Source: Bacteroidia bacterium
Lineage (GTDB): Bacteria > Bacteroidota > Bacteroidia > CAILMK01 > JBBDIG01
Direction: 5' to 3'
NCBI GenBank assembly: GCA_040880525.1
Contig: JBBDIG010000037.1
Span: 1 to 64,000, forward strand
DNA: 64,000 bases
Numbering within the stretch: the stretch's first letter is position 1; the number at the start of each line of letters is the position of its first letter. Below, one piece after another: positions 1 to 64,000 of the stretch. Under the pieces are notes generated by a model. It was not told the origin of the DNA. It did no database searches and worked only from the letters and a program-made list of their open reading frames with translations. A program made the position numbers and the translations under genes.

Positions 1-135
1 CAAAATAGGTTTCTTAACCCAACCGATGAAAAAACGACTTTATGGACAGACACTACTTATAGTCTGACTATAAAGCCTGGAGTGTTGGTTAATAATGGTT
101 TCAAGCGACCACAATGGAAAACGATTTTGTTGTAG
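1..135 (+). CDS. 3' end of an unidentified gene (partial)
   Basis: The reading frame is open from the window edge and stops at TAG 133-135, giving 44 residues that end in VNNGFKRPQWKTILL. No family is recognised. A second overlapping open stretch (ATG 114 to TAA 179, 21 residues) looks equally protein-like, so the true end may have been frameshifted near position 120. It sits at the start of a repeat-rich, decayed region, so it may itself be a remnant. Confidence 0.3.
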   Translation, partial: QNRFLNPTDEKTTLWTDTTYSLTIKPGVLVNNGFKRPQWKTILL

Positions 136-255
136 CAAGAGCGGCATTAGCTTTAACGGTAAAATTATATAGATATTAAATGATGCCTGTTTACGCTTTT
201 GGCGGCCCATTTGGGCTGTTAGTGTTGAACTTCTTAGTTCCCTTTTCAGTTGTTT

Positions 256-360
256 TCACAGATCATTTAAGGGGGGCGGAACAATATACTGATCCTTGCG
301 GCCAATTGAGTGCATCTCAACCTGGAAGCGCTTGATGAAGTTGTACTTCTCTGGAACAAA
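256..360 (-). pseudogene. Decayed gene fragment with FIKRFQ motif, copy 1
   Basis: Read on the minus strand, this stretch encodes a peptide containing EKYNFIKRFQVE followed by SIGRK, ending at TGA 256-258. It lies immediately downstream of, and in the same frame as, the stop codon of the 361-843 gene. Three related fragments occur at 900-1060, 1781-1920 and 4985-5100, so this is one of a family of decayed copies. The motif faintly recalls the C-terminal region of Bacteroidota type II topoisomerase A subunits (ParC/GyrA). That assignment is from memory and weak. Confidence 0.4.
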
Positions 361-843
361 TCAATCAAAGGGATCTTTATACTTTAAACAAATCGCTCTG
401 GCTCTTAACAATGCCTTTCTTAACTTATTTGCTTCAACTTCATCTTTAAAGTAATATAGATAATTTGAACCATGCCATTGCCTTTCTCTTTTGCCCCTCC
501 AAAACTCTTCACTAAAAATACAATTTTCACTTAAACATTCAACTATAATTTTGTACTTATCTGCTTCGTTTTCTTTGGCTTTTATCACTTCACTAATCTT
601 CATATCTTTGATATCAAAAAAGTAAACTGAACTATCTCGATATTTGCCATTCTCTAAAATCGTAATTCTTGTAGTTCCATTGCGACTGATCACTATCTTC
701 CCTTTGCGCCAAGTCTGGACTTTCATTTTTTCATTAATGTAATTCTCAGTCTCCTTTAAAGTAGGTTCTTGTGCCGCAAGGAACTCAAAGTTTATCAGGA
801 AGAAAATTGAAAGAAATCCGATTATTCTGGTGAGAACGTTCAT
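361..843 (-). CDS. Hypothetical secreted protein
   Basis: This 160-residue protein starts with a clear signal peptide: basic MNVLTR, a hydrophobic stretch to about residue 22, then a cleavage-like LAAQ. The mature part is charged, has alternating beta-like segments and two cysteines near residue 105, and no motif I recognise. It is monocistronic on the minus strand. Directly after its stop codon, in frame, comes a decayed fragment (256-360) shared with other sites in this region, so the gene end may have been captured by recombination. Export follows from the signal peptide; function is unknown. Confidence 0.65.
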   Translation of the reverse strand: MNVLTRIIGFLSIFFLINFEFLAAQEPTLKETENYINEKMKVQTWRKGKIVISRNGTTRITILENGKYRDSSVYFFDIKDMKISEVIKAKENEADKYKIIVECLSENCIFSEEFWRGKRERQWHGSNYLYYFKDEVEANKLRKALLRARAICLKYKDPFD

Positions 844-899
844 GGGCGGCTGTTTTGGTTGCCAAAGATATACAAATTAAGATTTACAGTTACTTGCGG

Positions 900-1060
900 T
901 CAACGGAGGGCGGGCTCCTCCAGGACGCGCTTGATGAAGCTGTGCTTCTTTCTGCTCGCCATGCCAGTAGTGCTTTGAAGGATACTTCTACAACCCAATT
1001 TTAGGTCGGAGCCGCGGGATCATCGAAGTCGATCTTGCGGGCAATGGAGTAGGTATGCCA
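900..1060 (-). pseudogene. Decayed gene fragment with FIKR motif, copy 2
   Basis: On the minus strand, KKHSFIKR followed by LEE is readable near 900-950, and SIARKIDFDD plus a frameshifted SDLK near 1000-1055. These are the same blocks, in scrambled order, as in the related fragments at 256-360 and 1781-1920. Several frameshifts and stops interrupt it. The whole gap 844-1156 contains nothing else I can support. Confidence 0.35.
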
Positions 1061-1156
1061 AAATGGTTGCGATTTACCCACAGGAGTTGATAAAATAGAA
1101 GTAAAATTAAAGAGATTGGCCTAATGAATGTCCCCTAATTGTGAGAAGAAACCGAA

Positions 1157-1564
1157 ATGGACAATCAAGATAGATTGCAAGATGCAATTGACAAAAGCCA
1201 GGATAGCTTTGATAAGCAATTAGTAGCGATCTCTTCTGGGGCGTTGGCTGTTTCGGTGGGGCTGGCTAATAATGTAGTGGAATTAACTTCTGCTAAATTT
1301 CAATTCGTTATCGTTTTAGCATGGGTTCTCCTTTTGGGTGGGTTGGTTCTAAGTCTTTATTCTCATCTTTATAGCACTGAAAAGTTAAGAAAGACTCTGA
1401 AGAATCTTGCTAAATGTGAAAATGAAGAACTTAGCTATCCAGAGTTAAATCTAATAATAGACAAGCAAAACTCAAAAATAGAAACAATCAATATCAGCAA
1501 TTTCTTTATTGTTATCTTAGGAATTGCTTCTTTTGTTTTTTTTCTAATTCTAAACATATTTTGA
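1157..1564 (+). CDS. Hypothetical small membrane protein
   Basis: This 135-residue protein has a charged N-terminal helix (DNQDRLQDAIDKSQDSFDKQ), two hydrophobic segments at about residues 24-40 and 48-70, a charged, Lys/Glu-rich linker and a very hydrophobic C-terminal segment (about 113-135). It has no recognisable domain. This layout, with a soluble helical N-terminus and helical hairpins, is common in small inner-membrane proteins of unknown role. A second small gene starts 2 nt after its stop, suggesting a two-gene unit. Confidence 0.7.
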   Translation: MDNQDRLQDAIDKSQDSFDKQLVAISSGALAVSVGLANNVVELTSAKFQFVIVLAWVLLLGGLVLSLYSHLYSTEKLRKTLKNLAKCENEELSYPELNLIIDKQNSKIETINISNFFIVILGIASFVFFLILNIF

Positions 1565-1566
1565 CC

Positions 1567-1780
1567 ATGTCAGATAAAAAACCCAAACCTCAAGGACGCG
1601 TGAATCGTGGACGAGTTTCTAGCGGAAGTTATATTCCCTCAGTTAAACCACCTAAAAAAGAAAAATATAGTGACTCAGAAAAAAAGCAATGACAATAGTA
1701 AGCCTTTAGAAAAAAGAGGCGCATATATTCCTGAAGTCAAGCCGCCCAAATCGGGGCAATCGAAGGATACCAAAAAGTAG
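1567..1780 (+). pseudogene. Small basic protein with two YIPxVKPPK motifs, frameshifted
   Basis: ATG 1567 lies 2 nt after the upstream stop. The frame runs 41 codons and stops at TGA 1690-1692, just after a run of seven A (1679-1685). With one A fewer the frame continues to TAG 1778-1780 and gives about 70 residues. The two halves carry matching motifs, SGSYIPSVKPPK and RGAYIPEVKPPK, which argues that they form one real protein with an internal repeat. Lys/Pro-rich and probably unstructured. The lesion could be a sequencing error in the A run or a true frameshift. Confidence 0.5.
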
Positions 1781-1920
1781 TCGCGCTTTACCACGCCTAA
1801 CACAACCTTATCGTTGACGAACTTCAGGTCGGAGCCGGCATCCATGAATTCGAATTTGTGGTCGATTGAGAGCCTCTCCACCTGGAAGCGCTTGATGAAG
1901 CTGTGTTTCTGCTCGCCCCT
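1781..1920 (-). pseudogene. Decayed gene fragment with FIKRFQ motif, copy 3
   Basis: This is the best-preserved copy of the fragment family. In one minus-strand frame it encodes GEQKHSFIKRFQVE, then SIDHKFEF, GSDLKF and VVLGVVKR, with no start codon or proper end of its own. The same blocks appear at 256-360, 900-1060 and 4985-5100. A GSxL(K/E)F block after KRFxxE resembles ParC/GyrA-type C-terminal regions of Bacteroidota, but this is only a suggestion. A short open frame at 1675-1881 that starts at MERLSIDH is an artefact of this fragment. Confidence 0.45.
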
Positions 1921-1949
1921 TGGGAAAGATTAGATGAAAAGTTTGTGCT

Positions 1950-2606
1950 TTATGGCTTGGCTGCCATTATTAATACCCCTAAACGATTCAAATAGATGAA
2001 AACTGCCAAGATAATTTGAGAGTCTTTTTCTACATCAATTGGTAAATCTCCGAAAGGTTTGATTGGCAATACTTCCACATATGGTTGAATTATGTATTGA
2101 AAAATATCTGGACTGCCTGAGTATTTCCAGGGAAAATTAGTTCTTAGATAAGAAATAATGGAACCAGTTAATTCTACACGATCATTTTCATAATATGGAA
2201 GTATCTTGTAATCTAAAGGAAGAGGAAAGCCATATTGCTTGTAAAATAAACCTTTAAAATTCTTGATGTGGGCTGAATTTATGTCTCCTTTTTTGTATTG
2301 TGTGCCAATGACTTTTCCCTGATCATTAAATACCAATCGGGTAAAGTCAGGATCATGTCTTAAAAATGATTTGACTGATTTTTTTGTTAAAATATTACTC
2401 TGGCCCAATTCACTAATTGTGCCGAGCCAATTCCTTAATTCTTCATCACCTTTGCTATAACTATTATTGCATATAAAGCAGGCAGGAACAGTTATTCGAT
2501 TTTTCTTATGTTGGGAATCAAAGTCAATGTATAGATTTTGTCCAGGAATATGCTCCTTAGTGAGTTCTCGTTTAATAAAGTCTTTGCTGCAATTATAACA
2601 CTTCAT
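1950..2606 (-). CDS. HNH-endonuclease-like zinc protein, hypothetical
   Basis: This 218-residue protein opens with a zinc-ribbon-like arrangement: C3-x2-C6, then E18-H19, then C43-x2-C46-N47. The pattern CxxC...EHIP...CxxCN matches the metal-binding frame of the HNH nuclease superfamily. The rest (about 55-218) is not recognised. Similar lone HNH-like proteins are often found among mobile or defence genes, and this one lies in a region of repeats and gene remnants. Nuclease activity is an inference, since the catalytic His of a classical HNH motif is not certain beyond H19. Confidence 0.6.
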   Translation of the reverse strand: MKCYNCSKDFIKRELTKEHIPGQNLYIDFDSQHKKNRITVPACFICNNSYSKGDEELRNWLGTISELGQSNILTKKSVKSFLRHDPDFTRLVFNDQGKVIGTQYKKGDINSAHIKNFKGLFYKQYGFPLPLDYKILPYYENDRVELTGSIISYLRTNFPWKYSGSPDIFQYIIQPYVEVLPIKPFGDLPIDVEKDSQIILAVFIYLNRLGVLIMAAKP

Positions 2607-2897
2607 TTAAATTACCATTAGTCTCTAAACCCCACCTGCCCACTACACTCCCAACCTTTCTTATTCCCCCGCTATTTCGCAATCCTGCCTGCATCCGTAA
2701 AGGACAAATACCACTCAAATTCCCGCGCATGCTCTATTTCTTTAATATCAGCAGCTAAGATAGTGATTCAATGTTTAAATCTTCGTTTGTAATTGACTCT
2801 TCTGATTCTACCAGCATCAGCTTCATCCTTCCTCGTACAAATCCACCAACTCTAAGCCTTCAATGGCATCGGAGGTGATTTTCTTGTACAGGGTGTC
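2607..2897. other. Gap with decayed gene ends
   Basis: No intact gene is visible. On the minus strand two short protein-like stretches can be read: EHAREFEWYLSFTDAGRIAK ending at a stop near 2675, and KKITSDAIEGLELVDLYEEG ending near 2830. They are in different frames and look like the tails of unrelated, deleted genes. Confidence 0.35.
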
Positions 2898-3112
2898 TCA
2901 CTCAAACAACCCCATAATATCCTTCTTCCCCAACTGCTTTAGCACGTTCTCATCGGTGGAGATGATCTCGGAGGCTACGGCCCGTTTCTTTTCCTGAAGT
3001 TGTAGGATTTTTTCTTCAACGGTGTCTTTGCAGATCATGCGGTAGGCGATAACCTTTTTGTCCTGGCATATACGGTAGCAGCGGTCTATGGCTTTCTACA
3101 GCGGGGTTCCAT
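2898..3112 (-). pseudogene. Copy of the 3' end of the SNF2 helicase gene, copy 1
   Basis: About 215 bp closely match the last part of the intact SNF2 gene (6247-6465), including the stop codon at 2898-2900 and the coding region for the terminal KKDIMGLFG. It carries small changes, including a lost block around CTTTCTACAGC, and ends abruptly in GGGGTTCC, where a REP element begins. No upstream SNF2 sequence is present, so this is a 3' fragment rather than a gene. Confidence 0.8.
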
Positions 3113-3220
3113 GTAGATCGGAATTGCATTCCGATTATTCGCGATAGCGAATACCTGTTGCAACATCACCACCCGCAACGGCCCGTACCCGGGCCACTCG
3201 TAGTGCAACTGCGAGCTACC
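3111..3220. repeat. REP element A, four hairpins
   Basis: It starts ATGTAGATCG and ends CGAGCTACC. It contains four short palindromes: CGGAAT/ATTCCG, ATTCGC/GCGAAT, GGCCCG/CGGGCC and an imperfect CTCGTAGT/ACTGCGAG. It matches the element downstream of the RAYT gene (6136-6247) almost base for base. It lies between two copies of the SNF2 3' end. Confidence 0.8.
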
Positions 3221-3393
3221 TCACCCAAACAACCCCATAATATCCTTCTTCCCAAGTTGCTTTAGCACATTCTCATCGGTAGAGATGATCTCGGAGGCTA
3301 CGGCTCGCTTCTTTTCCAGGAGTTGGAGGATTTTCTCTTCTACGGTGTCTTTGCAGATCATTCGGTAGGCGATTACCTTTTTGTCCTGGCCAT
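3221..3393 (-). pseudogene. Copy of the 3' end of the SNF2 helicase gene, copy 2
   Basis: About 170 bp match the intact gene from its stop codon (TCA at 3221-3223) up to the codons for the QD motif of the helicase C-terminal domain (TTTTTGTCCTGGCCA). Similarity then stops and the 3' end of the T9SS gene begins. REP element A abuts its stop codon just as REP element C abuts the stop codon of the real gene, so REP plus tail seem to have been duplicated together. Confidence 0.8.
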
Positions 3394-3400
3394 AATTACT

Positions 3401-4894
3401 CTAATCAATCTTCTTTATTTGTTGGCGATACACCTGGCTGTTGGATTTCAATAGTAAAATGTAGCTGCCCACCTCCAGGTTGGAAAGATCAATGTTCAGC
3501 CTGCCATTGGCTGAACCCTTGATCTCCTTTGCAAAATATAGCCTGCCATCCATTCCATAAACCTCAACCCGGTTGATCAAATCATTGGGTGTGTCTATCA
3601 CTATAAAATCCCGGAAAGGATTGGGATGAATGGAAAAGGTTGCTTCAGCCGCTTCAATTCCACTTATTGATTCCAGTACAAGATGATCGCTGTTCAGGAC
3701 AAAACTGAGATCTGGAAACTGGAAAGCCGCTGATGTGACCTCGAGTGAAGGGGCAATTCCATTCTGAATTTTAGGATCATCCACAAAAAAGTAATACTTG
3801 CCGGTACTGAGATTGGAAAAGGAAAACTTTCCATCCGCATCCGTTTCCCCAAAAGCAACAGGTTCTTTATTGGCATTCATCAGCACTACCCTTACCCCGG
3901 TCACAGGATCGCCTACTCCCTTTTTCTTGTTGGCGCCCTGGCTGATGGTGCCACCAATAAATCCTGGACCACCAGGATTGGCACCTGCCAGTGTGCTGAA
4001 ATTAACAATGGTAATGGAATCACAGTCCAGATAAAAAGGTTTGGCATTTACGAAAAACGCAGTGGTGTCCGAATAAGTCGGAATTTGGTTCGGATATGCA
4101 GATGAATCAGGAATGGCCTTGAGATAGAAGATGGAATCATGGGCTAACATGCTGAAATTCCCATGCTGATCGGTAAGCACCGAATCAACCGCCACGATAG
4201 TGCTGTCAATAGGGTTGTGCCGTATCATCAACAACTTAGAGGTGGAAAGACCCTGACCGGTGCTGGCCGTCACTTTCCCCCTTACATGTCCTACCTGCTC
4301 AATTGTCACACGAATGGTGTCCACTGCGGGACAATCACTCTGTGTGCTGTCGAAAAGGTATAGCGCCACTTTTGCGGTTGTAGATACAACTAATGACGTT
4401 ACGTGTGTGTCTACTCCGTTCAGGGTCCACCCAAGTATTTGGTGCTGTGGAAAGTCCAGTGTCACCGGGTAGCAGGAGGCTGTATCGCTAAAATAGTCAA
4501 CCACCTTTTTATTAAGTCTGAATGTCAGGATGTCGGTGGTGTCGCTGATGAATCCCTTGGCCCCTACGATAGCCCGAATGGACCAACCATCAATGGCAGC
4601 GGCATTCCCATTAAAATGAATGGATGCACCCCAAGGGTCAATCGAATAAACTTTAAAATGGGGATCAGGGTCGGAGAAAGGCACAAATCCAGACCCTCTG
4701 TTTATTTCAAATGTACAAGTGATGGTGTCTTGTCGGGGAGTATGTTGAACAGGAATTGACATGCCTGATAGATTCACGCACATATCCTTATAGGGACCGC
4801 CATCGAAATATGCATTGATCTTCACTTGGGCATGGGTGGCCATGCCGATAAACGATACAAATATCAGCAGTGCAAAAAATTTGAATAATTTCAT
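3401..4894 (-). CDS. T9SS type A sorting domain protein, secreted
   Basis: The start is placed at the Met 22 codons inside the longest frame because MKLFKFFALLIFVSF...THAQ is a typical signal peptide; the 21 residues before it are not. The 497-residue protein has beta-rich regions, a carboxypeptidase-regulatory-like repeat at about 310-395 (GVRVVLMNANKEPVAFGETD, ending in YYFFVDDP), and a C-terminal sorting domain of about 75 residues with SIHPNPF, VYGMDGRL and GSYILLL motifs. The protein should cross the outer membrane through the type IX system and be anchored or released. No enzymatic domain is seen, so a surface adhesin or structural role is possible. Confidence 0.85.
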   Translation of the reverse strand: MKLFKFFALLIFVSFIGMATHAQVKINAYFDGGPYKDMCVNLSGMSIPVQHTPRQDTITCTFEINRGSGFVPFSDPDPHFKVYSIDPWGASIHFNGNAAAIDGWSIRAIVGAKGFISDTTDILTFRLNKKVVDYFSDTASCYPVTLDFPQHQILGWTLNGVDTHVTSLVVSTTAKVALYLFDSTQSDCPAVDTIRVTIEQVGHVRGKVTASTGQGLSTSKLLMIRHNPIDSTIVAVDSVLTDQHGNFSMLAHDSIFYLKAIPDSSAYPNQIPTYSDTTAFFVNAKPFYLDCDSITIVNFSTLAGANPGGPGFIGGTISQGANKKKGVGDPVTGVRVVLMNANKEPVAFGETDADGKFSFSNLSTGKYYFFVDDPKIQNGIAPSLEVTSAAFQFPDLSFVLNSDHLVLESISGIEAAEATFSIHPNPFRDFIVIDTPNDLINRVEVYGMDGRLYFAKEIKGSANGRLNIDLSNLEVGSYILLLKSNSQVYRQQIKKID

Positions 4895-4984
4895 GGAATA
4901 TTTTTGGGCTAAGATAAGTGATCTTGCACAATGTTGGGTTGCATTAACGTGATCCAATGCAGGTCTTATTATTGACCAAAAACA

Positions 4985-5100
4985 GTTTGGTTGATGCCCA
5001 TCTTATCGGTGGCGAACTTGAGGTCGGAGTCCATACGGAGAAATAAAATTTGCGGCCAAATGCGTGTGGCTCTATCTGGAAGCGCTTGATGAAGGGTGCT
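4985..5100 (-). pseudogene. Decayed gene fragment with FIKRFQ motif, copy 4
   Basis: The minus strand encodes FIKRFQIEPHAFGRKFYFS, then, in another frame, MDSDLKFATDKMGI. These are the same blocks in the same order as in copy 3 (1781-1920), broken by a frameshift near 5040. It lies directly upstream of the T9SS gene at 3401-4894. The stretch 5101-5326 holds no supportable gene except a ~25-bp piece near 5302-5325 resembling the SNF2 GGTGLNL codons, ending at a REP boundary. Confidence 0.4.
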
Positions 5101-5326
5101 TCTTATTGCCATGCCAGTACAGGCAAAGTGATTTCTCGCTGCGGGGCGAAACGGGCATTTAGTAGTCGTAACTCCCTACCAAGGAATTTTTGTCCATTCT
5201 TTATTAAACAAAAAATTATCAGTTTTATTGAAAAATGTTCGTTGGTAAAAGTGCTAAAGTATATTGAAAAAATAAAGTTGCCAACCCTTTTCCATAGCCA
5301 TGATGAGGTTGAGGCTGGTATCGCCA

Positions 5327-5513
5327 ATGTAGATCGGAATTGCATTCCGATTATTCGCGCCCGCGAATAGGTGTTGCCATACCCCACCCGCAGTGGCCCG
5401 TATCCGGGCCACTCGCATTCCGAGACATTCGTGATAGCGAATACTTGCTGCAACATCACCGCCCGCAAGAGTCCCGTATTTCGAACCACTCGCAGTGCAA
5501 CTGCGAATTACAT
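5327..5513. repeat. REP element B, compound unit upstream of RAYT
   Basis: It begins ATGTAGATCGG and ends GCGAATTACAT. It has CGGAAT/ATTCCG and ATTCGC/GCGAAT hairpins, a GGCCCG/CGGGCC hairpin, then a second partial unit with an ATTCGTGATAGCGAAT hairpin and a terminal CTCGCAGT/ACTGCGAA hairpin. It is about 80 bp longer than elements A and C and looks like two tandem units. It ends 16 bp before the transposase start codon. Confidence 0.75.
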
Positions 5514-5529
5514 TTACTACCTTAGCTCA

Positions 5530-6141
5530 ATGTATTACCCGAAGGAACATTATCACCGGAATTTACCACATTACCAGCCTCAGGATGGTATCTTCTTCAT
5601 CACCTATAGGCTATTTAATTCAATACCCTTAGAAGTGCTGGACAAATTAAAAGCGGATTATATGTCGGAATTGAATTCCGCTAATAATGAGGGACAGCGA
5701 GTAAAAACCGCCCAATCCCGCTACTTCGGCTTATTTGATAATCTGCTCGACAAAGCCAACAGCGGCCCCACGTATCTTTCAGAACCAGCCATCGCTAAAA
5801 TTGTAGTCGACAGCCTGCATTATCTCGATAGCCGCGATTGGACGCTCATTAGTTTCTGCATTATGCCAAATCATGTACATCTGGTTGTGGAAAAACCGGA
5901 GAAGGAGCTATTCCGAATCCTGCAATCGCACAAACGGCATACAGCCCGGGAGTCAGACAAGCTGCTGAACCGCACTGGCAACTTCTGGCAAGCTGAATCA
6001 TACGATCACTGCGTTCGTGATGGAAATGAGTTGGAACGAATAATCAAGTATGTGCTAAATAATCCGGTAAAAGCAGCATTGGTCAAAAGCTGGGAAGATT
6101 GGCCACATTCCTACTGCAAGCCAGCATTGAATCCAATGTAG
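5530..6141 (+). mobile_element. REP-associated tyrosine transposase (RAYT, Y1/IS200-like)
   Basis: The 203-residue start at MYYPKEHYHR is chosen because the longer frame from 5371 runs through the upstream REP hairpins. Features of the Y1 transposase family are an N-terminal GIFFITYRLF strand, the metal-binding HUH motif MPNHVHLV (H115, H117), a C-terminal NFWQAESYDHCVRD segment with candidate catalytic Y158, and the hallmark IIKYVLNNPVKAALV. RAYTs nick and join single-stranded REP hairpins instead of moving as a classical IS. The stop codon TAG (6139-6141) lies inside the ATGTAG terminus of the downstream REP. The gene is flanked on both sides by REPs, the expected REPtron arrangement, and appears intact. 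Confidence 0.9.
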
Positions 6142-6247
6142 CTCGGAATTGCATTCCGAGACATTCGCGATAGCGAATAGCTGCTGCAACATCACCACCC
6201 GCAGCGGCCCGTACCCGGGCCACTCGTAGTGCAACTACGAGCTACAT
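6136..6247. repeat. REP element C, four perfect hairpins
   Basis: It is bounded by the inverted repeats ATGTAGCTCG (6136-6145) and CGAGCTACAT (6238-6247). Inside are four perfect palindromes: CTCGGAAT/ATTCCGAG (6142-6160, loop TGC), ATTCGC/GCGAAT (6163-6178), GGCCCG/CGGGCC (6206-6221) and CTCGTAGT/ACTACGAG (6223-6241, loop GCA). It overlaps the stop codon of the RAYT gene at one end and touches the stop codon of the SNF2 gene at the other. Confidence 0.9.
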
Positions 6248-9200
6248 CACCCAAACAGTCCCATAATATCCTTCTTCCCAAGTTGCTTTAGCACATTCTC
6301 ATCGGTGGAGATGATCTCGGAGGCTACGGCTCGTTTCTTTTCCTGGAGTTGGAGGATTTTCTCTTCCACGGTGTCTTTGCAGATCATGCGGTAGGCGATC
6401 ACTTTTTTGTCCTGGCCAATGCGGTAGCAGCGGTCTATGGCCTGGTTCTCTACTGCGGGGTTCCACCAGGGGTCTACAATATACACATAGTCGGCAGCGG
6501 TGAGGTTGAGGCCGGTACCGCCCGCTTTGAGGCTGATGAGAAATACGCGGCAATTGGCATCTGTTTGGAAATTATGCACACTCTGCAGGCGCGCTTTTAC
6601 CGAACTTTTTCCGTCCAGATATTCATAGCAAATTCCCTCGTTATTAATGTTGCGTTCTATTACTTTCAGCATTTGAACAAACTGGGAAAATACTAGTAAT
6701 TTATGGTTACCGGTTTTTTCCTTTATGTGCCGCAGCAATTCTTCAATTTTGGTGGAGTGGCCTTCGTATTTTTCCTTTTCATTCAATATTTCTGGCGTGT
6801 CGCAGATCTGGCGCAGTTTGGTAAGCCCCTCCAGTACAGAGAAGCGGGCTTTGGCCAGTCCGTCCTGCTCAATCTTCTTCAGGAGGCGGTTGCGGTAATT
6901 ATTCCTGAAAGCATCATAAACTTTTCGCTGCGGGGCTTTCATTTCGCAATAAATAATGTCCTCGGTTTTGTCCGGCAGTTCCGTGGCTACCTGCTCTTTG
7001 GTGCGCCTCAATACAAACGGATTTATGATCTTCTGCAGGCTGGCGGCTTTTGCTTCATTGCGCTGCTGGTCTATCGGTTTAGCATATTCTGACTTGAAAG
7101 AAGCGGCACTGCCCAACAGACCGGGATTGAGGAAACTCATTTGCGCGTACAGGTCGAAAGTATTGTTCTCTATGGGCGTACCGGTGAGGGTTATGCGGTT
7201 ATTGGCCTGGAGCAGCCGCGCAGCCTTGTACCGCCTCGAAGCAGGATTCTTGATGGCTTGCGATTCATCCAGCACCACATAATTAAAACGATAATCACTC
7301 AGTAATTTAATATCATTGGCCATGAGACCATAGCTGGTAAAAATAATTTCGTATTGATCAAATTCTGAAGTATTTTTAATTCGATCCTGCCCATAATAAA
7401 AATGCACCTTAATGTCGGGCGCAAATTTCTTCAATTCGTTTTCCCAGTTAAACAGGAGCGAAGTGGGCACTACTATGAGGTTGGTTTGGCTGTTATTCTC
7501 TAGTATCTTTTTTAGGAACGTGATCATTTCGAGGGTCTTGCCCAGGCCCATATCATCCGCCAGAATGCCGCCCCAACCGAATTCATCCAGGAAGCAAAGC
7601 CAGTTGTAGCCGTCTTCCTGGTAATGCCTTAAAGTAGCGTGAATGCCCTCCGGCACTGGCTGCTGTTGAATTTTGTTGAAATTTAACAATTTTTGTTTTT
7701 TCTCTTCGATAAATGCCCGTGAATCTTCATCATTTATATTATCAAAAAGATCGTCCACAAGGCTGAATAGTTTATCGGAGATTTTCAGTTTGTTGCCTTT
7801 TATATCGCTGTGCTGAAAAATACTTTCCAGTTTCTTTACCCATTCTTCCGGCAACATGCCCATTGTTCCGTCATCCAGTTTCACGTATCCATCAGCAGGA
7901 GAAAATCTCTTTTTGAGGTTGGCCAGCGAAATGCGGGTGTCACCAATAACGATCTCCGCTTTGGCCTCAAACCAGTCGGTTTTATGGTTCACGCTAAAGG
8001 ATATTTTTGGCGGATGAGGATTTACTTTGAAATTCTTCATTTCCTTCCAGCCAAAAACTTCAATACCCATTTCCTGCATTTTAGGAAAAGCCTTCAGGAA
8101 CCACTGCCCGGCTGAGAAATCTTCAAAAGTCAAATGAAAAAAATCGCTCCGCTGCTGTATTTCAAAAACCGGATGCAATTGCCGGAAATCGTTGAGAAAA
8201 TGCAGTTCAAATTCCCTGTCGCGCTGCAGTTTTCTTATGCTTTTGCCCTTTACCACGTCCACCACATCATGGCCTGAAAGCACCTCTACCTGGTGATTCT
8301 TTTTGTATTGTACCACCGGCTTAAATATTACGAAATTGCCTACTTCTGATAAATAAATGGACCGTTGCACAGGACTTAGTTTTTTAGTTTCAATATTAAA
8401 TGATGAAATACCACTGAAATCTATTTCATATTTTGGAGCCAATTTAGCCAGGTAATTGGCAGCCATTTCCGGAAATTTAGCGGTGGCGCACATCACCGGC
8501 TCATTTCGCAGCATCACTTCAAAGGCCAGTGTTTCGCGCAGGGAGGAGTGCAGGTACAGTGTATCTCCAAACTCCAGGCAAAGGGACTCGTACGAGTGTA
8601 CCTGGGGGGAGCGAAGCGGGTGCAACCGGTTATTGATAAAAAGATGCGGAGAGGCCGTGATAAAGCCATCTTCTTCCGTGAGCACCATTTTCACCGGAGG
8701 GCTGGAACATACCATCTTCACCGGTTTCAGGTCTTTTTTAGAAACATGGAATTGGGGATTATTTGCACCCTGGTAAATATAAAGCCTGGGATGGTTCTCT
8801 AAAACATCGGCAACTGAGTGAAGCAGATGGAACCGTTCGCTGAAAACATCCTCCTGCTCCCGGGAATTAAAGCTATGATGCCGAAGCCGCCTGGTAACCT
8901 TCATCAGCGGAAAATCAGTATCCTCATATTCTAATATTCCTACATCAGCTACCTTTTCTACCGGTTTTATTTTTTTCTGAAAACTCTTTCCGGCAGGCCC
9001 TAATACTCCGGCTATAGGAACAATAGAGAGTCCCTTTGTCTCAGGGTCGGAAAAGAAGCAATATCCCTGATGGTAAACTTCCTGCGGGGATGGGATCTGT
9101 AATTCCTTTTCAGGCTTTCCTTCTACTATTGCCGAAAGCAGTTCCTGATTAAAGTGATTCGGGTTACTTAGCCCTTTGTACTTCCCGGTGGGGATAAATT

Positions 9201-10056
9201 GAAGTCCGTCTTCATCATATTGCATGGCCAGGAATTTCTCCCAATTCTCATCAGCGGGCAAGCCTAATCTCTCCATTATTCTTTTGGCGTCAATAGCAAG
9301 AAGATCAGGGTTAAGCATTTTAAGAAATAGCTCGCGGGTTTCCATTAATTCGTATAGCACGCTATAGCCGTGGAGACAAAGCTTTTTCACTTTTCGGTTG
9401 CAGGAACAGGTTACTGCCAAGTCATTCTCCTGCTGTTTCAGCACCACCTCAAAGGTTTCCCGCGATCTCCAGCCTGAAATAAATGCCGCTTGCGCAAAGA
9501 TGGTGTGCGGCCTGAAGGTCAGGGAATATTCTTCCAGGGCATCAGGGTCTCTGCTTGCAGAAGCAACGTGATTGTACAAGTCTGATTGGGTAAGGCTGCT
9601 AAGGTCCGGAATCAGGTATGGTTTTGATGCCGGATGCATAGTATTTTTATTTTTCATGGTAAGCCTTACGCTACCTTTTTCAGGAATGGCATCAGGAGCG
9701 GATTCTTGGCTGTCAGGGAGAACTCGGAGATTCCCTGACGCGCCCTCTTTTTCTTTCCATGCATTTTGCAGCGCGAAGAGGGCAGCCACCTGGTGTTTAC
9801 ACGGTGTCATGGGATAAGGACAAGTGCATTCATAATGAAGCAAGGAAAACTTCTTCCTGGTAGAAAACCATAATTTCACGGTGTACAGGTTCGTTCCCTG
9901 CACCTTAAAGCTGGCCGTTCCTGAGTTCCAGTTTACCCGCTCCATATTCACCTTCTTTGAAAAAAAAATGAGGATTCCTTTCTCAAGAGTTTGCTTGGGA
10001 GCACTCTTATTGAGGAGCTTGTCTATTTTGCCTGCAAAGTCCATCGTTTCAGTCAT
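6247..10056 (-). CDS. SNF2/RapA-family helicase with SWIM zinc fingers
   Basis: This 1269-residue protein has an N-terminal SWIM zinc finger (CTCPYPMTPCKH, about 76-88) and a second CxC...CxH cluster (CSCNRKVKKLCLH, about 220). A long family-specific middle follows, then the Swi2/Snf2 ATPase: Walker A DDMGLGKT near 834, DESQ box near 929, TGTPIEN, and the helicase C-terminal motifs SLKAGGTGLNL near 1179 and QAIDRCYRIGQ. It is an ATP-driven DNA translocase likely to remodel protein-DNA complexes; RapA-like and other bacterial SNF2 proteins act on RNA polymerase or chromatin proteins. The stop codon abuts REP element C. Two truncated copies of its last ~170-215 bp lie at 2898-3393. The gene itself appears complete. 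Confidence 0.9.
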   Translation of the reverse strand: MTETMDFAGKIDKLLNKSAPKQTLEKGILIFFSKKVNMERVNWNSGTASFKVQGTNLYTVKLWFSTRKKFSLLHYECTCPYPMTPCKHQVAALFALQNAWKEKEGASGNLRVLPDSQESAPDAIPEKGSVRLTMKNKNTMHPASKPYLIPDLSSLTQSDLYNHVASASRDPDALEEYSLTFRPHTIFAQAAFISGWRSRETFEVVLKQQENDLAVTCSCNRKVKKLCLHGYSVLYELMETRELFLKMLNPDLLAIDAKRIMERLGLPADENWEKFLAMQYDEDGLQFIPTGKYKGLSNPNHFNQELLSAIVEGKPEKELQIPSPQEVYHQGYCFFSDPETKGLSIVPIAGVLGPAGKSFQKKIKPVEKVADVGILEYEDTDFPLMKVTRRLRHHSFNSREQEDVFSERFHLLHSVADVLENHPRLYIYQGANNPQFHVSKKDLKPVKMVCSSPPVKMVLTEEDGFITASPHLFINNRLHPLRSPQVHSYESLCLEFGDTLYLHSSLRETLAFEVMLRNEPVMCATAKFPEMAANYLAKLAPKYEIDFSGISSFNIETKKLSPVQRSIYLSEVGNFVIFKPVVQYKKNHQVEVLSGHDVVDVVKGKSIRKLQRDREFELHFLNDFRQLHPVFEIQQRSDFFHLTFEDFSAGQWFLKAFPKMQEMGIEVFGWKEMKNFKVNPHPPKISFSVNHKTDWFEAKAEIVIGDTRISLANLKKRFSPADGYVKLDDGTMGMLPEEWVKKLESIFQHSDIKGNKLKISDKLFSLVDDLFDNINDEDSRAFIEEKKQKLLNFNKIQQQPVPEGIHATLRHYQEDGYNWLCFLDEFGWGGILADDMGLGKTLEMITFLKKILENNSQTNLIVVPTSLLFNWENELKKFAPDIKVHFYYGQDRIKNTSEFDQYEIIFTSYGLMANDIKLLSDYRFNYVVLDESQAIKNPASRRYKAARLLQANNRITLTGTPIENNTFDLYAQMSFLNPGLLGSAASFKSEYAKPIDQQRNEAKAASLQKIINPFVLRRTKEQVATELPDKTEDIIYCEMKAPQRKVYDAFRNNYRNRLLKKIEQDGLAKARFSVLEGLTKLRQICDTPEILNEKEKYEGHSTKIEELLRHIKEKTGNHKLLVFSQFVQMLKVIERNINNEGICYEYLDGKSSVKARLQSVHNFQTDANCRVFLISLKAGGTGLNLTAADYVYIVDPWWNPAVENQAIDRCYRIGQDKKVIAYRMICKDTVEEKILQLQEKKRAVASEIISTDENVLKQLGKKDIMGLFG

Positions 10057-10475
10057 CCCGCAAAGATTGCAAGCAGAAATGAAACGTAGAAGATCAGTTA
10101 ATCACGATCGGTGGAAAAAGTTATTGTGAGGAGTGGGAAATATAATGTATCTGCGCTATCGCAGGTCGATTTTTCTATTCCTTTTAATTAAGAACTCATA
10201 TCTTGAATTTAAAGGGAAATTTGTCAGCTATAATTTATAGGGATTTATACGGGTTTGCTAATTATTATTTTTAAAATGATAAAGAAGCAAGGCCAGTATT
10301 AAGGAAAATCTTATTTATTTGTTTAATATAATTTAGGTTGTAATTCGTGCCGCATTTTTATAATTTATCCTATAAAATAATTTATTATGAAACCACGGGT
10401 ATGCAATAGAGATATTATGATTAACATTGCACAATTAATGTTTCCTTTTTTTAACCAATTAATCAAAACACTAAC
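10057..10475. other. AT-rich divergent intergenic region
   Basis: The 419 bp separate the divergent SNF2 (minus) and T9SS (plus) genes and should hold promoters for both. It is very AT-rich from 10150 on. I see no clear TAnnTTTG element with a matching -33 box, no hairpin and no hidden gene. Confidence 0.4.
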
Positions 10476-11663
10476 ATGAAAAAACTTAACACCAGCCTAT
10501 TTCTGCTGATTTGCATGATAGGGTTGAGTTCCGAGGCATTCTCTCAAGTCACGATGTCTCAATCTGATTTCCCCAGAGCTGCTGACTTCGTGGACACATT
10601 TGTAATTGCTGCTAACTCATCATTTATTTCTCCAGCGCATGGTACAGATCAAGTGTGGGAATACTCTGCTGCTACAGAGGACACTATTGGCGTTAGTACA
10701 TACATGGATGCCTCAGCGAATTCAAACTATCCCAATGCCCTGAATTACAGAAGCCGGAACCTGACATTTCAGGGATATTTTATTCAGAGCGAGGAGTACG
10801 AGGCCCTGGATGCCGATGGATGGTATCCAATAGGACGAGACATTACCGATGTTACCTATTCAATTGCTTCCAGCACCGGTGGAGCGAATGATTCGTTGCG
10901 CTTTGTCGGTGGCAGCTACATTTATCCCGGAACGTATAATCAGCTTAAGTTTCCGGTTAGCTACCAAAATCAATGGTCAATGGCGTATGAGCAGTTCATT
11001 GATTACGAATTGACGGTGGCCGCCTTTGGTCTGAATAAAGCACCAGGAAAATATGTACGCTACTTTACTCAAGATCGCGATGTGGTTGGCGAAGGAAAGG
11101 TTGTTATCCCACGCGCTGACGGGTCACCTTCCAAGCCATTTAAGGGGCTGCTGATCCGCGTTGTAAGAATCGCGACCGACAGTACTTTCTTGGGTGGATC
11201 ACCCGCCCCCGCGCCCCTAATGGCAGCATTCGGACTTACGCAGGGAGCAGTTGCAGCAGATAGTTTTTATGTGATCTATGCTCCCGGATTCGGCTCTCCT
11301 GTGCTGAGCCTGGACATAGAAGGCTCTGCAGTAGCAAATCTTGTCTACCGGCCAGGTGCCGCAGCGCTGGGCGATGAACAATCTTCCGTAGAAGAATTTG
11401 CAGCCAATGACCTGACTTTGGGACCTAATCCGGTAAATAAAGGAAGTGACCTGAATATTGAATTGAGTTCATCAGCGGCCATTAATTCGGTACACATAAT
11501 CAATTTAATGGGACAGGTTATTTATGAAGAAAAGATGGAATCTCCCCGGATGGACAAGTTTTCCATTTCTATTCCTGACAATACTTTACCCGGTATTTAT
11601 TTTGTTAATTTAAAAAATGCCAGTGGTCAGATAATAGGAAATAAGAAAATCCAGATTAAGTAG
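10476..11663 (+). CDS. T9SS type A sorting domain protein, secreted
   Basis: The 395 residues start with a signal peptide (MKKLNTSLFLLICMIGLSSEAFSQ). The middle is beta-rich without a recognised catalytic motif. The last ~80 residues form a T9SS sorting domain with LGPNPVNKGSDLNIEL, IINLMGQVIYEE and LPGIYFVNL. It is expected on the cell surface or in the medium. A strong hairpin terminator follows its stop codon, so it is probably transcribed alone. Confidence 0.85.
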   Translation: MKKLNTSLFLLICMIGLSSEAFSQVTMSQSDFPRAADFVDTFVIAANSSFISPAHGTDQVWEYSAATEDTIGVSTYMDASANSNYPNALNYRSRNLTFQGYFIQSEEYEALDADGWYPIGRDITDVTYSIASSTGGANDSLRFVGGSYIYPGTYNQLKFPVSYQNQWSMAYEQFIDYELTVAAFGLNKAPGKYVRYFTQDRDVVGEGKVVIPRADGSPSKPFKGLLIRVVRIATDSTFLGGSPAPAPLMAAFGLTQGAVAADSFYVIYAPGFGSPVLSLDIEGSAVANLVYRPGAAALGDEQSSVEEFAANDLTLGPNPVNKGSDLNIELSSSAAINSVHIINLMGQVIYEEKMESPRMDKFSISIPDNTLPGIYFVNLKNASGQIIGNKKIQIK

Positions 11664-11685
11664 GATACCTGATCAGGATCAGTTT

Positions 11686-11730
11686 AGCACAACGCATTAC
11701 CAGACCCTGGTAATGCGTTGTGCTTTTATA
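11686..11730 (+). terminator. Long-stem intrinsic terminator
   Basis: A perfect 16-bp stem, AGCACAACGCATTACC (11686-11701) with GGTAATGCGTTGTGCT (11709-11724), has a 7-nt loop and is followed by a short T run. It lies 22 bp after the T9SS gene stop at 11663. The remaining sequence to 11973 contains no gene I can support. Confidence 0.75.
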
Positions 11731-11973
11731 GCCAAAATTTTATAATCATAAAATTAAAAAAGTCAAACCTTCTTTTCCGCTAAAATTTATTCAGGTTCAA
11801 TTCCTCATGGATCTTTCAACCCCGAATTATTCTTAAGGGCCAAGATCACCTCACGATTTATTTGTAGCTCTCAATAATCAAAAACGAAGAGATCATAACA
11901 GTAAATCGTGGTTTATATTATTTACGATATCTAATGGAAGTGAAGCCCGTCTGGCCGTTACGGGAACCGCAAC

Positions 11974-13227
11974 CTATATTTTAATCAGCTTCCTTCGCAC
12001 GGTTCCATCATTTGTACCATCCGAAATCCATAAAATATAAGTGCCGGGTTTCAGTGCACTGCAATTAATTGATGCTTGTGCCGCGAGGGTAATTTCCTCG
12101 CGCAGCATCACTTTGCCGAGCATGTCCATCACCTGGATCTGTATATTTTCCGTCCCGGCTATTTCTATATTTATATTGATAACCTCATTAACCGGGTTTG
12201 GGTAGATGCTGATATTTCGCATTCTTTCGGATGCTCCGGTTCCGGCAATGTCACCGGCATATCGAAGCAGATGCGTTCTATCAAAATCGAATGTGCCGAC
12301 ATATAATTTGTCATCGTACACTTCCACACAGTTAGGAAAAGAGAATCCCAGGTCAAGGCCTTTCCATGTGCTGCCATCCCACATGGCAACATTTTCCATA
12401 CTGCTGCTCCCAACTTCATCAAAATCGCCCACAATAATCAAATGATCCCGGTAAACGGCCATATCCCGTATGCCATTGAACGAATTTCCCGTAATGCCGC
12501 CTCCTACGTCAAACCATTCGGTACCGTCCCATTTAGCGATGCGCTTTACCGAAACCCCTCCTGCATTATTTATTGATCCGGAAACATATAGCTCGTCTTT
12601 ATAAACGATCATGTTTCCGATGCCACCTGAAGTGCCACCTGCCAACGGCCGCCAGGTTGTTCCGTCCCACGCGGCAATCCCTTTGGCCATCACCCCATTG
12701 ATGGAGTCAAAATTTCCGGCAAAAATGAGATCGTCTTTATATCGTACAATGGCCGAAATAGGCTTCGTCATAAGGTGTTCAAAAGTTCCTGTACCAGTTT
12801 TCTTTCTGACGATATCGTCATCGCTCACCACGTAAAGATCATTTTCATCAGCATAAATCACTGAGTGGCTGTAATTGGTAGAACCCCCGTCTACCCATGT
12901 GCTTCCATCCCACAGTGACACACCGGTGCCAAAACCAATATGCAGGGCGCCAACACTATAAAGTTCCCCATTGAATTCCGCCATTTGTCTGATTCCCGAA
13001 CCGCCAATAAGCGCAGTGTGGCGGGTTATAAAATTTCCGTTGTAGTAAGCCGACCAATTACAAGTCTGGTCTTCATTTTTGGTAAAGCCTCCGCCTAAAA
13101 ATAATTTACCATCATGGGTCTGCAAATCGGAGATCACCTGGTTAAACGTGCTGATCGTGTCCCATTGCGCATAAAGGCCATTAGATAAAGCCAGTAAGCA
13201 AGCAAGAATTGTCAAGTGTTTTATCAT
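11974..13227 (-). CDS. T9SS type A sorting domain protein with WDG repeats
   Basis: The 417 residues begin with a signal peptide (MIKHLTILACLLALSNGLYAQ). Between about 25 and 330 a repeat recurs roughly every 45-50 residues: (A/L/M)WDG(T/S)(T/E)W followed by a Gly-rich turn and YKDxLxVxGxF. This indicates a beta-propeller like the kelch/galactose-oxidase-like surface proteins of Bacteroidota. The C-terminus has a T9SS sorting domain with SIYPNPVNEV, VMDMLGKV and LKPGTYILWI. Likely a cell-surface propeller protein of unknown ligand. No partner genes adjoin it. Confidence 0.85.
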   Translation of the reverse strand: MIKHLTILACLLALSNGLYAQWDTISTFNQVISDLQTHDGKLFLGGGFTKNEDQTCNWSAYYNGNFITRHTALIGGSGIRQMAEFNGELYSVGALHIGFGTGVSLWDGSTWVDGGSTNYSHSVIYADENDLYVVSDDDIVRKKTGTGTFEHLMTKPISAIVRYKDDLIFAGNFDSINGVMAKGIAAWDGTTWRPLAGGTSGGIGNMIVYKDELYVSGSINNAGGVSVKRIAKWDGTEWFDVGGGITGNSFNGIRDMAVYRDHLIIVGDFDEVGSSSMENVAMWDGSTWKGLDLGFSFPNCVEVYDDKLYVGTFDFDRTHLLRYAGDIAGTGASERMRNISIYPNPVNEVININIEIAGTENIQIQVMDMLGKVMLREEITLAAQASINCSALKPGTYILWISDGTNDGTVRRKLIKI

Positions 13228-14030
13228 GAGATTATATTATTAAATGAAATTGATAGCGCAATAATAGATGATTTTAGTGAATGATTCACCTATCGAAAAT
13301 TCCCGGTTGGAAATGGGCCAAACCGGAAACCTGCAATAATGTCAATGGAGGAAGAAGCTGAAGCCAAACATCTGGGCAAGCGTTTCACCTCTTTGAAATA
13401 AATTTAAGGAGATATTCATAAGATTTAATTTTAATTAAGTCAATTATTTTTTAACAGGCAGTTTTTATTTCTTGTGCTTGCTGATTAGATATGAGGCAAG
13501 CTAAGGAATACTAAAGCCTTCAGGCAGTGAGTTGTTTTGAGTTTTGCATCAGCAGGTGTATTGTACATTACTTTCTCAACGTTCTTTGCGCATTCCTTTG
13601 CGGTGGAAAAGGGTGTAGAGATTAGTGTTCAGAGTTTAGAGTTCAGAGTTCAGTGTCCAGGCATGGTTTCACAGTTCATCGTTCAATGTTCACCGTTTAC
13701 CGTTCATCGTGTTTACTGTTTCCACTATTTTAACACAAAAATCCAAACAGCCACAGCGGTATTTTTTTATTAAATCCGGTTCCGACATCATCTATTGCCA
13801 GGAAAGCCTTGACCACAAAACCTCCATATAAATGTCTTTTCTGTTCGACAAAACTATCTATAATTTGTCGAATCATTACGACAGGTTGGTTCTGGGTTCC
13901 GTGTTTTGTGTTCGGTCGTTCAACGTTCCGAGTTCAGTATGTAAAGTTTTTCAGGATATCTGTTTATTGACTGGAAGTCAGGTCAAAAAGAATGGCAAAT
14001 TGACTTGCGGAGAAGTCGTTCAGTGATCAG
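13228..14030. repeat. Gene-free stretch with GTTCA-type degenerate repeats
   Basis: No gene is supportable. At 13621-13712 a degenerate short repeat built on GTTCA recurs (AGTGTTCAGAGTTTAGAGTT, then TTCATCGTTCAATGTTCACC and TTTACCGTTCATCG). A second cluster lies at 13889-13940 (GGTTCCGTG, TGTGTTCGGTCGTTCAACGT). Similar heptamer-like CAGTGA/TTCACTG runs lie at 14640-14675. These look like unstable, low-complexity intergenic repeats rather than coding DNA. Confidence 0.55.
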
Positions 14031-14591
14031 TTAATCAGTGATGGTCTTTGTAAAATTGGCCTTTCCTGCGGTTCTCTCCAAGGTTTTAAGGATACGCTTC
14101 ACATCAGCGTCTGATTCATGAGGGCCACGGATATAGTGAGGCTTCCCCGAAAGTCCGAATTCCAGTTCATCAATCCCCTCCGTGATCAGGTCTGGATCCA
14201 GCAGGTATTCGGCAATGGCAAAGTCCTTATGCGGCTTGAATCCATATATTTCGGCAAAGTCAACCGCACCATAAACCAGGTTGTGAAAATAGTGAATATC
14301 AACTTCTATAATCTTCCCCCCTGATTGCTGTATAACGCGTTCTTTCATTTCTTTATAATCCCTGGGTATCAGATTCAGGTTATACATGGCATTTTTAACT
14401 CCCAGGCAAAACGTATCCAGCAGAAAAATGGCAAAAATGAAATTGCCACCCGGCATCTGGCGGCTGATCAAACAGGTAGCCAGTCCTGTTTCCGGCCAGT
14501 TAGCAGTCACTAAACAATCATGCACGGGGAGCGACCGCGATTTCTGCTTCAGGTATTTAATTGCTTGACTCTTAGAAAAAGTTACAGGCAT
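14031..14591 (-). CDS. Conserved hypothetical protein
   Basis: This 186-residue soluble protein has no signal peptide. It has an N-terminal KSQAIKYLKQKS segment, a central block NFIFAIFLLDTFCLGVKNA that looks like the core of a fold, and a VYGAVDFAEIYGFKPH motif. I have seen similar proteins described only as hypothetical, often near pRiA4b ORF-3-like genes, as here (78 bp downstream of one in the same direction). Function unknown; co-transcription with the upstream gene is likely. Confidence 0.65.
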   Translation of the reverse strand: MPVTFSKSQAIKYLKQKSRSLPVHDCLVTANWPETGLATCLISRQMPGGNFIFAIFLLDTFCLGVKNAMYNLNLIPRDYKEMKERVIQQSGGKIIEVDIHYFHNLVYGAVDFAEIYGFKPHKDFAIAEYLLDPDLITEGIDELEFGLSGKPHYIRGPHESDADVKRILKTLERTAGKANFTKTITD

Positions 14592-14669
14592 AGATTTGAA
14601 TATTTATCGGTTATCAATTGTCAGATACCAGTAAGCAAATCGAAATTCACTATTTCACTGCTCACTGCT

Positions 14670-15212
14670 TCACTGAAGACGTGCGTTAGGCTCTATTACG
14701 TCAAAATGCGCTACATCCCATTTTGCGCCACGTTTCATTCCATGCCATTCACGCATTTCCTGGTGTTCAGGATGCTTGGGATCATTTACGGCTTCGACCC
14801 ATTCATAATATCCGGGTATTGCGCCTATATCCTCCGGAGGGCATGCGCCACCTCCATCTATGCACAGCGGCACTTTCAGGCTATGCCGGGAAATCTCCTC
14901 TAATTTGATCGTATGCTCCCAGGAATCACCGAAGTCGTAGAGGTAGCTCACCTCCTGACCCGGCTTAGTCAGGTATTTTCTCAATGGCACTTTAGCGGCA
15001 GCCACCACATCAGGAAATTCTTCATTGGGCGGCCCTATCGAAACGCTTTCACCATCCTGAACAATGGTAAATTCATAGAGATGGGAATTCTCCCAGCCGA
15101 AGGCATGCTGAATGATCCAATGTAGTTGCGAGAAATTGGCTGAGGGAACCAGCAACCTGCGCCAAACCAGCGGATCAGTATAGTCCAGCGAAATATGAAG
15201 TTTGAAAATCAT
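14670..15212 (-). CDS. Plasmid pRiA4b ORF-3-like family protein
   Basis: The 180 residues match the pRiA4b ORF-3-like family from end to end. Typical blocks are PLVWRRLLVPSANFSQLHWI, the FGWENSHLYEF block, YLYDFGDSWEHTI, and CIDGGGACPPEDIGAIPGY followed by HPEHQEM. The family is widespread in chromosomes and plasmids and has no established activity. It lies upstream of the hypothetical gene at 14031, probably in one transcript. Low-complexity repeats sit in the gap between the two genes. Confidence 0.85.
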   Translation of the reverse strand: MIFKLHISLDYTDPLVWRRLLVPSANFSQLHWIIQHAFGWENSHLYEFTIVQDGESVSIGPPNEEFPDVVAAAKVPLRKYLTKPGQEVSYLYDFGDSWEHTIKLEEISRHSLKVPLCIDGGGACPPEDIGAIPGYYEWVEAVNDPKHPEHQEMREWHGMKRGAKWDVAHFDVIEPNARLQ

Positions 15213-15349
15213 GGTTTTTTTTGGGCTAAAGTAAGGGATAAAAGCAACTAAAGCATACGGTAGCGATTTATGCCGATTTTGGTTGCCGGGCCATCTTTGT
15301 CAGCCATGTAACTCCGGGCTTCCGCCCGGTGAATTACGATTATTTTGAA

Positions 15350-15772
15350 TTAACGGATACATTTCTGGCAGAGGCCGGTGGCGGCAATTTCAATAGTATG
15401 TATTATATAATCAGGAACAGAAATATTCACCGGGTGCTCAGCCTGGAGGCAGGTTACTTCCTGGCAGCTTATACACTTAAAATGGATATGTTTATGATTG
15501 TGGTTTATTGTAGTACACTGGTTGGTGCAGAGCGCATAAAAAGTCTCATTTTCGTCTGATAATGCCTTGTGAATAATTCCTTTGTCCATCAGCGCGTTAA
15601 GTGTTCGATAGAGCGTGATGCGGTCATAATCCTGTAGTGATTTTTGGATTTCGGAATGCGGTACTGCACTTTCAAACCCTGAAATAATGGACAGCACTTC
15701 CACCCTGGTTGGCGTGGCCTTCAGCTTCCGGTCTTTTAGCAAATCCTTTATTTTTTGCGGTTTATATTTCAT
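15350..15772 (-). CDS. Fur-family metal-dependent transcription regulator
   Basis: The start at MKYKPQKIKDL is preferred because the 14 preceding residues are not family-like and overlap the TonB receptor gene. The 140 residues have a winged-helix N-terminus (LKATPTRVEVLSII, then ITLYRTLNALMDKGIIH), a His-rich HNHKHIHFKC metal site and two structural zinc pairs, C-x2-C in CISC and CQKC. Fur/Zur/PerR proteins repress metal-uptake genes when metal is bound. It is the last gene of the lipoprotein-TonB receptor-regulator set, so it probably controls that set and itself. Zinc or iron specificity cannot be read from sequence alone; the receptor context favours zinc. Confidence 0.85.
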   Translation of the reverse strand: MKYKPQKIKDLLKDRKLKATPTRVEVLSIISGFESAVPHSEIQKSLQDYDRITLYRTLNALMDKGIIHKALSDENETFYALCTNQCTTINHNHKHIHFKCISCQEVTCLQAEHPVNISVPDYIIHTIEIAATGLCQKCIR

Positions 15773-15791
15773 GGAATGAAGGATTGATTTT

Positions 15792-18110
15792 TTAAAATGA
15801 TGAACTGACCCCAATAATTAAATTAAATCCCAGATCATCGGCAAAATATCTTTGACGGTTGAGATAATCACGGTAAGCCACATTAAATAAATTATCCATC
15901 TTTATGAAAAAGTTATGTCTCATCTTGGCCGATTGCTTTTCAGCAGAGGCTTTTAGTCCGGCTAAATTATAGCCTGGGGGTGGGGCCGTAAAATCCTGGT
16001 TTGGCAGGAGGTAGGTCTGCTCAAAAACATATCGGTTATTTACCTGGAGTTCAAGGTTCTCAAACTTTCCAATTTTGGGCAACTGGTAATTCAATTCAGC
16101 ATAAATGGTGTTGGAAGGCATATATATCAATGGCAGGTTATTGCTGATGTCCTGACCCCTGATAAAGCTGTATTTAATTACAGTATTAAAATGATCAAGA
16201 ATTTTGTATGTAGCCGCTGCATCAACTCCAAAAAGGCGGGCATCTGTTTGCTCATATTCAAATACAGGAAACGCCCCGCGTATGGTTAAACGTACCTCGT
16301 TGGTTGGGTTAAGAAATATATAATCATTGATTTGTTGCAAATAAACCATTGATTCAAAAAACAATTTATTTTTTATATTTCCTTTTAAAGAAAAAGTGTT
16401 TTTTATTGATTGCTCCTGTTTTAAAAGCGGATCGCCCTCCTCAATGCCGCTCACGCCTTGGTGGAGACCGTTGCTGTACAGTTCATTCACTTCAGGATTT
16501 CGGGATGCGTAGCCGAGGTTATATGCAATACTTAAAGATTTAATCAACTCATAATTGAAGCCCCCGGCAGCCCCAAGATTATGAAAGCTATTATCATAAC
16601 GAATAATTTCCCTGGGAACAGAGGAAGAGATTGCTGCAATTCTCCGGTCTTCATAATCATAACGTCCCCCAAATTCAAAGAGCGCTTTTTCCTTTGTTTT
16701 TGATGCCAAAACAAAAATTCCGCTTTCGTAAGAAATATAGTCAGGAATTAAAGGGAGTACACCGGTTTCAGGGAGGTTTATATTGTCCACCCGGTTAAAC
16801 TGAAACCCGGACTTTACTTTCCAGCCCTTGCTAAACTGCCGGTTGATCCTGCCTTCAGCAAAATGTGAAAATTGCCGCAGGCTTAGCGAAGGGTCCTCTG
16901 TTCTCCCACTTCTCCGCACATCAAATTCTTTCCGGTAGTTGAGTTGCCCTGAATAAGTAAGGTCAAACCATAAATTATCAGTAATAAAATAATTACTATG
17001 AAATTTAATTAAATGGTGATTCACTTTTTGGTAGGGCGCCTCAATATTATATGAAAAATCCTCTTCTGTAAAAAATGGAACTTCCCGGGTAAGCGCTTCT
17101 TCAAGATCAGTGAGGTTGCCGATATGCGAGCCCCTTAGCACACCAATATTCGTGTTGTAAGAGCTGAAATAGAGATCGGTAGTCCATCTTTCGGAAAATG
17201 CTTTTTCCAGTTGTACAGCAATATTGGCTTCTTCGCGTCCGGTATTTCGCAGGTAATAATCAGGAGTTTCGTTGTCACCGCTTTTTTTAAGAGTCCCTAC
17301 CGCCCTCCATCCCAGAGCCGGTTTTTCATAATGTTGCTGCAATTGCCCATTTAGTCCGTGGCCGTTCCCGTTGGTTTCAAAGAAATAACTTCCCTTTCCG
17401 TGCATGTGCGGCTCTTTTTCTATTTTTCTGGGTTCCACCAGAATAATGCTTCCCAATGAATTTCCCTGGTATTCCAGTGCTCCCACACCTTTTATCACGG
17501 TGATCCGGCTGGCTGCCCACGGGTCAATTTCAGGGCTGTGGTCTGTGCCCCATTGCTGGCCGCTTTGGGTTACGCCATTGTTCAAAATCGTTAAGCGGTT
17601 TCCGTATAATCCATGTACAACCGGGGTGGAGATATTATTCCCATTGCGAATTACACGCACGCCTGAAATGGACGAAAGCATGTTGGCCAGATTCTCATTG
17701 GCATTTTCCGCAATATTCTTTTCATTGAGGGATTGCTTTTCCGCAGTTGTGGTTTTGCCGCCCGGACTGATAAAAGTCACCTGGTCGAGCAACCGGCTGT
17801 CATGGTCCAGCACAATGTGGAGCGTAGTGTCAGCCTCCATGGTCATGTACAATTCCCTGGTTTTGCATCCAATGTGGCTCACCGAAAGATGGTAGTTGCG
17901 CGGGCAAACGGAAGAAAGCCGGAAAAAGCCGGCACTGTCACTCACCGCGCCTTTCCTGGCTTCCTTCAAATAAATATGCGCATCGGAAATAGGCTCGCCA
18001 GTACTGGCATCCCATATATAACCGGAAACATTTACATTACAATTTTGCGAAAAAGCAATGGCAGGCAGGAAAAAGAATGCGAAGAATAAAAGGGTTTTGT
18101 TATTTAACAT
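15792..18110 (-). CDS. TonB-dependent receptor, probable metal uptake
   Basis: The 772 residues have a signal peptide (to about AFSQ), a carboxypeptidase-regulatory-like beta-sandwich at about 25-105 (GYIWDASTGEPISDAHIYLK), a plug domain at about 120-230 (NLANMLSSISGVRVIRNG and VHGLYGNRLTILNNG) and a long outer-membrane barrel ending in SSF. It imports a substrate in a TonB-dependent way. Its start overlaps the stop of the lipoprotein gene, and the Fur-family gene follows 19 bp downstream, so the three form an operon. By context it resembles zinc-regulated (ZnuD-like) receptors; the substrate is inferred. Confidence 0.85.
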   Translation of the reverse strand: MLNNKTLLFFAFFFLPAIAFSQNCNVNVSGYIWDASTGEPISDAHIYLKEARKGAVSDSAGFFRLSSVCPRNYHLSVSHIGCKTRELYMTMEADTTLHIVLDHDSRLLDQVTFISPGGKTTTAEKQSLNEKNIAENANENLANMLSSISGVRVIRNGNNISTPVVHGLYGNRLTILNNGVTQSGQQWGTDHSPEIDPWAASRITVIKGVGALEYQGNSLGSIILVEPRKIEKEPHMHGKGSYFFETNGNGHGLNGQLQQHYEKPALGWRAVGTLKKSGDNETPDYYLRNTGREEANIAVQLEKAFSERWTTDLYFSSYNTNIGVLRGSHIGNLTDLEEALTREVPFFTEEDFSYNIEAPYQKVNHHLIKFHSNYFITDNLWFDLTYSGQLNYRKEFDVRRSGRTEDPSLSLRQFSHFAEGRINRQFSKGWKVKSGFQFNRVDNINLPETGVLPLIPDYISYESGIFVLASKTKEKALFEFGGRYDYEDRRIAAISSSVPREIIRYDNSFHNLGAAGGFNYELIKSLSIAYNLGYASRNPEVNELYSNGLHQGVSGIEEGDPLLKQEQSIKNTFSLKGNIKNKLFFESMVYLQQINDYIFLNPTNEVRLTIRGAFPVFEYEQTDARLFGVDAAATYKILDHFNTVIKYSFIRGQDISNNLPLIYMPSNTIYAELNYQLPKIGKFENLELQVNNRYVFEQTYLLPNQDFTAPPPGYNLAGLKASAEKQSAKMRHNFFIKMDNLFNVAYRDYLNRQRYFADDLGFNLIIGVSSSF

Positions 18111-18669
18111 CTACGTTAAATGTAACTTCAATATCGGTTTCGCCTCCGGCATTGGCAATGTCTCCGCTGGCAACGCCCGCTGCATCTTTTTCCGGTTCAT
18201 GTCTTAAAATAATGGTAATGGTTCCTGATCCGGGGCTGCCAGTGGTAAGGGTGGTGGAAAGCCCAACCGGGTAGCCATCTTCGTCTGCATCATCATATTC
18301 CACAATCAAATTGCTAAGGGTTGATTGAAAGAAAAACTGATGGTCACTCGCTTCTTCCTCAATTTCTTCCGTAATATTTTCTGCCGGTGTTTCCAATTCA
18401 TTTAACAATGTAAGCGATCCGGAATAGGTAGTATGTGCCCGAAGGGTGTCAGCGGTAACTACAGGAGGATTGCCGCCATCCCCGTCAAGGTCCTGAAAGC
18501 TGAGGACAACCGGGATTCCCACGGTATCATGGATTAAAGAGTAGCGCAAGGTGGTGATTACTTCTTCCTCATGGGGAATGATGGGATCATCGGGTTCGTC
18601 TTTTTTGCAGGATGCGGAGAACATCAATACGACCAAAGTTGCCAGCAGGATGGCATTCAGGTGTTTCAT
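18100..18669 (-). CDS. Metal-operon lipoprotein, hypothetical
   Basis: The start is set at MKHLNAILLAT because it opens a lipoprotein signal peptide with a lipobox ending FSAS-C21. The mature protein (about 169 residues) is acidic, rich in Asp/Glu/Thr and has beta-strand-like segments; the FQDLDGDGGNPPVV stretch and YDDADEDGYPVG could bind divalent ions. Similar lipoproteins accompany TonB receptors in Bacteroidota and are sometimes labelled type 1 periplasmic-binding-fold proteins. The stop overlaps the receptor start by 11 nt, indicating coupling. Role in capture of the receptor's substrate is inferred. Confidence 0.75.
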   Translation of the reverse strand: MKHLNAILLATLVVLMFSASCKKDEPDDPIIPHEEEVITTLRYSLIHDTVGIPVVLSFQDLDGDGGNPPVVTADTLRAHTTYSGSLTLLNELETPAENITEEIEEEASDHQFFFQSTLSNLIVEYDDADEDGYPVGLSTTLTTGSPGSGTITIILRHEPEKDAAGVASGDIANAGGETDIEVTFNVDVK

Positions 18670-18698
18670 TATTTGATTGGTTTTACATTGTGAGGGCG

Positions 18699-18730
18699 CA
18701 AAGGTAATCGCTTGTTGCAACATCGTTGCA
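18699..18730 (-). promoter_or_regulatory. Promoter with candidate Fur/Zur palindrome
   Basis: On the minus strand a -7 element TACCTTTG (complement CAAAGGTA at 18699-18706) lies 30 bp upstream of the lipoprotein start. A perfect palindrome TGCAAC-ATC-GTTGCA at 18716-18730 sits 9 bp further upstream, between -7 and the -33 region. A repressor bound there would block RNA polymerase. The Fur-family gene at the end of this operon is the obvious candidate. Confidence 0.55.
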
Positions 18731-18886
18731 TTTGCAAAATAATATTTGTGATCAATAAATTTCTTTGCTGAAAACCAGGGAGATCGGCAAAAACTGATTC
18801 TAACAATGATAGAAACTGGATCAGAAAAACGTCCTGGATCCAGGTCCATTCCTGATCGTATTCCTCTTGTTCCGGGCACATTGCCT

Positions 18887-18894
18887 TAACTTTG
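18887..18894 (+). promoter_or_regulatory. Bacteroidota -7 element close to the start codon
   Basis: TAACTTTG matches TAnnTTTG. A TTG lies at 18867-18869, 17 bp upstream, as a -33 box. The ATG of the next gene is only 4 nt downstream, so transcription from here would give an almost leaderless mRNA. Confidence 0.5.
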
Positions 18895-18898
18895 CCCC

Positions 18899-19444
18899 AT
18901 GGAACAGTATGCTCCCTTTCTTTTTCTCATCATCTACCTCATCTATACCTTTTGGAATGCGGGGAAGAAGTATAAGCAGAACAGGCCGGGACAGCAACCT
19001 CCGGGACAGGAGCAACCACAGCAACCACAGCAGCCCCGCAGGCAGGTGCGGCCCCAACAACCGCAGCCAGTATCACAAGACGAGTTCAGGCAGAAGCCGC
19101 TGGCTGACGAGCGGGAGCAGCAGCAGAAGGAATATAATCCACTGGAAGATCTTCTCGGGCCGCGATGGCAGGAAGAAGAGGAATCGGCACGGCAGCAGGC
19201 AGAGGGTAATGCCCGCGATATGGCAGAGCTGCAGCGCCAGGGCGATATTGCCAGAGAAGCCGCCAGGCTCCGGACAGAGCAGGAAAAGAAACGGGCTGCA
19301 CAGGAGCGAAAACGCCTGGAAGAAGAAAAGCAGGAACGAAAACGCGAGCCGCTTCCGGAATATCATCCTGCTTCATTAATGGAAGATTTTGACCCGGTTA
19401 AAGCGGTGATCTACACAGAAATTTTTAAGCGCCCGGATTATTAG
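18899..19444 (+). CDS. Membrane-anchored Pro/Gln-rich coiled-coil protein
   Basis: The 181 residues start with a single hydrophobic helix (about 4-20, YAPFLFLIIYLIYTFW) followed by a Lys-rich stop-transfer segment. A Pro/Gln-rich low-complexity stretch covers about 30-65, and a long charged Glu/Arg/Lys/Gln helix at about 75-160 should form a coiled coil. The C-terminus (SLMEDFDPVKAVIYTEIF) is more hydrophobic and may be a conserved docking motif, since it occurs in similar Bacteroidota proteins. It lies 78 bp before lysA. Function unknown; cytoplasmic face of the inner membrane is likely. Confidence 0.7.
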   Translation: MEQYAPFLFLIIYLIYTFWNAGKKYKQNRPGQQPPGQEQPQQPQQPRRQVRPQQPQPVSQDEFRQKPLADEREQQQKEYNPLEDLLGPRWQEEEESARQQAEGNARDMAELQRQGDIAREAARLRTEQEKKRAAQERKRLEEEKQERKREPLPEYHPASLMEDFDPVKAVIYTEIFKRPDY

Positions 19445-19495
19445 CCTCCGCGCATTTCCAATGGTGGCTTCAACCTTAGCCGCCAATTTTCATTT

Positions 19496-19503
19496 TACTT
19501 TTG
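19496..19503 (+). promoter_or_regulatory. Candidate lysA -7 element
   Basis: TACTTTTG matches the Bacteroidota TAnnTTTG consensus and ends 19 bp before the lysA ATG. No good -33 TTG is seen at the expected distance. Confidence 0.4.
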
Positions 19504-19522
19504 CATTATTAAAACCAACCTG

Positions 19523-20803
19523 ATGGAATTACAAAACGGCCAGTTCTTGGTGGGCGGATACCCTGTATTGAAACTGGCGGAAGAATTTGACACACCCCTT
19601 TATTTTTATGATGCTGATAAAATCACCGGCCAGCACCGTCAATTATCAAATGCCTTTGCCGGAGTGAATCACAGCATAAAATACGCACTCAAGGCCAACT
19701 CAAATCTCAACATCCTGCGCCTGCTGAAGAATCTGGGAGCCGGACTTGATGCGGTTTCCATAAACGAAGTCCGGCTTGGATTGAAGGCAGGTTTTGCACC
19801 TTCGGAAATTCTGTTTACCCCCAACTGCGTTTCGATTGATGAGATCCGCGAAGGCGTGAAAGAGGGTGTGCGGATAAATATTGATAATATCTCGATCCTG
19901 GAGCAATTCGGTGGGGAGTTCGGCAACAGCTACCCGGTCTGCATCCGCATCAATCCTCACTTGCTGGGCGGTGCGCACGAGCATATACAAACCGGGCACA
20001 TTGACTCAAAGTTTGGTATTTCCATCCACCAGATCCGCCATGCCATGCGGGTGATCACCACCAACGAAATAAACGTGGAAGGGCTGCACATGCACACCGG
20101 ATCTGACATTCTGGATGCACAGGTTTTCCTGAACGGATTGCAGATCCTCTTCAACATTGCCAACGATTTTCCTGACTTGGCCTACCTCGATTTTGGTTCC
20201 GGATTTAAAGTGGCGTATCGCGATGGAGACGTTACTACGAACATTGAAGAGCTTGGAAAGCTGGTAACGGAGAGTTTTAATGCCTTCTGCAAGGATTATG
20301 GGCGCGATCTCGAATTATGGTTCGAACCCGGCAAATTCCTGGTGAGCCAGGCCGGTTACCTGCTGGTAAAGGTGAATGTGGTGAAGCAAACCGTCTCTAC
20401 CGTTTTTGCCGGAGTGGATTCAGGACAGAATCACCTCATGCGCCCCATGATGTATGACGCCTACCACAAGATCACCAACGTGAGCAATCCGGGCGGAGTG
20501 CAGCGGGTTTATACGGTGGTGGGCTACATCTGCGAAACCGATACGTTTGGTGCCGACCGCAAACTGCCGGAAGTGCGCGAGGGAGACTTGCTGGTGATGC
20601 ACAATGCCGGTGCCTACGGTTTCAGCATGAGCAGCAATTACAACTCCCGTTTTCGCCCGGCAGAGATACTTATTCATGAAGGACGTCCGCACCTCATCCG
20701 CAAAAGGGAAACGCAGGTGGATTTGCTGAAAAACCAGGTGGAACTCGACTTTCTGAAACAGGAAAGATCAACAGCGAAACAAAAGGCCAGCGAGGTGAAA
20801 TAA
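19523..20803 (+). CDS. lysA: Diaminopimelate decarboxylase
   Basis: The 426 residues cover a complete fold-type III PLP decarboxylase. The PLP-binding lysine is K57 in YALKANSN, followed by the alanine-racemase-like barrel with HMHTGSDI near 193 and the GSGF phosphate-binding loop (LDFGSGFKVAY). The C-terminal beta domain has CETDTFG and the NAGAYGFSMSSNYNSR substrate motif. It converts meso-diaminopimelate to lysine and CO2, the last step of lysine synthesis, in the cytosol. xerD starts 5 bp after its stop, so the two are probably co-transcribed, although their functions are unrelated. Confidence 0.95.
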   Translation: MELQNGQFLVGGYPVLKLAEEFDTPLYFYDADKITGQHRQLSNAFAGVNHSIKYALKANSNLNILRLLKNLGAGLDAVSINEVRLGLKAGFAPSEILFTPNCVSIDEIREGVKEGVRINIDNISILEQFGGEFGNSYPVCIRINPHLLGGAHEHIQTGHIDSKFGISIHQIRHAMRVITTNEINVEGLHMHTGSDILDAQVFLNGLQILFNIANDFPDLAYLDFGSGFKVAYRDGDVTTNIEELGKLVTESFNAFCKDYGRDLELWFEPGKFLVSQAGYLLVKVNVVKQTVSTVFAGVDSGQNHLMRPMMYDAYHKITNVSNPGGVQRVYTVVGYICETDTFGADRKLPEVREGDLLVMHNAGAYGFSMSSNYNSRFRPAEILIHEGRPHLIRKRETQVDLLKNQVELDFLKQERSTAKQKASEVK

Positions 20804-20808
20804 CCGGT

Positions 20809-21708
20809 ATGTGGGAAAGTTACCGGAATGGGTTTAAGCTTTACCTGCAATTGGAGAAACAGCTTGCCGCCAATACCATTTCAGCCTATCTGGCTGATTT
20901 CCGTCTTTTTACCGATTTTCTTACCAAAGAATATCCCGGCCTGGGACCGGAAAAAGTGAAGCGGGAGGAAGTGGCGGCATTTATCAGTTTTGTCAACTCA
21001 GAATTTGGTTTTGCCACAACCAGCCAGGCGCGGGTGATTTCCGGGATCAAAGCATTTTTCGGTTACCTGGCATCAGAAAAGGTGATTACGGCAGACCCTA
21101 CTGAACTCATCTCTGCGCCCAGACTGGAGCGTAAGCTGCCGGTAGTGCTGTCGCTCAGCGAGATTGACCGGATAATAGATCAGATTGACCGCAGCCGCAA
21201 AGATGGCGAGCGCAATAAGGCCATTATTGATGTGCTCTATGGCTGCGGCCTTCGCGTCTCGGAACTGGTAAATCTCAGGATCTCGGAATGCAACCTGGAT
21301 GAAGGCTATATGCTGGTGCATGGAAAAGGCGGCAAAGAACGCTATGTACCGGTAGGAGAGGAGGCCTCGAACCAAATGAAACTGTATATGAGCACCACCC
21401 GCCAGGAGCAGGAGCCGCAGCAAGGAAACCGGGATTATCTCTTCCTCAACTGGCGCGGCAGGAAATTAAGCCGGGTTGCCATCTTTACACTGGTGAAGGA
21501 CCTGGCACTAAAAGCCGGCATCACGAAAAAAATCAGTCCCCATACCTTCCGCCACTCCTTTGCCACCCACCTGGTAGAAGGCGGTGCAGATCTCAGGGCC
21601 GTCCAGGAAATGCTTGGCCACGCCTCCATCACCACCACGGAGATCTATACGCATCTTGACCGGGAATATTTAAGATCGGTGATCCAGAGTTTTCATCCAC
21701 GGGCTTAG
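20809..21708 (+). CDS. xerD: Tyrosine recombinase XerD (dimer resolution)
   Basis: The 299 residues have an N-terminal SAM-like DNA-binding domain (LEKQLAANTISAYLADFRLF) and a C-terminal catalytic domain with all active-site residues: R149 (GLRVSEL), K173 (HGKGGKERYVP), H245 and R248 (HTFRHSFATHL), H271 (LGHASITTTEIY) and nucleophile Y280. Length and motifs fit XerD, which resolves chromosome dimers at dif with XerC. It sits 5 bp after lysA in the same direction. A phage integrase is less likely, given the clean XerD-like architecture and lack of neighbouring phage genes. Confidence 0.9.
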   Translation: MWESYRNGFKLYLQLEKQLAANTISAYLADFRLFTDFLTKEYPGLGPEKVKREEVAAFISFVNSEFGFATTSQARVISGIKAFFGYLASEKVITADPTELISAPRLERKLPVVLSLSEIDRIIDQIDRSRKDGERNKAIIDVLYGCGLRVSELVNLRISECNLDEGYMLVHGKGGKERYVPVGEEASNQMKLYMSTTRQEQEPQQGNRDYLFLNWRGRKLSRVAIFTLVKDLALKAGITKKISPHTFRHSFATHLVEGGADLRAVQEMLGHASITTTEIYTHLDREYLRSVIQSFHPRA

Positions 21709-21756
21709 GGGTTCAGGCACTAAGACATTCTTCAGGATTTCCTTTCATAGATATAT

Positions 21757-21789
21757 AGCCCTTCAAGGGTTTAAAACCCTTGAAGGGCT
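21757..21789. repeat. Perfect 16-bp-arm palindrome
   Basis: AGCCCTTCAAGGGTTT and its complement AAACCCTTGAAGGGCT flank a single A. It lies 48 bp after xerD. There is no T run on either side, so it is a weak terminator candidate at best. It may be a small interspersed palindrome unrelated to the RAYT elements. Confidence 0.5.
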
Positions 21790-21897
21790 GCGTCTCGGCA
21801 AATGCATCATGCTTTTTTATGTGCCTTTCCGAAACCTTTTTGTGAAGACGGATGAGACACAAAGAAGATTCGTGTATCATAAATGAGATACAAAAAA

Positions 21898-22161
21898 TTA
21901 TCTACTTGGATTTAGCCCCAGGTTGTTGCGAATGGAAGACATCACATCCTGCCGGCTAAGGTATTCTCCTTCGATCTCTGAAGTTTTCACCGCCTCTGTC
22001 ACCAATGCGGAAATAATCACATCCATCTGCTCATTTTCCGGCAGCGTTTGTAGCATTCCGCTGATGCGCCCGGTCTGCTCCGCAAACTTGATGGGGTTAG
22101 CTTCCAAGTGGCTGCTTTCATAGGTGAAGTTGGGCCAATCGGGAAGTTGCCAATTATACAT
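21898..22161 (-). pseudogene. Fic-family protein truncated to its N-terminal domain
   Basis: The 87 residues match the N-terminal (DUF4172) region that precedes the Fic domain: WQLPDWPNFTYE, FAEQTGRISGML, then KTSEIEGEYLSRQDVMSSIR and NNLGLNP. It stops there, and no Fic core (HPFxxGNGR) follows downstream. T60-xxx-E64-G65 fits the inhibitory helix motif [ST]xxxE[GN] that blocks ATP binding in intact Fic AMP-transferases. The piece is therefore the self-inhibitory part without the toxin-like enzyme. It is the last gene of the minus-strand defence island and is probably not functional as an enzyme. Confidence 0.75.
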
Positions 22162-22242
22162 GAGCCGAATGTAGGAGTTATTCGGCTCAAAAAGTAGCGG
22201 ATTGTGAGCCGGAAACCAGAATAATCAACTCAGTCAGTAGCG

Positions 22243-22584
22243 CTATGGAAGATTTTCGGTGAGATGATTCGCCAGATGCTGAAGTAAATCTTGGTGGACT
22301 TGAACCGGCACCTCACCAATGGTTCTCTCTATTTTGTCTTGTGGTAAAGTGAAAAGGGTGCTCAGCCGGACTACACTGGCAGCTTTTAAACCCGTTTGGT
22401 TGAACCAGGGAACACGGGTTTCAATCTTTTTATCAAAATCAGGTATAAACTTGTGAAGTTGTGTGCTGATGGCACATGCCAGGTAATCGCCTTACCCAGA
22501 AAGTTTCCGTAGCAATAATACCGGACGTTTCTTTTGTTGTTCATCCTGCGGTAGAACCGTAAGTGCTATCTTTCCTTCTACCAT
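22243..22584 (-). pseudogene. PemK/MazF-family toxin gene with in-frame stop
   Basis: The frame from ATG 22584 encodes MVEGKIALTVLPQDEQQKKR then PVLLLRKLSG, a TAA at 22492-22494, and then in the same frame GDYLACAISTQLHKFIPDFD and onward to TAG at 22243. Joined, about 112 residues fit a PemK/MazF-like endoribonuclease toxin (RPVLLL, GDYLxCxISTQ). A single TTA-to-TAA change would explain the break. Its start overlaps the upstream hypothetical membrane gene by 7 nt, so that gene could be its antitoxin partner. It is likely inactive unless the stop is read through. Confidence 0.65.
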
Positions 22585-23009
22585 GGTTTATAATCTGGGT
22601 TTGGCTCTCCGGCAACATCGTCATAATCCGGTTCATCTTCACCGTAGGCGTTGGACATATTCTCCAAACCTGCCTTTATGAATACGTGGTGTTCTTCATC
22701 TTTTTGCGTCATGGTAATTTTTATCCCATATTGCTTTTCAATATCCTCCTCTGCTTCCTTGGCTGATGAATATTTGCCAAAAAAATCTTCCTCAACACCA
22801 TCTACAAATTCGTCATTCGCCTTTTTCTTGAAAAACCAAGATAGGGCGGCTATCAATACCAGAACTACCGCAAAAAACGCCAAGCTGTCAGCATCCAAAC
22901 TGGTAGCTACTTTTACTTCGTCCCCCTTTTGGGGCTTTTGTTTCTTGATCAATTCCCTAATTTCCCCAGGACCCTTTATTTGATCAATATCTATTTCTAT
23001 GGTTTTCAT
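22578..23009 (-). CDS. Hypothetical membrane protein, partner of PemK-like gene
   Basis: The 143 residues consist of an acidic/basic N-terminal part (MKTIEIDIDQIKGPGEI), one hydrophobic segment at about 45-59 (FFAVVLVLIAALSWFF), and an acidic C-terminal part with FGKYSSAKEAEEDIEKQYG and a Tyr/Asp-rich end. It overlaps the PemK-like pseudogene by 7 nt, which suggests coupled translation. The N-terminal part resembles the small partner proteins found upstream of such toxins, but I cannot assign it to a known antitoxin family. It starts 41 bp after hsdS and probably belongs to the same transcript. Confidence 0.65.
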   Translation of the reverse strand: MKTIEIDIDQIKGPGEIRELIKKQKPQKGDEVKVATSLDADSLAFFAVVLVLIAALSWFFKKKANDEFVDGVEEDFFGKYSSAKEAEEDIEKQYGIKITMTQKDEEHHVFIKAGLENMSNAYGEDEPDYDDVAGEPNPDYKPW

Positions 23010-23050
23010 TTTAGCTTTAAATTGAATTGGCTCAAATTTCGTGAAAAAGT

Positions 23051-24268
23051 TTAAACCTTTTCCTCATTCTCCTCACGCCACTTCTCCGTTAATCTGCCAT
23101 TGAAGGCCATTTTGAGGATGCTTTGGCGGACGGCTTCGGATTGTTGGAGGCTGTGGTTGATGGACTGCTCCAGTTGGTCTGCCACGCTTAGCCGCCTCTC
23201 AATTTCCTGGACGATTTGGTGCTGTTCGACTATTGGGGGCAAAGGGATTGAAGTCTGTCTTATTGATTTCATGTCTACATTTCCTTGTCCTACATTTCCC
23301 GTTTCAGAACCGCAGAATTGAGATTTGAAGAAATCTGTCCATGAAAAATAAAGGAAAAACTTTGGCAGACAGCGGTCATCAAATCTGATGTACGCCACTC
23401 GCTGGTTTAAAAGAAAGTTTTCCTCGTTTACTATGGTGGTGTACCCATAATCTCTTTTTTTGCGAGTTCCAGTCAAAGAAATTAGTACATCGCCTTTCTG
23501 AAGTAGATATTTCGCAAGCACTTTATCTTCAACATCACTTACAAAAACAAGGGATTCATTAGTTCTAATAATACCCGGTCTAATATTTCCTATTCTGATT
23601 ACCTGATATTGGCCGTAATTATCAAAGTTTTTGCTTCTAAAAGCATAACCTCCTACAGCTTCACTAATTTGTTCCAACATGACAATTGGCGAAGGCTGAT
23701 CAAAGGCCCATCTTAACACGGACTGGCGGTAGGCTTTCAGTTGTAGCTGTGTTTTCCGCAGGTTCTCCACGCCACTATCCAGCTCGCTGAACAGCTCCTC
23801 AATCCGCTCCACGATGGTATGTTGTTCGGAAAGGGGAGGTATGGAAAGCTGTAAGTTCCGCAACGAGCCTTGACTGATATTAGGTTGAGCTCCGCCAATA
23901 CTTTGTTTAATTAGCTGTGGCCGCTTAAAGAATAGATACCAGAAAAGAAATTTCCTATCCAGTTTCTCACTTGGAAACAATCCGCAGATAGCTTGATTTG
24001 GAGCAGCATCAATTCCTAAAAATGCAAGTTTGCCCACCGTGGCCCCATACAAGGCAATGAGTAAAGTGCCTTTCGTGAAAATCTTCGCACTCGATTTCTG
24101 AACGGCCTCTTCAGTAATCAACTCTTCACTTACATAGATGGTCGAATTATTTAATTCCCCTGATTTAATCCAGGGAATTGTGCCCCCATAAAAGCTCTTG
24201 TTCTTCCGGCTTGGAGTACCACCACTGGTGGTATGACAAGAGTCATTCAAAATTTTATTGTTCCACAT
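23051..24268 (-). CDS. hsdS: Type I restriction-modification specificity subunit HsdS
   Basis: The 405 residues show two target-recognition domains separated by conserved helices: the first TRD ends in QLSIPPLSEQHTIVERIEEL, and the repeat of this pattern after the second is TSIPLPPIVEQHQIVQEIER. The SVLRWAF spacer and the C-terminal SVLKMAFNGRLTEKW match HsdS. It selects the DNA sequence for a type I methylase/nuclease. No hsdM exists in the window and hsdR is reduced to a frameshifted tail (27141-27697), so it appears orphaned here. It starts 5 bp after the Shedu gene and must be read from the same mRNA. Confidence 0.9.
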   Translation of the reverse strand: MWNNKILNDSCHTTSGGTPSRKNKSFYGGTIPWIKSGELNNSTIYVSEELITEEAVQKSSAKIFTKGTLLIALYGATVGKLAFLGIDAAPNQAICGLFPSEKLDRKFLFWYLFFKRPQLIKQSIGGAQPNISQGSLRNLQLSIPPLSEQHTIVERIEELFSELDSGVENLRKTQLQLKAYRQSVLRWAFDQPSPIVMLEQISEAVGGYAFRSKNFDNYGQYQVIRIGNIRPGIIRTNESLVFVSDVEDKVLAKYLLQKGDVLISLTGTRKKRDYGYTTIVNEENFLLNQRVAYIRFDDRCLPKFFLYFSWTDFFKSQFCGSETGNVGQGNVDMKSIRQTSIPLPPIVEQHQIVQEIERRLSVADQLEQSINHSLQQSEAVRQSILKMAFNGRLTEKWREENEEKV

Positions 24269-24273
24269 TGGTT

Positions 24274-25530
24274 TCAGGTAATTGAATTACTAAAAGAATC
24301 AAGGCGAAATTTCATTTCTTCCAATAAATCATCAAAAGTCAATAGCTTGAGGTTATCTTGATTTTCAGTCTTTAATCTCCTCCATTGACCTTGCGGAATG
24401 TTTGGTTTTCTACCTATCACTAGCCTTAGTTCTGGTTCATAGTAATCAATTCCCTCTTTTTCAAACCTTCTTCGGACGTTATCCTGTAACAGAATTCTTT
24501 TGTAATTTTTTAGTTGAGACAATGCATTTGTAAACTCAGCAGTAAGCGATGGAATGCTTCTATAGCTCCTAACCAATTTTGTTGGTCTTTTTAGCTCAAA
24601 TAGCTCCCAATCACCTTCAACCGCATTACGAAGAAAAATGTCGAGTCTTCTATTTTTTCCTGATATATCCAGGTCTGGAAATTTCAACCATACTTGCGTT
24701 TCAATTCGATCATAGTGGTTGCCAAATATCAATTGGTAATGCTTCTTGATAAACTTTTCAAGGATATCTTCTTTTGCTTTTCTATTTATAAGGTCCGCAA
24801 ATTCATTCAAAACTTCATAATTATCATTTGATTTTGATCTATCAGTGATGATGCTTTCAACGGGATTTTGGCTCTTGTGAAGAACCCCTGATGTTAAGTA
24901 ACTTTCCGGAAGATAAATTTCAAATCTATAGTGCCCATCTTCAACCTTTACTGATATTTGATTAAAGTGTTGCTGAAGTAGTGAATTAAGAACAACCTCT
25001 GTTTTTTCAGGAACTTGATCAATAAAGCTGTCATAAGTACCTATCCCAAATTGACTAATGGTAATACCTTTAACTAGAGGGCTCAATCGAGGAAGTATGT
25101 TGTCAAAATATTCCTCCTTTCTAATTCCAGATATGTTCGAGACAAAATAAATATTAGGCAAGCAAAACTCTCCATCCTGAGGAAGGAACCATTCCTGCAT
25201 TCGCTTATCAAGTATTCTCTTATAGCTATATAATATTTTCCTTTCTTCCTTAAAATCTGAATGAATGCTCTTTGATGTCAGAAGTAAATCAAGGGGTTTA
25301 AAGAATGGCACAATCAGGTTGAAACTTTGGTAGGACTTTGAGTCTTTCGGATCTTCCCAAGTTATCGAATGTTGTTCATAAACTTTTTTGTCAATACCGT
25401 CAAGCCTATTCGTATGCACATAGGAGGTTTCAATATGTACATTGTCTACACTCCATAAGCGAAATATAAAGTCTTCAAAGGCGTCTCTGCTCAAAGACGC
25501 CAATCGGGGAAGAAGATTCTGTTTATTCAT
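24274..25530 (-). CDS. Shedu anti-phage nuclease SduA-like (DUF4263)
   Basis: The start is set at MNKQNLLPRLASL, 7 bp after the stop of the Gp37 gene, since the upstream 16 residues lie inside that gene. The ~418 residues have an unrecognised N-terminal part and a C-terminal DUF4263 (Shedu) domain at about 250-418: RRLDIFLRNAVEGDWELFEL ends in KRP, giving the D...ExK core of a PD-(D/E)xK nuclease, followed by QLKNYKRIL and PELRLVIGRKP. SduA-type proteins give bacteria single-gene phage immunity by cutting DNA. Here it is embedded between Gp37/TcmP and hsdS with 7 and 5 bp spacing. Confidence 0.8.
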   Translation of the reverse strand: MNKQNLLPRLASLSRDAFEDFIFRLWSVDNVHIETSYVHTNRLDGIDKKVYEQHSITWEDPKDSKSYQSFNLIVPFFKPLDLLLTSKSIHSDFKEERKILYSYKRILDKRMQEWFLPQDGEFCLPNIYFVSNISGIRKEEYFDNILPRLSPLVKGITISQFGIGTYDSFIDQVPEKTEVVLNSLLQQHFNQISVKVEDGHYRFEIYLPESYLTSGVLHKSQNPVESIITDRSKSNDNYEVLNEFADLINRKAKEDILEKFIKKHYQLIFGNHYDRIETQVWLKFPDLDISGKNRRLDIFLRNAVEGDWELFELKRPTKLVRSYRSIPSLTAEFTNALSQLKNYKRILLQDNVRRRFEKEGIDYYEPELRLVIGRKPNIPQGQWRRLKTENQDNLKLLTFDDLLEEMKFRLDSFSNSIT

Positions 25531-25537
25531 TATGAAG

Positions 25538-26257
25538 TTATGCATTTGGTGAAGGCATGTCATCATACGTTCGGCCATTCAATTCACGTCCTTCTTTTTT
25601 CTTATTTGTCCCACCCCACTGCTTAAAGAAGAATTTCACATCCTTCACTTCACATTGTTCTTGAATATCAAGCACCCAGTCTGCTTTCATGGGCCTGGGC
25701 TTTCTTCCGCTCTCACCGCCCACAATCACCCAATCAATATTTTTCAGATTTAGGTTTGGAAGAGGCCCAATTAATGGCTCACAAGAGAGGAACTTTACCC
25801 TCGCGGAAGTTTGCCTAAGATGATCTATTCTTTCAAGAACACGGGCATCTTCTACCGACACCCCCATCCAAATGTTGTGTGACCATTTTAACCATCCTTC
25901 TTGGTCATATTTCAGCAAAAGGTCAGATCTCTTTGTAAGTATTTGAAAAACGTGCTGAGGATTATCCCGCATTACTTCAAAGACCTTCTGAATAAATTCG
26001 ATAGGAACATCTTTGTGAAAAAGGTCACTCATCGAGTTTACAAATACCACTTTCGATTTTTTCCATTTGTATGGCGTACCCAACTCTTGCTCATGGGTGC
26101 GAATTTTAAAGCCATCAGAATATTTCTCAACCCCCATCGCCTTTAGCCTTCGTGCCATTATTTCTGCATAGCAAAATTTGCAGCCTGCCGAAACCTTATC
26201 GCAACCCGTTGTTGGGTTCCAGGTCATTTCCGTCCATTCTATGCTTGATTGTGCCAT
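25538..26257 (-). CDS. Phage Gp37/Gp68-like three-Cys protein (DUF5131)
   Basis: The 239 residues match the phage Gp37/Gp68 (DUF5131) family: SIEWTEMTWNPTTGC at the start, then the three-Cys motif C19-x6-C26-x2-C29 (CDKVSAGCKFCY), which resembles a radical-SAM-type iron-sulfur site; VVFVNSMSDLFH; LTKRSDLL; WMGVSVED; LSCEPLIGPL; and IVGGESG. The enzymatic reaction is not established. It shares 1 nt with the upstream tcmP stop (TAATG) and its partner family TcmP is named for this association. It precedes the Shedu gene by 7 bp. A role in phage defence or DNA modification is inferred from context. Confidence 0.9.
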   Translation of the reverse strand: MAQSSIEWTEMTWNPTTGCDKVSAGCKFCYAEIMARRLKAMGVEKYSDGFKIRTHEQELGTPYKWKKSKVVFVNSMSDLFHKDVPIEFIQKVFEVMRDNPQHVFQILTKRSDLLLKYDQEGWLKWSHNIWMGVSVEDARVLERIDHLRQTSARVKFLSCEPLIGPLPNLNLKNIDWVIVGGESGRKPRPMKADWVLDIQEQCEVKDVKFFFKQWGGTNKKKEGRELNGRTYDDMPSPNA

Positions 26258-27138
26258 TATCTTCTTTTTTTAGCAATTATATGCGATGCAATTCTTAAGG
26301 CTGTTTCATTATTGGATGCAAAAATCAGATGAAATAGTGGTGCCCCTTTCCTATTGTTCAATCTTAACGGCTGTGTGACAAACTTCCAGATGGTTCCAAG
26401 TTGTCGAATATAGACTTCAGCAATTTTTTCAATTGGATCCAGAACTTTCTCAATCCTTTCATCTTCACCAAATAGACTTTGAATCTTACTTTTTCTATAG
26501 AAGGTAGAAATGATTTCATCTTCAGAAAGTCCGAAGTATCTTGTGAGCGTGGCGATACTTTTCAGTTCGCAGTTCTTGTCCAATAAACGGTTTATAATTA
26601 CTGCCGTTGGCAATAAGATCCATATGTCTGATCTGGTATTTTTCAAAGAGGAAATTGCTTCCCATTCTATATGCATCCCAAAGGGGTCAATAAAGATAAG
26701 TGCAGCGTATTCTTTAGTACGAAGTACTTGAGCAAGCTTTAAAATCTGTTCGTTGCAATCGCCCGCTCGGAATTCCAGTTTTTTCCCCTTTGCTTCCTCC
26801 AGAGAATTAATTTTGGCTTTAAGCTTTGATATATTGTTTTCCTTAAGGTCTATGAAATAATAGTAGTTAAAAACATGGGGAGGATCTAATTTTACGACCC
26901 TTTCAGCAGCTCCTTCATAAATTTTTTGTTCCTCTGTCAGAAAAAATGGTTTGATACCTTCTGTTTCATATTCTATTCTTTCACCGCTTCCAGCAAAACC
27001 ATCAAAGTAAATTAATTTCCAATATTTGTCCTTCATTATCTTAAGGTACTCTTGCACATATGAAATGAAGGCATCAAGCTTCTTTTCAGTCCAAGGGCCA
27101 CCCCAAGGTTTATCCTTTTTATTCGATTGTTTAGTCAT
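26257..27138 (-). CDS. tcmP: Three-Cys-motif partner protein TcmP
   Basis: The 293 residues match TcmP, a family that occurs as the partner of three-Cys (Gp37/Gp68-like) proteins. Motifs are KPWGGPWTEKKLDAFISYVQ at the start, LIYFDGFAGSGE near 43 (like a SAM- or nucleotide-binding Rossmann loop), FIDPFGMHIEW and NTRSDIWILLP. Its stop overlaps the Gp37 start, which fits equal expression. It begins 2 bp after the hsdR tail, so it lies in one mRNA with it. A methyltransferase-like fold is inferred from the glycine loop; the activity is unknown. Confidence 0.88.
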   Translation of the reverse strand: MTKQSNKKDKPWGGPWTEKKLDAFISYVQEYLKIMKDKYWKLIYFDGFAGSGERIEYETEGIKPFFLTEEQKIYEGAAERVVKLDPPHVFNYYYFIDLKENNISKLKAKINSLEEAKGKKLEFRAGDCNEQILKLAQVLRTKEYAALIFIDPFGMHIEWEAISSLKNTRSDIWILLPTAVIINRLLDKNCELKSIATLTRYFGLSEDEIISTFYRKSKIQSLFGEDERIEKVLDPIEKIAEVYIRQLGTIWKFVTQPLRLNNRKGAPLFHLIFASNNETALRIASHIIAKKRR

Positions 27139-27140
27139 AA

Positions 27141-27697
27141 CTAAGCTGCTAATGCTTCATTAAGTTCTTCAATAACCCCTTCCGTTTCCTCCCCAAACAA
27201 TTGGTACATCCGGCCTACTCCGCCCTGGGCATCGAAGGGTGTGAAGTTAAGGTCATCGCGGTCAAAGTGAAAGGAGGTGGTTACATGGTCGCGGATCAGG
27301 CGCAGCCATGCCATCTGTTCTTCGGTGTAGCGGTTGTGCTGCCCGGCATTCTTCCTGAACACCCACTGCCGGAAGTTCTCGCTCACCGTTTGTTCGTATG
27401 GCAACAGTTGGCCGTCAATACCTGCTGCGTGCCTTACCAGTGCCACCAATGCCGTTGACCATTCACCTTCTCCAACTGCTCATACGCTTGCCACACGTGC
27501 ATGGGGCCCAGTGCAGACCGTTCCCGCAGCAACACGTCTCGCAATTCCGTGATCATCCTGTAGGTAATGTTCCTGCGCTCGTAAGGCTGGTCATAAAATA
27601 TCCGCAGGGCTGTAATCTCATCCTTGTGCTCCCGCATAAACTGCTCGAAATCCTGCTGTTTCAGCGTGAAGGTTAGTTGGTAAGGATTGCTGCTCAT
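27141..27697 (-). pseudogene. hsdR: Type I restriction HsdR C-terminal remnant, frameshifted
   Basis: Two overlapping frames make one protein tail. The first (ATG 27697, MSSNPYQLTFTLKQQ) runs through EHKDEITALRIFYDQPYERR and breaks off at VNGQRHWWHW. The second carries ALVALVRHAAGID, then TEEQMAWLRLIRDHVTTSFH, FGEETEGVIEELNEALAA. Together these match the EcoEI R-type C-terminal helical domain. One extra G in the run near 27457 would restore KVNGQRALVALVRH. All N-terminal nuclease and helicase domains are missing; the first ~12 residues come from a different (RAMP-like) N-terminus. The ATG overlaps the HepT1 stop by 4 nt. Confidence 0.85.
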
Positions 27698-28035
27698 AGC
27701 TGCTCTTTTAAAGTTTCCAGTTGCTGTTTCAGACCAGGAAGGATGTTTTGAATGATGTTCCACTCAATTCTTCGTTCTACCCGGAAGTATTCATGTATTA
27801 GCAGGTTACGGAAAGCGATCATTTTTTGCCATTCAATTTCAGGGTGGGACTGGAGGAAGCTTTCAGGCAATTGCCGGGTGGCTTCACCTATGATCTCAAA
27901 GCAGCGGTCAACGGCATATTGGGTCTTGAGGTCGGTGCTGAATTGGTCCCATTCCATGCCCCTGGTGAAATCCAGTATGGCCTGAATGTTCATGATTATA
28001 TCCTGTAATATCGCTTTTTCGCTGCGTTTAGACAT
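27694..28035 (-). CDS. hepT: HepT-like HEPN RNase toxin, copy 1
   Basis: The 113 residues belong to the HepT/DUF86 HEPN family and carry the catalytic Rx4HxY motif as R76-NLLI-H81-E-Y83. The start at MSKRSEKAIL overlaps the MntA stop by 8 nt; the longer frame lies in the mntA gene. HepT is an RNase toxin neutralised by MntA, which adds AMP groups to the motif tyrosine. Its TGA overlaps the ATG of the hsdR remnant (ATGA). It is nearly identical to the frameshifted copy at 29221-29563. Confidence 0.9.
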   Translation of the reverse strand: MSKRSEKAILQDIIMNIQAILDFTRGMEWDQFSTDLKTQYAVDRCFEIIGEATRQLPESFLQSHPEIEWQKMIAFRNLLIHEYFRVERRIEWNIIQNILPGLKQQLETLKEQL

Positions 28036-28324
28036 ATTGCAAGTCCTCCTCGATATAAGGCCAGTAATGTGGCTGTATGGCATTTCGACTAATCACATCC
28101 ACCTTGTATCCGGGAAACATCTGTTGTAGCTCCCAAACCAGATCGAAATAATTCCAGTCCATATCTCCATTTAAGTCAACCATAATGTCAATGTCGCTTT
28201 TGCCCGGATCGAAGTCTTCACGTGTTACCGACCCAAATAAAGCCAGTTGACTTATGGGATAGCGTTTCTGCAGACCCGGTAGCTTATCCGCCAGCTTTTT
28301 CATTATGTCTTCAGGTGTTATCAT
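28028..28324 (-). CDS. mntA: MntA-like nucleotidyltransferase antitoxin, copy 1
   Basis: The 98 residues match minimal nucleotidyltransferases. The GS motif is G31-S32 (ALFGSVTRED) and the catalytic pair is D44, D46 in KSDIDIMVD. MntA antitoxins AMPylate the HEPN toxin tyrosine. It overlaps hepT copy 1 by 8 nt, so the two are made together. It differs at one of 98 residues (Met8 vs Lys8) from the copy at 29556-29852, and the two lie 1528 bp apart in a direct repeat. Confidence 0.92.
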   Translation of the reverse strand: MITPEDIMKKLADKLPGLQKRYPISQLALFGSVTREDFDPGKSDIDIMVDLNGDMDWNYFDLVWELQQMFPGYKVDVISRNAIQPHYWPYIEEDLQYV

Positions 28325-28328
28325 GATA

Positions 28329-28484
28329 TCATTGATTAGCCTTTAAATCTATGGGTATTATTGTTCTTCGCAACCAACCCGGTTTAAGTTCCCTTGCCCG
28401 AAGGGTGGCATCCATCGGGTCATGTTGGAAGTGGATGATGGGTGTTTGTTGCTTTGGGTTGAAGGTGAGTTTATAGTTGCTCAT
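28329..28484 (-). CDS. Chimeric small ORF: RAMP-like N-terminus plus foreign tail
   Basis: ATG 28484 overlaps the TGA of hepT copy 2 (ATGA). The 51 residues begin MSNYKLTFNPKQQTPIIHFQ, then ATLRARELKP, and end WLRRTIIPIDLKANQ. The first part resembles the start of Bacteroidota type III CRISPR RAMP (Cmr1-like) proteins, from memory. The tail equals the C-terminus of the gene at 29857-30309. It looks like a recombination product joined at a short LRAxxxKP-coding microhomology. It is unlikely to work as a RAMP, but may be translated. Confidence 0.5.
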   Translation of the reverse strand: MSNYKLTFNPKQQTPIIHFQHDPMDATLRARELKPGWLRRTIIPIDLKANQ

Positions 28485-28822
28485 AACTGTGCTTTTAGGT
28501 TTTCCAATTGTACTTTAAGGCCGGGAAGGATGTTTTGAATGATGTTCCAAACAATTCGGTCATCTATTTTATCATAACCATGCACCAAGGCATTGCGGGT
28601 GGATTCAATCTTTTTCCATTCAATTTCAGGATGTGCCAGGATAAACTGATGGGGCAACCGATGTACCGCTTCGCCAAGCACCATGATGTTTCTATATAGG
28701 GCATCACGGGTTTTCCTGTCACGCAGGTAATCTTCGTAACTCAATCCTCCGCTGAAAGCCAAAATGGCGCTTATTGCATCAAGCATGTCAATGATCAATA
28801 TTTTGGGGCTATAGTCAGACAT
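28481..28822 (-). CDS. hepT: HepT-like HEPN RNase toxin, copy 2
   Basis: The 113 residues have the HEPN motif as R76-NALV-H81-G-Y83, at the same positions as copy 1, but the sequence is only moderately similar (APEIEWKKI against PEIEWQKM, and a different N-terminus). It overlaps the MntA copy 2 stop by 8 nt and is followed at ATGA by the chimeric small ORF. This is an independent MNT-HEPN cassette, not part of the recent duplication of copies 1 and 3. Confidence 0.88.
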   Translation of the reverse strand: MSDYSPKILIIDMLDAISAILAFSGGLSYEDYLRDRKTRDALYRNIMVLGEAVHRLPHQFILAHPEIEWKKIESTRNALVHGYDKIDDRIVWNIIQNILPGLKVQLENLKAQL

Positions 28823-29105
28823 TGATCACATCCTTTTTAATGTATTCCCAATAATGCGGCTTCAAGGCATGTCTTGAAACAAGGTCAACATTTTTTCCGA
28901 GTAATTTCCGTAGTTCTTCCTCAAGGTCAAAGAACTCCCATGCGATATCACCATCAAATTCCACAAGGATGTCTATGTCACTTTTCACCGGATCAAAATC
29001 ATCGCGCGTTACGGAGCCGAACAAGGCGAGGTGCTTGATGGGGTAGCGCTTCATCAGGTCCGGGAGGTGCGCTGCCAACTTACGCTTTATCATGGCTGCT
29101 TTCAT
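28815..29105 (-). CDS. mntA: MntA-like nucleotidyltransferase antitoxin, copy 2
   Basis: The start is placed at MKAAMIKRKL (29105); a further in-frame Met exists four codons later, and the upstream frame to 29144 (MEQSPASSTKV) reads through the RAMP-like fragment. The ~96 residues carry the GSVTRDDF motif and catalytic DID in KSDIDILVEFD, like copy 1 but divergent elsewhere. It overlaps hepT copy 2 by 8 nt. It is the antitoxin of the middle MNT-HEPN cassette. Confidence 0.88.
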   Translation of the reverse strand: MKAAMIKRKLAAHLPDLMKRYPIKHLALFGSVTRDDFDPVKSDIDILVEFDGDIAWEFFDLEEELRKLLGKNVDLVSRHALKPHYWEYIKKDVINV

Positions 29106-29224
29106 CGCCAATACTTTTGTTGAGGATGCCGGGCTTTGCTCCACAATATAACCATCTGCCTATGCTGGAAGTGGATAAGGGGCGTGTGCTGTTTGAGTTT
29201 GAATGTGAGTTCGTAGTTGCTCAT
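29102..29224 (-). pseudogene. RAMP-like N-terminal fragment after hepT copy 3
   Basis: ATG 29224 overlaps the stop of the repaired hepT copy 3 frame (ATGA). It encodes MSNYELTFKLKQHTPLIHFQ, then a HRQMVILWSK tail that leaves the family, ending at TGA 29102. The first 20 residues match the chimeric ORF at 28329-28484 and resemble Cmr1-type RAMP N-termini. The tail overlaps the reading frame for MntA copy 2 and suggests an abrupt deletion junction. Confidence 0.5.
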
Positions 29225-29563
29225 AACTTGTCTTTTAAATTTTCCAATTGCTGTTTTAGTCCAGGCAGGATGTTTCGGATGATGTTCCACTCAATTCTCC
29301 TTTCTACCCGGAAGTATTCATGTATCAATAAGTTTGCGGAATGCAATCATTTTTTGCCATTCAATTTCCGGGTGGGAGTGGAGGAAGCTTTCCGGCAATT
29401 GTCGTGTAGCTTCCCCAATGATCTCAAAGCTGCAGTCAACGGCATATTGGGTCTTGAGGTCGGTACTGAATTGGTCCCATTCCATGCCCCTGGTGAAATC
29501 CAGTATGGCCTGAATGTTCATGATTATATCCTGTAATATCGCTTTTTCGCTGCGTTTAGACAT
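29221..29563 (-). pseudogene. hepT: HepT-like HEPN toxin, copy 3, frameshifted in the active site
   Basis: The copy matches hepT copy 1 from MSKRSEK to the end (a few residue changes), but after PEIEWQKMIAFR the frame reads KLIDT and stops. An extra A in the codons for RN (CGCAAAC instead of CGCAAC) shifts the frame inside the Rx4HxY motif; without it RNLLIHEY and the remaining 30 residues follow. The paired mntA copy is intact. The toxin is therefore inactivated if the sequence is right. Confidence 0.85.
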
Positions 29564-29852
29564 ATTGCAAGTCCTCCTCGATATAAGGCCAGTAATGTGG
29601 CTGTATGGCATTTCGACTAATCACATCCACCTTGTATCCGGGAAACATCTGTTGTAGCTCCCAAACCAGATCGAAATAATTCCAGTCCATATCTCCATTT
29701 AAGTCAACCATAATGTCAATGTCGCTTTTGCCCGGATCGAAGTCTTCACGTGTTACCGACCCAAATAAAGCCAGTTGACTTATGGGATAGCGTTTCTGCA
29801 GACCCGGTAGCTTATCCGCCAGCTTTTTCTTTATGTCTTCAGGTGTTATCAT
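29556..29852 (-). CDS. mntA: MntA-like nucleotidyltransferase antitoxin, copy 3
   Basis: The 98 residues are identical to mntA copy 1 except at residue 8 (Lys instead of Met). The GS...DxD catalytic motif is complete. It overlaps the frameshifted hepT copy 3 by 8 nt, as in copy 1. Because its toxin is broken, this antitoxin may be redundant or may act on HepT copy 1. It starts 4 bp after the gene at 29857-30309. Confidence 0.92.
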   Translation of the reverse strand: MITPEDIKKKLADKLPGLQKRYPISQLALFGSVTREDFDPGKSDIDIMVDLNGDMDWNYFDLVWELQQMFPGYKVDVISRNAIQPHYWPYIEEDLQYV

Positions 29853-29856
29853 GATG

Positions 29857-30309
29857 TCATTGATTAGCCTTTAAATCTATGGTTATTATTGTTCTTCGCA
29901 ACCATTCCGGTTTAATATCTCCTGCCCGCAGGGTGGTAGCTCCCATGCGCTCCATAGCCGGTATAAATCCCCGGTCATTTGCCGCCACCAGTTGCTGCCA
30001 CCGGTCAATCGTTATTCCCAGCAACTTCGCCACCTGCGCTATACTCGCAGGCTCATCTGAGCGCTCGTTGTGGTGGTCAATGGAAATATATTTGGGTGGA
30101 GGCGAAATATCTTCCCGCAATTCGATGCCTACAAAAAAGCGCTGGTCGTCCCAAATATCCTTGTAAGCGCTGAGTGTGGCGTTGTTCCAAGACAAACCAC
30201 CATCATGGTAGGGGAGGGAGTGCTGCTCCAGCAGTTTGCGGATTTCAGCCATTTCGAGGTCGTGACCACCGAGCAGGAATACATATTCCGGGTAGGTTTG
30301 GGGCTGCAT
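29857..30309 (-). CDS. Unknown protein, possibly chimeric, first gene of the island
   Basis: The 150 residues open with YVFLLGGHDLEMAEI, then LSWNNATLSAYKD, FVGIELREDI, YISIDHHNERSDEPAS and VAANDRGFIPAMERMG. The DHHNERS block suggests a metal-binding site and recalls DHH-type proteins. The last ~25 residues (LRAGDIKPEWLRRTIITIDL, then KANQ) recur as the tail of the small ORF at 28329-28484, so the end may be recombinant. I do not recognise the family. It is the promoter-proximal gene of the minus-strand defence block. Confidence 0.6.
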   Translation of the reverse strand: MQPQTYPEYVFLLGGHDLEMAEIRKLLEQHSLPYHDGGLSWNNATLSAYKDIWDDQRFFVGIELREDISPPPKYISIDHHNERSDEPASIAQVAKLLGITIDRWQQLVAANDRGFIPAMERMGATTLRAGDIKPEWLRRTIITIDLKANQ

Positions 30310-30659
30310 TGGGTTTCAAAAGGTTAAAATATTGAATTCCAATGTAAGAACTTTGACGCACTTGCCGTATCCTAATTCTATTTTATTCGATAACTACCAA
30401 TTTGTAATAAATTCTTAAGGCCGTAAACAAGGAGAAATAGACGTTTCCCTCCTATACTTGACAAAAGGAATTGGCTAACCAAATTTTCTTTCCATTATTA
30501 TTATTTTTATCCTTATTCAGTATAGGATATATATTAAATTTAGGCTTTACTTTTTTTAGCTGCAATAAAACATACTTTAAATATATTTTACTGCTTGGTG
30601 TGGAAGCTGGTTTTTCATCTGGTTTCACTGCGACCGAATTGTTCCCCCCAAGAACATCC
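30310..30659. other. Gap at the upstream edge of the defence island
   Basis: The 350 bp between the island's first gene (minus strand) and the tail of the glycosyltransferase gene (minus strand) should hold the island's promoter. I see no strong -7 element. A hydrophobic plus-strand open frame (from about 30471) overlaps the glycosyltransferase gene and is rejected as AT-rich noise. Confidence 0.3.
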
Positions 30660-31454
30660 CTACCCCTTAGGCGGGCGCTGTATTTTCTGACGGTTTTTTA
30701 TCCTGAAGAGGAGCCGGCCCAGGGTGGTTCCCATTATGATGGGCAATGTACGCTGCCAAAGCATCCAGAGGTTTAGCTTTGCGCTTCGGCCTATGTATTT
30801 GCGGTAGCTGTGCTTTATATTTTTAATTCCGGTGCCAAACTCAATTTCGCTTTTTCCACCGGGAGCAAAACAAACCAACGGATAATTAATAAATAAATAT
30901 TTTTCGTTACGGATCCTGACCATAAAATCATAATCCATCGCCACTTCTACATCTAAATCATAAAGGCCATGCCGGTCATACAATTCTTTCTTTACGAACA
31001 TGGTGGGATGAGCTACCTGGCGCATTCCTCTGTAAAGCTTCTTCTTTTCAAATGGTACGCCCGATTCTATCCAGGTATTTCCCCGGTATTGCAGGTATTT
31101 GCCACTTGTCCATTTTACACCGGGGTTCGCTTCAAACGTCTTTCCCGCCCGCTGTAAAACGGTGTCGTCATAATAATAATCACCAGAATTTAATAAGTGA
31201 ATAATATCTCCGCTGGCCCGAAGGATCCCCTTATTAAATGCATCGCTTATTCCTTCGTCCGGCTCATTCTTCCATTTGCGAAATCCGGGCTGCGGATGAG
31301 ATTCCAAATAATGCAGTATTACCTGGTTTTCAGAGCCGTCCACGATCAGGTGCTCATCAGGCTTCCTGGTCTGCTGATCAACAGATTTACACGTTGTAAT
31401 AACATCTTCCGGATTATTAAAACAAATAGTAATGACTGAAATTTTTAACGACAT
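30660..31454 (-). CDS. Family 2 glycosyltransferase
   Basis: The 264 residues have the GT2 (GT-A) features: an N-terminal strand ISVITICFNN, the HLIVDGS motif near 35, EGISDAFNKGI, LNSGDYYYDDTV (the DxD-like region) and a VAHPTMFVKKELYD, EVAMDYDFMVR segment. It transfers a sugar from an activated donor to an acceptor, probably in surface polysaccharide or lipid synthesis. A short hydrophobic C-terminal part may associate it with the membrane. It is not in an obvious operon; the next upstream gene ends 280 bp away. Confidence 0.88.
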   Translation of the reverse strand: MSLKISVITICFNNPEDVITTCKSVDQQTRKPDEHLIVDGSENQVILHYLESHPQPGFRKWKNEPDEGISDAFNKGILRASGDIIHLLNSGDYYYDDTVLQRAGKTFEANPGVKWTSGKYLQYRGNTWIESGVPFEKKKLYRGMRQVAHPTMFVKKELYDRHGLYDLDVEVAMDYDFMVRIRNEKYLFINYPLVCFAPGGKSEIEFGTGIKNIKHSYRKYIGRSAKLNLWMLWQRTLPIIMGTTLGRLLFRIKNRQKIQRPPKG

Positions 31455-31734
31455 AAAATGTTTCTGTTAATTCTAAAAATTAATATTTAAAGTACCAAGA
31501 AAATTAATGGGAGTGGCTTGAAGCCAGGGCAGCCACATCCCCCTTCGTCCCACCCTTGATGGGGGATTATCCTTTCATTGGTAAGGACCACTAGTCTTTA
31601 GCACCTGTTCATCCTCCATTTCTTTCATTAACTTATCAGTAGAACCATATTTAAAAAAATAATATTTTTAGCTAAAAATGAATAAATTACAAATCCCACC
31701 TTTATGAAGATTTAATTCTTTATTAAATCAAAAA

Positions 31735-32472
31735 TTAAGGAACAGCCAATTCCAGCCCCACGCCCATCCGTGGAAGATCAGGAAGCACATTCCTTTCAAC
31801 GGATTCTATTCTTTGCTGTTCGCCATCTACAAAAATATCAGAGAAGCGATAAAAGAAATTTACACTGAAACCAGTGTACCCGATCCTCGCCAGCGCATGG
31901 TAGCTGAAATTCTGAAAAATGGGCAGTTTTGAATACTTCACCTCCCGGATTTCTCCGCCCGGAAGCTTATCACGATACTGATAACCAGAGGAAAGCAGGT
32001 AGCCGCCACCACCACCAATATCCATAAAAAAGCCGAGAAAATCTCCGCGTCCCGGATCGAAATTAATCCGGAAAAAAACGTCCATCATAATATGCGTGGT
32101 ATTGAAAAATTCAGTGTTGTGGATTCTTAAAGTTCCCACTTTCTTATCCTCATTTTGTTGAATGCTGTAACGGGAATGCATGCTATGCACTTCAGCGCCA
32201 ACCGCAAATGTGGAGCTGAGTTTACGCTTATACCGCAACCCCACCTGGAAACTATGGGAGGCAAAATGCTTCAATTCAGCGCCATCCTCTTCAGGTCCAA
32301 AAAGGAAATTCATTCCATACGTAAGCTGCACAAAATGCTTCCTGTTTGGGCCAAATGAGGAATTCATTGTATCCAATAAATTTTCCTGCTCCAGGATTAC
32401 AGTCTGTGCCAAGGCCGTGGAAACCGGTGCAATACTAAAAATCAATGTAGCAATTATTATTATTTTAAACAT
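31735..32472 (-). CDS. Outer-membrane beta-barrel protein
   Basis: The start at MFKIIIIATLIFSI gives a typical signal peptide (ending ALAQT); the 12 residues before it overlap the upstream protease gene. The 245-residue mature protein alternates hydrophobic/polar strands with Gly and aromatic girdle residues (YGMNFLF, FQVGLRY, IGGGGGYLL) as in small Bacteroidota barrels such as porin-like OMP_b-brl proteins. It begins 4 bp after the subtilase stop, so it should be co-transcribed with it. Substrate or role unknown. Confidence 0.75.
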   Translation of the reverse strand: MFKIIIIATLIFSIAPVSTALAQTVILEQENLLDTMNSSFGPNRKHFVQLTYGMNFLFGPEEDGAELKHFASHSFQVGLRYKRKLSSTFAVGAEVHSMHSRYSIQQNEDKKVGTLRIHNTEFFNTTHIMMDVFFRINFDPGRGDFLGFFMDIGGGGGYLLSSGYQYRDKLPGGEIREVKYSKLPIFQNFSYHALARIGYTGFSVNFFYRFSDIFVDGEQQRIESVERNVLPDLPRMGVGLELAVP

Positions 32473-32476
32473 ATTT

Positions 32477-34120
32477 TTAATAAATAAATGAAGTCGTAAA
32501 TCCCTCAAAATGAATGGTGATAATATCTCCGTTCTCCAGTTCGTCTTTATGAAATTGAAAAGGTATCAGCGTTTCGGCCAATACGGCTCCGTATCTCCTG
32601 ATCCGGTTGTCAGGCGTTTCAATGCGGTAGTAGAGATTGCGCTGCTTCGGCTCGTCCCCTTCTTTCTCTATGCTGTCGGCCAGCGCTCCAATGATCTTCA
32701 CAACCAGCAATTCCTCCTCCTGCATTAGCATTATGGTTGGCGATATCGTGGAATCTTTCCCCAGGAAAAATCCAGCCTGCGGAATGCCATAGCCATGAGA
32801 ATGATCAAAATAAGGATGCAAATGCCCGGACTGCTGCAACAAGCCGAACAATTCCATGTTGCTGAGCGAAGTATCCATTTGCCAGGCGCAAGCCGCAAAA
32901 CCTGCCACCAAAGGCGCTGAAAAGGAGGTGCCCTGCAAGACGGCATATCCTTTCTTCACTGCCACAGCCGCAATGCCTACGGCTGATACATCAGGTTTCA
33001 GCCTGCCGTCCGAAGCAGGTCCGAGCGAGCTGAAATTAGTGGCTGCATCCATGTAAGGATTGGTGGCCCCTACAGCCAGTACACTGTCAGCATCAGCCGG
33101 GACCGCCACGGTACGCCACCTGCTTTGTCCCTCGTTGCCGGCAGCATTGATCACCAATATTCCCCGGCTGGCCGCAAGGTTGGCAGCCACACTCAGCCAG
33201 GATGTCTGGCCATCCATCTCTTCGCTGAAGTAGCGATGGCTGGTATAGCCAAGCGAACTGCTGATAATATCGGCCCCAAGCCTTTCTGCCCATTCCATAG
33301 CAGCTATCCAATTGTCTTCTTCAGAAATAAATTCGGTAAATCCTCTTTCGGTTTTTGCCAGCAGGAATTCAGCATCCTGGGCCAAACCCATAAATACAAG
33401 GCTGTCCGGCTCGTCAGGAACGGTATATCTCCCGGCAATGCAGCTCAAAACAGCCGTGCCATGCGCGGAACTATAAAATACATTCTTTCGCTTTTTAATA
33501 AAATCGTACGTGTCAATAATTCTCCCATTTTGCATGAGGTGCCGGAAGGCCGGGTGCTCCTCCACACCGGGAAATCCTGCATCGAAAACAGCTATCCTGA
33601 TGCCCTCACCCGTATAGCCTGCCTGATGGAACCGGCTTCCCTGCATCCGTTCTGTCTGGAACTCCATCAGTTCCACATTCTCGCCATCGGGACCAATTAT
33701 AGCAGAACCGGCAAGCCTGGAGCTTGAAGTAATTTGTTGCACCAGTTTTACGCAATCCAGATTCTGCAATTGCCGAACCTGGCCGGGAGTTGCAAACACC
33801 GAAACTGCATTCAGCCACCGGCTTTCCTGATTAATGCCTTCAGCAATTTGCTTCACCAGCGCAACATATCGCGGATCCAAAGGCCAGCAGAGAGAATCAT
33901 TTAATGTTAAATTATGACGGGTTCTTTTTTGAATGGCCTTTATGTCAAAATATTCTTTTTCATTAAATAAATCAGCCGTGTTTTTATCCTTAAAGAAAAC
34001 CCAATATTTTTCCTGGGAATGCAGTGCGGTGCCTGAGAAAAACAGCGCGAGCCAAATAAATATTAACCGAAAATTAAACAAACGTTTTAACAATGGATAA
34101 TATTTAGATTGTTCTATCAT
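32477..34120 (-). CDS. Secreted S8-family (subtilisin-like) serine protease
   Basis: The 547 residues carry a signal peptide-like hydrophobic segment at about 17-35 (LIFIWLALFFSGTALHSQ), a propeptide, and an S8 catalytic domain with the Asp in IRIAVFDAGFPG, the His in SSAHGTAVLSC and the Ser in QGTSFSAPLVAG; NAAGNEG is the oxyanion region. A C-terminal beta-rich part follows. It should cleave proteins outside the cytoplasm. No T9SS sorting domain is visible at the end. The barrel protein at 31735 follows directly. Confidence 0.9.
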   Translation of the reverse strand: MIEQSKYYPLLKRLFNFRLIFIWLALFFSGTALHSQEKYWVFFKDKNTADLFNEKEYFDIKAIQKRTRHNLTLNDSLCWPLDPRYVALVKQIAEGINQESRWLNAVSVFATPGQVRQLQNLDCVKLVQQITSSSRLAGSAIIGPDGENVELMEFQTERMQGSRFHQAGYTGEGIRIAVFDAGFPGVEEHPAFRHLMQNGRIIDTYDFIKKRKNVFYSSAHGTAVLSCIAGRYTVPDEPDSLVFMGLAQDAEFLLAKTERGFTEFISEEDNWIAAMEWAERLGADIISSSLGYTSHRYFSEEMDGQTSWLSVAANLAASRGILVINAAGNEGQSRWRTVAVPADADSVLAVGATNPYMDAATNFSSLGPASDGRLKPDVSAVGIAAVAVKKGYAVLQGTSFSAPLVAGFAACAWQMDTSLSNMELFGLLQQSGHLHPYFDHSHGYGIPQAGFFLGKDSTISPTIMLMQEEELLVVKIIGALADSIEKEGDEPKQRNLYYRIETPDNRIRRYGAVLAETLIPFQFHKDELENGDIITIHFEGFTTSFIY

Positions 34121-34266
34121 GAATATAGTAACAGCCCCCTAAATCACCCAATGGAGGACTTGTTCAACGCGGGGGTAAAAAGGGAATTCCAGCAGAACAT
34201 TTGAGTGCCTTTTCATTAAAATACCAGTAGAACCATTTGGTTTTATTTTCAAGTAGAACCGGTTAA

Positions 34267-36579
34267 TTAAAAAGAGTAGGAAGCTCCAATACTCGGAAGG
34301 ATTGGCAATTGATTAATGCGCTGATACTTTACCCTGTCAAAGAAAAAGATGTTTTCCTGATTGTATGCGTTAATAATACTCAGCGTGAGCTGCAGTTTAT
34401 CTTTATTTTTAAACTCAAACTTTTTAGATGCAGAGAGGTCCAGGCGGTGATAAACCGGCAACCGGCCTTCGTTCAAGCCGGCATACACGATGCCCAGTGA
34501 ACCGTTTTCGCGGGTATAGTCAGTGTAAATACCATTTTGTTGAAAATCGAGTAATTCATAAAAACCCTGCGTTTTTGTAAATGGAAATCCGGTTCCGAAA
34601 TTCCACCGGGCTGAAACTTCCCATGTCTGGTCTTTTCCAAAAAGATAGCTGGTTACGATATTAGCACTGTGGCGTCTGTCCCAATGGGGATGATAGGTTT
34701 TGCGCCCATCGTCCCGATCTACGTATCCTAAGCTGTAAACTACCCACAGATACCACGGCTTCCGGTCATAACTATATTGAAAATCAATTCCATAAGCGTC
34801 TCCTGTTTCTACAATAAAATCTTCCCGCAAATAATCCGGTTCATCCTCAAATTCCTTTGAATCATCAAAGATCTTATCCCGGTTAATATTGGTAAGCTGG
34901 TTGAAATTTTTTAAATAAGTTTCGATATTAAATTCATGATATTTTGCCAAATCGAATTCAATTCCAAAAACTACATGCCTGGCCTTTTGAAGGCGGCTGG
35001 TTACTTCTTCTCCTTTATAATAGTCTGGCAGATCTTCAGGTCCTGATAAGAAACCGTAAAAGAGGTTCACCACATCGCGGTCGCTTTGGGCGCTCAGAAA
35101 GTTTTGCGAATAAAGTCCTGCCGCCATTTTAAATCGCACATCTTCCGTAAGGTTGTATTTGAGTGCCAACCTCGGTTCTGGCGACATTTCCTGAAGCGAA
35201 CTATAATAATGCATCCTTAGCCCCGGCTGAATAACCCATTTTTCGAGTACGGCCCGGTAGGTTATAAATCCGGCTATCTCGGTGGTATAATCCGTTTGGT
35301 TTATTCTTCTGTTGGCTGCATTATAAAACTCAAAATCCGTTTTAAATCCCGAAATATCAAAACCATATTTTATCTCATTATTCCCAGGGTAATAGGAAAA
35401 ATCCAATCCTGACTCAAAGCCGGAAATGAAGCTGTATCGCGGCTGTTCGTCAGGCTGCGATTGCTCCATTGCATAATCAGAGTACGCAAAATTTCCGGAG
35501 ATCACAGTGGATGAAAGCGAGGGCACCACAAGGAATCTGGTCCCGCCTCCTGACGATTTCCAATTGTAGGTGGTGGCATCAAAAGTTACCCGATCATTAT
35601 GATTAAAACCAAACAGGTTGAACTGCGTACCTCCGGGCGCTGTCCATGAATATTTTCCGTAAAAGTCCAGGAAATTATATGGCAGCCCATTGCTGTCAGC
35701 ATAGTTATAAAAGATAGGCGCTGATTCTTTCAGATAAGAGGCGCGGGAAGTAAAGAGCAGGGACGAACTGGTTTCTCCAGCTTTGAATTTCTTAAGGGGC
35801 CCTTCCACTAGGAGCTTTGCCACAAAAGGACTGGCGGAAACTTTACCGCTAAGTTCCTTTTTGTTTCCATCGCGGGTGGTAATATCCATGATCGCGGAAA
35901 TGCGTCCGCCATATTCGGCTCCGAAACCTCCGGTATACACATCAATATTACGCACTACGTCTACATCAAAGACGGAAAAGAACCCTATGCTGTGGAATGG
36001 ATTGTAAATGGTCATGCCATCCATAAGCACCTTGTTCTGTATAGGTGAACCCCCGCGAATATAGATCTGGCCGCCCTGATCGCCCGTGAATATGACACCT
36101 GGCAGCACCTGCAGATACTGCGCAAGATCCGGCTCGCCCCCCACAGAGGGAATTCGCTGAATCTCCACCGGCTGCACTTTTTTTACGCTCACCCCCGTCT
36201 CAGCCTGTTTCTCACTGCCTTTCTCTGTTATCTCTACCGTCTGTAGCTGAAAAGCTCCGGGCTCCAGATAAATATTTTGATTCAATATTTTGCCCGGCTC
36301 CACGGTGATGTTCATTACTGTGGAATCATAACCAACATATTTCACTACGAGGGAATAATCTCCGGGAGGCACTTTGGTAATGCTATAAAAGCCATTAACA
36401 TCCGTAGCGGAACCCATACCGTTTTCGCGCAGGTAAACATTCGTAAAAATAATAGGCTCGCCATTGCTCTGGTCATACACAAACCCACGTATTTCACCAG
36501 TCTGCTGGGCATGGACGGGAAGGGCTATATAAAGAAGTACGAAAAAGAAACAGGATTGTAGAAGGGTATTACATTTCAT
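34267..36579 (-). CDS. TonB-dependent receptor
   Basis: The start at MKCNTLLQSC (signal peptide ending PVHAQ) is preferred to a Met 10 codons upstream. The ~770 residues have a carboxypeptidase-regulatory-like domain at about 35-115 (GFVYDQSNGEPIIFTNVYLR), a plug at about 125-245 (PGVIFTGDQGGQIYIRGG) and a 22-strand-type outer-membrane barrel ending in ASYSF. It imports a large or scarce substrate using TonB energy. It lies alone, without a SusD partner. The substrate cannot be predicted. Confidence 0.88.
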   Translation of the reverse strand: MKCNTLLQSCFFFVLLYIALPVHAQQTGEIRGFVYDQSNGEPIIFTNVYLRENGMGSATDVNGFYSITKVPPGDYSLVVKYVGYDSTVMNITVEPGKILNQNIYLEPGAFQLQTVEITEKGSEKQAETGVSVKKVQPVEIQRIPSVGGEPDLAQYLQVLPGVIFTGDQGGQIYIRGGSPIQNKVLMDGMTIYNPFHSIGFFSVFDVDVVRNIDVYTGGFGAEYGGRISAIMDITTRDGNKKELSGKVSASPFVAKLLVEGPLKKFKAGETSSSLLFTSRASYLKESAPIFYNYADSNGLPYNFLDFYGKYSWTAPGGTQFNLFGFNHNDRVTFDATTYNWKSSGGGTRFLVVPSLSSTVISGNFAYSDYAMEQSQPDEQPRYSFISGFESGLDFSYYPGNNEIKYGFDISGFKTDFEFYNAANRRINQTDYTTEIAGFITYRAVLEKWVIQPGLRMHYYSSLQEMSPEPRLALKYNLTEDVRFKMAAGLYSQNFLSAQSDRDVVNLFYGFLSGPEDLPDYYKGEEVTSRLQKARHVVFGIEFDLAKYHEFNIETYLKNFNQLTNINRDKIFDDSKEFEDEPDYLREDFIVETGDAYGIDFQYSYDRKPWYLWVVYSLGYVDRDDGRKTYHPHWDRRHSANIVTSYLFGKDQTWEVSARWNFGTGFPFTKTQGFYELLDFQQNGIYTDYTRENGSLGIVYAGLNEGRLPVYHRLDLSASKKFEFKNKDKLQLTLSIINAYNQENIFFFDRVKYQRINQLPILPSIGASYSF

Positions 36580-36669
36580 TGCGCGAAAATAAGGCAGAGA
36601 CCGCCACAATAAGCAATGGGTTCTTTCCTGAATTTATAAATGGCAGACTACTTTGCAGCCCTCCCAGGT

Positions 36670-37782
36670 TTAATGATCCTTCAGTGCTTGGAGCTTCTTT
36701 TTGAGAAAATCATCAGAGGAATTTATTTCTATCTCAATCCAAACAGGATTATGATCTGAAATCTGATTCCGCTTCCAGTAGCGGTGATAATAACTTTTAT
36801 AGTGCTTATCCTCTTTCAATGTGGCTGGATTGGTTTTATGCTCCCGCATAATAGCGTGATAAGCAGCGCGTTCATTTTCCGTAAATACATGATCGAAAAA
36901 GCTGAGTACATTTCCGGATTCTACATTGTCAGTGCTTTTCAGCCTGAAAAATTCATTGACCCTGAGAAATATACGGTCATAAATTTCAGTATTGCTCACG
37001 TTGGTAAACTTGCCCGCCAACCCGGAAGATTCCCGGAATTGATTATCGCTGAATAGTGCCACCGTATCGCTGTCACTTCGGTACAGATTGGTATCTCCCA
37101 GCAAGAGGAGGTTTTCATTCCATAAATGGCCTTTCACATATTTTTCATGAATGGCCTGAAGCAGCAGCCTCACTTCTTCCTGCCGGTATTCTCGATCCTG
37201 CGGTCCGGGACCCGGGCAGAGGTGAACGTTCACGATCGCAAATTCCTTCCAGCCTGCTATAAAGCCTGTGATAGCCGGAGTGCGCTTCAACTGTTTGATG
37301 CCGGAAGAGGCCGTAAGTTCCTCCCAGAGCACGAGTTCACCAGACAGGCCGGAAGGCTGCACCCGCCTGGAATCATATACATAAGCAAATCGTTCCCGGT
37401 TGCCATCCACGCCTTCCGTTACATCAGTAATAATATACTTCCAATCGGTTCCCAAAAGGCGCATAAGAATGTCAAGATCGCGCAAGCCACGCTTCACCTC
37501 CTGTATTGCCACAAGGTCGAACCGGCTGATGATCTCAGCGATATAATAATAGGATTCTGCCAGACGATCTGTGTAGAAACCAAATTCCTTGAGATTCCAC
37601 GTAGCTAGCAAAAGGTTGTCATCTGTTCTTTTGGAAGGAATAGCAGATGTAAGTTCACTCCGCAGCGGCAGCAATCGGGAAATGATCCGTTTTCTTTCAG
37701 TATCGGTCAAAGACGGGAAGACCTGAGCATATTCCGCTTTCTTTTCATCAGTTGAAGGCCGCAAGTCGTTGTAGGAGGGCAT
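36670..37782 (-). CDS. Endonuclease/exonuclease/phosphatase family protein
   Basis: The 370 residues have the EEP fold motifs in order: NLLLATWNLKEFG (Asn), LVAIQEVKR (Glu), NVHLCPGP, LLLGDTNLY (Asp/Asn) and ISDHNPVW (Asp-His). No signal peptide is seen, so it is cytosolic. Such proteins cleave DNA, RNA or phosphoesters in metal-dependent manner; the exact substrate is open. It is monocistronic on the minus strand, divergent from the flavoprotein gene. Confidence 0.85.
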   Translation of the reverse strand: MPSYNDLRPSTDEKKAEYAQVFPSLTDTERKRIISRLLPLRSELTSAIPSKRTDDNLLLATWNLKEFGFYTDRLAESYYYIAEIISRFDLVAIQEVKRGLRDLDILMRLLGTDWKYIITDVTEGVDGNRERFAYVYDSRRVQPSGLSGELVLWEELTASSGIKQLKRTPAITGFIAGWKEFAIVNVHLCPGPGPQDREYRQEEVRLLLQAIHEKYVKGHLWNENLLLLGDTNLYRSDSDTVALFSDNQFRESSGLAGKFTNVSNTEIYDRIFLRVNEFFRLKSTDNVESGNVLSFFDHVFTENERAAYHAIMREHKTNPATLKEDKHYKSYYHRYWKRNQISDHNPVWIEIEINSSDDFLKKKLQALKDH

Positions 37783-37916
37783 GTTATCAGGTGTTTAAAA
37801 TTGAGTTTTTAAAAGTAGTATTTAAATTTTAAAGAAGAATTTAAACCGGATGAAATTTAATGAACAGGTCAGTTTTACTTTGCCCCAAAACTGATGATCG
37901 ATAAAATCACACTGAT

Positions 37917-39134
37917 TTGAAAATAGCGGTTATAGGTGGCGGAGCCGCAGGATTTTTTGCAGCTATTTCGGCCAGGACACATCATACCGGAGCAGAAGTA
38001 GCGCTTTTTGAAGCTACGGGCAAGGTGCTGCAAAAGGTGAAAGTAAGCGGTGGCGGACGGTGCAACGTGGCGCACGACTGCCACGAGATAGCCCAGCTTT
38101 CTAAGAGCTATCCGCGAGGAGAAAAATTCCTGAAGAAAGCTTTCCATCAATTCAGTACGGCTGATACGATCGCATGGTACGCGGAGCGCGGGGTAAAGCT
38201 GAAATCGGAACCGGATGGAAGGATGTTCCCCATCTCGAACAGCTCGCAAACCATTGTGGATTGCCTTTTCAACGCGCTTCATAATCTAAATATCAGTCTG
38301 AAGTTGCACCATAAGGTTACGAAGCTGGAGAAAGCAGGAGATAAATTCTTCCTCCATTTTTCCAGAGGCGATCAATTGGCATTTGATAAAGTGATCGTGG
38401 CTTCCGGAGGTTCTCCAAAAACGGAGGGGCTGGAATGGCTGCGGGAATCAGGGCATCAGATTGAGCCGCCTGTTCCATCGCTCTTTACCTTCAATATGCC
38501 GGGAGAGGCGATCACCGAACTAATGGGCGTGGTGGCGGAACCTGTGAATGTGCGCATTCAAGGCACAAAGCTGCAATCCAGCGGACCGCTGCTCATCACC
38601 CATTGGGGAATGAGCGGCCCGGCCATTTTGCGGCTTTCGGCTTTTGGCGCCAGAATCCTCCATGACATGGATTATCGCTTCCACGTGCAGGTAAACTGGC
38701 TGGATACGGCTACTGAACATTTGCTCCGCCAACATCTGGAGGTGGAAAAGCCAACGTTCTCCAAAAGACAGGTCGGCAATAAAAATCCTTTTCAACTGCC
38801 AACGCGTCTTTGGCTGTATTTGCTGCAAAAAACCGGGATCCCTTTACAAAAGACATGGGGCGAACTGGGGAAGAAAGCACTGAACCGCTTGATCAATGTT
38901 TTGACCAACGACCTGTATTGCGCTTCCGGAAAAACCACTTTTAAGGAAGAATTCGTAACCTGTGGCGGAGTGAGCCTGCAGGATATTTCTCCGGCTACGA
39001 TGCAGAGCCGCAAGTGTCCAGGATTATACTTTGCCGGAGAAGTAATGGATATAGACGGCATCACGGGCGGTTTCAACTTCCAGGCAGCATGGACCACAGG
39101 ATTTATTGCCGGCAAATGCGGTCAGGGTATATAA
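37917..39134 (+). CDS. NAD(P)/FAD-dependent oxidoreductase (HI0933/YhiN type)
   Basis: The start codon is TTG at 37917, giving MKIAVIGGGAAGFFAA, a Rossmann dinucleotide loop right at the N-terminus as in the HI0933 family. The 405 residues also have SGGGRCNVAH, SEPDGRMFPIS and, near the end, CGGVSLQDISPATMQSRKCP and GLYFAGEVMDIDGITGGFNF, the FAD-binding end motif. The family oxidises or reduces unknown substrates (possibly related to tRNA or cofactor modification). It is not in an operon. Confidence 0.85.
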   Translation: MKIAVIGGGAAGFFAAISARTHHTGAEVALFEATGKVLQKVKVSGGGRCNVAHDCHEIAQLSKSYPRGEKFLKKAFHQFSTADTIAWYAERGVKLKSEPDGRMFPISNSSQTIVDCLFNALHNLNISLKLHHKVTKLEKAGDKFFLHFSRGDQLAFDKVIVASGGSPKTEGLEWLRESGHQIEPPVPSLFTFNMPGEAITELMGVVAEPVNVRIQGTKLQSSGPLLITHWGMSGPAILRLSAFGARILHDMDYRFHVQVNWLDTATEHLLRQHLEVEKPTFSKRQVGNKNPFQLPTRLWLYLLQKTGIPLQKTWGELGKKALNRLINVLTNDLYCASGKTTFKEEFVTCGGVSLQDISPATMQSRKCPGLYFAGEVMDIDGITGGFNFQAAWTTGFIAGKCGQGI

Positions 39135-39246
39135 TGCCATTGTTTTAATAAAGTATATTGTATTGTTTTTGCCATTCATCGCCTTGCAGAAGCATCCAAA
39201 ATAAATTGGTTGATCAAACCTGCAAGCCTAAACATTCTCCTCCATT

Positions 39247-39654
39247 TTGAAAATCCTTCTTTCAGTTATTCTTTTCCTCGTCTGCTGTTTTCCTTCATTC
39301 GCGCAGGATGATAAGGTATATCAGGTATTTGTAGGCCAGGATACGGTAAAGTATTTCGTGCTGCACGAGGGTAAAATGGATAAGGAATATTCGTTGGACA
39401 AGGCAATGACCGGATATATTCTTATTCCTCAATATGATCAAAGCACACATTTTCATACTTTGAAGGCCGCAGCATTTCAGATCTCCGCGAAGCATCACTA
39501 TAATAATTCGTACTATTTCTCAAATGAGCTGGCATTCCGGGAGATCCTCTATGCGCGGGAAATGGAGATTGATCCTGATGAGAACACCGTGAGAAGCGGC
39601 TTTCTTTGCAAGGTGGAAGGTAATGTGTTTAAGATGAGCTACTTTGAGTGGTAG
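39247..39654 (+). CDS. Hypothetical secreted protein
   Basis: The start is a TTG at 39247, which opens a good signal peptide (LKILLSVILFLVCCFPSFAQ). The mature ~115 residues are polar with many Tyr and His (QSTHFHTLKAAAFQISAKHH), and no known motif. It follows the flavoprotein gene by 112 bp and may be co-transcribed. Two adjacent genes here use TTG starts. Function unknown. Confidence 0.6.
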   Translation: MKILLSVILFLVCCFPSFAQDDKVYQVFVGQDTVKYFVLHEGKMDKEYSLDKAMTGYILIPQYDQSTHFHTLKAAAFQISAKHHYNNSYYFSNELAFREILYAREMEIDPDENTVRSGFLCKVEGNVFKMSYFEW

Positions 39655-39690
39655 CCAAAAGTTGAGTTCCGGAATAACAGCTTTGCCGGT

Positions 39691-40770
39691 TCATAGCCGG
39701 TTGTTTCGTGATAAAAGCAGGTGATCCGCAAGAACGATGGCAGCCATCCCTTCTACAATCGGAACGGCCCTGGGCACTACGCAAGGATCATGACGGCCTT
39801 TCCCCTCCACCTGCACCTCGCGGCCTTCCTTATCTACTGTTTGCTGTGACATTGCGATGGTGGCTACCGGCTTAAAAGCTACCCGAAAAAGAATATCCTC
39901 CCCGTTGCTGATGCCGCCCTGAATGCCGCCTGAACGATTGGTTTCAGTGGTAATGCTTCCTTCAGTTGCTACAAAACGATCATTATGCTGCGAGCCCTTC
40001 ATGGATGCTGCATGAAACCCGGCACCTATTTCAAATCCTCTCGTGGCATTTATGCTCATCACAGCTTTTGCCAGATCCGAATGAAGCTTATCAAATACGG
40101 GTTCACCAAGTCCTGCCGGGGCGTTCCGGATCACGCAACTGATGATGCCGCCCAGGCTGTCCCCGGATTTCCTGGCCTTCTCTATTTCCGCGATCATAAC
40201 GGCAGCTACCTCTGCATCCGGGCACCGCACAAGATTTTTCTCTGCCTCCGAAAGGTCAAGTTCTGTATAGGTTTTTGCCATTCCCACTGTTCCTACCTGC
40301 TCTACAAATCCGGTGACCGTAATTTGGTAATACCGCAGCAGCAACTTTGCAATGGCCCCCGCAGCAACGCGGGCCGCTGTTTCCCTGGCTGACGCCCTTC
40401 CTCCACCCCTGTGGTCGCGGATTCCAAATTTTTGATCGAACGTATAATCCGCATGAGATGGCCGGTATACATCCTTGAGCGCACTGTAATCTTTGCTGCG
40501 CTGATCCTTATTCTTTATCATTAAATGAATGGGCGTACCGGTCGAAATACCTTCATATACCCCGGAGATGATTTCAACGGTATCTTCCTCCTTTCGCTGC
40601 GTTGTAAGGTGAGACTGGCCGGGCTTCCTGCGCTGCATTTCGGCTTGTATAAAGATTTCATCAATCTCAAGTCCTGCGGGACAGCCGTCAATCACTGCGC
40701 CTATGGCTGTTCCATGACTTTCACCATAGGTAGTGATCCTGAATAAATGTCCGATACTGTTTCCTGCCAT
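39691..40770 (-). CDS. aroC: Chorismate synthase
   Basis: The 359 residues match chorismate synthase throughout: [18 protein letters not shown] at the start, [29 protein letters not shown], the [19 protein letters not shown] flavin/substrate loop, and the C-terminal [17 protein letters not shown]. It converts 5-enolpyruvylshikimate-3-phosphate to chorismate with reduced FMN, the last step of the shikimate pathway. It stands alone, convergent with the hypothetical gene 39247 and divergent from the Fe-S carrier gene. Confidence 0.97.
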
Positions 40771-40819
40771 CTCAATATGTTTCTCTCAGAAAGTAAAAGC
40801 CGGTAGATTATGTTCGTTT

Positions 40820-40850
40820 GTTCAATGATTGAAGGATTGAAGGATTGAGT
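40820..40850. repeat. GATTGAAG tandem microrepeat
   Basis: In the gap between aroC and the Fe-S carrier gene, GATTGAAG is repeated in tandem (ATGATTGAAGGATTGAAGGATTGAG, three units at about 40828-40848). It is a short, unstable-looking repeat, similar in style to the GTTCA-type repeats elsewhere in the window. Confidence 0.5.
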
Positions 40851-40948
40851 TTCCGGAGGATCCGATTCTCGTTGTTCGTGGATAGTGGGGTTAGGGTATA
40901 AAATTTGAATCTTTTCTTATATTAAGACTCAGGCCGGCAGGCATTTTT

Positions 40949-40956
40949 TAAATTTG
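40949..40956 (+). promoter_or_regulatory. Candidate -7 element for the Fe-S carrier gene
   Basis: TAAATTTG matches TAnnTTTG and lies 22 bp before the ATG at 40979. No clear -33 TTG is found at 17-20 bp upstream. Confidence 0.45.
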
Positions 40957-40978
40957 CATTTCTCTAAGATCAGAAAAG

Positions 40979-41305
40979 ATGATAACTATAACAGACAAGG
41001 CGAAAGACAGGCTCGAAAAGCTTAGAACCGAAGAAGGACACGATACCAGTTATTTTGTACGTGTAGGAGTAGCAGGCGGAGGGTGTTCAGGATTAACCTA
41101 TAAGCTTGAATTTGATAATAAAATGCAGGAAGGAGACCAGACCTTTGAGGACAAAAATGTGAAGGTGGTGGTGGATACCAAGAGCTTTCTCTACCTTTTT
41201 GGAACTGAACTCGACTTTAGTGATGGGTTGAACGGAAAGGGTTTTCAGTTTATAAACCCGAATGCGACACGAACCTGTGGTTGTGGTGAAAGTTTTGCCG
41301 TGTAG
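40979..41305 (+). CDS. A-type iron-sulfur carrier (HesB/IscA/SufA-like)
   Basis: The 108 residues match the HesB/IscA family. The three metal-binding cysteines are C36 (GGGCSGLTYKLEF) and C100 and C102 (TCGCGESF) close to the C-terminus. Such proteins accept Fe-S clusters or iron and pass clusters to client enzymes in the cytosol. It is too general to call IscA, SufA or ErpA. An intrinsic terminator follows at 41341. Confidence 0.93.
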   Translation: MITITDKAKDRLEKLRTEEGHDTSYFVRVGVAGGGCSGLTYKLEFDNKMQEGDQTFEDKNVKVVVDTKSFLYLFGTELDFSDGLNGKGFQFINPNATRTCGCGESFAV

Positions 41306-41340
41306 CCCACTTCTATATACACAGTACTTATACTTACGAG

Positions 41341-41365
41341 AGCCTCCCATACGGAGGCTTTTTTT
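41341..41365 (+). terminator. Intrinsic terminator after the Fe-S carrier gene
   Basis: The stem AGCCTCC (41341-41347) and GGAGGCT (41353-41359), with loop CATAC, is followed by seven T. It lies 35 bp after the stop codon, which fits a Rho-independent terminator. Confidence 0.85.
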
Positions 41366-41463
41366 ATGCCTTGCCCTTACGTATTTTATCAGCGTGATTT
41401 TCAATAAGGTTCGTATTTTTTACGTACTTTTTATATAAATTTTTAAAAAAATACGCAGATAAA

Positions 41464-41494
41464 TTTGGATATTTCCAAAACGTCAGTATCTTTG
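41464..41494 (+). promoter_or_regulatory. Bacteroidota promoter of the ECF sigma gene
   Basis: A -33 TTTG at 41464-41467 and a -7 TATCTTTG at 41487-41494 are separated by 19 bp, which is the consensus spacing. The start codon follows 55 bp later. This is the clearest promoter in the window. Confidence 0.75.
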
Positions 41495-41549
41495 CCTACG
41501 TATTTAATGAAAAACACTTACCCTTTCACCCAACAAAATACTGACTGAC

Positions 41550-42056
41550 ATGAAAGCATCACAATTTAATTCCGCACTAATTGATTCTTCCAAAGTCTTA
41601 AAGCCAATAGCAATGGCGCTCACCAAGGATGCAGAAGACGCGAACGACCTCTTGCAGGAAACCATGCTGCGCGCACTCAGCAGCCAGGATAAATTCCAGG
41701 ACGGTACAAATCTCAAAGCATGGCTTTACACCATTATGAAAAACATATTCATCAATGAATACCGGAAAAAAACGAAGCGAAAGACTTTTGTAGATTCATC
41801 AGATAACCTCTACTATCTTAATTCCTCAAGTTCAGCTATCCCGAACGATGCTGAGACCAATCTTTCCATGACGGATCTTGACCACGCTTTTGCGTCAATG
41901 AATCCGGAAATCAAAATTCCATTCTTAATGCACTACCGCGGGTTTAAATACCAGGAGATTGCAGAGGAGTTTGAACTGCCGATTGGAACCATCAAAAGCC
42001 GGATTCATTTTGCGAGAAAAGAACTCAAGCAAAAACTGAATCGTCATAATGTGTAG
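41550..42056 (+). CDS. ECF-type RNA polymerase sigma factor
   Basis: The 168 residues have the sigma-70 region 2 (KDAEDANDLLQETMLRALSS) followed by IFINEYRKKTKR, and region 4 (YQEIAEEFELPIGTIKSRIH, then FARKELKQKL), without regions 1 and 3. This is the two-domain ECF layout. No anti-sigma gene is adjacent. It likely redirects RNA polymerase to a small regulon. It has its own strong promoter and terminator, so it is monocistronic. Confidence 0.92.
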   Translation: MKASQFNSALIDSSKVLKPIAMALTKDAEDANDLLQETMLRALSSQDKFQDGTNLKAWLYTIMKNIFINEYRKKTKRKTFVDSSDNLYYLNSSSSAIPNDAETNLSMTDLDHAFASMNPEIKIPFLMHYRGFKYQEIAEEFELPIGTIKSRIHFARKELKQKLNRHNV

Positions 42057-42083
42057 AAAAGGGAAGCCAATTTCTTAGCGCAA

Positions 42084-42118
42084 AACCCGGTTATGTCATT
42101 CGGCAGCCGGGTTTTTTT
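42084..42118 (+). terminator. Intrinsic terminator after the ECF sigma gene
   Basis: The stem AACCCGG (42084-42090) and CCGGGTT (42107-42113) encloses a 16-nt loop and is followed by five more T. It ends at the 3' side of the convergent decarboxylase gene, whose stop lies at 42117. Confidence 0.75.
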
Positions 42119-43175
42119 ATGCACTGACAGCGGCTGAAAGGCCGATCTTTTTTAGCTGCTCCCGGCTCAGGCCCAACCATTTTGCAGCAGATTTATGAAG
42201 CAGCCATTCCTTTGTTCCACGGTCGAATTTGCTACTGCTGATCAAAGAGCCGGGGTGGTGCTCGCCCAGCGGAAAAGGATAATCAGATCCCAGGGCCACG
42301 CATTCCCTGCCAGCAAGCGTTACGAGGTACTCCAGCATCATGTCATCGTGAACCAAACTGTCAAAGTAAATTTTGCCGAGGTAGCTGCGGGGATTTACGT
42401 CATTGTCAATAGCACATAAGTCCGGACGTACCTTGAACCCGTGCTCCACACGCCCCACAGTGGATGGAAAAGCACCTCCTCCATGTGCAAAAGCCATCCG
42501 CAGTTCCGGCAACCTTTCCAGTACTCCACCAAAAATCACAGAGCAAATAGAGCGGGAGGTCTCGGCCGGCATCCCTACGAGCCAGGGCAGCCAGTAGCGG
42601 TTCATCTCCTCTTTGCCCATCATATCCCAGGGGTGAACAAACACTGCTGCGCCCAAATCAGCGGCTGCTTCAAAGACTGGAAATAATTCTGGCGCATTCA
42701 GATTCCACTGGTTCACGTGGGTACCGATCTGAACGCCTGGTAATCCCAGTTCAGTAACGCAGCGCTCCAGTTCTTTTACGGATAATTCAGGATCCTGCAG
42801 CGGCAGGCTTCCCAATCCTAAAAAGCGATCTGGATAATCCCGGACGATCCCGGCTATGTGATCGTTCAGCATCATAGAAAGATCATGGGCATGTTGTGGC
42901 TTAGCCCAATAAGCGAACATCACCGGAACCGTGCTCAAGACCTGGACATTTACTTTGTGATTGTCGCACTCATGCATCCTGGTCACCGGGTCCCAGCAGT
43001 TGCTCTCTATTTCCCGGAAAAATTTATCATCCATCATCATGCGGGCGCAGCAAGGTTTATGGTGCTCCAGCCTGATAAATCCGCCATAACCATAACGTTC
43101 TCTCAGGTCCGGCCATTTCTCCGGTAAAATGTGTGTGTGGATGTCAATTTTGAAGATGTCATTATCCTGGGGCAT
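42117..43175 (-). CDS. ACMS decarboxylase-like amidohydrolase (ACMSD)
   Basis: The start at MPQDNDIFKIDIHTHILPEK is preferred because family members start just before the IDxHTH motif; the 12 residues upstream are less convincing. The ~352 residues have the metal-binding HxH (HTH near 13), the amidohydrolase_2 core (GVQIGTHV, FVHPWDMM, AFAHGGGAFPS) and GSDYPFPLGE with the catalytic Asp. ACMSD converts 2-amino-3-carboxymuconate semialdehyde, the product of the neighbouring dioxygenase, in the kynurenine pathway. It starts 66 bp after the 3-hydroxyanthranilate dioxygenase stop, so one transcript is likely. Confidence 0.9.
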   Translation of the reverse strand: MPQDNDIFKIDIHTHILPEKWPDLRERYGYGGFIRLEHHKPCCARMMMDDKFFREIESNCWDPVTRMHECDNHKVNVQVLSTVPVMFAYWAKPQHAHDLSMMLNDHIAGIVRDYPDRFLGLGSLPLQDPELSVKELERCVTELGLPGVQIGTHVNQWNLNAPELFPVFEAAADLGAAVFVHPWDMMGKEEMNRYWLPWLVGMPAETSRSICSVIFGGVLERLPELRMAFAHGGGAFPSTVGRVEHGFKVRPDLCAIDNDVNPRSYLGKIYFDSLVHDDMMLEYLVTLAGRECVALGSDYPFPLGEHHPGSLISSSKFDRGTKEWLLHKSAAKWLGLSREQLKKIGLSAAVSA

Positions 43176-43241
43176 AGGCAGCAATAATATTATAAACCGG
43201 TCCGGAACCAAACCGGGAGTTTTCGCGAAAAGTAAATACGA

Positions 43242-43784
43242 TCAGTCTGCAGTTTCTGTTTTTGGCTGAGCAGGTGGTTGCATTACAGTTCCACAATTCT
43301 CACATGTGCGCAGTGCTTCCGAGGAATAAAAGCGCTTCATAATGGGCGGCAACTGCTTAACGATGTCGGTCATCTCGAAATATTCCTCATAGAGTTTATT
43401 ACCACAGTTTTCGCAGAACCATAAAAATCCATCAATCTCTCCTCCTGATCGTACTTTCTCTATGACCAATCCAATGGTATTGGCCGGTCGCTTGGGTGCA
43501 TGAGGAACTTTGGCCGGAAGCAGGAAAATATCTCCTTCCTTTATTTGCACTTCGCGTGGTTTTCCGTTTTCAATAATTCCAACAGAAATGTCCCCTTCAA
43601 TCTGATAAAAGAATTCCTCGCTTTCATTGTAATGATAATCCTTGCGCGCATTCGGGCCGCCAACCACCATTACGATAAAATCCTTCACATCCTTATAGAC
43701 TTGTGCATTTCCTACCGGAGGTTTCAGAATATCCCGGTGCTCATCAATCCATTTCGTAAAATTAAAAGGTGCTGATATGGCCAT
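43242..43784 (-). CDS. 3-hydroxyanthranilate 3,4-dioxygenase
   Basis: The 180 residues form a cupin with iron ligands H51, E57 and H95 and substrate arginines R47 and R99. The C-terminus has a rubredoxin-like zinc pair (C124-x2-C127, C161-x2-C164) as in bacterial HAAO. It opens 3-hydroxyanthranilate to 2-amino-3-carboxymuconate semialdehyde, a step of tryptophan breakdown and quinolinate synthesis. The ACMS decarboxylase gene follows, diverting the product from NAD synthesis toward degradation. It lies 63 bp after the NUDIX gene. Confidence 0.95.
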   Translation of the reverse strand: MAISAPFNFTKWIDEHRDILKPPVGNAQVYKDVKDFIVMVVGGPNARKDYHYNESEEFFYQIEGDISVGIIENGKPREVQIKEGDIFLLPAKVPHAPKRPANTIGLVIEKVRSGGEIDGFLWFCENCGNKLYEEYFEMTDIVKQLPPIMKRFYSSEALRTCENCGTVMQPPAQPKTETAD

Positions 43785-43847
43785 AACTTTTGTTTTTGTT
43801 AAACGGTATGAAGCCCAAAGATAAAGATTCCGCAGCGTTAGCGAAGA

Positions 43848-44417
43848 TCAGGGGTTCATGATATTCCAGCGAAACCACCAAAGCGCAACAATGGTTTTTC
43901 CGTCTGATATTTTGCCCTCATCCAGAAGTTGCATCACTTCACTTACGGGCATTTCCACGATTTCAAGATACTCGGTTTCTTCGGCTACTCCCCCGCCTTT
44001 ACCGGTTTTGTCGTCATCCGTTACTCCGGCATAGTAGATATGACATCGTTCTGTGGTATAGCCAACGGAGGTATAAAATGTTTGGATCAGCCTGGGCTTG
44101 TGGATCTGGTACCCGGTCTCCTCCAATGTTTCGCGAATTATGGTCTTTTCCGGTTCCTCATCTTTCTCTAAAAGGCCGGCCGGTATTTCCAGCACGTAAG
44201 GATCATCCTGCCCAAGCACTGGTGCACGAAACTGCCTCACCAGCACTACGGTTTTCCTTGATTGATTATAAAGAACAATGCCGGCAGCGTCCTGCCTTGT
44301 TATCACTTCGCGGTCAAAACTTTCATCGCCTTCACTCGTAAAGTATTGCTTCTCTATTTGCAGAAAACCATCATGAATGAGTTTGCTCCCCGTTTTCCTG
44401 ATCTTTTTCATTTTCAT
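43848..44417 (-). CDS. NUDIX hydrolase (ADP-ribose/GDP-mannose pyrophosphatase-like)
   Basis: The 189 residues carry a full NUDIX box: G-x5-E-x7-REUxEExGU as GLLEKDEEPEKTIIRETLEE, then TGY. The leading VLVRQFRAPVLGQDD and YVLEIPAGL resemble NudK/ADP-ribose pyrophosphatase members. It hydrolyses a nucleoside diphosphate sugar or similar compound in the cytosol. It lies just upstream of the kynurenine genes and may be transcribed with them. The rplT terminator separates it from the ribosomal protein block. Confidence 0.88.
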   Translation of the reverse strand: MKMKKIRKTGSKLIHDGFLQIEKQYFTSEGDESFDREVITRQDAAGIVLYNQSRKTVVLVRQFRAPVLGQDDPYVLEIPAGLLEKDEEPEKTIIRETLEETGYQIHKPRLIQTFYTSVGYTTERCHIYYAGVTDDDKTGKGGGVAEETEYLEIVEMPVSEVMQLLDEGKISDGKTIVALWWFRWNIMNP

Positions 44418-44431
44418 CGTTTTACCAAAAT

Positions 44432-44459
44432 AAAAAAGGAGACCTGGGCCTCCTTTTTT
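44432..44459 (-). terminator. Intrinsic terminator of the thrS-infC-rpmI-rplT operon
   Basis: On the minus strand AAAAAAGGAG (44450-44459 read in reverse) pairs with CTCCTTTTTT, with a GC-containing loop and a T run after it. It lies 23 bp past the rplT stop (44482). The symmetric A and T runs also fit bidirectional use with the NUDIX gene start. Confidence 0.75.
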
Positions 44460-44481
44460 AATTAAACATCAAACAATATTT

Positions 44482-44826
44482 TTATTTGACTTTATCAACA
44501 ATAGCCTTAAAGGCGTCAGGATTCTCTGTTGCCAGGTGGGCCAGCACTTTCCTGTTGATGTCAATATTGTTCTTGTGCAAAGCACCCATGAGCTGAGAGT
44601 AAGAAAGTCCGTGTTGACGGGAGGCCGCATTGATACGCTGAATCCACAGCGCTCTGAATTTTCTCTTTTTTTGTTTACGGCCTGTGTACGCGTATTGCCA
44701 TGCCCGCTCTACAGCGTTCTTGGCAACCGTATACACATTCTTTCTCCGCCCAAAGTAGCCCTTTGCATTTTTCAGGATTTTCTTCCTGCGGGCCCTGGAG
44801 GCAACGTTATTAGTAGCACGAGGCAT
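44482..44826 (-). CDS. rplT: 50S ribosomal protein L20
   Basis: The 114 residues match L20: a basic N-terminus ([20 protein letters not shown]) then [38 protein letters not shown] and [19 protein letters not shown]. It binds 23S rRNA early in large-subunit assembly and can regulate its own operon. It follows rpmI by 84 bp, a gap which could hold a leader structure. A terminator lies downstream. Confidence 0.98.
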
Positions 44827-44910
44827 AACTGATAAGTGTTTAGGAATTGAATGTTAAAAAAAATAAAAACCGCTGGAGTCTCTGTACTGCCAGCAGGTAA
44901 CAGTTATAGA

Positions 44911-45105
44911 TTAAATGACGAGCATCCGCTTCACGCGCTTTTCATCCGTCTTATGAACCAGGGTACTTTGCGTAAGATTACGCTTTTGCTTGGTTTCTTT
45001 CTTAGTCAGGATGTGGCTTTTGAATGCGTGCTTTCGCTTAATTTTACCGGAAGCCGTAAGCTTGAATCTTTTCTTCGCTCCGGAATGTGTTTTCATTTTA
45101 GGCAT
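44911..45105 (-). CDS. rpmI: 50S ribosomal protein L35
   Basis: The 64 residues match L35 throughout: [20 protein letters not shown], then [14 protein letters not shown] and an RMLVI C-terminus. It is short and basic. It begins 11 bp after the infC stop in the usual thrS-infC-rpmI-rplT order, and should be co-expressed and feedback controlled with it. Confidence 0.98.
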
Positions 45106-45116
45106 TTCTACTTTTT

Positions 45117-45665
45117 TTAATTATTCCCTCTTGGGGTAAGGAACATGATCATCCTTTTACCTTCAAGTGCCGGGAGTTGTTCTACTTTTCCAAGATCGTC
45201 AAGTTCCTGAGCAAATTTGAGGAGGAGCAATTTTCCTCTATCCTGATGAACGATTGTACGCCCTTTAAAATGCACAAACGCTTTCACCTTTGCTCCTTCT
45301 TCAAGAAACTTCTTTGCATGATTCAGTTTAAACTGAAAATCATGGTCATCGGTATTAGGGCCAAATCGAATTTCCTTTAAAACCGTTTTGGCACTTTTAG
45401 CTTTAAGCTCTTTCTGTTTTTTCTTTTGTTCGTAAATGAACTTGCGGTAATCAATCACTTTGCAAACAGGAGGTACGCTCTTGGCAAAAATCTGAACAAG
45501 GTCAAGTTCCTGTTGCTCCGCCATGTGCAGTGCCTCCCGAATCTGGTAAATACCCTCGTCAACATTATCACCTACCACCCTTACTTCAGGTGCTCTGATC
45601 TCTTCGTTTATCAGATAGTTGAATTTACTATCCTCACGCCTGTTGCCTCTGTAATCTCTTGCTAT
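45117..45665 (-). CDS. infC: Translation initiation factor IF-3, AUA start
   Basis: The annotated Met-type codon at 45578 would remove the first ~29 residues of the N-terminal domain. Upstream and in frame, ATA at 45663-45665 begins a peptide ([19 protein letters not shown] then [10 protein letters not shown]) that joins [20 protein letters not shown] without a stop and fits IF-3. A strong Shine-Dalgarno sequence, AAGGAGG, lies 5 nt before it. The full protein is about 182 residues. IF-3 proofreads start codons; its own non-AUG start is used for autoregulation in Escherichia coli (AUU). Confidence 0.93.
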
Positions 45666-45698
45666 GACTTCCTCCTTTTTTGAAAAATTGGTTTAAAC

Positions 45699-47636
45699 CT
45701 AATTGCCGATCTCCGAAAGGAGACGGCTCACAAATTCATCTATATTAAATGTACCAATATCACCTTCTTTATGTTTACGGGCGGAAACAGTATTTGCATT
45801 TTCTTCTTTCTCGCCCAGGATCAGCATGTAAGGTGATTTTTTAACTTCCGAATCCCTGATCTTTTTTCCGATCTTTTCGGCCCGGTCGTCAATAAGGGTG
45901 CGAAGATCGGAATTATTTAGCATCTGAGAAACTTTTTCAGCATACGCCAGGTACTTATCGCTTATGGGTAAAATGCTTACCTGAACAGGTGCAAGCCAAA
46001 GCGGGAAGTCTCCACCGGTATGTTCCAGGAAAACACCCATTAAACGCTCCATGCTTCCAAAAGGAGCCCGGTGGATCATCACCGGCCGGTGCTTCTGGTT
46101 ATCATTTCCGATATATTCCAGTTCAAACCGCTCCGGCAGATTATAGTCAACCTGGATAGTACCGAGCTGCCAGGGCCGGCCCAGCGCATCTTTCACCATA
46201 AAGTCCAGCTTTGGGCCGTAAAAGGCTGCTTCGCCAGCCACCTGTTTGGTTTCCAATCCTGATTCTGCAGCCGCTTCAATAATGGCCTGTTCTGCTTTAT
46301 CCCAGGCATCATCAGCCCCAATGTATTTTTCCTTATTTGTCAGATCACGAAGAGATATCTGCGCTGTAAATTCATCGAAGCTCAACTTCTTCAGCACCAG
46401 CATCGTGATGTCTATTACATCTTTAAACTCATCCTTGAGCTGCTCCGCTGCACAAAAAATGTGGGCATCATCTTGTGTAAATCCACGAACCCGCACCAAC
46501 CCATTCAGCTCTCCAGACTGTTCATAGCGATATACGGTTCCAAACTCTGACAGCCGGACCGGCAGATCTTTATACGATCTGGGTAGTGTTTTATAGATCT
46601 CGCAATGATGCGGGCAATTCATCGGCTTGAGCAGGTATTCTTCCTTATCATCGGGTGTATGAATAGGCTGGTAACTGTCTTTACCATATTTAGCATAGTG
46701 GCCTGATGTTACATACAGATCCTTCTTTCCGATATGGGGACTGATCACGGGTTGATAACCACGTTTGCGCTGCTCATTTTTCAGGAATTTTTCAAGTTGC
46801 TCGCGTACGATCACGCCTTTGGGCAACCAAAGCGGTAACCCGGGGCCCACCTTATCAGAAAAAGCAAAAAGCTCCAGTTCCTTCCCCAGCCTGCGATGAT
46901 CGCGTTTTTTGGCTTCCTCCAGCATGGCCAGGTGCTCTTCAAGCATTTTTTGCTTGGGAAAGGATACGCCATAGATCCGCGTAAGCTGCTTGCGCGATTC
47001 ATCCCCGCGCCAATAGGCTCCGGCTATGCTCAGCAGTTTAACGGCTTTGATGAGGCCCGTGTCCGGAATATGGCCCCCACGGCAGAGATCCGTAAAATTT
47101 CCCTGGGTATAAAAACTGATCTCTCCATCCGGAAGATCCCTGATTAGCTCCAATTTATATTCATCACCTTTTTCGGTAAAATATTCCAGCGCTTCCTGCT
47201 TGCTCACTTCCCTGCGCAAAAATTCATTCTTTTGGCGCGCGAGTTCAATCATCCTGGCTTCAATCTTTGGCAAATCTTCTTCGTTGATGGTACGATCTCC
47301 AGGATCAACGTCATAGTAAAAACCGCGGTCAATTGGAGGGCCTATACCGAACCGGATACCGGGATATAACGATTCCAGTGCTTCGGCAAGCAGGTGAGCT
47401 GAGGAATGCCAGAATGCATTCTTTCCGCCATCCGTTTCCCAGGTAAGGATGCTCACCTTTGCATCCTTGTGGAGCGGGCGGTTCAGTTCCCTGATCTGAT
47501 CATCAACCTCCACAGCCAGTGCATTTCTCGCCAGGCCGCTGCTGATGCTTTCAGCGATCTGCCGGCCGCTGGTTCCGGAGGGATATTGCCGCTGACTGCC
47601 ATCCGGCAACGTTATATTTATATCAGCACTATTCAT
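45699..47636 (-). CDS. thrS: Threonyl-tRNA synthetase
   Basis: The 645 residues have an N-terminal TGS domain ([15 protein letters not shown]), an editing domain with [11 protein letters not shown] and [10 protein letters not shown], the class II catalytic core (motif 2 [20 protein letters not shown]) and a C-terminal anticodon-binding domain. It charges tRNA-Thr and clears mischarged Ser-tRNA. It heads the operon with infC 33 bp downstream, and a -7 element TATTTTTG lies at 47667-47674 on the minus strand. Confidence 0.98.
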
Positions 47637-47666
47637 TTCTAAACCATTAAAATTTCAAAAAGAGCG

Positions 47667-47674
47667 CAAAAATA
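47667..47674 (-). promoter_or_regulatory. Candidate thrS -7 element
   Basis: The minus-strand TATTTTTG (complement CAAAAATA) fits TAnnTTTG and lies 30 bp upstream of the thrS start. I could not find a TTG -33 box at the usual spacing. Confidence 0.4.
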
Positions 47675-47793
47675 AGTTACCTGTTCCTCTTAATTTGTGA
47701 GACCCCGTTCAATGACATACATTTTATGCTTCCGTTAATGTTTTAGTTTCGCAAATCTTATAAAACCAGCAGAGCGACCATTTACCGCGATAC

Positions 47794-49344
47794 ATGAGCA
47801 AACTCAAATCACTGGCAGGGCAGACGGCAATTTATGGCCTCAGCAGCATTATCGGGCGGATGCTCAATTACCTGCTTGTTCCGCTCTACACTTATGCTAT
47901 TTTCACTCCTGATGAATATGGCGTTGTAACGGAACTATATGCTTACGTCACTTTCCTTTTGGTGATCTATACTTACGGAATGGAAACCGGGTTCTTCCAT
48001 TTCAGCAACCGCGAAAGCGACAGCCGTAAAGTTTTCAGTACTTCCTTTAATTCGCTGCTCATTCTCAGCGGCCTGTTTTCAGGGATCATTTTTCTCCTGG
48101 CACCTAATATTGCCACTACGCTATCCTATCCGCAGCATCCTGAATTTTTCCAGTATATCGCGCTCACCCTCGCCTTTGATACTTTGGCAACGGTTCCTTT
48201 TGCACAACTGCGTAAGGATGCAAGGCCAAAGAAATTTGCCCTGATCAAAATTTCCAATATCCTGATCAACATAGGCTTTAACCTGTTCTTCCTGATAGCC
48301 TGCCCCGCCATACTTGCGTCTTCCGCCTGGTCTGCATTACATCCCTTTATCAATGCTGTTTATAATCCTGAAACCGGGGTGGGCTATGTATTTCTCTCCC
48401 ACCTATTGGCCAGTGCATTTACGCTACCGATGCTCTGGAAAGAGATCAGCCGGCTCCGCGCATGGATAGACCTTCCGTTGCTGCGGAAAATGCTTATTTA
48501 CTGCAGTCCTTTGGTAATCGTGGGTTTTGCAGGAATGATCAACGAGACGATTGACCGGATACTCCTCAAATACCTGTTGCCGGGCGATACCGAATACCGG
48601 CTTGCCCAGCTCGGTATTTACGGTGCCTGCTATAAACTTTCTATTTTTATGACGCTTGCCATCCAATCTTTCAGGATGGGTGCAGAACCGTTCTTTTTCG
48701 CGCAATTTAAAGAGCAGGACGCGCAGCAGACCTATGCTAAGGTGATGCGCTATTTCGCCATCCTTGGTTGCTTTATATTCCTGGTGGTGGTACTTTATAT
48801 AGATATCGCCAAATTCATCATTGGTCCGGATTACCGGTCAGGGTTGGTGATCGTTCCCATCCTCTTGCTGGCCAATCTCTTTTTAGGCATGTATTACATT
48901 CTCAGCATCTGGTATAAGGCCACAGACCGCACGCGTTACGGTGCCTTAATCTCCGTGATGGGCGCAATCATTACGCTGGGGCTGAATATTTCGCTCATTC
49001 CCGTGATCGGATATATGGCGGCTGCCTGGGCCACGCTGGCGGCCTATGGCTCAATGGCCATTGCCGGATATTTCCTCGGCCAAAGATTCTATCCCGTGCC
49101 CTATCCGGTATTTACAATTCTGGCTTATGTAGCTTTTGCTTTGCTGCTCTTTTTCATTTCGCTGGGTATTTCGCAGATTGTTTTCTCAGCCGGATTTGTG
49201 AGGGAGGGCCTGAATATTTGGATGCTGATCATTAATACCGGATTCCTGGCCATCTTCGTGGCAGTGGTGTTTGGCATCGAACGAAAGAACCTTAGATTGT
49301 CAGGAAATAATTTTCCGAAACCAAAGGATCAGAATGATCAATAA
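47794..49344 (+). CDS. Oligosaccharide flippase / polysaccharide exporter (Wzx/MATE-like)
   Basis: The 516 residues have about 12-14 hydrophobic helices and the family N-terminus (SLAGQTAIYGLSSIIGRMLN then YLLVPLY). Wzx-type proteins flip lipid-linked sugar units across the inner membrane for surface polysaccharide. It stands next to a methyltransferase gene (42 bp downstream), not in a large glycan cluster. Membrane topology and overall hydrophobicity are strong; the substrate is unknown. Confidence 0.88.
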   Translation: MSKLKSLAGQTAIYGLSSIIGRMLNYLLVPLYTYAIFTPDEYGVVTELYAYVTFLLVIYTYGMETGFFHFSNRESDSRKVFSTSFNSLLILSGLFSGIIFLLAPNIATTLSYPQHPEFFQYIALTLAFDTLATVPFAQLRKDARPKKFALIKISNILINIGFNLFFLIACPAILASSAWSALHPFINAVYNPETGVGYVFLSHLLASAFTLPMLWKEISRLRAWIDLPLLRKMLIYCSPLVIVGFAGMINETIDRILLKYLLPGDTEYRLAQLGIYGACYKLSIFMTLAIQSFRMGAEPFFFAQFKEQDAQQTYAKVMRYFAILGCFIFLVVVLYIDIAKFIIGPDYRSGLVIVPILLLANLFLGMYYILSIWYKATDRTRYGALISVMGAIITLGLNISLIPVIGYMAAAWATLAAYGSMAIAGYFLGQRFYPVPYPVFTILAYVAFALLLFFISLGISQIVFSAGFVREGLNIWMLIINTGFLAIFVAVVFGIERKNLRLSGNNFPKPKDQNDQ

Positions 49345-49385
49345 ATGGAATATTCACGCTTTATCAACATTAAATAATTAAAACT

Positions 49386-50051
49386 ATGACTGAAAAGATG
49401 GATGAAAACACACTGCGAATGCTGGCGGGACAACTGAGGCAGCCACAGGGAGAATTTGGAGTGGAGGTGAGCAATGAAATGAATAAATCAAATTTCCACC
49501 AAAACCATTTTACCATTGATGCGCTGGAGGTTTCAGCCGGAGATAACATTCTTGAGATCGGTATGGGAAACGGATTATTCGTAAAGGATATATTTGCCTT
49601 CAGCGATGAAATTCATTATACCGGCTGCGACTTTTCCGGGAAAATGGTGGAGGAGGCAAGCAGGCATAATGCAAAATTGATAAACGAGGAAAAAGCTGAA
49701 TTTCATGTTGCCAGCGTATTCAATCTACCTTTTGCCGAAGCACAATTTAATAAAGTATTTGCAGTGAATTGCATTTATTTCTGGGATGACGTATCTCTTG
49801 CACTTTCGCAAATATGGAAGGTCTTAAAACCCGGAGGCCGGCTATATATTTCTGTAAGGCCAAAATCTTTAATGGAAAACTTTCCTTTTGTTAAATGGGG
49901 ATTTGAATTATACGCAGAACCGGAGCTGGTGCAATTGTTATCTCAGAACAAGCTGGAGGTGGTGAGTGCTGCTGAACTGGAAGAACCGCCTGTGCAACTG
50001 CAAGGGGAGGATGTTATTCTCAGAACCTTAATTGTTTGCGCTCAAAAATAA
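49386..50051 (+). CDS. Class I SAM-dependent methyltransferase
   Basis: The 221 residues have motif I as NILEIGMGNGLFVKDI near 57-72, then HYTGCDFSGKMVEEA and the post-I region AEFHVASVFNLPFAEAQFN, KVFAVNCIYFWDD, and VLKPGGRLYISVR. It transfers a methyl group from S-adenosylmethionine to an unknown substrate in the cytosol. It lies 42 bp after the flippase gene in the same direction, so the two may be co-transcribed. The motifs fit the ubiE-like class but do not identify the acceptor. Confidence 0.88.
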   Translation: MTEKMDENTLRMLAGQLRQPQGEFGVEVSNEMNKSNFHQNHFTIDALEVSAGDNILEIGMGNGLFVKDIFAFSDEIHYTGCDFSGKMVEEASRHNAKLINEEKAEFHVASVFNLPFAEAQFNKVFAVNCIYFWDDVSLALSQIWKVLKPGGRLYISVRPKSLMENFPFVKWGFELYAEPELVQLLSQNKLEVVSAAELEEPPVQLQGEDVILRTLIVCAQK

Positions 50052-50462
50052 TAATGTAATCTTTGATTGAAGGGTATTCTTTGCCCACCTGTGGGTGTTA
50101 GCGATCTGAGGGTTTGGAACCCTCTGCCTTCTATTAAGTGAATTCTGCCCAACCTTATTTTCAGAATAAACCTTAGTAACCTCGGAACGCCTACCTCATA
50201 CAACCTTATTTAACAGAAACAGATGAGATGGCCCGTGGCAGAAAATAATAAAGTTGGGTTACTTCTATTTACAGTTTACTAAGGTTTTAAAAGGAATGAA
50301 AATAGGGTTATTGGCTGATACTGAATTTTTATTCTGCATGTGTCATCGCTGAAATGATGCGAGAATTGAATCAAATCATCTTTTTCTAAAATAATTATAT
50401 AATTAAATTTTTAAGATTTCAAAACCCGCAATTTTTAAAAAATCCAATATTAAAATTAAACA
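50052..50462. other. Gap with hairpins and a 12-bp inverted repeat
   Basis: No gene is seen in 411 bp. Near 50109-50126 GAGGGTT/AACCCTC forms a hairpin. AAACCTTAGTAA (50168-50179) and TTACTAAGGTTT (50276-50287) form a perfect 12-bp inverted repeat 96 bp apart, with a nested weaker CCCAAC.../...GTTGGG pair. It could be a small decayed insertion (MITE-like). Confidence 0.35.
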
Positions 50463-50984
50463 TTAAAAAAGCTTTTGCGCCTCCCTTTTCAGGTGGTCAA
50501 GTGCTTTTTGCGTGGGCACCGCTTCGATACTGATCACATTATTGAAAATAACCTTACTTAGCTCCAGCGCTGTGGCATCTTCATTTTGCAAGTGGCTGTA
50601 AGAAATATTAATGAGCTTAATGACCTCTTCTTTTGCCTGCTTCACGTGTTCCCAGCCTGCCTGAGATATGTACAATTGCTGCGACAGGTTATGGTCAAAT
50701 TCAGCACGGATCTCGGCCAGCAGTGCCACCTGCAGATCTGTGGCTGACATTCCCGGTTGCTTGGTGCGGAAGATGAGATTGTTCGGGGTGAGGCGCTCCA
50801 TCAGCAGGATCATCCGTTCATACGCCTGAAGCTGGATGGGCAAGGTAGTTTGCGCATGCTTCATCCTCATATCCAACTTGCGCAGGTTGTATTCGGCTTC
50901 CAGAAATTTTTTCAGTATGAAAAAAGCCGTGAGAAATACTACCACTGAAGGCAGCAGTATCATCATGAGATCAAGAAATTCCAT
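50463..50984 (-). CDS. Conserved hypothetical membrane-anchored protein
   Basis: The 173 residues have one N-terminal membrane helix (about 5-24, LMMILLPSVVVFLTAFFIL) and a long helical soluble domain with LPIQLQAYERMILLMERLTP, SATDLQVALLAEIRAEFDHN and YISQAGWEHVKQAKEEVIKL. Proteins of this kind are conserved in Bacteroidota without a known role. It faces an ABC permease gene on the opposite strand. Function unknown. Confidence 0.7.
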   Translation of the reverse strand: MEFLDLMMILLPSVVVFLTAFFILKKFLEAEYNLRKLDMRMKHAQTTLPIQLQAYERMILLMERLTPNNLIFRTKQPGMSATDLQVALLAEIRAEFDHNLSQQLYISQAGWEHVKQAKEEVIKLINISYSHLQNEDATALELSKVIFNNVISIEAVPTQKALDHLKREAQKLF

Positions 50985-51158
50985 GTGCTATTTTATTCTA
51001 TTGTCTAAGTTCAGAACGGCTGAAACGACAAAAGGTGGTATACTTCCCGTTGCCATTGCATAATTTCGGGGGCTAAATTACCATTTCTGCGTTAGCCTGC
51101 CATACCCGGCCGCTCCTCCTGTTTACAGCCGCTGTGCTTGCTTCCTGCAAATACCGAC

Positions 51159-52391
51159 ATGAAGAAACTGCTGGACAATATTAATATCGCATTTATCGCC
51201 ATCAGGATGAACCTCTTGCGGGCCATCCTTACCATGTGTATCATTGCATTTGGAATTATGGCGCTCATCGGGATGCTCACCGCGCTGGAAGGCCTGAAGA
51301 GCAACCTCGTGAGTAAGTTTTCAGACATGGGCGCAAATTCATTCGTTATCACCCCCCTTTACGAAACTTTTATTTCGGGAGGCCACGGCAGGCAAAGATC
51401 AGCGCAACTCATCGAATACCGCCAGGCTCAGCGCTTCCGCGACCATTTCAAATTCTCAGGCAATGTTTCCATTTCCTACGATGCCACCGGCTCGGCCATA
51501 TTAAAAACCCCTGATGAAAAGACCAATCCCAACATTAATGTGAAAGCGATTGACGAAAATTATCTTGCCGCCTCGGGGATGCAGGTGAAAGAAGGCCGGA
51601 ATTTTACCGCGATCGAAACCGAATATGGAAATAACCTGGTGATCATTGGAAAAGCCCTGCGCGACCAACTCTTTGGCAATCGCGAAGCCCTGGGGCAGAA
51701 TATCAATATTGGCAGCTACAGGTTCCGGGTCGTGGGCGTGCTCGAAGAAAAAGGCAGCACAATGGGCATGACGCTGGATAAAGATGCCTACATTCCTGTG
51801 AATGCCGCCCGTCCTATCTTTCCTGACAATAACAAGACCTATGAGATTAAGGTGACAGTAGCCCATCAGGGCGAACTAAACATGGCAGTGGAGGAGGCTA
51901 CGGGCATCTTCCGCATCATCAGGCGGTTGAACGTGGGCAGGGAGAACGACTTTACCATTACCCGCAGTGACAGCCTGGCCCGCAGCCTCTCTGAAAATCT
52001 CAGCTTTTTGCAGGTAGCAGCGTTTGTGATCGGCCTGATGACGCTGCTCGGTGCCGTCATCGGGTTGATGAACATTATGCTGGTCTCCGTTACAGAGCGC
52101 ACAAAAGAGATCGGAACGCGCAAAGCTATTGGCGCCACCACCGCTGATATCCGCAACCAATTTCTGATGGAGGCGATCGTGATTGGCCAGGTAGGCGGGT
52201 TGGCGGGCATAGGAATGGGATTGCTGCTGGGCAACTTCGTTTCCATGGCCATTGGCGGAAGTTTTATTGTGCCCTGGGTCTGGGTGATCACAGGATTTCT
52301 GCTTTGTTTTGTGGTGGGTATTACTGCGGGGCTTCTTCCGGCCTTGAAGGCAGCCCGCGAAAATCCCATAGAAGCTTTGCGCTACGAATAA
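51159..52391 (+). CDS. MacB-like ABC transporter permease (FtsX family)
   Basis: The start at MKKLLDNINIAFIAIRMNLL is preferred over a Met 7 codons upstream. The ~410 residues have a first membrane helix (RAILTMCIIAFGIMALIGML), a large periplasmic MacB-type domain, and three C-terminal helices with LMTLLGAVIGLMNIMLVSVT followed by ERTKEIGTRKAIGA and ARENPIEALRYE. Such permeases work with an ATPase in export or cell-envelope mechanotransmission. No ATPase gene is adjacent, so the partner is encoded elsewhere. Confidence 0.88.
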   Translation: MKKLLDNINIAFIAIRMNLLRAILTMCIIAFGIMALIGMLTALEGLKSNLVSKFSDMGANSFVITPLYETFISGGHGRQRSAQLIEYRQAQRFRDHFKFSGNVSISYDATGSAILKTPDEKTNPNINVKAIDENYLAASGMQVKEGRNFTAIETEYGNNLVIIGKALRDQLFGNREALGQNINIGSYRFRVVGVLEEKGSTMGMTLDKDAYIPVNAARPIFPDNNKTYEIKVTVAHQGELNMAVEEATGIFRIIRRLNVGRENDFTITRSDSLARSLSENLSFLQVAAFVIGLMTLLGAVIGLMNIMLVSVTERTKEIGTRKAIGATTADIRNQFLMEAIVIGQVGGLAGIGMGLLLGNFVSMAIGGSFIVPWVWVITGFLLCFVVGITAGLLPALKAARENPIEALRYE

Positions 52392-52398
52392 CCCATTA

Positions 52399-53385
52399 TC
52401 AGCGATTCACCCAATTGGCCATTTCGCCCACGTCCTGCTCTCTCATGCACTTAAAGTGTCCTTTCGGGCAGCGGCTGAAACCGATTTTTGAGCAGGGCCG
52501 GCAACCCAGGCCGTTTACTTCAGCCATCATCTGTTGCTCTTGCAAAGCCGAACCACCGGGATAGTAAGGATACATCCCAAACTCAGGTACCGTATTTCCC
52601 CAGATGGATAGAATGGGTTTGAAAAATGCAGCCGCAATGTGCATATAGCCGGTATCATGCGAAATAATCTTTTCGGCCTGCCTCACCACCGCAGCCGACT
52701 CGTGCAGCGAAAGTTGCCCGCATACGCTCAGGATCTTTTCCGGCAACTGCTCCTGAAGCCAGGCACCCGCGGCTTCTTCCTGCTTTCCGCCTACCAGCAC
52801 TACCGGATATTCAATTCGTTCGCATAGCGCCAGAATCTTTTCTTTTGGCAATTTTTTCGTCTCGTGCCCCGCACCAATTACAAAAGCGTGAAATCCCCGC
52901 TTAAATGATTCAGGCAAAAAATCCAGGGATGGCGGGCCTTCAGGCGGAAAAAAATAATCGAGGCCCTCACCATCATTTTTCACACCCAGCATCTCCACGG
53001 TTTCCATATAGCGGTCAACAATATGCTGTTGCGGCAGCCGGTTTACTTTTAAATTCACAAGCATCCATTTTTCCGCATTCAATTTATTAAAACTGAAACT
53101 GCTGCGGCCCAGCCTTGTTTTTACCAGCAAAGAGCGCAGGTTGTTATGCAAATCCACCACATAATGAAACCGCTCTTTTGCAAGCACTTTATTCACCTCC
53201 TGCAAACTTTCCTTCAGCAAATGCAATTTTGTGAGATACGGATTGTGCAGCAGCAATTGCGCATTGGCACTTTTCGTAAGGTAATGGATCTCTGCTTCCG
53301 GAAACTGCTTCCTGAGGCAACGAATCACTGGAGTGGTCAATACGATATCACCTATTGAGCTAAAGCGGATGATCAGGATTTTCAA
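52399..53385 (-). CDS. Glycosyltransferase family 9 (heptosyltransferase-like)
   Basis: The 328 residues have the GT-B start MKILIIRFSSIGDIVLTTPV and the VVDLHNNLRS, FVIGAGHETKKLP, VLVGGKQEE and SHDTGYMHIAAAF motifs typical of ADP-heptose transferases. It likely adds a heptose or other sugar to lipopolysaccharide core. It ends 7 bp from the convergent permease gene. The donor cannot be told from sequence. Confidence 0.88.
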   Translation of the reverse strand: MKILIIRFSSIGDIVLTTPVIRCLRKQFPEAEIHYLTKSANAQLLLHNPYLTKLHLLKESLQEVNKVLAKERFHYVVDLHNNLRSLLVKTRLGRSSFSFNKLNAEKWMLVNLKVNRLPQQHIVDRYMETVEMLGVKNDGEGLDYFFPPEGPPSLDFLPESFKRGFHAFVIGAGHETKKLPKEKILALCERIEYPVVLVGGKQEEAAGAWLQEQLPEKILSVCGQLSLHESAAVVRQAEKIISHDTGYMHIAAAFFKPILSIWGNTVPEFGMYPYYPGGSALQEQQMMAEVNGLGCRPCSKIGFSRCPKGHFKCMREQDVGEMANWVNR

Positions 53386-53533
53386 GGAAATGTTTATTAC
53401 TCAAAATTCTAATACAAACGAAAAGTGTAATTTTCTAATAATTTAAAGCAACACATTTAAACAATAAACAGCACCGGGCCCGCCACCAAACATTTATGGT
53501 ATGACGAACCCGGTAATTTTATTAAATTTAAAA

Positions 53534-53884
53534 TTACTCTACTAATTCTCCATTCTTATAATTTTCCGTTTTAATGACTTTCCCCTCTTTATCATAATAT
53601 TTCCATTCGCCACTTTTCTTGTCCTGCGTGTAATGGCCTTCCACCTCCAATGACCCATCATCTTCACGGTAGAGGAAATAGGCTCCGTCCTTCACCTGCG
53701 TGGTAGTCATTTCTTTGGGATTGGTAGAGCTAAAACTATGTACCTCCTTATAAATGAAAACCTCTTTCGGTTTTGTTTTTTCCTCATCGTAATATGTACG
53801 GCCTTTTTCATCCGTAATGTGCTGAGCAGCCGCAAAATTTAAAGCTGCAAAAACTAATACGATCGCTGACAGTATTTTATTCAT
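53534..53884 (-). CDS. Secreted MORN/YwqK-like repeat protein
   Basis: The 116 residues start with a signal peptide (MNKILSAIVLVFAALNFAAAQ). The mature part has an RTYYDEEKTKPKEVFIYKE segment and a MORN-like repeat at about 76-116 (GSLEVEGHYTQDKKSGEWKYY then DKEGKVIKTENYKNGELVE), as in YwqK-type proteins. Such proteins are sometimes named antitoxins by homology, but secretion makes a cell-surface role more likely here. A weak hairpin (ACCGGG/CCCGGT, 53473-53514) lies past its stop. Confidence 0.7.
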   Translation of the reverse strand: MNKILSAIVLVFAALNFAAAQHITDEKGRTYYDEEKTKPKEVFIYKEVHSFSSTNPKEMTTTQVKDGAYFLYREDDGSLEVEGHYTQDKKSGEWKYYDKEGKVIKTENYKNGELVE

Positions 53885-53946
53885 AATTAGGTTTGTTTTG
53901 ATTAGTTGTTTTAATGTTTAAAAAATTTAAATAATTAATACTTCCA

Positions 53947-54393
53947 TTATTTGTAAATTACAAAAGTAGAGGCAATTTTATCGTGAAGACCTTGCTTGCG
54001 GTCGTCCCATCCTACCATCATAAAGCCGATAAGCAGAATGATGGCCGAAATGATCTTGGACAGATAACGGCCCAATGCATTAGCAAAAGAAATCCGCTGG
54101 CCCGCTTCGTCAACTACTTTTGCATTGATCGCAATTTTACCGAGCGTACCCTGGTACGATGAACTTTCCATTGCCGCGAAGTAGACAAGATTTATCAGAA
54201 AAGTGACACTACTCAGCCCAATGTTCATTTCTGTGGAATAGAAGGTGCCTGTCATCCCCCAAGTGAGAGAAACATTCACAATACCCAGAATAATCGCATC
54301 AATAATATAGGCCACAACTCTGATCCAAAAGCCTGCATACTCCACCTGCTCCCCTGAAAGTGTTTCATCCGTACGGTCTAGTATCTGTTCCAT
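53947..54393 (-). CDS. RDD-family membrane protein
   Basis: The start at MEQILDRTDETL is preferred; 32 upstream residues lack family features. The 148 residues have the RDD domain: YAGFWIRVVAYIIDAIILGI (Arg, Asp) and TLGKIAINAKVVDEAGQRI (the Lys/Asp loop), with about four helices and a GWDDRKQGLHDKIASTFVI end. RDD proteins are small inner-membrane proteins sometimes linked to ion or sodium transport. Cellular role unknown. Confidence 0.82.
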   Translation of the reverse strand: MEQILDRTDETLSGEQVEYAGFWIRVVAYIIDAIILGIVNVSLTWGMTGTFYSTEMNIGLSSVTFLINLVYFAAMESSSYQGTLGKIAINAKVVDEAGQRISFANALGRYLSKIISAIILLIGFMMVGWDDRKQGLHDKIASTFVIYK

Positions 54394-54667
54394 AATCCAT
54401 AGATTTTTGTGTTTGCGTGGCAATAATAGCGAATTTAATCTTTGCAATGTTATTTTCAGGTCTTCCGCCAGGCCGCCACGGTTTTTCATGACATTACCAT
54501 TGCTTCAATTATGACAGTCCGGTAGCCTGACCATTTTGTATGAATCATATTGGTACAGAATATATATACCATTAAAAGGAGAAAATTTACAGCTATTCTC
54601 CGGCTGTACTTCCTCACCTTTGATCCTCATCATCTGCCTGCCAGGCGGTACTAAAAAACGAAACAAC

Positions 54668-55900
54668 ATGAAAAACAAAATATTTCATATAAGCTTCATG
54701 GTCCTTATGACCTCCACCCTGAGCCTCAATGCGCAGTGGAAGGAACTTACCTCCGGAACCACCAATACCCTTCACGATGTGCATTTTCCCAGCGCGGAAA
54801 CCGGGTATGCTGTCGGAATTAACGGTACAATTTTAAAAACCACAAATGCAGGCACAACCTGGGATTCTCTGGCTTGCCCTGTAACTTCTGCCATTAATGC
54901 CGTTCATTTTATTAATAATGATATTGGACTGGCCGTTGGAGACAAGGGAAAGATCCTGAGAACAACGGACGGAGGTGCTAACTGGAACCTAAATGCTCAG
55001 GATTCCAATTTTCAGTTTAATGATATATACTTTGCCAGTCAAACGGTAGGATTAATTGTGGGCAGCGAGTTTGCCGATCCTGTCATTCTGAAATCCACGG
55101 ACGGAGGCGCAGCCTGGAACCAGGTGGCTTTGTCTCACGGGCTTTCATCTGATTTTCAATTAAATAGCATTCATTTTCCTACGGTGGATACCGGTTATGC
55201 TGTATTCAGATCGGGTGTAATAAAAACAACTAATGCAGGGGATAGCTGGTCGCTTGCTATCTATTATGAAGGAGGAAAGGACTCTGTTTTTCCGTTCAGT
55301 ATTTTGGAAAGCTGCTATTTTACAGATGCCAATACAGGCTATATCGGGGGCTGGTACAATGCCGTCTTATGGAAAACCTCAGATGGTGCGGATACCTGGA
55401 CTGACCTGGGAGATTCTACAGGTTCGTTTCAGATCAATTCCGTTTATTTTCCAGGCAAGGATACAGGATATGCGGTGGGCTGGTATGGAGAGATCTATAA
55501 CACGACCAATGCAGGCCACACCTGGATAAAACAAAACTTCGGTAACGAGAATTTTTATGCCGTCTATTTCACAGATTTAATGACCGGATTTGCCGTAGGC
55601 CAGGACGGGATCATCATCAAAACCACCAATGGGGGCGGCCTATCCACGCAAAGTTTGGTAGCGCCAGGAATTGAGGGAATTGAGATTTTCCCAAATCCTA
55701 CAGGGGGAACGGTTTATTTAAAATTGAATAAACCGGTTGAAATTCTGGATATTTCACTATTGGACCTGAACGGGCGGCTACTCAAAAAATTCCCAAAGGA
55801 TATGCGGCTGCTGGACCTAATTGACATCCCAAGAGGAACGTACCTATTAAAGGTAACAACAGCCGATGGCGAACTTATTCACAAAATTGTTCTGATATAA
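54668..55900 (+). CDS. YCF48-like BNR-repeat protein with T9SS sorting domain
   Basis: The start at MKNKIFHISFMVLM gives a signal peptide ending NAQW; 44 upstream residues are not protein-like. The ~410 residues have repeats with TGYAVG(I/W)NGTILKTTN(A/G)G, LRTTDGGANWNL and IKTTNAGDSWS-type motifs, a beta-propeller of the YCF48/BNR type. The C-terminus is a T9SS domain with IEIFPNPTGGTVYLKL, SLLDLNGRLLK and PRGTYLLKV. It should be exported to the surface. Confidence 0.85.
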   Translation: MKNKIFHISFMVLMTSTLSLNAQWKELTSGTTNTLHDVHFPSAETGYAVGINGTILKTTNAGTTWDSLACPVTSAINAVHFINNDIGLAVGDKGKILRTTDGGANWNLNAQDSNFQFNDIYFASQTVGLIVGSEFADPVILKSTDGGAAWNQVALSHGLSSDFQLNSIHFPTVDTGYAVFRSGVIKTTNAGDSWSLAIYYEGGKDSVFPFSILESCYFTDANTGYIGGWYNAVLWKTSDGADTWTDLGDSTGSFQINSVYFPGKDTGYAVGWYGEIYNTTNAGHTWIKQNFGNENFYAVYFTDLMTGFAVGQDGIIIKTTNGGGLSTQSLVAPGIEGIEIFPNPTGGTVYLKLNKPVEILDISLLDLNGRLLKKFPKDMRLLDLIDIPRGTYLLKVTTADGELIHKIVLI

Positions 55901-55989
55901 AAATTGCTTTCAGTGGGACGATTCGCAAAACCAAATGATGAAAGCGCCACAATTCTCCGGGCTTCTGCCCGGAGGTACATGGCCCGAGG

Positions 55990-57009
55990 CTACCATTCCA
56001 CCACGATCTTTCCCATGGAGTTGCGGCTTTCCAGCATTTGGTGCGCCTCCGCAATTTGGGTGGCTTTAAAGCGGCCACCAACGTGGGGCGATATTTCGCC
56101 TTTTGCCGCAAGGTCCACCACACCCTGAAGGCAGCGTTGTAAAACTGCAGGTTTCCGCTCGGCCACGGGAAGCATATACACTCCTATAATGGACTGCGAC
56201 TTCATCAGCATCATGGCCGGGTGCAGAAACCCGTAGCCAAATACCAGTTTTAGCTTGCCGAAAAAATCGCTTCCACCGCTGCGGGAAGATGCGCCATATC
56301 CTACGATCCTGCCGCCTGCGCCCAGCAGCGCCCGGCTTTTCCTGAACGTTTTGCCACCCACAGAATCAAACACCACGTCCAGTTTGTCACCGTTCAGGAT
56401 GTGCTTTATTTCCTCCTCAAAATCTTTTTCCTTGTAATTAACCGGATAATCCACACCCTGCTCCTTCAAGAAAGTCAGCTTCTGCGGCTGGCTTGCTGTG
56501 CCGAAGATTATGCAGCCTTTCCGCTTGCAAAGCTGTACCAGGGCTGTTCCCACACCGCCCGCTGCTGCATGGATCAGGACTTTGTCACCCGGATAGAGGT
56601 TCATCATTTCGTAGGCGGCATACCAAGCAGTACAATATTGTGCGGCCAATGCCACCGCCACGCCTGCATCCATATCTTCAGGGATGGCCGCTACGCCTTC
56701 CTCGCCTGTGCAGAGATACTGGCCGTAGCCTCCGAAAAGCGTAAAAGCTACCACGCGCTGCCCCGGCTTCAGACGGGAAGTGCCGCTTCCTGTTTTTTCA
56801 ATGCGGCCCACAGCCTCATAACCAATAGTAGCCGGAAGTTCTGGGGCATCGCGGTACAGCCCCTGCCGCGACAGCACATCGGCAAAGTTCAGCCCGAATG
56901 CCTCAGATTTTACCAGCACCTCCCCTCCTTTAGGTTCGGGTATTGGTAGTTCCCTCATTTCAAAGGCTTCTTGCGGGGAACCGTTTTTAGTCAGGACAAT
57001 TGCTTTCAT
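55990..57009 (-). CDS. Zinc-free MDR quinone-oxidoreductase-like dehydrogenase
   Basis: The 339 residues belong to the medium-chain dehydrogenase/reductase family: MKAIVLTKNGSPQEAFEM at the start, an ATIGYEAVGRIE block, then the Rossmann loop HAAAGGVGTALVQLCKRKG near 147-165 and a C-terminal GEISPHVGGRF. It lacks the structural and catalytic zinc cysteines of alcohol dehydrogenases, so it likely reduces quinones or enones with NADPH (VAT1/QOR type). Monocistronic. Confidence 0.88.
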   Translation of the reverse strand: MKAIVLTKNGSPQEAFEMRELPIPEPKGGEVLVKSEAFGLNFADVLSRQGLYRDAPELPATIGYEAVGRIEKTGSGTSRLKPGQRVVAFTLFGGYGQYLCTGEEGVAAIPEDMDAGVAVALAAQYCTAWYAAYEMMNLYPGDKVLIHAAAGGVGTALVQLCKRKGCIIFGTASQPQKLTFLKEQGVDYPVNYKEKDFEEEIKHILNGDKLDVVFDSVGGKTFRKSRALLGAGGRIVGYGASSRSGGSDFFGKLKLVFGYGFLHPAMMLMKSQSIIGVYMLPVAERKPAVLQRCLQGVVDLAAKGEISPHVGGRFKATQIAEAHQMLESRNSMGKIVVEW

Positions 57010-57250
57010 GGGGAATGTATTATTTCCAGGTTAACCCGTGAGCATTGCAGAAGTTTTCATTCGTTGTTTTCCTATATTATTATAAAACAATTTGCTAATT
57101 CGAATCAAATAATTTAGAATATAAAATTGCAGCTTTTTTTTAAATCTTTAATTTCACGAATAGAAAATGTGACATCTGCCAATTCAAAAATAAAAAATCC
57201 CAAAGGGAGGTCAAGATTATAGAAACGTTCACGATGACTGAAAAAATTGA

Positions 57251-57519
57251 ATTAGCTGGGAATTCAGGAGGAAGTTTAAAAAGAATGTAAATCCTGATTT
57301 AAACTCACTGAAAATCTGCAAGAATGAAATTGAAGTGTACCTGGAGGTAGTTTTCGCTGACCGTCCCACAGAAACCGTGTACATTTAGCAGGATTGACTA
57401 AGGTAGATGATTACTATGACAAGAATTCAGTAAAGAAAGGATTTAAAACTGCGAAAAAGGTTTTGGATCGTATTGAGGAATTACTTGCCAGGTCAGAAAA
57501 CTATCCGGGATCCTCTTAG
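57251..57519 (+). pseudogene. Decayed small gene, single frameshift
   Basis: One frame from 57251 reads SWEFRRKFKKNVNPDLNSLK, then ICKNEIEVYLEVVFADRPTE and TVYI before a stop at 57386. A second frame starting near 57367 continues HLAGLTKVDDYYDKNSVKKG then FKTAKKVLDRIEELLARSEN to TAG 57517-57519. Removing one A near 57383 joins them (TVYLAGLTKVDDYY). No start codon is preserved. Family unknown. The rest of 57010-57834 contains nothing I can support. Confidence 0.45.
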
Positions 57520-57790
57520 AGATTTGTCACGTATAATGTATGAGTGCTGCTTACCGAATAGAAGATTTTATCAATCCGAAAAACTTTGCAATCCGGATCA
57601 ATATACTCTTTCTTCTGAGCAGAGTAAATTCCCATATCCGGCTTCTGCATTGGAAGCAAAAGTAGAAGTGGCTCAACTTCACCTATAGGATGACCCGCTC
57701 AAGGTTTCGAGCAAGCCAGACGCATCAAACACATTATTGGACGATCTCATCCGCCTTCATCATAAACCTTCACCCACCAAAAACGAAAAA

Positions 57791-57817
57791 AGCCTGAAGC
57801 AATTGCTGCTTCAGGCT
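57791..57817 (-). terminator. Intrinsic terminator of tRNA-Glu
   Basis: On the minus strand an 11-bp stem (AGCCTGAAGCA/TGCTTCAGGCT) with a 5-nt loop is followed by a T-rich tract (TTTTTTCGTTTTT). It lies 17 bp past the tRNA 3' end. Confidence 0.85.
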
Positions 57818-57834
57818 TTCTGCTGATTTGAAAG

Positions 57835-57906
57835 TAGCCCGTAGGGGAGTCGAACCCCTCTTACCAGGTTGAAAACCTGGGGTCCTAACCGATAGACGAA
57901 CGGGCC
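57835..57906 (-). tRNA. tRNA-Glu (anticodon TTC)
   Basis: The 72-nt minus-strand sequence folds as a tRNA: acceptor GGCCCGT with ACGGGCT, D arm TCTATCGGTTAGGA, anticodon arm with TTTTCAA giving anticodon TTC, and T arm GGGGTTCGACTCCCC. It reads GAA/GAG codons. The CCA end is not encoded. Confidence 0.95.
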
Positions 57907-58004
57907 AGGATGTCTGAAAGTGCTACGCCTCTTTTGGCTAAAGCGGGTGCAAAAATAAATTTTTTTTGATAGCATACTGAATCTGCGTGCGAAATTTTTC
58001 TCTG

Positions 58005-58012
58005 TAATTTTG
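58005..58012 (+). promoter_or_regulatory. Candidate gap -7 element
   Basis: TAATTTTG matches TAnnTTTG and lies 32 bp before the GAPDH start. A -33 TTG is not found at the expected distance. Confidence 0.4.
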
Positions 58013-58044
58013 ACCCCGATAAAATCACTGACACGAAAGCTCGA

Positions 58045-59067
58045 ATGAACAAGATTAGAATAGCCATCAACGGCTTTGGACGAATTGGCCGGATTACCCT
58101 GCGACATCTGCTGAACAATCCAAATATCGAAGTGGCAGCGATTAATGATCTGACCAATGTTGCTACCCTTGCACATCTCCTGAAATATGATTCGGTTCAT
58201 GGCCGGTTTCCCGGTGATGTTGGCTTTGATGAAAAGCACCTGATTGCAGGAGAAAATGCCATTCCGGTTTTCAGTGAAAAGCAACCGCATCTTTTGCCCT
58301 GGCGGGATTTGGCAGTTGATCTGGTCCTGGAATGTTCGGGCAAGTTCAGAACGACAGAAGCGGCTTCCGCGCATCTGGAAGCTGGAGCCAAACGGGTGCT
58401 CATCTCTGCTCCTTCTGATGATAATACGCCAACGCTGGTGCTGGGCGTGAATGATCATTTGCTGAATGAAGACTGGCAGGTGCTGAGCAATGCCTCTTGT
58501 ACCACAAATTGCCTGGCTCCTATGGTGCAGGTGCTTGATGATCTTGCCAGTGTAGAATCCGGATACCTGGCCACGATCCATGCCTATACTTCTGACCAGA
58601 ATCTTATTGACGCACCTCACAAGGATCTGCGAAGAGCGCGGTCAGCCGCTGTTAATATTATTCCTACTACTACGGGTGCTACCCAGGCCACAGAACTCGT
58701 ATTACCACATTTGAAGGGGCGCTTGCATGGGATCTCCTACCGCGTTCCGGTTCCGGATGGCTCTATAACTGATTTTACCTGCATGATCAAAAAAGAGGTC
58801 AGTGCCAGGGATATTAATGATGCTTTCAGAGCGGCAGCTTCGGGTCGGCTTTTAAATATCCTTGAATTTACGGATGCCCCGATCGTATCATCGGATATCA
58901 CCGGGAATCACCACAGTTGCATCTTTGATTCGCAGCTTACGGTAGTGCGTGGAAAGATGGTGAAGGTGGTAGGCTGGTATGATAACGAAACCGGCTACTC
59001 AGCACGCCTGGCTGACGTGGCAGAACGTGTGCGTCAGAAAGCTTCGGCCAAAGCTCAGGTAACCTGA
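58045..59067 (+). CDS. gap: Glyceraldehyde-3-phosphate dehydrogenase, type I
   Basis: The 340 residues carry the NAD-binding INGFGRIGRITLRHL motif, the catalytic cysteine C152 in SNASCTTNCLAP, the HAYTSDQNLIDAPHKDLRRA segment and RVPVPDGSITDF. It oxidises glyceraldehyde-3-phosphate to 1,3-bisphosphoglycerate in glycolysis. N35-D36-L37 rather than a plant-type NADP signature fits NAD use. It stands alone, convergent with the polyprenyl synthetase gene. Confidence 0.95.
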   Translation: MNKIRIAINGFGRIGRITLRHLLNNPNIEVAAINDLTNVATLAHLLKYDSVHGRFPGDVGFDEKHLIAGENAIPVFSEKQPHLLPWRDLAVDLVLECSGKFRTTEAASAHLEAGAKRVLISAPSDDNTPTLVLGVNDHLLNEDWQVLSNASCTTNCLAPMVQVLDDLASVESGYLATIHAYTSDQNLIDAPHKDLRRARSAAVNIIPTTTGATQATELVLPHLKGRLHGISYRVPVPDGSITDFTCMIKKEVSARDINDAFRAAASGRLLNILEFTDAPIVSSDITGNHHSCIFDSQLTVVRGKMVKVVGWYDNETGYSARLADVAERVRQKASAKAQVT

Positions 59068-59074
59068 CAGGTCG

Positions 59075-60049
59075 CTACTTTTTTCTCTCTGTGGTGAAGA
59101 TCACAAGGTTTTCCAGCGACTGGCGGTAGGTGCTGTCAGGAAATTGCCGCAGGAGCGCAAATGCCTCATCCTGATATTTCAGCATTTTTTCCTGGGCGTA
59201 TTCAATGCCTCCTTTTGCTTTTACAAAATCTATCAGCTCTGATACCTTCTTTTCGTTGGTGTTGTGCCGTTTTACGATGGAGATGATCTTGTGCTTCTCG
59301 CTGCGTGTGCCTTGTTGCAGGGCATAGATCAGGGGCAGCGTCATTTTCTTTTCCTTAATATCAATGCCGGTCGGCTTGCCGATGTCGTCATTGCCGAAAT
59401 CAAACAGATCGTCTTTTATCTGGAAAGCCAGTCCTATCTTCTCGCCAAAGGTCCTCATCACTTCTACTTCTTCCGTGGAAGAGCCGGTGGAGTAAGATCC
59501 GATGGCGCAGCAGGAAGCAATGAGGGAAGCCGTTTTCATCCGGATAATGTCAAAATAAATATGCTCCTGAATATCCAGTTTCCTGGCTTTTTCAATTTGC
59601 AGCAGTTCTCCTTCACTCATCAGCTTTACGGCTTCTGAGCAGATCTTCAGCATCTCAAAATCATTATTGGCGAGAGAAAGGAGCAAACCGCGCGATAGCA
59701 GGTAATCGCCCACCAGAACGGCAATTTTATTTTGCCACAGCGCATTGATGGAGAAAAACCCCCTCCGCTGCAAGGCACTGTCCACCACATCATCATGGAT
59801 GAGGGTAGCGGTATGCAGCAATTCCACGAGCGCTGCCCCGCGATAAGTTTCTTCTTTTACGCCACCGCAAACACCCGCGCTCAGAAATACGAACATGGGG
59901 CGGATCTGTTTACCCTTGTGCCGTACAATATAGGTCATGATCTTGTCCAGCAATGAGACTTTGGTCTTCATTGATTCTCTGAACTTTTTCTCAAATACCT
60001 TTATGTTTTCAGCTATCGGATGCTTGATTTGGTCGAGCGTAATGGACAT
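59075..60049 (-). CDS. Polyprenyl diphosphate synthase (trans-isoprenyl)
   Basis: The 324 residues have the first Asp-rich motif as LIHDDVVDSALQRRG and the second as KDDLFDFGND, with KQIRPMFVFLSAG and GEKIGLAFQIKDD. This is the IspB/HepS-like layout for a medium- to long-chain trans-prenyl diphosphate. It supplies the side chain of menaquinone or the like. Chain length cannot be read from sequence alone. Confidence 0.92.
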   Translation of the reverse strand: MSITLDQIKHPIAENIKVFEKKFRESMKTKVSLLDKIMTYIVRHKGKQIRPMFVFLSAGVCGGVKEETYRGAALVELLHTATLIHDDVVDSALQRRGFFSINALWQNKIAVLVGDYLLSRGLLLSLANNDFEMLKICSEAVKLMSEGELLQIEKARKLDIQEHIYFDIIRMKTASLIASCCAIGSYSTGSSTEEVEVMRTFGEKIGLAFQIKDDLFDFGNDDIGKPTGIDIKEKKMTLPLIYALQQGTRSEKHKIISIVKRHNTNEKKVSELIDFVKAKGGIEYAQEKMLKYQDEAFALLRQFPDSTYRQSLENLVIFTTERKK

Positions 60050-60176
60050 GTAGGAAGGGCCTCTGAAATTTGCGCTAAATTAGCCGATATTTCAGAGCTA
60101 CCAAGAGCAGCGGCTCTTTTTACTACCCTGCTAAATATCCCCAACTTTTTTCTATAAATATGCTTTTAAACTGAAA

Positions 60177-61022
60177 ATGGAACAGATCAGAAATATTTCG
60201 ATTTCTACGGACGATGCACATCCGCTCCTGGCGGATGTATTTTTTATGGATGACGGCAAACCCAAACCTATGGTCATTTTTTCGCATGGATTTAAGGGCT
60301 TTAAGGATTGGGGTACTTTTAATATGATCGCTGAGCAATTCGCAAGAGAAGGATTCATTTTTATCAAATTCAATTTTTCCTGTAATGGTGTTTCCCTGGA
60401 TAATCCTATCGAGTTTACTGATCTTGATGCGTTCTCAAAGAATAACTTTTCCCGCGAACTTGATGACCTGGAGCAGGTTATTTCCTGGTCGCTGAGCAAT
60501 GCATTGATCCCTGAGTCAGAGAGAGCAGAGGAGGAGATCTGTCTGCTGGGCCACAGCCGGGGCGGGGCGATCTCCATTATTAAAGCATCAGAAGATGAAA
60601 GGGTAAAGAAGCTGGTAACCTGGGCTGCTGTGGGCGATCTGGGTGAGAAATGGAACGCAGCCATGAGAAAGGAGTGGAAGGCAAAGGGCGTGATGCAGAT
60701 TGAGAATTCCCGCACCGGACAGCAGATGCCTTTGAAATACCAATTGATTGAGGACCTGGAGAATAATAAGGAGCGGCTGGATGTGATTGCTGCGGCTTCC
60801 CGGATTTCAGTGCCTTTTATGGCGGTTCATGGAACGGAGGATGAATCGGTACCTTTCGAACATGCCATTGCCATGAAGCGCGTAAATAAGCAGGTTAAAC
60901 TCAATCTGATCCCAAGTGCCGGACATACATTTGGCAGCTACCATCCGTACCACGAAAAAAGGCTGCCTATTGATACCGCGTTGGTGGTCAAAGACGGCCT
61001 TCAATTTTTCCTGGAATCCTGA
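60177..61022 (+). CDS. Alpha/beta hydrolase
   Basis: The 281 residues have the nucleophile elbow GHSRGG (LLGHSRGGAISI), the oxyanion region FSHGFKGFKDWG, a catalytic Asp in HGTEDESVPF and a His in SAGHTFGSYHP. No signal peptide. It hydrolyses an ester or similar bond of an unknown substrate. Its stop (61020-61022) touches the stop of the ExbD gene on the opposite strand, so the two genes end without a spacer. Confidence 0.85.
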   Translation: MEQIRNISISTDDAHPLLADVFFMDDGKPKPMVIFSHGFKGFKDWGTFNMIAEQFAREGFIFIKFNFSCNGVSLDNPIEFTDLDAFSKNNFSRELDDLEQVISWSLSNALIPESERAEEEICLLGHSRGGAISIIKASEDERVKKLVTWAAVGDLGEKWNAAMRKEWKAKGVMQIENSRTGQQMPLKYQLIEDLENNKERLDVIAAASRISVPFMAVHGTEDESVPFEHAIAMKRVNKQVKLNLIPSAGHTFGSYHPYHEKRLPIDTALVVKDGLQFFLES

Positions 61023-61490
61023 TTACTCGTCTTCCCTTGCGACAACTGTGGAGTAGTTGATCTTGAGTTGCTGCACTTCTCTAAGTTCCTGTTTCACATC
61101 CGTTACGAGTCCCATTCTGGTGGTTTTGTCCACTTTAAGGGAGAAGGTCATAAAAGGGATCATTCGCTCATCCCGTTGCCTGCGCTCGCTCAATACAAAT
61201 GACTGCACCTGGGAAACGGGGGCAAAGGCATCATTCAACTGAATTCGCGGGGCCGTACCGTACCGGTCGGTTTCCCTGGGAGGACCAATATAAATATAAC
61301 TTACCAGCGACTTCTTTTCAAGTTTCTCAATTTCAGTGGCAGAGGGCAACTGCTGCTTTACCAGTAATTGTTTATCCCGTAATACGGTGGTTACCATAAA
61401 AAAGAAAAGGAGAATAAAGATAATATCCGGCAGGGAAGCAGTGGAAATGGCCGGTAATGCTCTTTTGCTGTCTTTGTTGAATTTTCCCAT
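61023..61490 (-). CDS. ExbD/TolR-family biopolymer transport protein, second copy
   Basis: The 155 residues have a single N-terminal membrane helix (ALPAISTASLPDIIFILLFF, with the Asp typical of ExbD/TolR) and a periplasmic domain. It uses the proton gradient with ExbB/TolQ. It starts 2 bp after the first exbD copy. Two ExbD-like genes in a row are usual in Bacteroidota, where they may form heteromeric units with the ExbB protein. Confidence 0.9.
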   Translation of the reverse strand: MGKFNKDSKRALPAISTASLPDIIFILLFFFMVTTVLRDKQLLVKQQLPSATEIEKLEKKSLVSYIYIGPPRETDRYGTAPRIQLNDAFAPVSQVQSFVLSERRQRDERMIPFMTFSLKVDKTTRMGLVTDVKQELREVQQLKINYSTVVAREDE

Positions 61491-61492
61491 GA

Positions 61493-62035
61493 CTACTGTT
61501 CTCCGATATTTTCAGGCTCAGCTTCTGATATCTTCATTGGAATAATTTCCTTGATCTCGCTCTGCTGTTGCCTGTTCAAATCATTAAAATTAGTCCCAAA
61601 ACGCCTCAAAGCGGCTTCATCCCTCAGTTCATTGTAGGCCGCAGTCAGTTCATTCTGGATCTGGATATAAATATCATAGCTTGTTCCCCGGTCATTTTTC
61701 AACGACACGATGGCATCCTGCGGGCTTTCGGCAAGAGTGGGCTTATTATAGGGATTCATTACAAATTCTTTGGTGGTTTCCCTCAAGACATCTACCTGAA
61801 GCAGCTCTCCATCCACCAGCATTTGGTCTGCAGAGTTCACCAGAATAATAAGAACGTTCCTGTCATGTTCTTCGAGCGGAGGAGGCGGCTCCAGGGGTAT
61901 GGGCGGCAATTTCCTCGCGATCCCTTTATCAGTATCAATAGTTGTTACCAAAAGGAAGAAAATGAGCAACAGAAATGCAATGTCAGCCATAGAAGCTGCA
62001 TTAATTTCCGGGATTGTTCTTTTTGCTTTGGCCAT
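61493..62035 (-). CDS. ExbD/TolR-family biopolymer transport protein, first copy
   Basis: The 180 residues have the same N-terminal helix (IPEINAASMADIAFLLLIFF) with the essential Asp, followed by a proline-rich PPIPLEPPPPLEEHDRN region before the periplasmic domain, which ends in EAEPENIGEQ. It abuts the membrane gene at 62036. With the TolQ/ExbB-like gene it should make the proton-driven motor that powers TonB receptors or gliding-type systems. Confidence 0.92.
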   Translation of the reverse strand: MAKAKRTIPEINAASMADIAFLLLIFFLLVTTIDTDKGIARKLPPIPLEPPPPLEEHDRNVLIILVNSADQMLVDGELLQVDVLRETTKEFVMNPYNKPTLAESPQDAIVSLKNDRGTSYDIYIQIQNELTAAYNELRDEAALRRFGTNFNDLNRQQQSEIKEIIPMKISEAEPENIGEQ

Positions 62036-62362
62036 TTATCTGAACATTGAAATGATCTCTGCGGCTACTATACCTATTATAGCAAGGCCTCCAAGAAAAT
62101 AAGTTGCAATTAGTCCGCTACCGATCATTTTTGATTTGAAAGGGGTAATGTCAAAAGCTTCATAACTTTTCAGGACTTCATTATCTGAGATAAGAAAGGC
62201 GAGTCCCATAATGATGATGAGGCCTGCCAGTCCGTACAATATATCCTGGTCTTTTCGGAAGTGCCTGAACATGTGTACAATCCCGGCACCCAGGGTGAGA
62301 AGAACGGCTACGATAATAAGAAAGTAGCCCACGTATAGTCCGATGTCTGCCAGATTATCCAT
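62036..62362 (-). CDS. Hypothetical membrane protein in the ExbB-ExbD operon
   Basis: The 108 residues have three membrane helices (about 5-25, 45-62 and 80-103: IGLYVGYFLIIVAVLLTLGAG; LYGLAGLIIIMGLAFLI; GLIATYFLGGLAIIGIVAAE). It overlaps exbB by 8 nt and abuts exbD, so it belongs to this operon. Such a small protein between ExbB and ExbD occurs in some Bacteroidota clusters. Function unknown. Confidence 0.8.
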   Translation of the reverse strand: MDNLADIGLYVGYFLIIVAVLLTLGAGIVHMFRHFRKDQDILYGLAGLIIIMGLAFLISDNEVLKSYEAFDITPFKSKMIGSGLIATYFLGGLAIIGIVAAEIISMFR

Positions 62363-63197
62363 TGTCCTTAAATGTTTTTACAACGTTATATTTAATCAGC
62401 ATGTCCACCAGCATAATGGAAGAATCTTCCATATCATTTACCATTGAATCAACTTTGGAAACAAGATAATTATAAAATACCTGGAGGATAATAGCAACGA
62501 TAAGTCCCGCCACAGTTGTAAGAAGGGCTACTTTAATACCGGCAGCTACAAGTGAAGGTGAAATGTCACCGGCTGCTTCAATTGAATCAAACGCATCAAT
62601 CATCCCGATAACGGTACCCATGAAACCAAGCATAGGGGCAATGGCAATAAAAAGGGAAATCCAGACGAGCCCTTGCTCAAGCCTTCCCATTTCAACGGAG
62701 CCATAAGAGACGATGGATTTTTCTACTATATCAATACCCTCAGGGCTGCGATCCAGTCCCTGATAGTATATTGACGCTATCGGTCCGCGCGTATCTCTTG
62801 CAACGCTTTTCGCCTTGTCAATACCTCCTGAACTCAGGGCAGTTTCTATGCGCTTCATGAATTTATCGCGATTCACGGTTTTCATGTTCAAAACAATAAT
62901 CCGTTCGATCGCCACGGCCAGTCCGATAATGAGGCAAAGAAGCACCGGCCACATCCAGGGACCACCTTGTATAAACTTTTCCTTAATAATTTTATGAGCA
63001 CCCTCCGTTTCTTCTACCTCTTCAGGTTCTGCGATAGGCGCTTCCTCCACATCTGTTTGTCCCTGTTCATCCATTTCCACTATGCTGTCCGCTACCATAG
63101 TATCTGTAACTTCTGCACCTGTATCGTTTTGCGCAAAACCTGTGTTCGGCAAAATGCACAAGCTGAATACAGCCAATAGAAGAGTTAATTTTTTCAT
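62355..63197 (-). CDS. MotA/TolQ/ExbB-family proton channel protein
   Basis: The 280 residues have a signal peptide (ending GFAQN), an acidic Glu/Val-rich linker (ADSIVEMDEQGQTDVEEAPI), then the MotA/TolQ/ExbB core with WPVLLCLIIGLAVAIERIIV, the cytoplasmic domain, and PMLGFMGTVIGMIDAFDSI followed by two helices. It forms the proton channel with ExbD to energise TonB. It is the first gene of the four-gene operon. The signal peptide and acidic extension are additions typical of Bacteroidota ExbB. Confidence 0.92.
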   Translation of the reverse strand: MKKLTLLLAVFSLCILPNTGFAQNDTGAEVTDTMVADSIVEMDEQGQTDVEEAPIAEPEEVEETEGAHKIIKEKFIQGGPWMWPVLLCLIIGLAVAIERIIVLNMKTVNRDKFMKRIETALSSGGIDKAKSVARDTRGPIASIYYQGLDRSPEGIDIVEKSIVSYGSVEMGRLEQGLVWISLFIAIAPMLGFMGTVIGMIDAFDSIEAAGDISPSLVAAGIKVALLTTVAGLIVAIILQVFYNYLVSKVDSMVNDMEDSSIMLVDMLIKYNVVKTFKDNG

Positions 63198-63327
63198 AAC
63201 TTGTTTTGAATTAGTTAAACCGTTTTTAAAGTTGATTATTTCTGATTTAAGACCTTTAATTTATAAATGGCTGGGATGCAACCATAACCGGGGTAAAAGA
63301 AAATTAGCTGCTTTATCAGCATTATGG

Positions 63328-63415
63328 CGGAGAGAGCGGGATTCGAACCCGCGATACCCTTTAGAGGTATACACACTTTCCAGGCGTGCGCCTTAAACCA
63401 CTCGGCCATCTCTCC
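63328..63415 (-). tRNA. tRNA-Ser (anticodon GGA)
   Basis: The 88-nt minus-strand sequence has acceptor GGAGAGA pairing with TCTCTCC, a D arm, the anticodon loop CTGGAAA (anticodon GGA), a long variable arm typical of tRNA-Ser, and a T arm CGGGTTCGAATCCCG. It reads UCC/UCU codons. CCA is not encoded. No gene is seen in 63416-63682. Confidence 0.95.
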
Positions 63416-63682
63416 GTAATTGCTTGTTGATCATTAAATTCTCTGCCTTGAAAGTTCTAATTACGTCTTTCGACCTCCTTTGTTCAGATAAGAACAGGTG
63501 GCCTGTTGTAACGCAAGCATACTTTCTTTCAGACATCGCGGCAAAAGTCATATAAATATGCTGGTATTGCCATTTTTTCTTCTAAAATTTTTAGCCTTTT
63601 TTCGGCTGCGCAAGTTACACATTTTTACATACCAGCCTAAAGGTTCATATATTAAATAGCCCTCTGCAAACCTTTGCCTGGC

Positions 63683-64000
63683 TTAATTCCCGCCATTCTT
63701 TATGCTAAAAAGTTTCATGGAATTCCGGCTGGTTTCGCTGGCAATTGTTTCTACCGGCATGTCTTTTATTTCCGCCAGCTTTCTGGCAATGTAAGGAATG
63801 TAGCTGCTCTCATTTCTTTTTCCCCTGAAAGGCACCGGTGCCAAATAAGGCGAATCGGTTTCGAGTACAAGAGATTGCAAGGGTACTTGCTCCAGCGTTT
63901 TGTCCAAACCACTGTTCTTAAACGTAACAACGCCTCCAATCCCCAGATAGAAGCCGAGATCAATAACCTGTACAGCTTCTTCAGGACTTCCTGTAAAGCA
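63683..64000 (-). CDS. tatD: TatD-family metal-dependent deoxyribonuclease (C-terminal part)
   Basis: The frame is open to the window edge and ends at 63683; 105 residues are visible. They begin CFTGSPEEAVQVIDLGFYLG, then GIGGVVTFKN, LVLETDSPYLAP (the metal-binding Asp) and IARKLAEIKDMPVETIASET. These are the C-terminal motifs of TatD hydrolases, which degrade DNA in apoptosis-like or repair roles. The N-terminal part lies beyond the window. Confidence 0.92.
   Translation of the reverse strand, partial: CFTGSPEEAVQVIDLGFYLGIGGVVTFKNSGLDKTLEQVPLQSLVLETDSPYLAPVPFRGKRNESSYIPYIARKLAEIKDMPVETIASETSRNSMKLFSIKNGGN

Follow-up and report, generated by a model that had tools for sequence, protein, structure and literature searches.

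Few mobile DNAs are as small as REPINs. In the E. coli REPtron, a single-copy gene for the HUH-Y1 protein TnpA_REP, with its GTAG-contact residues, is flanked by inverted GTAG-hairpin repeats of which further copies are dispersed between genes, and these features recur at the locus described here, which differs in having two additional internal hairpins per element and far fewer copies; the stems of E. coli REPs are also longer and bulged, unlike those reported below. Cutting and joining of REPs has been established for TnpA_REP (cited in PMC6006769), and REPtrons outside the Gammaproteobacteria, Bacteroidetes included, were catalogued in 2018 (Quentin et al., PMC6006769). The first-pass annotation of this DNA therefore overstated the rarity of such units outside the Gammaproteobacteria, but its description of the four-hairpin form as less described holds up, and the accessible text of PMC6006769 makes no mention of a four-hairpin element. 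ORFs beside REPs that obtain their TAG stop codon from a GTAG foot were described by Di Nocera et al. 2013 (PMC3733652), and both REPs at or adjoining rayt stop codons and rayt gene ends captured inside BIMEs have been reported (Nunvar et al. 2010, PMC2817692). What is new here is the four-hairpin form of the REPIN, the REPtron itself and the use of a foot as a stop codon being already known.

The window, by which we mean the whole 64,000-nucleotide stretch analysed (contig JBBDIG010000037.1 of a Bacteroidia bacterium), contains at positions 5327-6247 what our data support as a REPtron, namely an intact, single-copy RAYT gene with members of its own REPIN family on either side (Table 1). The likely mobile unit is the four-hairpin element of 110-140 bases, closed by an ATGTAG/CTACAT outer stem. 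Taken as a whole, we consider it probable that the locus and its dispersed copies are explained by a REPtron with its own unusual four-hairpin REPIN as the likely unit moved by the RAYT, together with ordinary duplication.

Table 1. Positions of the REPtron components and of neighbouring features in the window.
Feature	Position	Strand	Remarks
Third element	3111..3219		within segmental duplication; covariance model 98.8 bits
SNF2-type 3' end, second copy	about 2898..3110		matches 6247-6465, 89%; directly left of third element
SNF2-type 3' end, third copy	3220..3392		directly right of third element
Element A, two four-hairpin elements fused	5327..5513		right foot GTAA-type
RAYT gene (REP-associated tyrosine transposase, HUH-Y1), 203 aa	5530..6141	+	Pfam, NCBIfam, phmmer, AlphaFold2/Foldseek
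Element C, four-hairpin REPIN	6136..6247		ATGTAG foot left, CTACAT foot right; covariance model 112 bits
Hairpin H1 (REP), CTCGGAATTGCATTCCGAG	6142..6160		perfect 8-bp stem, 3-nt loop; three covarying pairs among copies
Hairpin H2 (extra, internal), ATTCGCGATAGCGAAT	6163..6178		perfect 6-bp stem; three covarying pairs among copies
Hairpin H3 (extra, internal), GGCCCGTACCCGGGCC	6206..6221		perfect 6-bp stem; one covarying pair among copies
Hairpin H4 (inverted REP), CTCGTAGTGCAACTACGAG	6223..6241		perfect 8-bp stem; four covarying pairs among copies
Putative SNF2-type helicase gene	6247..10056	-	convergent with RAYT; named from helicase motifs visible in the translation

The RAYT reads from an ATG at 5530 as an uninterrupted ORF with all catalytic residues. 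The motifs noted for it beforehand, H115/H117 (NHVH) and NNPVKA, are present, as are W153-Q154 and Y174, the latter in YVLNNP. A longer ORF of 256 aa from a GTG at 5371 was discarded as a mechanical extension into element A. The protein matches Pfam Y1_Tnp with 33.8 bits and scores above the cut-off of the NCBIfam model NF047646 (REP_Tyr_transpos; 88.7 bits, cut-off 80). Its sole sequence relative of solved structure is E. coli TnpA_REP (4ER8; phmmer, E 1.1e-5), which is also the best PDB fold match (Foldseek, E 3.1e-7, TM 0.54/0.65) of an AlphaFold2 model with a pLDDT of 89.6 and a pTM of 0.86. The HUH histidines and the catalytic Tyr are invariant in 40 relatives, and the residues with which TnpA_REP contacts GTAG are largely kept (W153, Q154, H160, R163), with the position of E. 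coli Glu100 (E100) occupied by D159, an Asp likewise invariant in the 40 relatives. The case for the RAYT acting on the four-hairpin element is one of homology, in that these kept contact residues and the 4ER8 fold suggest that it would. Elsewhere in the source genome (G000:C48, C29, C15, C19) seven further sequences, some of them paired, pass the Pfam cut-off as Y1 transposases, and these probably belong to other subclasses with their own repeats.

As described in PMC6006769, TnpAY1 subclasses 2.4 and 2.7 both share with the RAYT the NHVH, W-Q and Y..NNP motifs, long GTAG REPs, and a distribution over Bacteroidetes and scattered phyla. Subclass 2.7, for which that description gives E100 replaced by D, [ND]HVH, WQ and long GT[AG]G REPs, fits in part, through D159, NHVH, WQ, the long REPs and the short HUH-Tyr spacing; its Tyr motif, by the same description, is YI[LR][NQ]NP compared with YVLNNP here. 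Subclass 2.4 (Bertels group 4) fits in its Bacteroidetes hosts and double-foot REPs, but its reported median HUH-Tyr spacing is 88, with a variable insertion, and no REP is inserted in the present RAYT. We dropped this assignment because the spacing here is 57 (57-76 among the 40 relatives).

Element C has the four perfect hairpins and the ATGTAGCTCG/CGAGCTACAT ends attributed to it by the first-pass annotation, and is a REP doublet (a REPIN) plus two extra internal hairpins. As in other REPINs, one end has a GTAG foot with a hairpin and the opposite end the inverse, a hairpin with CTAC; the two further hairpins of this lineage occupy the spacer that separates the REPs. Its 25-nt arms are 84% complementary. 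Modelled as single-stranded DNA, element C reaches a folding energy of -33.1 kcal/mol, compared with -14.3 for shuffled sequences (z -7.2; 0/200), the opposite strand giving a z of -6.8. In the lowest-energy fold H1 pairs with H4 along a single long hairpin with H2 and H3 inside it, the arrangement of a REPIN; the alternative fold is that of four separate hairpins. Element A consists of element positions 1-91 followed by 16-112, the fusion lying within H4/H1, and it also folds stably (z -6.2). GT[AG]G feet at hairpins flank the RAYT at 5329 and 6138 on the forward strand and at 6245 on the reverse strand, with a GTAA at 5511 on the reverse strand. Short diverged repeats, 74-85% identical, are also scattered in the first 5 kb of the window (296-350, 882-960, 1807-1917 and 5002-5103).

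That only three or four copies might exist had been named beforehand as an outcome that would count against this reading. A search of the genome with a covariance model (R1) built from eight element copies instead returned about 24 places with the four-hairpin plan, spread over 12 contigs; 14 of these scored at least 75 bits, and the total is a lower bound because several copies lie at contig ends. The pattern of the end hairpin (REP) alone matched 29 times, versus 3 for a reversed control. The element is thus a genuine dispersed family situated mostly between longer ORFs, even if about 24 places, with contig-end copies perhaps undercounted, are few for a REP family (REPINs often exceed 100 copies). 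At least two diverged sequence families share the four-hairpin plan: the RAYT-linked family of the CTCGGAATTGCATTCCGAG type (contigs C37, C32, C28 and C34), and a second family of the GTAGGTCC type (C33, C9, C57, C30, C24, C23, C22 and C16), which is the most numerous and whose stem sequence is unlike that of the RAYT-linked family. The source genome also holds a lone REP (G000:C16:37427-37451, L195) whose GTAG foot is the stop codon of a non-RAYT gene.

Without guidance, RNAalifold recovered the outer stem and the four hairpins from the copies. Both sides had changed in 11 of 34 pairs, a count equalled by none of 500 shuffles and by no slid version; the outer stem was invariant across the 8 copies. 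We give covariation as pairs and not as cells because eight copies represent few independent lines. The H2 and H3 stems have been kept by compensating changes between the families, which speaks for selection on these stems or for a copying process that requires them.

In the mechanism that we favour, the element would become single-stranded, for example during replication, and so offer a substrate to the RAYT, which would bind the GTAG foot and the hairpin of the end REP; Y174 would then cut beside the end REP, and the RAYT would join the element elsewhere, giving rise to dispersed intergenic copies. Given its homology to TnpA_REP, this RAYT most likely recognises a single-stranded element by its GTAG foot and end hairpin and then moves it. 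Copies have also been multiplied by ordinary duplication that took in the ends of adjacent genes.

A less probable but tenable alternative is that the RAYT does not, or no longer does, move elements, and that the copies come from tandem and segmental duplication with gene ends and from recombination between hairpins. Duplication has contributed, as the third element in the window is not an independent one: 3111-3392 matches 6136-6418, which spans element C and the adjoining SNF2-type 3' end, as a copy with 94% identity, a case resembling the captured rayt ends of Nunvar et al. 2010 (PMC2817692). Similarly, the GTAGGTCC elements on C33, C9, C57 and C30 share one flank, which resembles a T9SS-type C-terminal domain, and direct flank copies occur on both sides of the elements at C33c, C33d, C9 and C37:3111. 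Against duplication as the sole source, about 10-11 flank contexts are mutually unrelated, and the RAYT ORF has remained intact with all of its catalytic residues. We also considered a long target duplication at every insertion, an idea rejected because copied flanks were seen at only 4 of 19 places (perhaps at a fifth, with 18 bp at C24:1018), because several of these have one common context, and because copied flanks were seen in a two-hairpin relative as well. At G000:C33:46587-47543, C9:127-252, C57:28652-28781 and C30:10-273, four-hairpin elements stand in tandem with repeated T9SS-like pieces (NRCGETIWKGENEGWDGT), those on C30 forming a tandem array in which H4 is shortened.

The RAYT and element C are physically joined, as the first reading of the sequence had proposed: the GTAG foot of element C ends with the RAYT stop codon, TAG at 6139-6141, and at the other end the TGA of the SNF2-type gene (6249-6247) overlaps the last base of the element by one base. 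It is for this reason that element C could be read as mainly a two-way mRNA 3'-end or terminator hairpin serving the two convergent genes, and its very stable fold would suit such a role. We regard this as unlikely, given that copies elsewhere lie in mixed contexts and not only between convergent genes, that no terminator-like stem with a T-run was found in element C, and that an Rfam search with the element matched no family; the structured-RNA and terminator readings were set aside on the last two grounds. That the whole of 5327-6247 transposes in one piece as an IS200-like insertion sequence is very improbable, for in spite of its compact build (16 nt separate element A from the RAYT ATG, and element C holds the stop) the RAYT is single copy compared with many elements, and its score of 22.8 bits against the IS200 transposase model NF033573 falls far below the cut-off of 55, so that membership in IS200/IS605 was rejected.

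The overlap of stop codon and foot is real and recurrent. In 11 of 76 full-length RAYT relatives a GTAR foot ends in the stop codon and is directly followed by a REP-size stem; the expectation is 0.56 when derived from the remaining stop triplets of that DNA, a background that itself includes REPs. This is the lower figure, obtained with perfect or one-mismatch stems only; looser stems give 18 of 76. Mapped onto the RAYT tree, the looser trait requires 14 changes, at least 7 of them forced by supported branches, indicating that it arose or was lost many times. The overlap was not treated as unreported, in view of PMC3733652 and PMC2817692: as in those two studies, the foot gives a TAG to a neighbouring ORF and gene ends are captured between REPs, but here the overlap is counted over 76 relatives with a background rate, and it extends to GTAA feet with TAA stops.

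The source genome is the sole member of its family, and of its genus, in our collection. Model R1 found no match in 9 of the 11 relatives from the same order. One of the order relatives (G006) encodes a RAYT 53% identical to that of the window, accompanied by its own REPs, and both G006 and a second genome of its genus (G007) carry two-hairpin REPINs whose end hairpins are of the same kind and which lack H2 and H3. A search with stricter filters across 395 genomes of the class, the source among them, gave no further four-hairpin element at E 1e-6, the sole other matches being the two-hairpin REPINs of G006 and G007. With none found in the 394 other genomes searched, the four hairpins are, as far as sampled, a variant of this lineage. 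About a dozen REPIN-like places were noted in G007, where no close RAYT match was found at E 1e-30, and such elements may therefore outlive their RAYT or use another one. RAYT relatives from the Bacteroidota, Ignavibacteriota, Cloacimonadota, Chloroflexota and Calditrichota have REPs beside the gene that are built of GTAG, an 8-bp stem and a 3-nt loop, with a different sequence each time.

Our searches of RAYT relatives also turned up RAYTs situated in frame within long genes. Five lie in HsdR genes (L121, G190:C2:249793-250332; L122, G216:C2:626974-627513; L196, L197 and L198) with the layout HSDR_N - Y1_Tnp - SWI2_SNF2, all at one insertion site between HSDR_N and the motor; TIGR00348 was matched in two pieces. 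Two lie in Eco57I/PglX-like methylase genes (L110, G005:C231:5517-6065; L199, G617:C3:1429-2064), and three in DUF1156 methylase genes (L200, G596:C53; L202, G699:C36; L201, G427:C1:142125-142631), of which L200 and L202 have a common insertion site and L201, whose genome is one contig, a different one. L202 matches an anti-phage DUF1156 model in two pieces, below its cut-off. For the HsdR and Eco57I types the insertion site is repeated across different families (two families for L110 and L199). The RAYTs in HsdR and DUF1156 genes have translated palindromes of REP size on both sides, upstream of the HUH motif by about 110-185 codons and downstream of it by 70-125; palindromes are also present at L110, and none were found at L199, which is without the catalytic Tyr (KHIRENP). 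Where measurable between species, dN/dS of the RAYT part was 0.05-0.2, and the host parts were alike. We found no papers on in-frame RAYTs in such genes, in literature that covered few of the subscription journals.

These in-frame RAYTs with REPs in restriction and methylase genes are a stronger finding than the variant in the window. Although speculative, and offered as a possibility that we rate below even, REP-RAYT might be a reading-frame-compatible module whose foot either ends a gene, as it does in the window, or is read through, and in several related genomes entire REP-RAYT-REP units might have turned into in-frame portions, preserved by selection, of anti-phage restriction and methylase proteins, which would thereby gain a second, single-strand nuclease; for the window, the boldest version is that the inner hairpins would be working parts, such as a second binding site or a switch of transposition state, and not passengers.

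Lineages with two and with four hairpins, having similar end hairpins and compensating changes in all of them, constitute a natural experiment on which hairpins are needed. The overlap of gene and element illustrates how difficult it can become to part a RAYT from its repeat, and the in-frame RAYTs in related genomes raise the question of whether RAYTs have been taken up into anti-phage defence.
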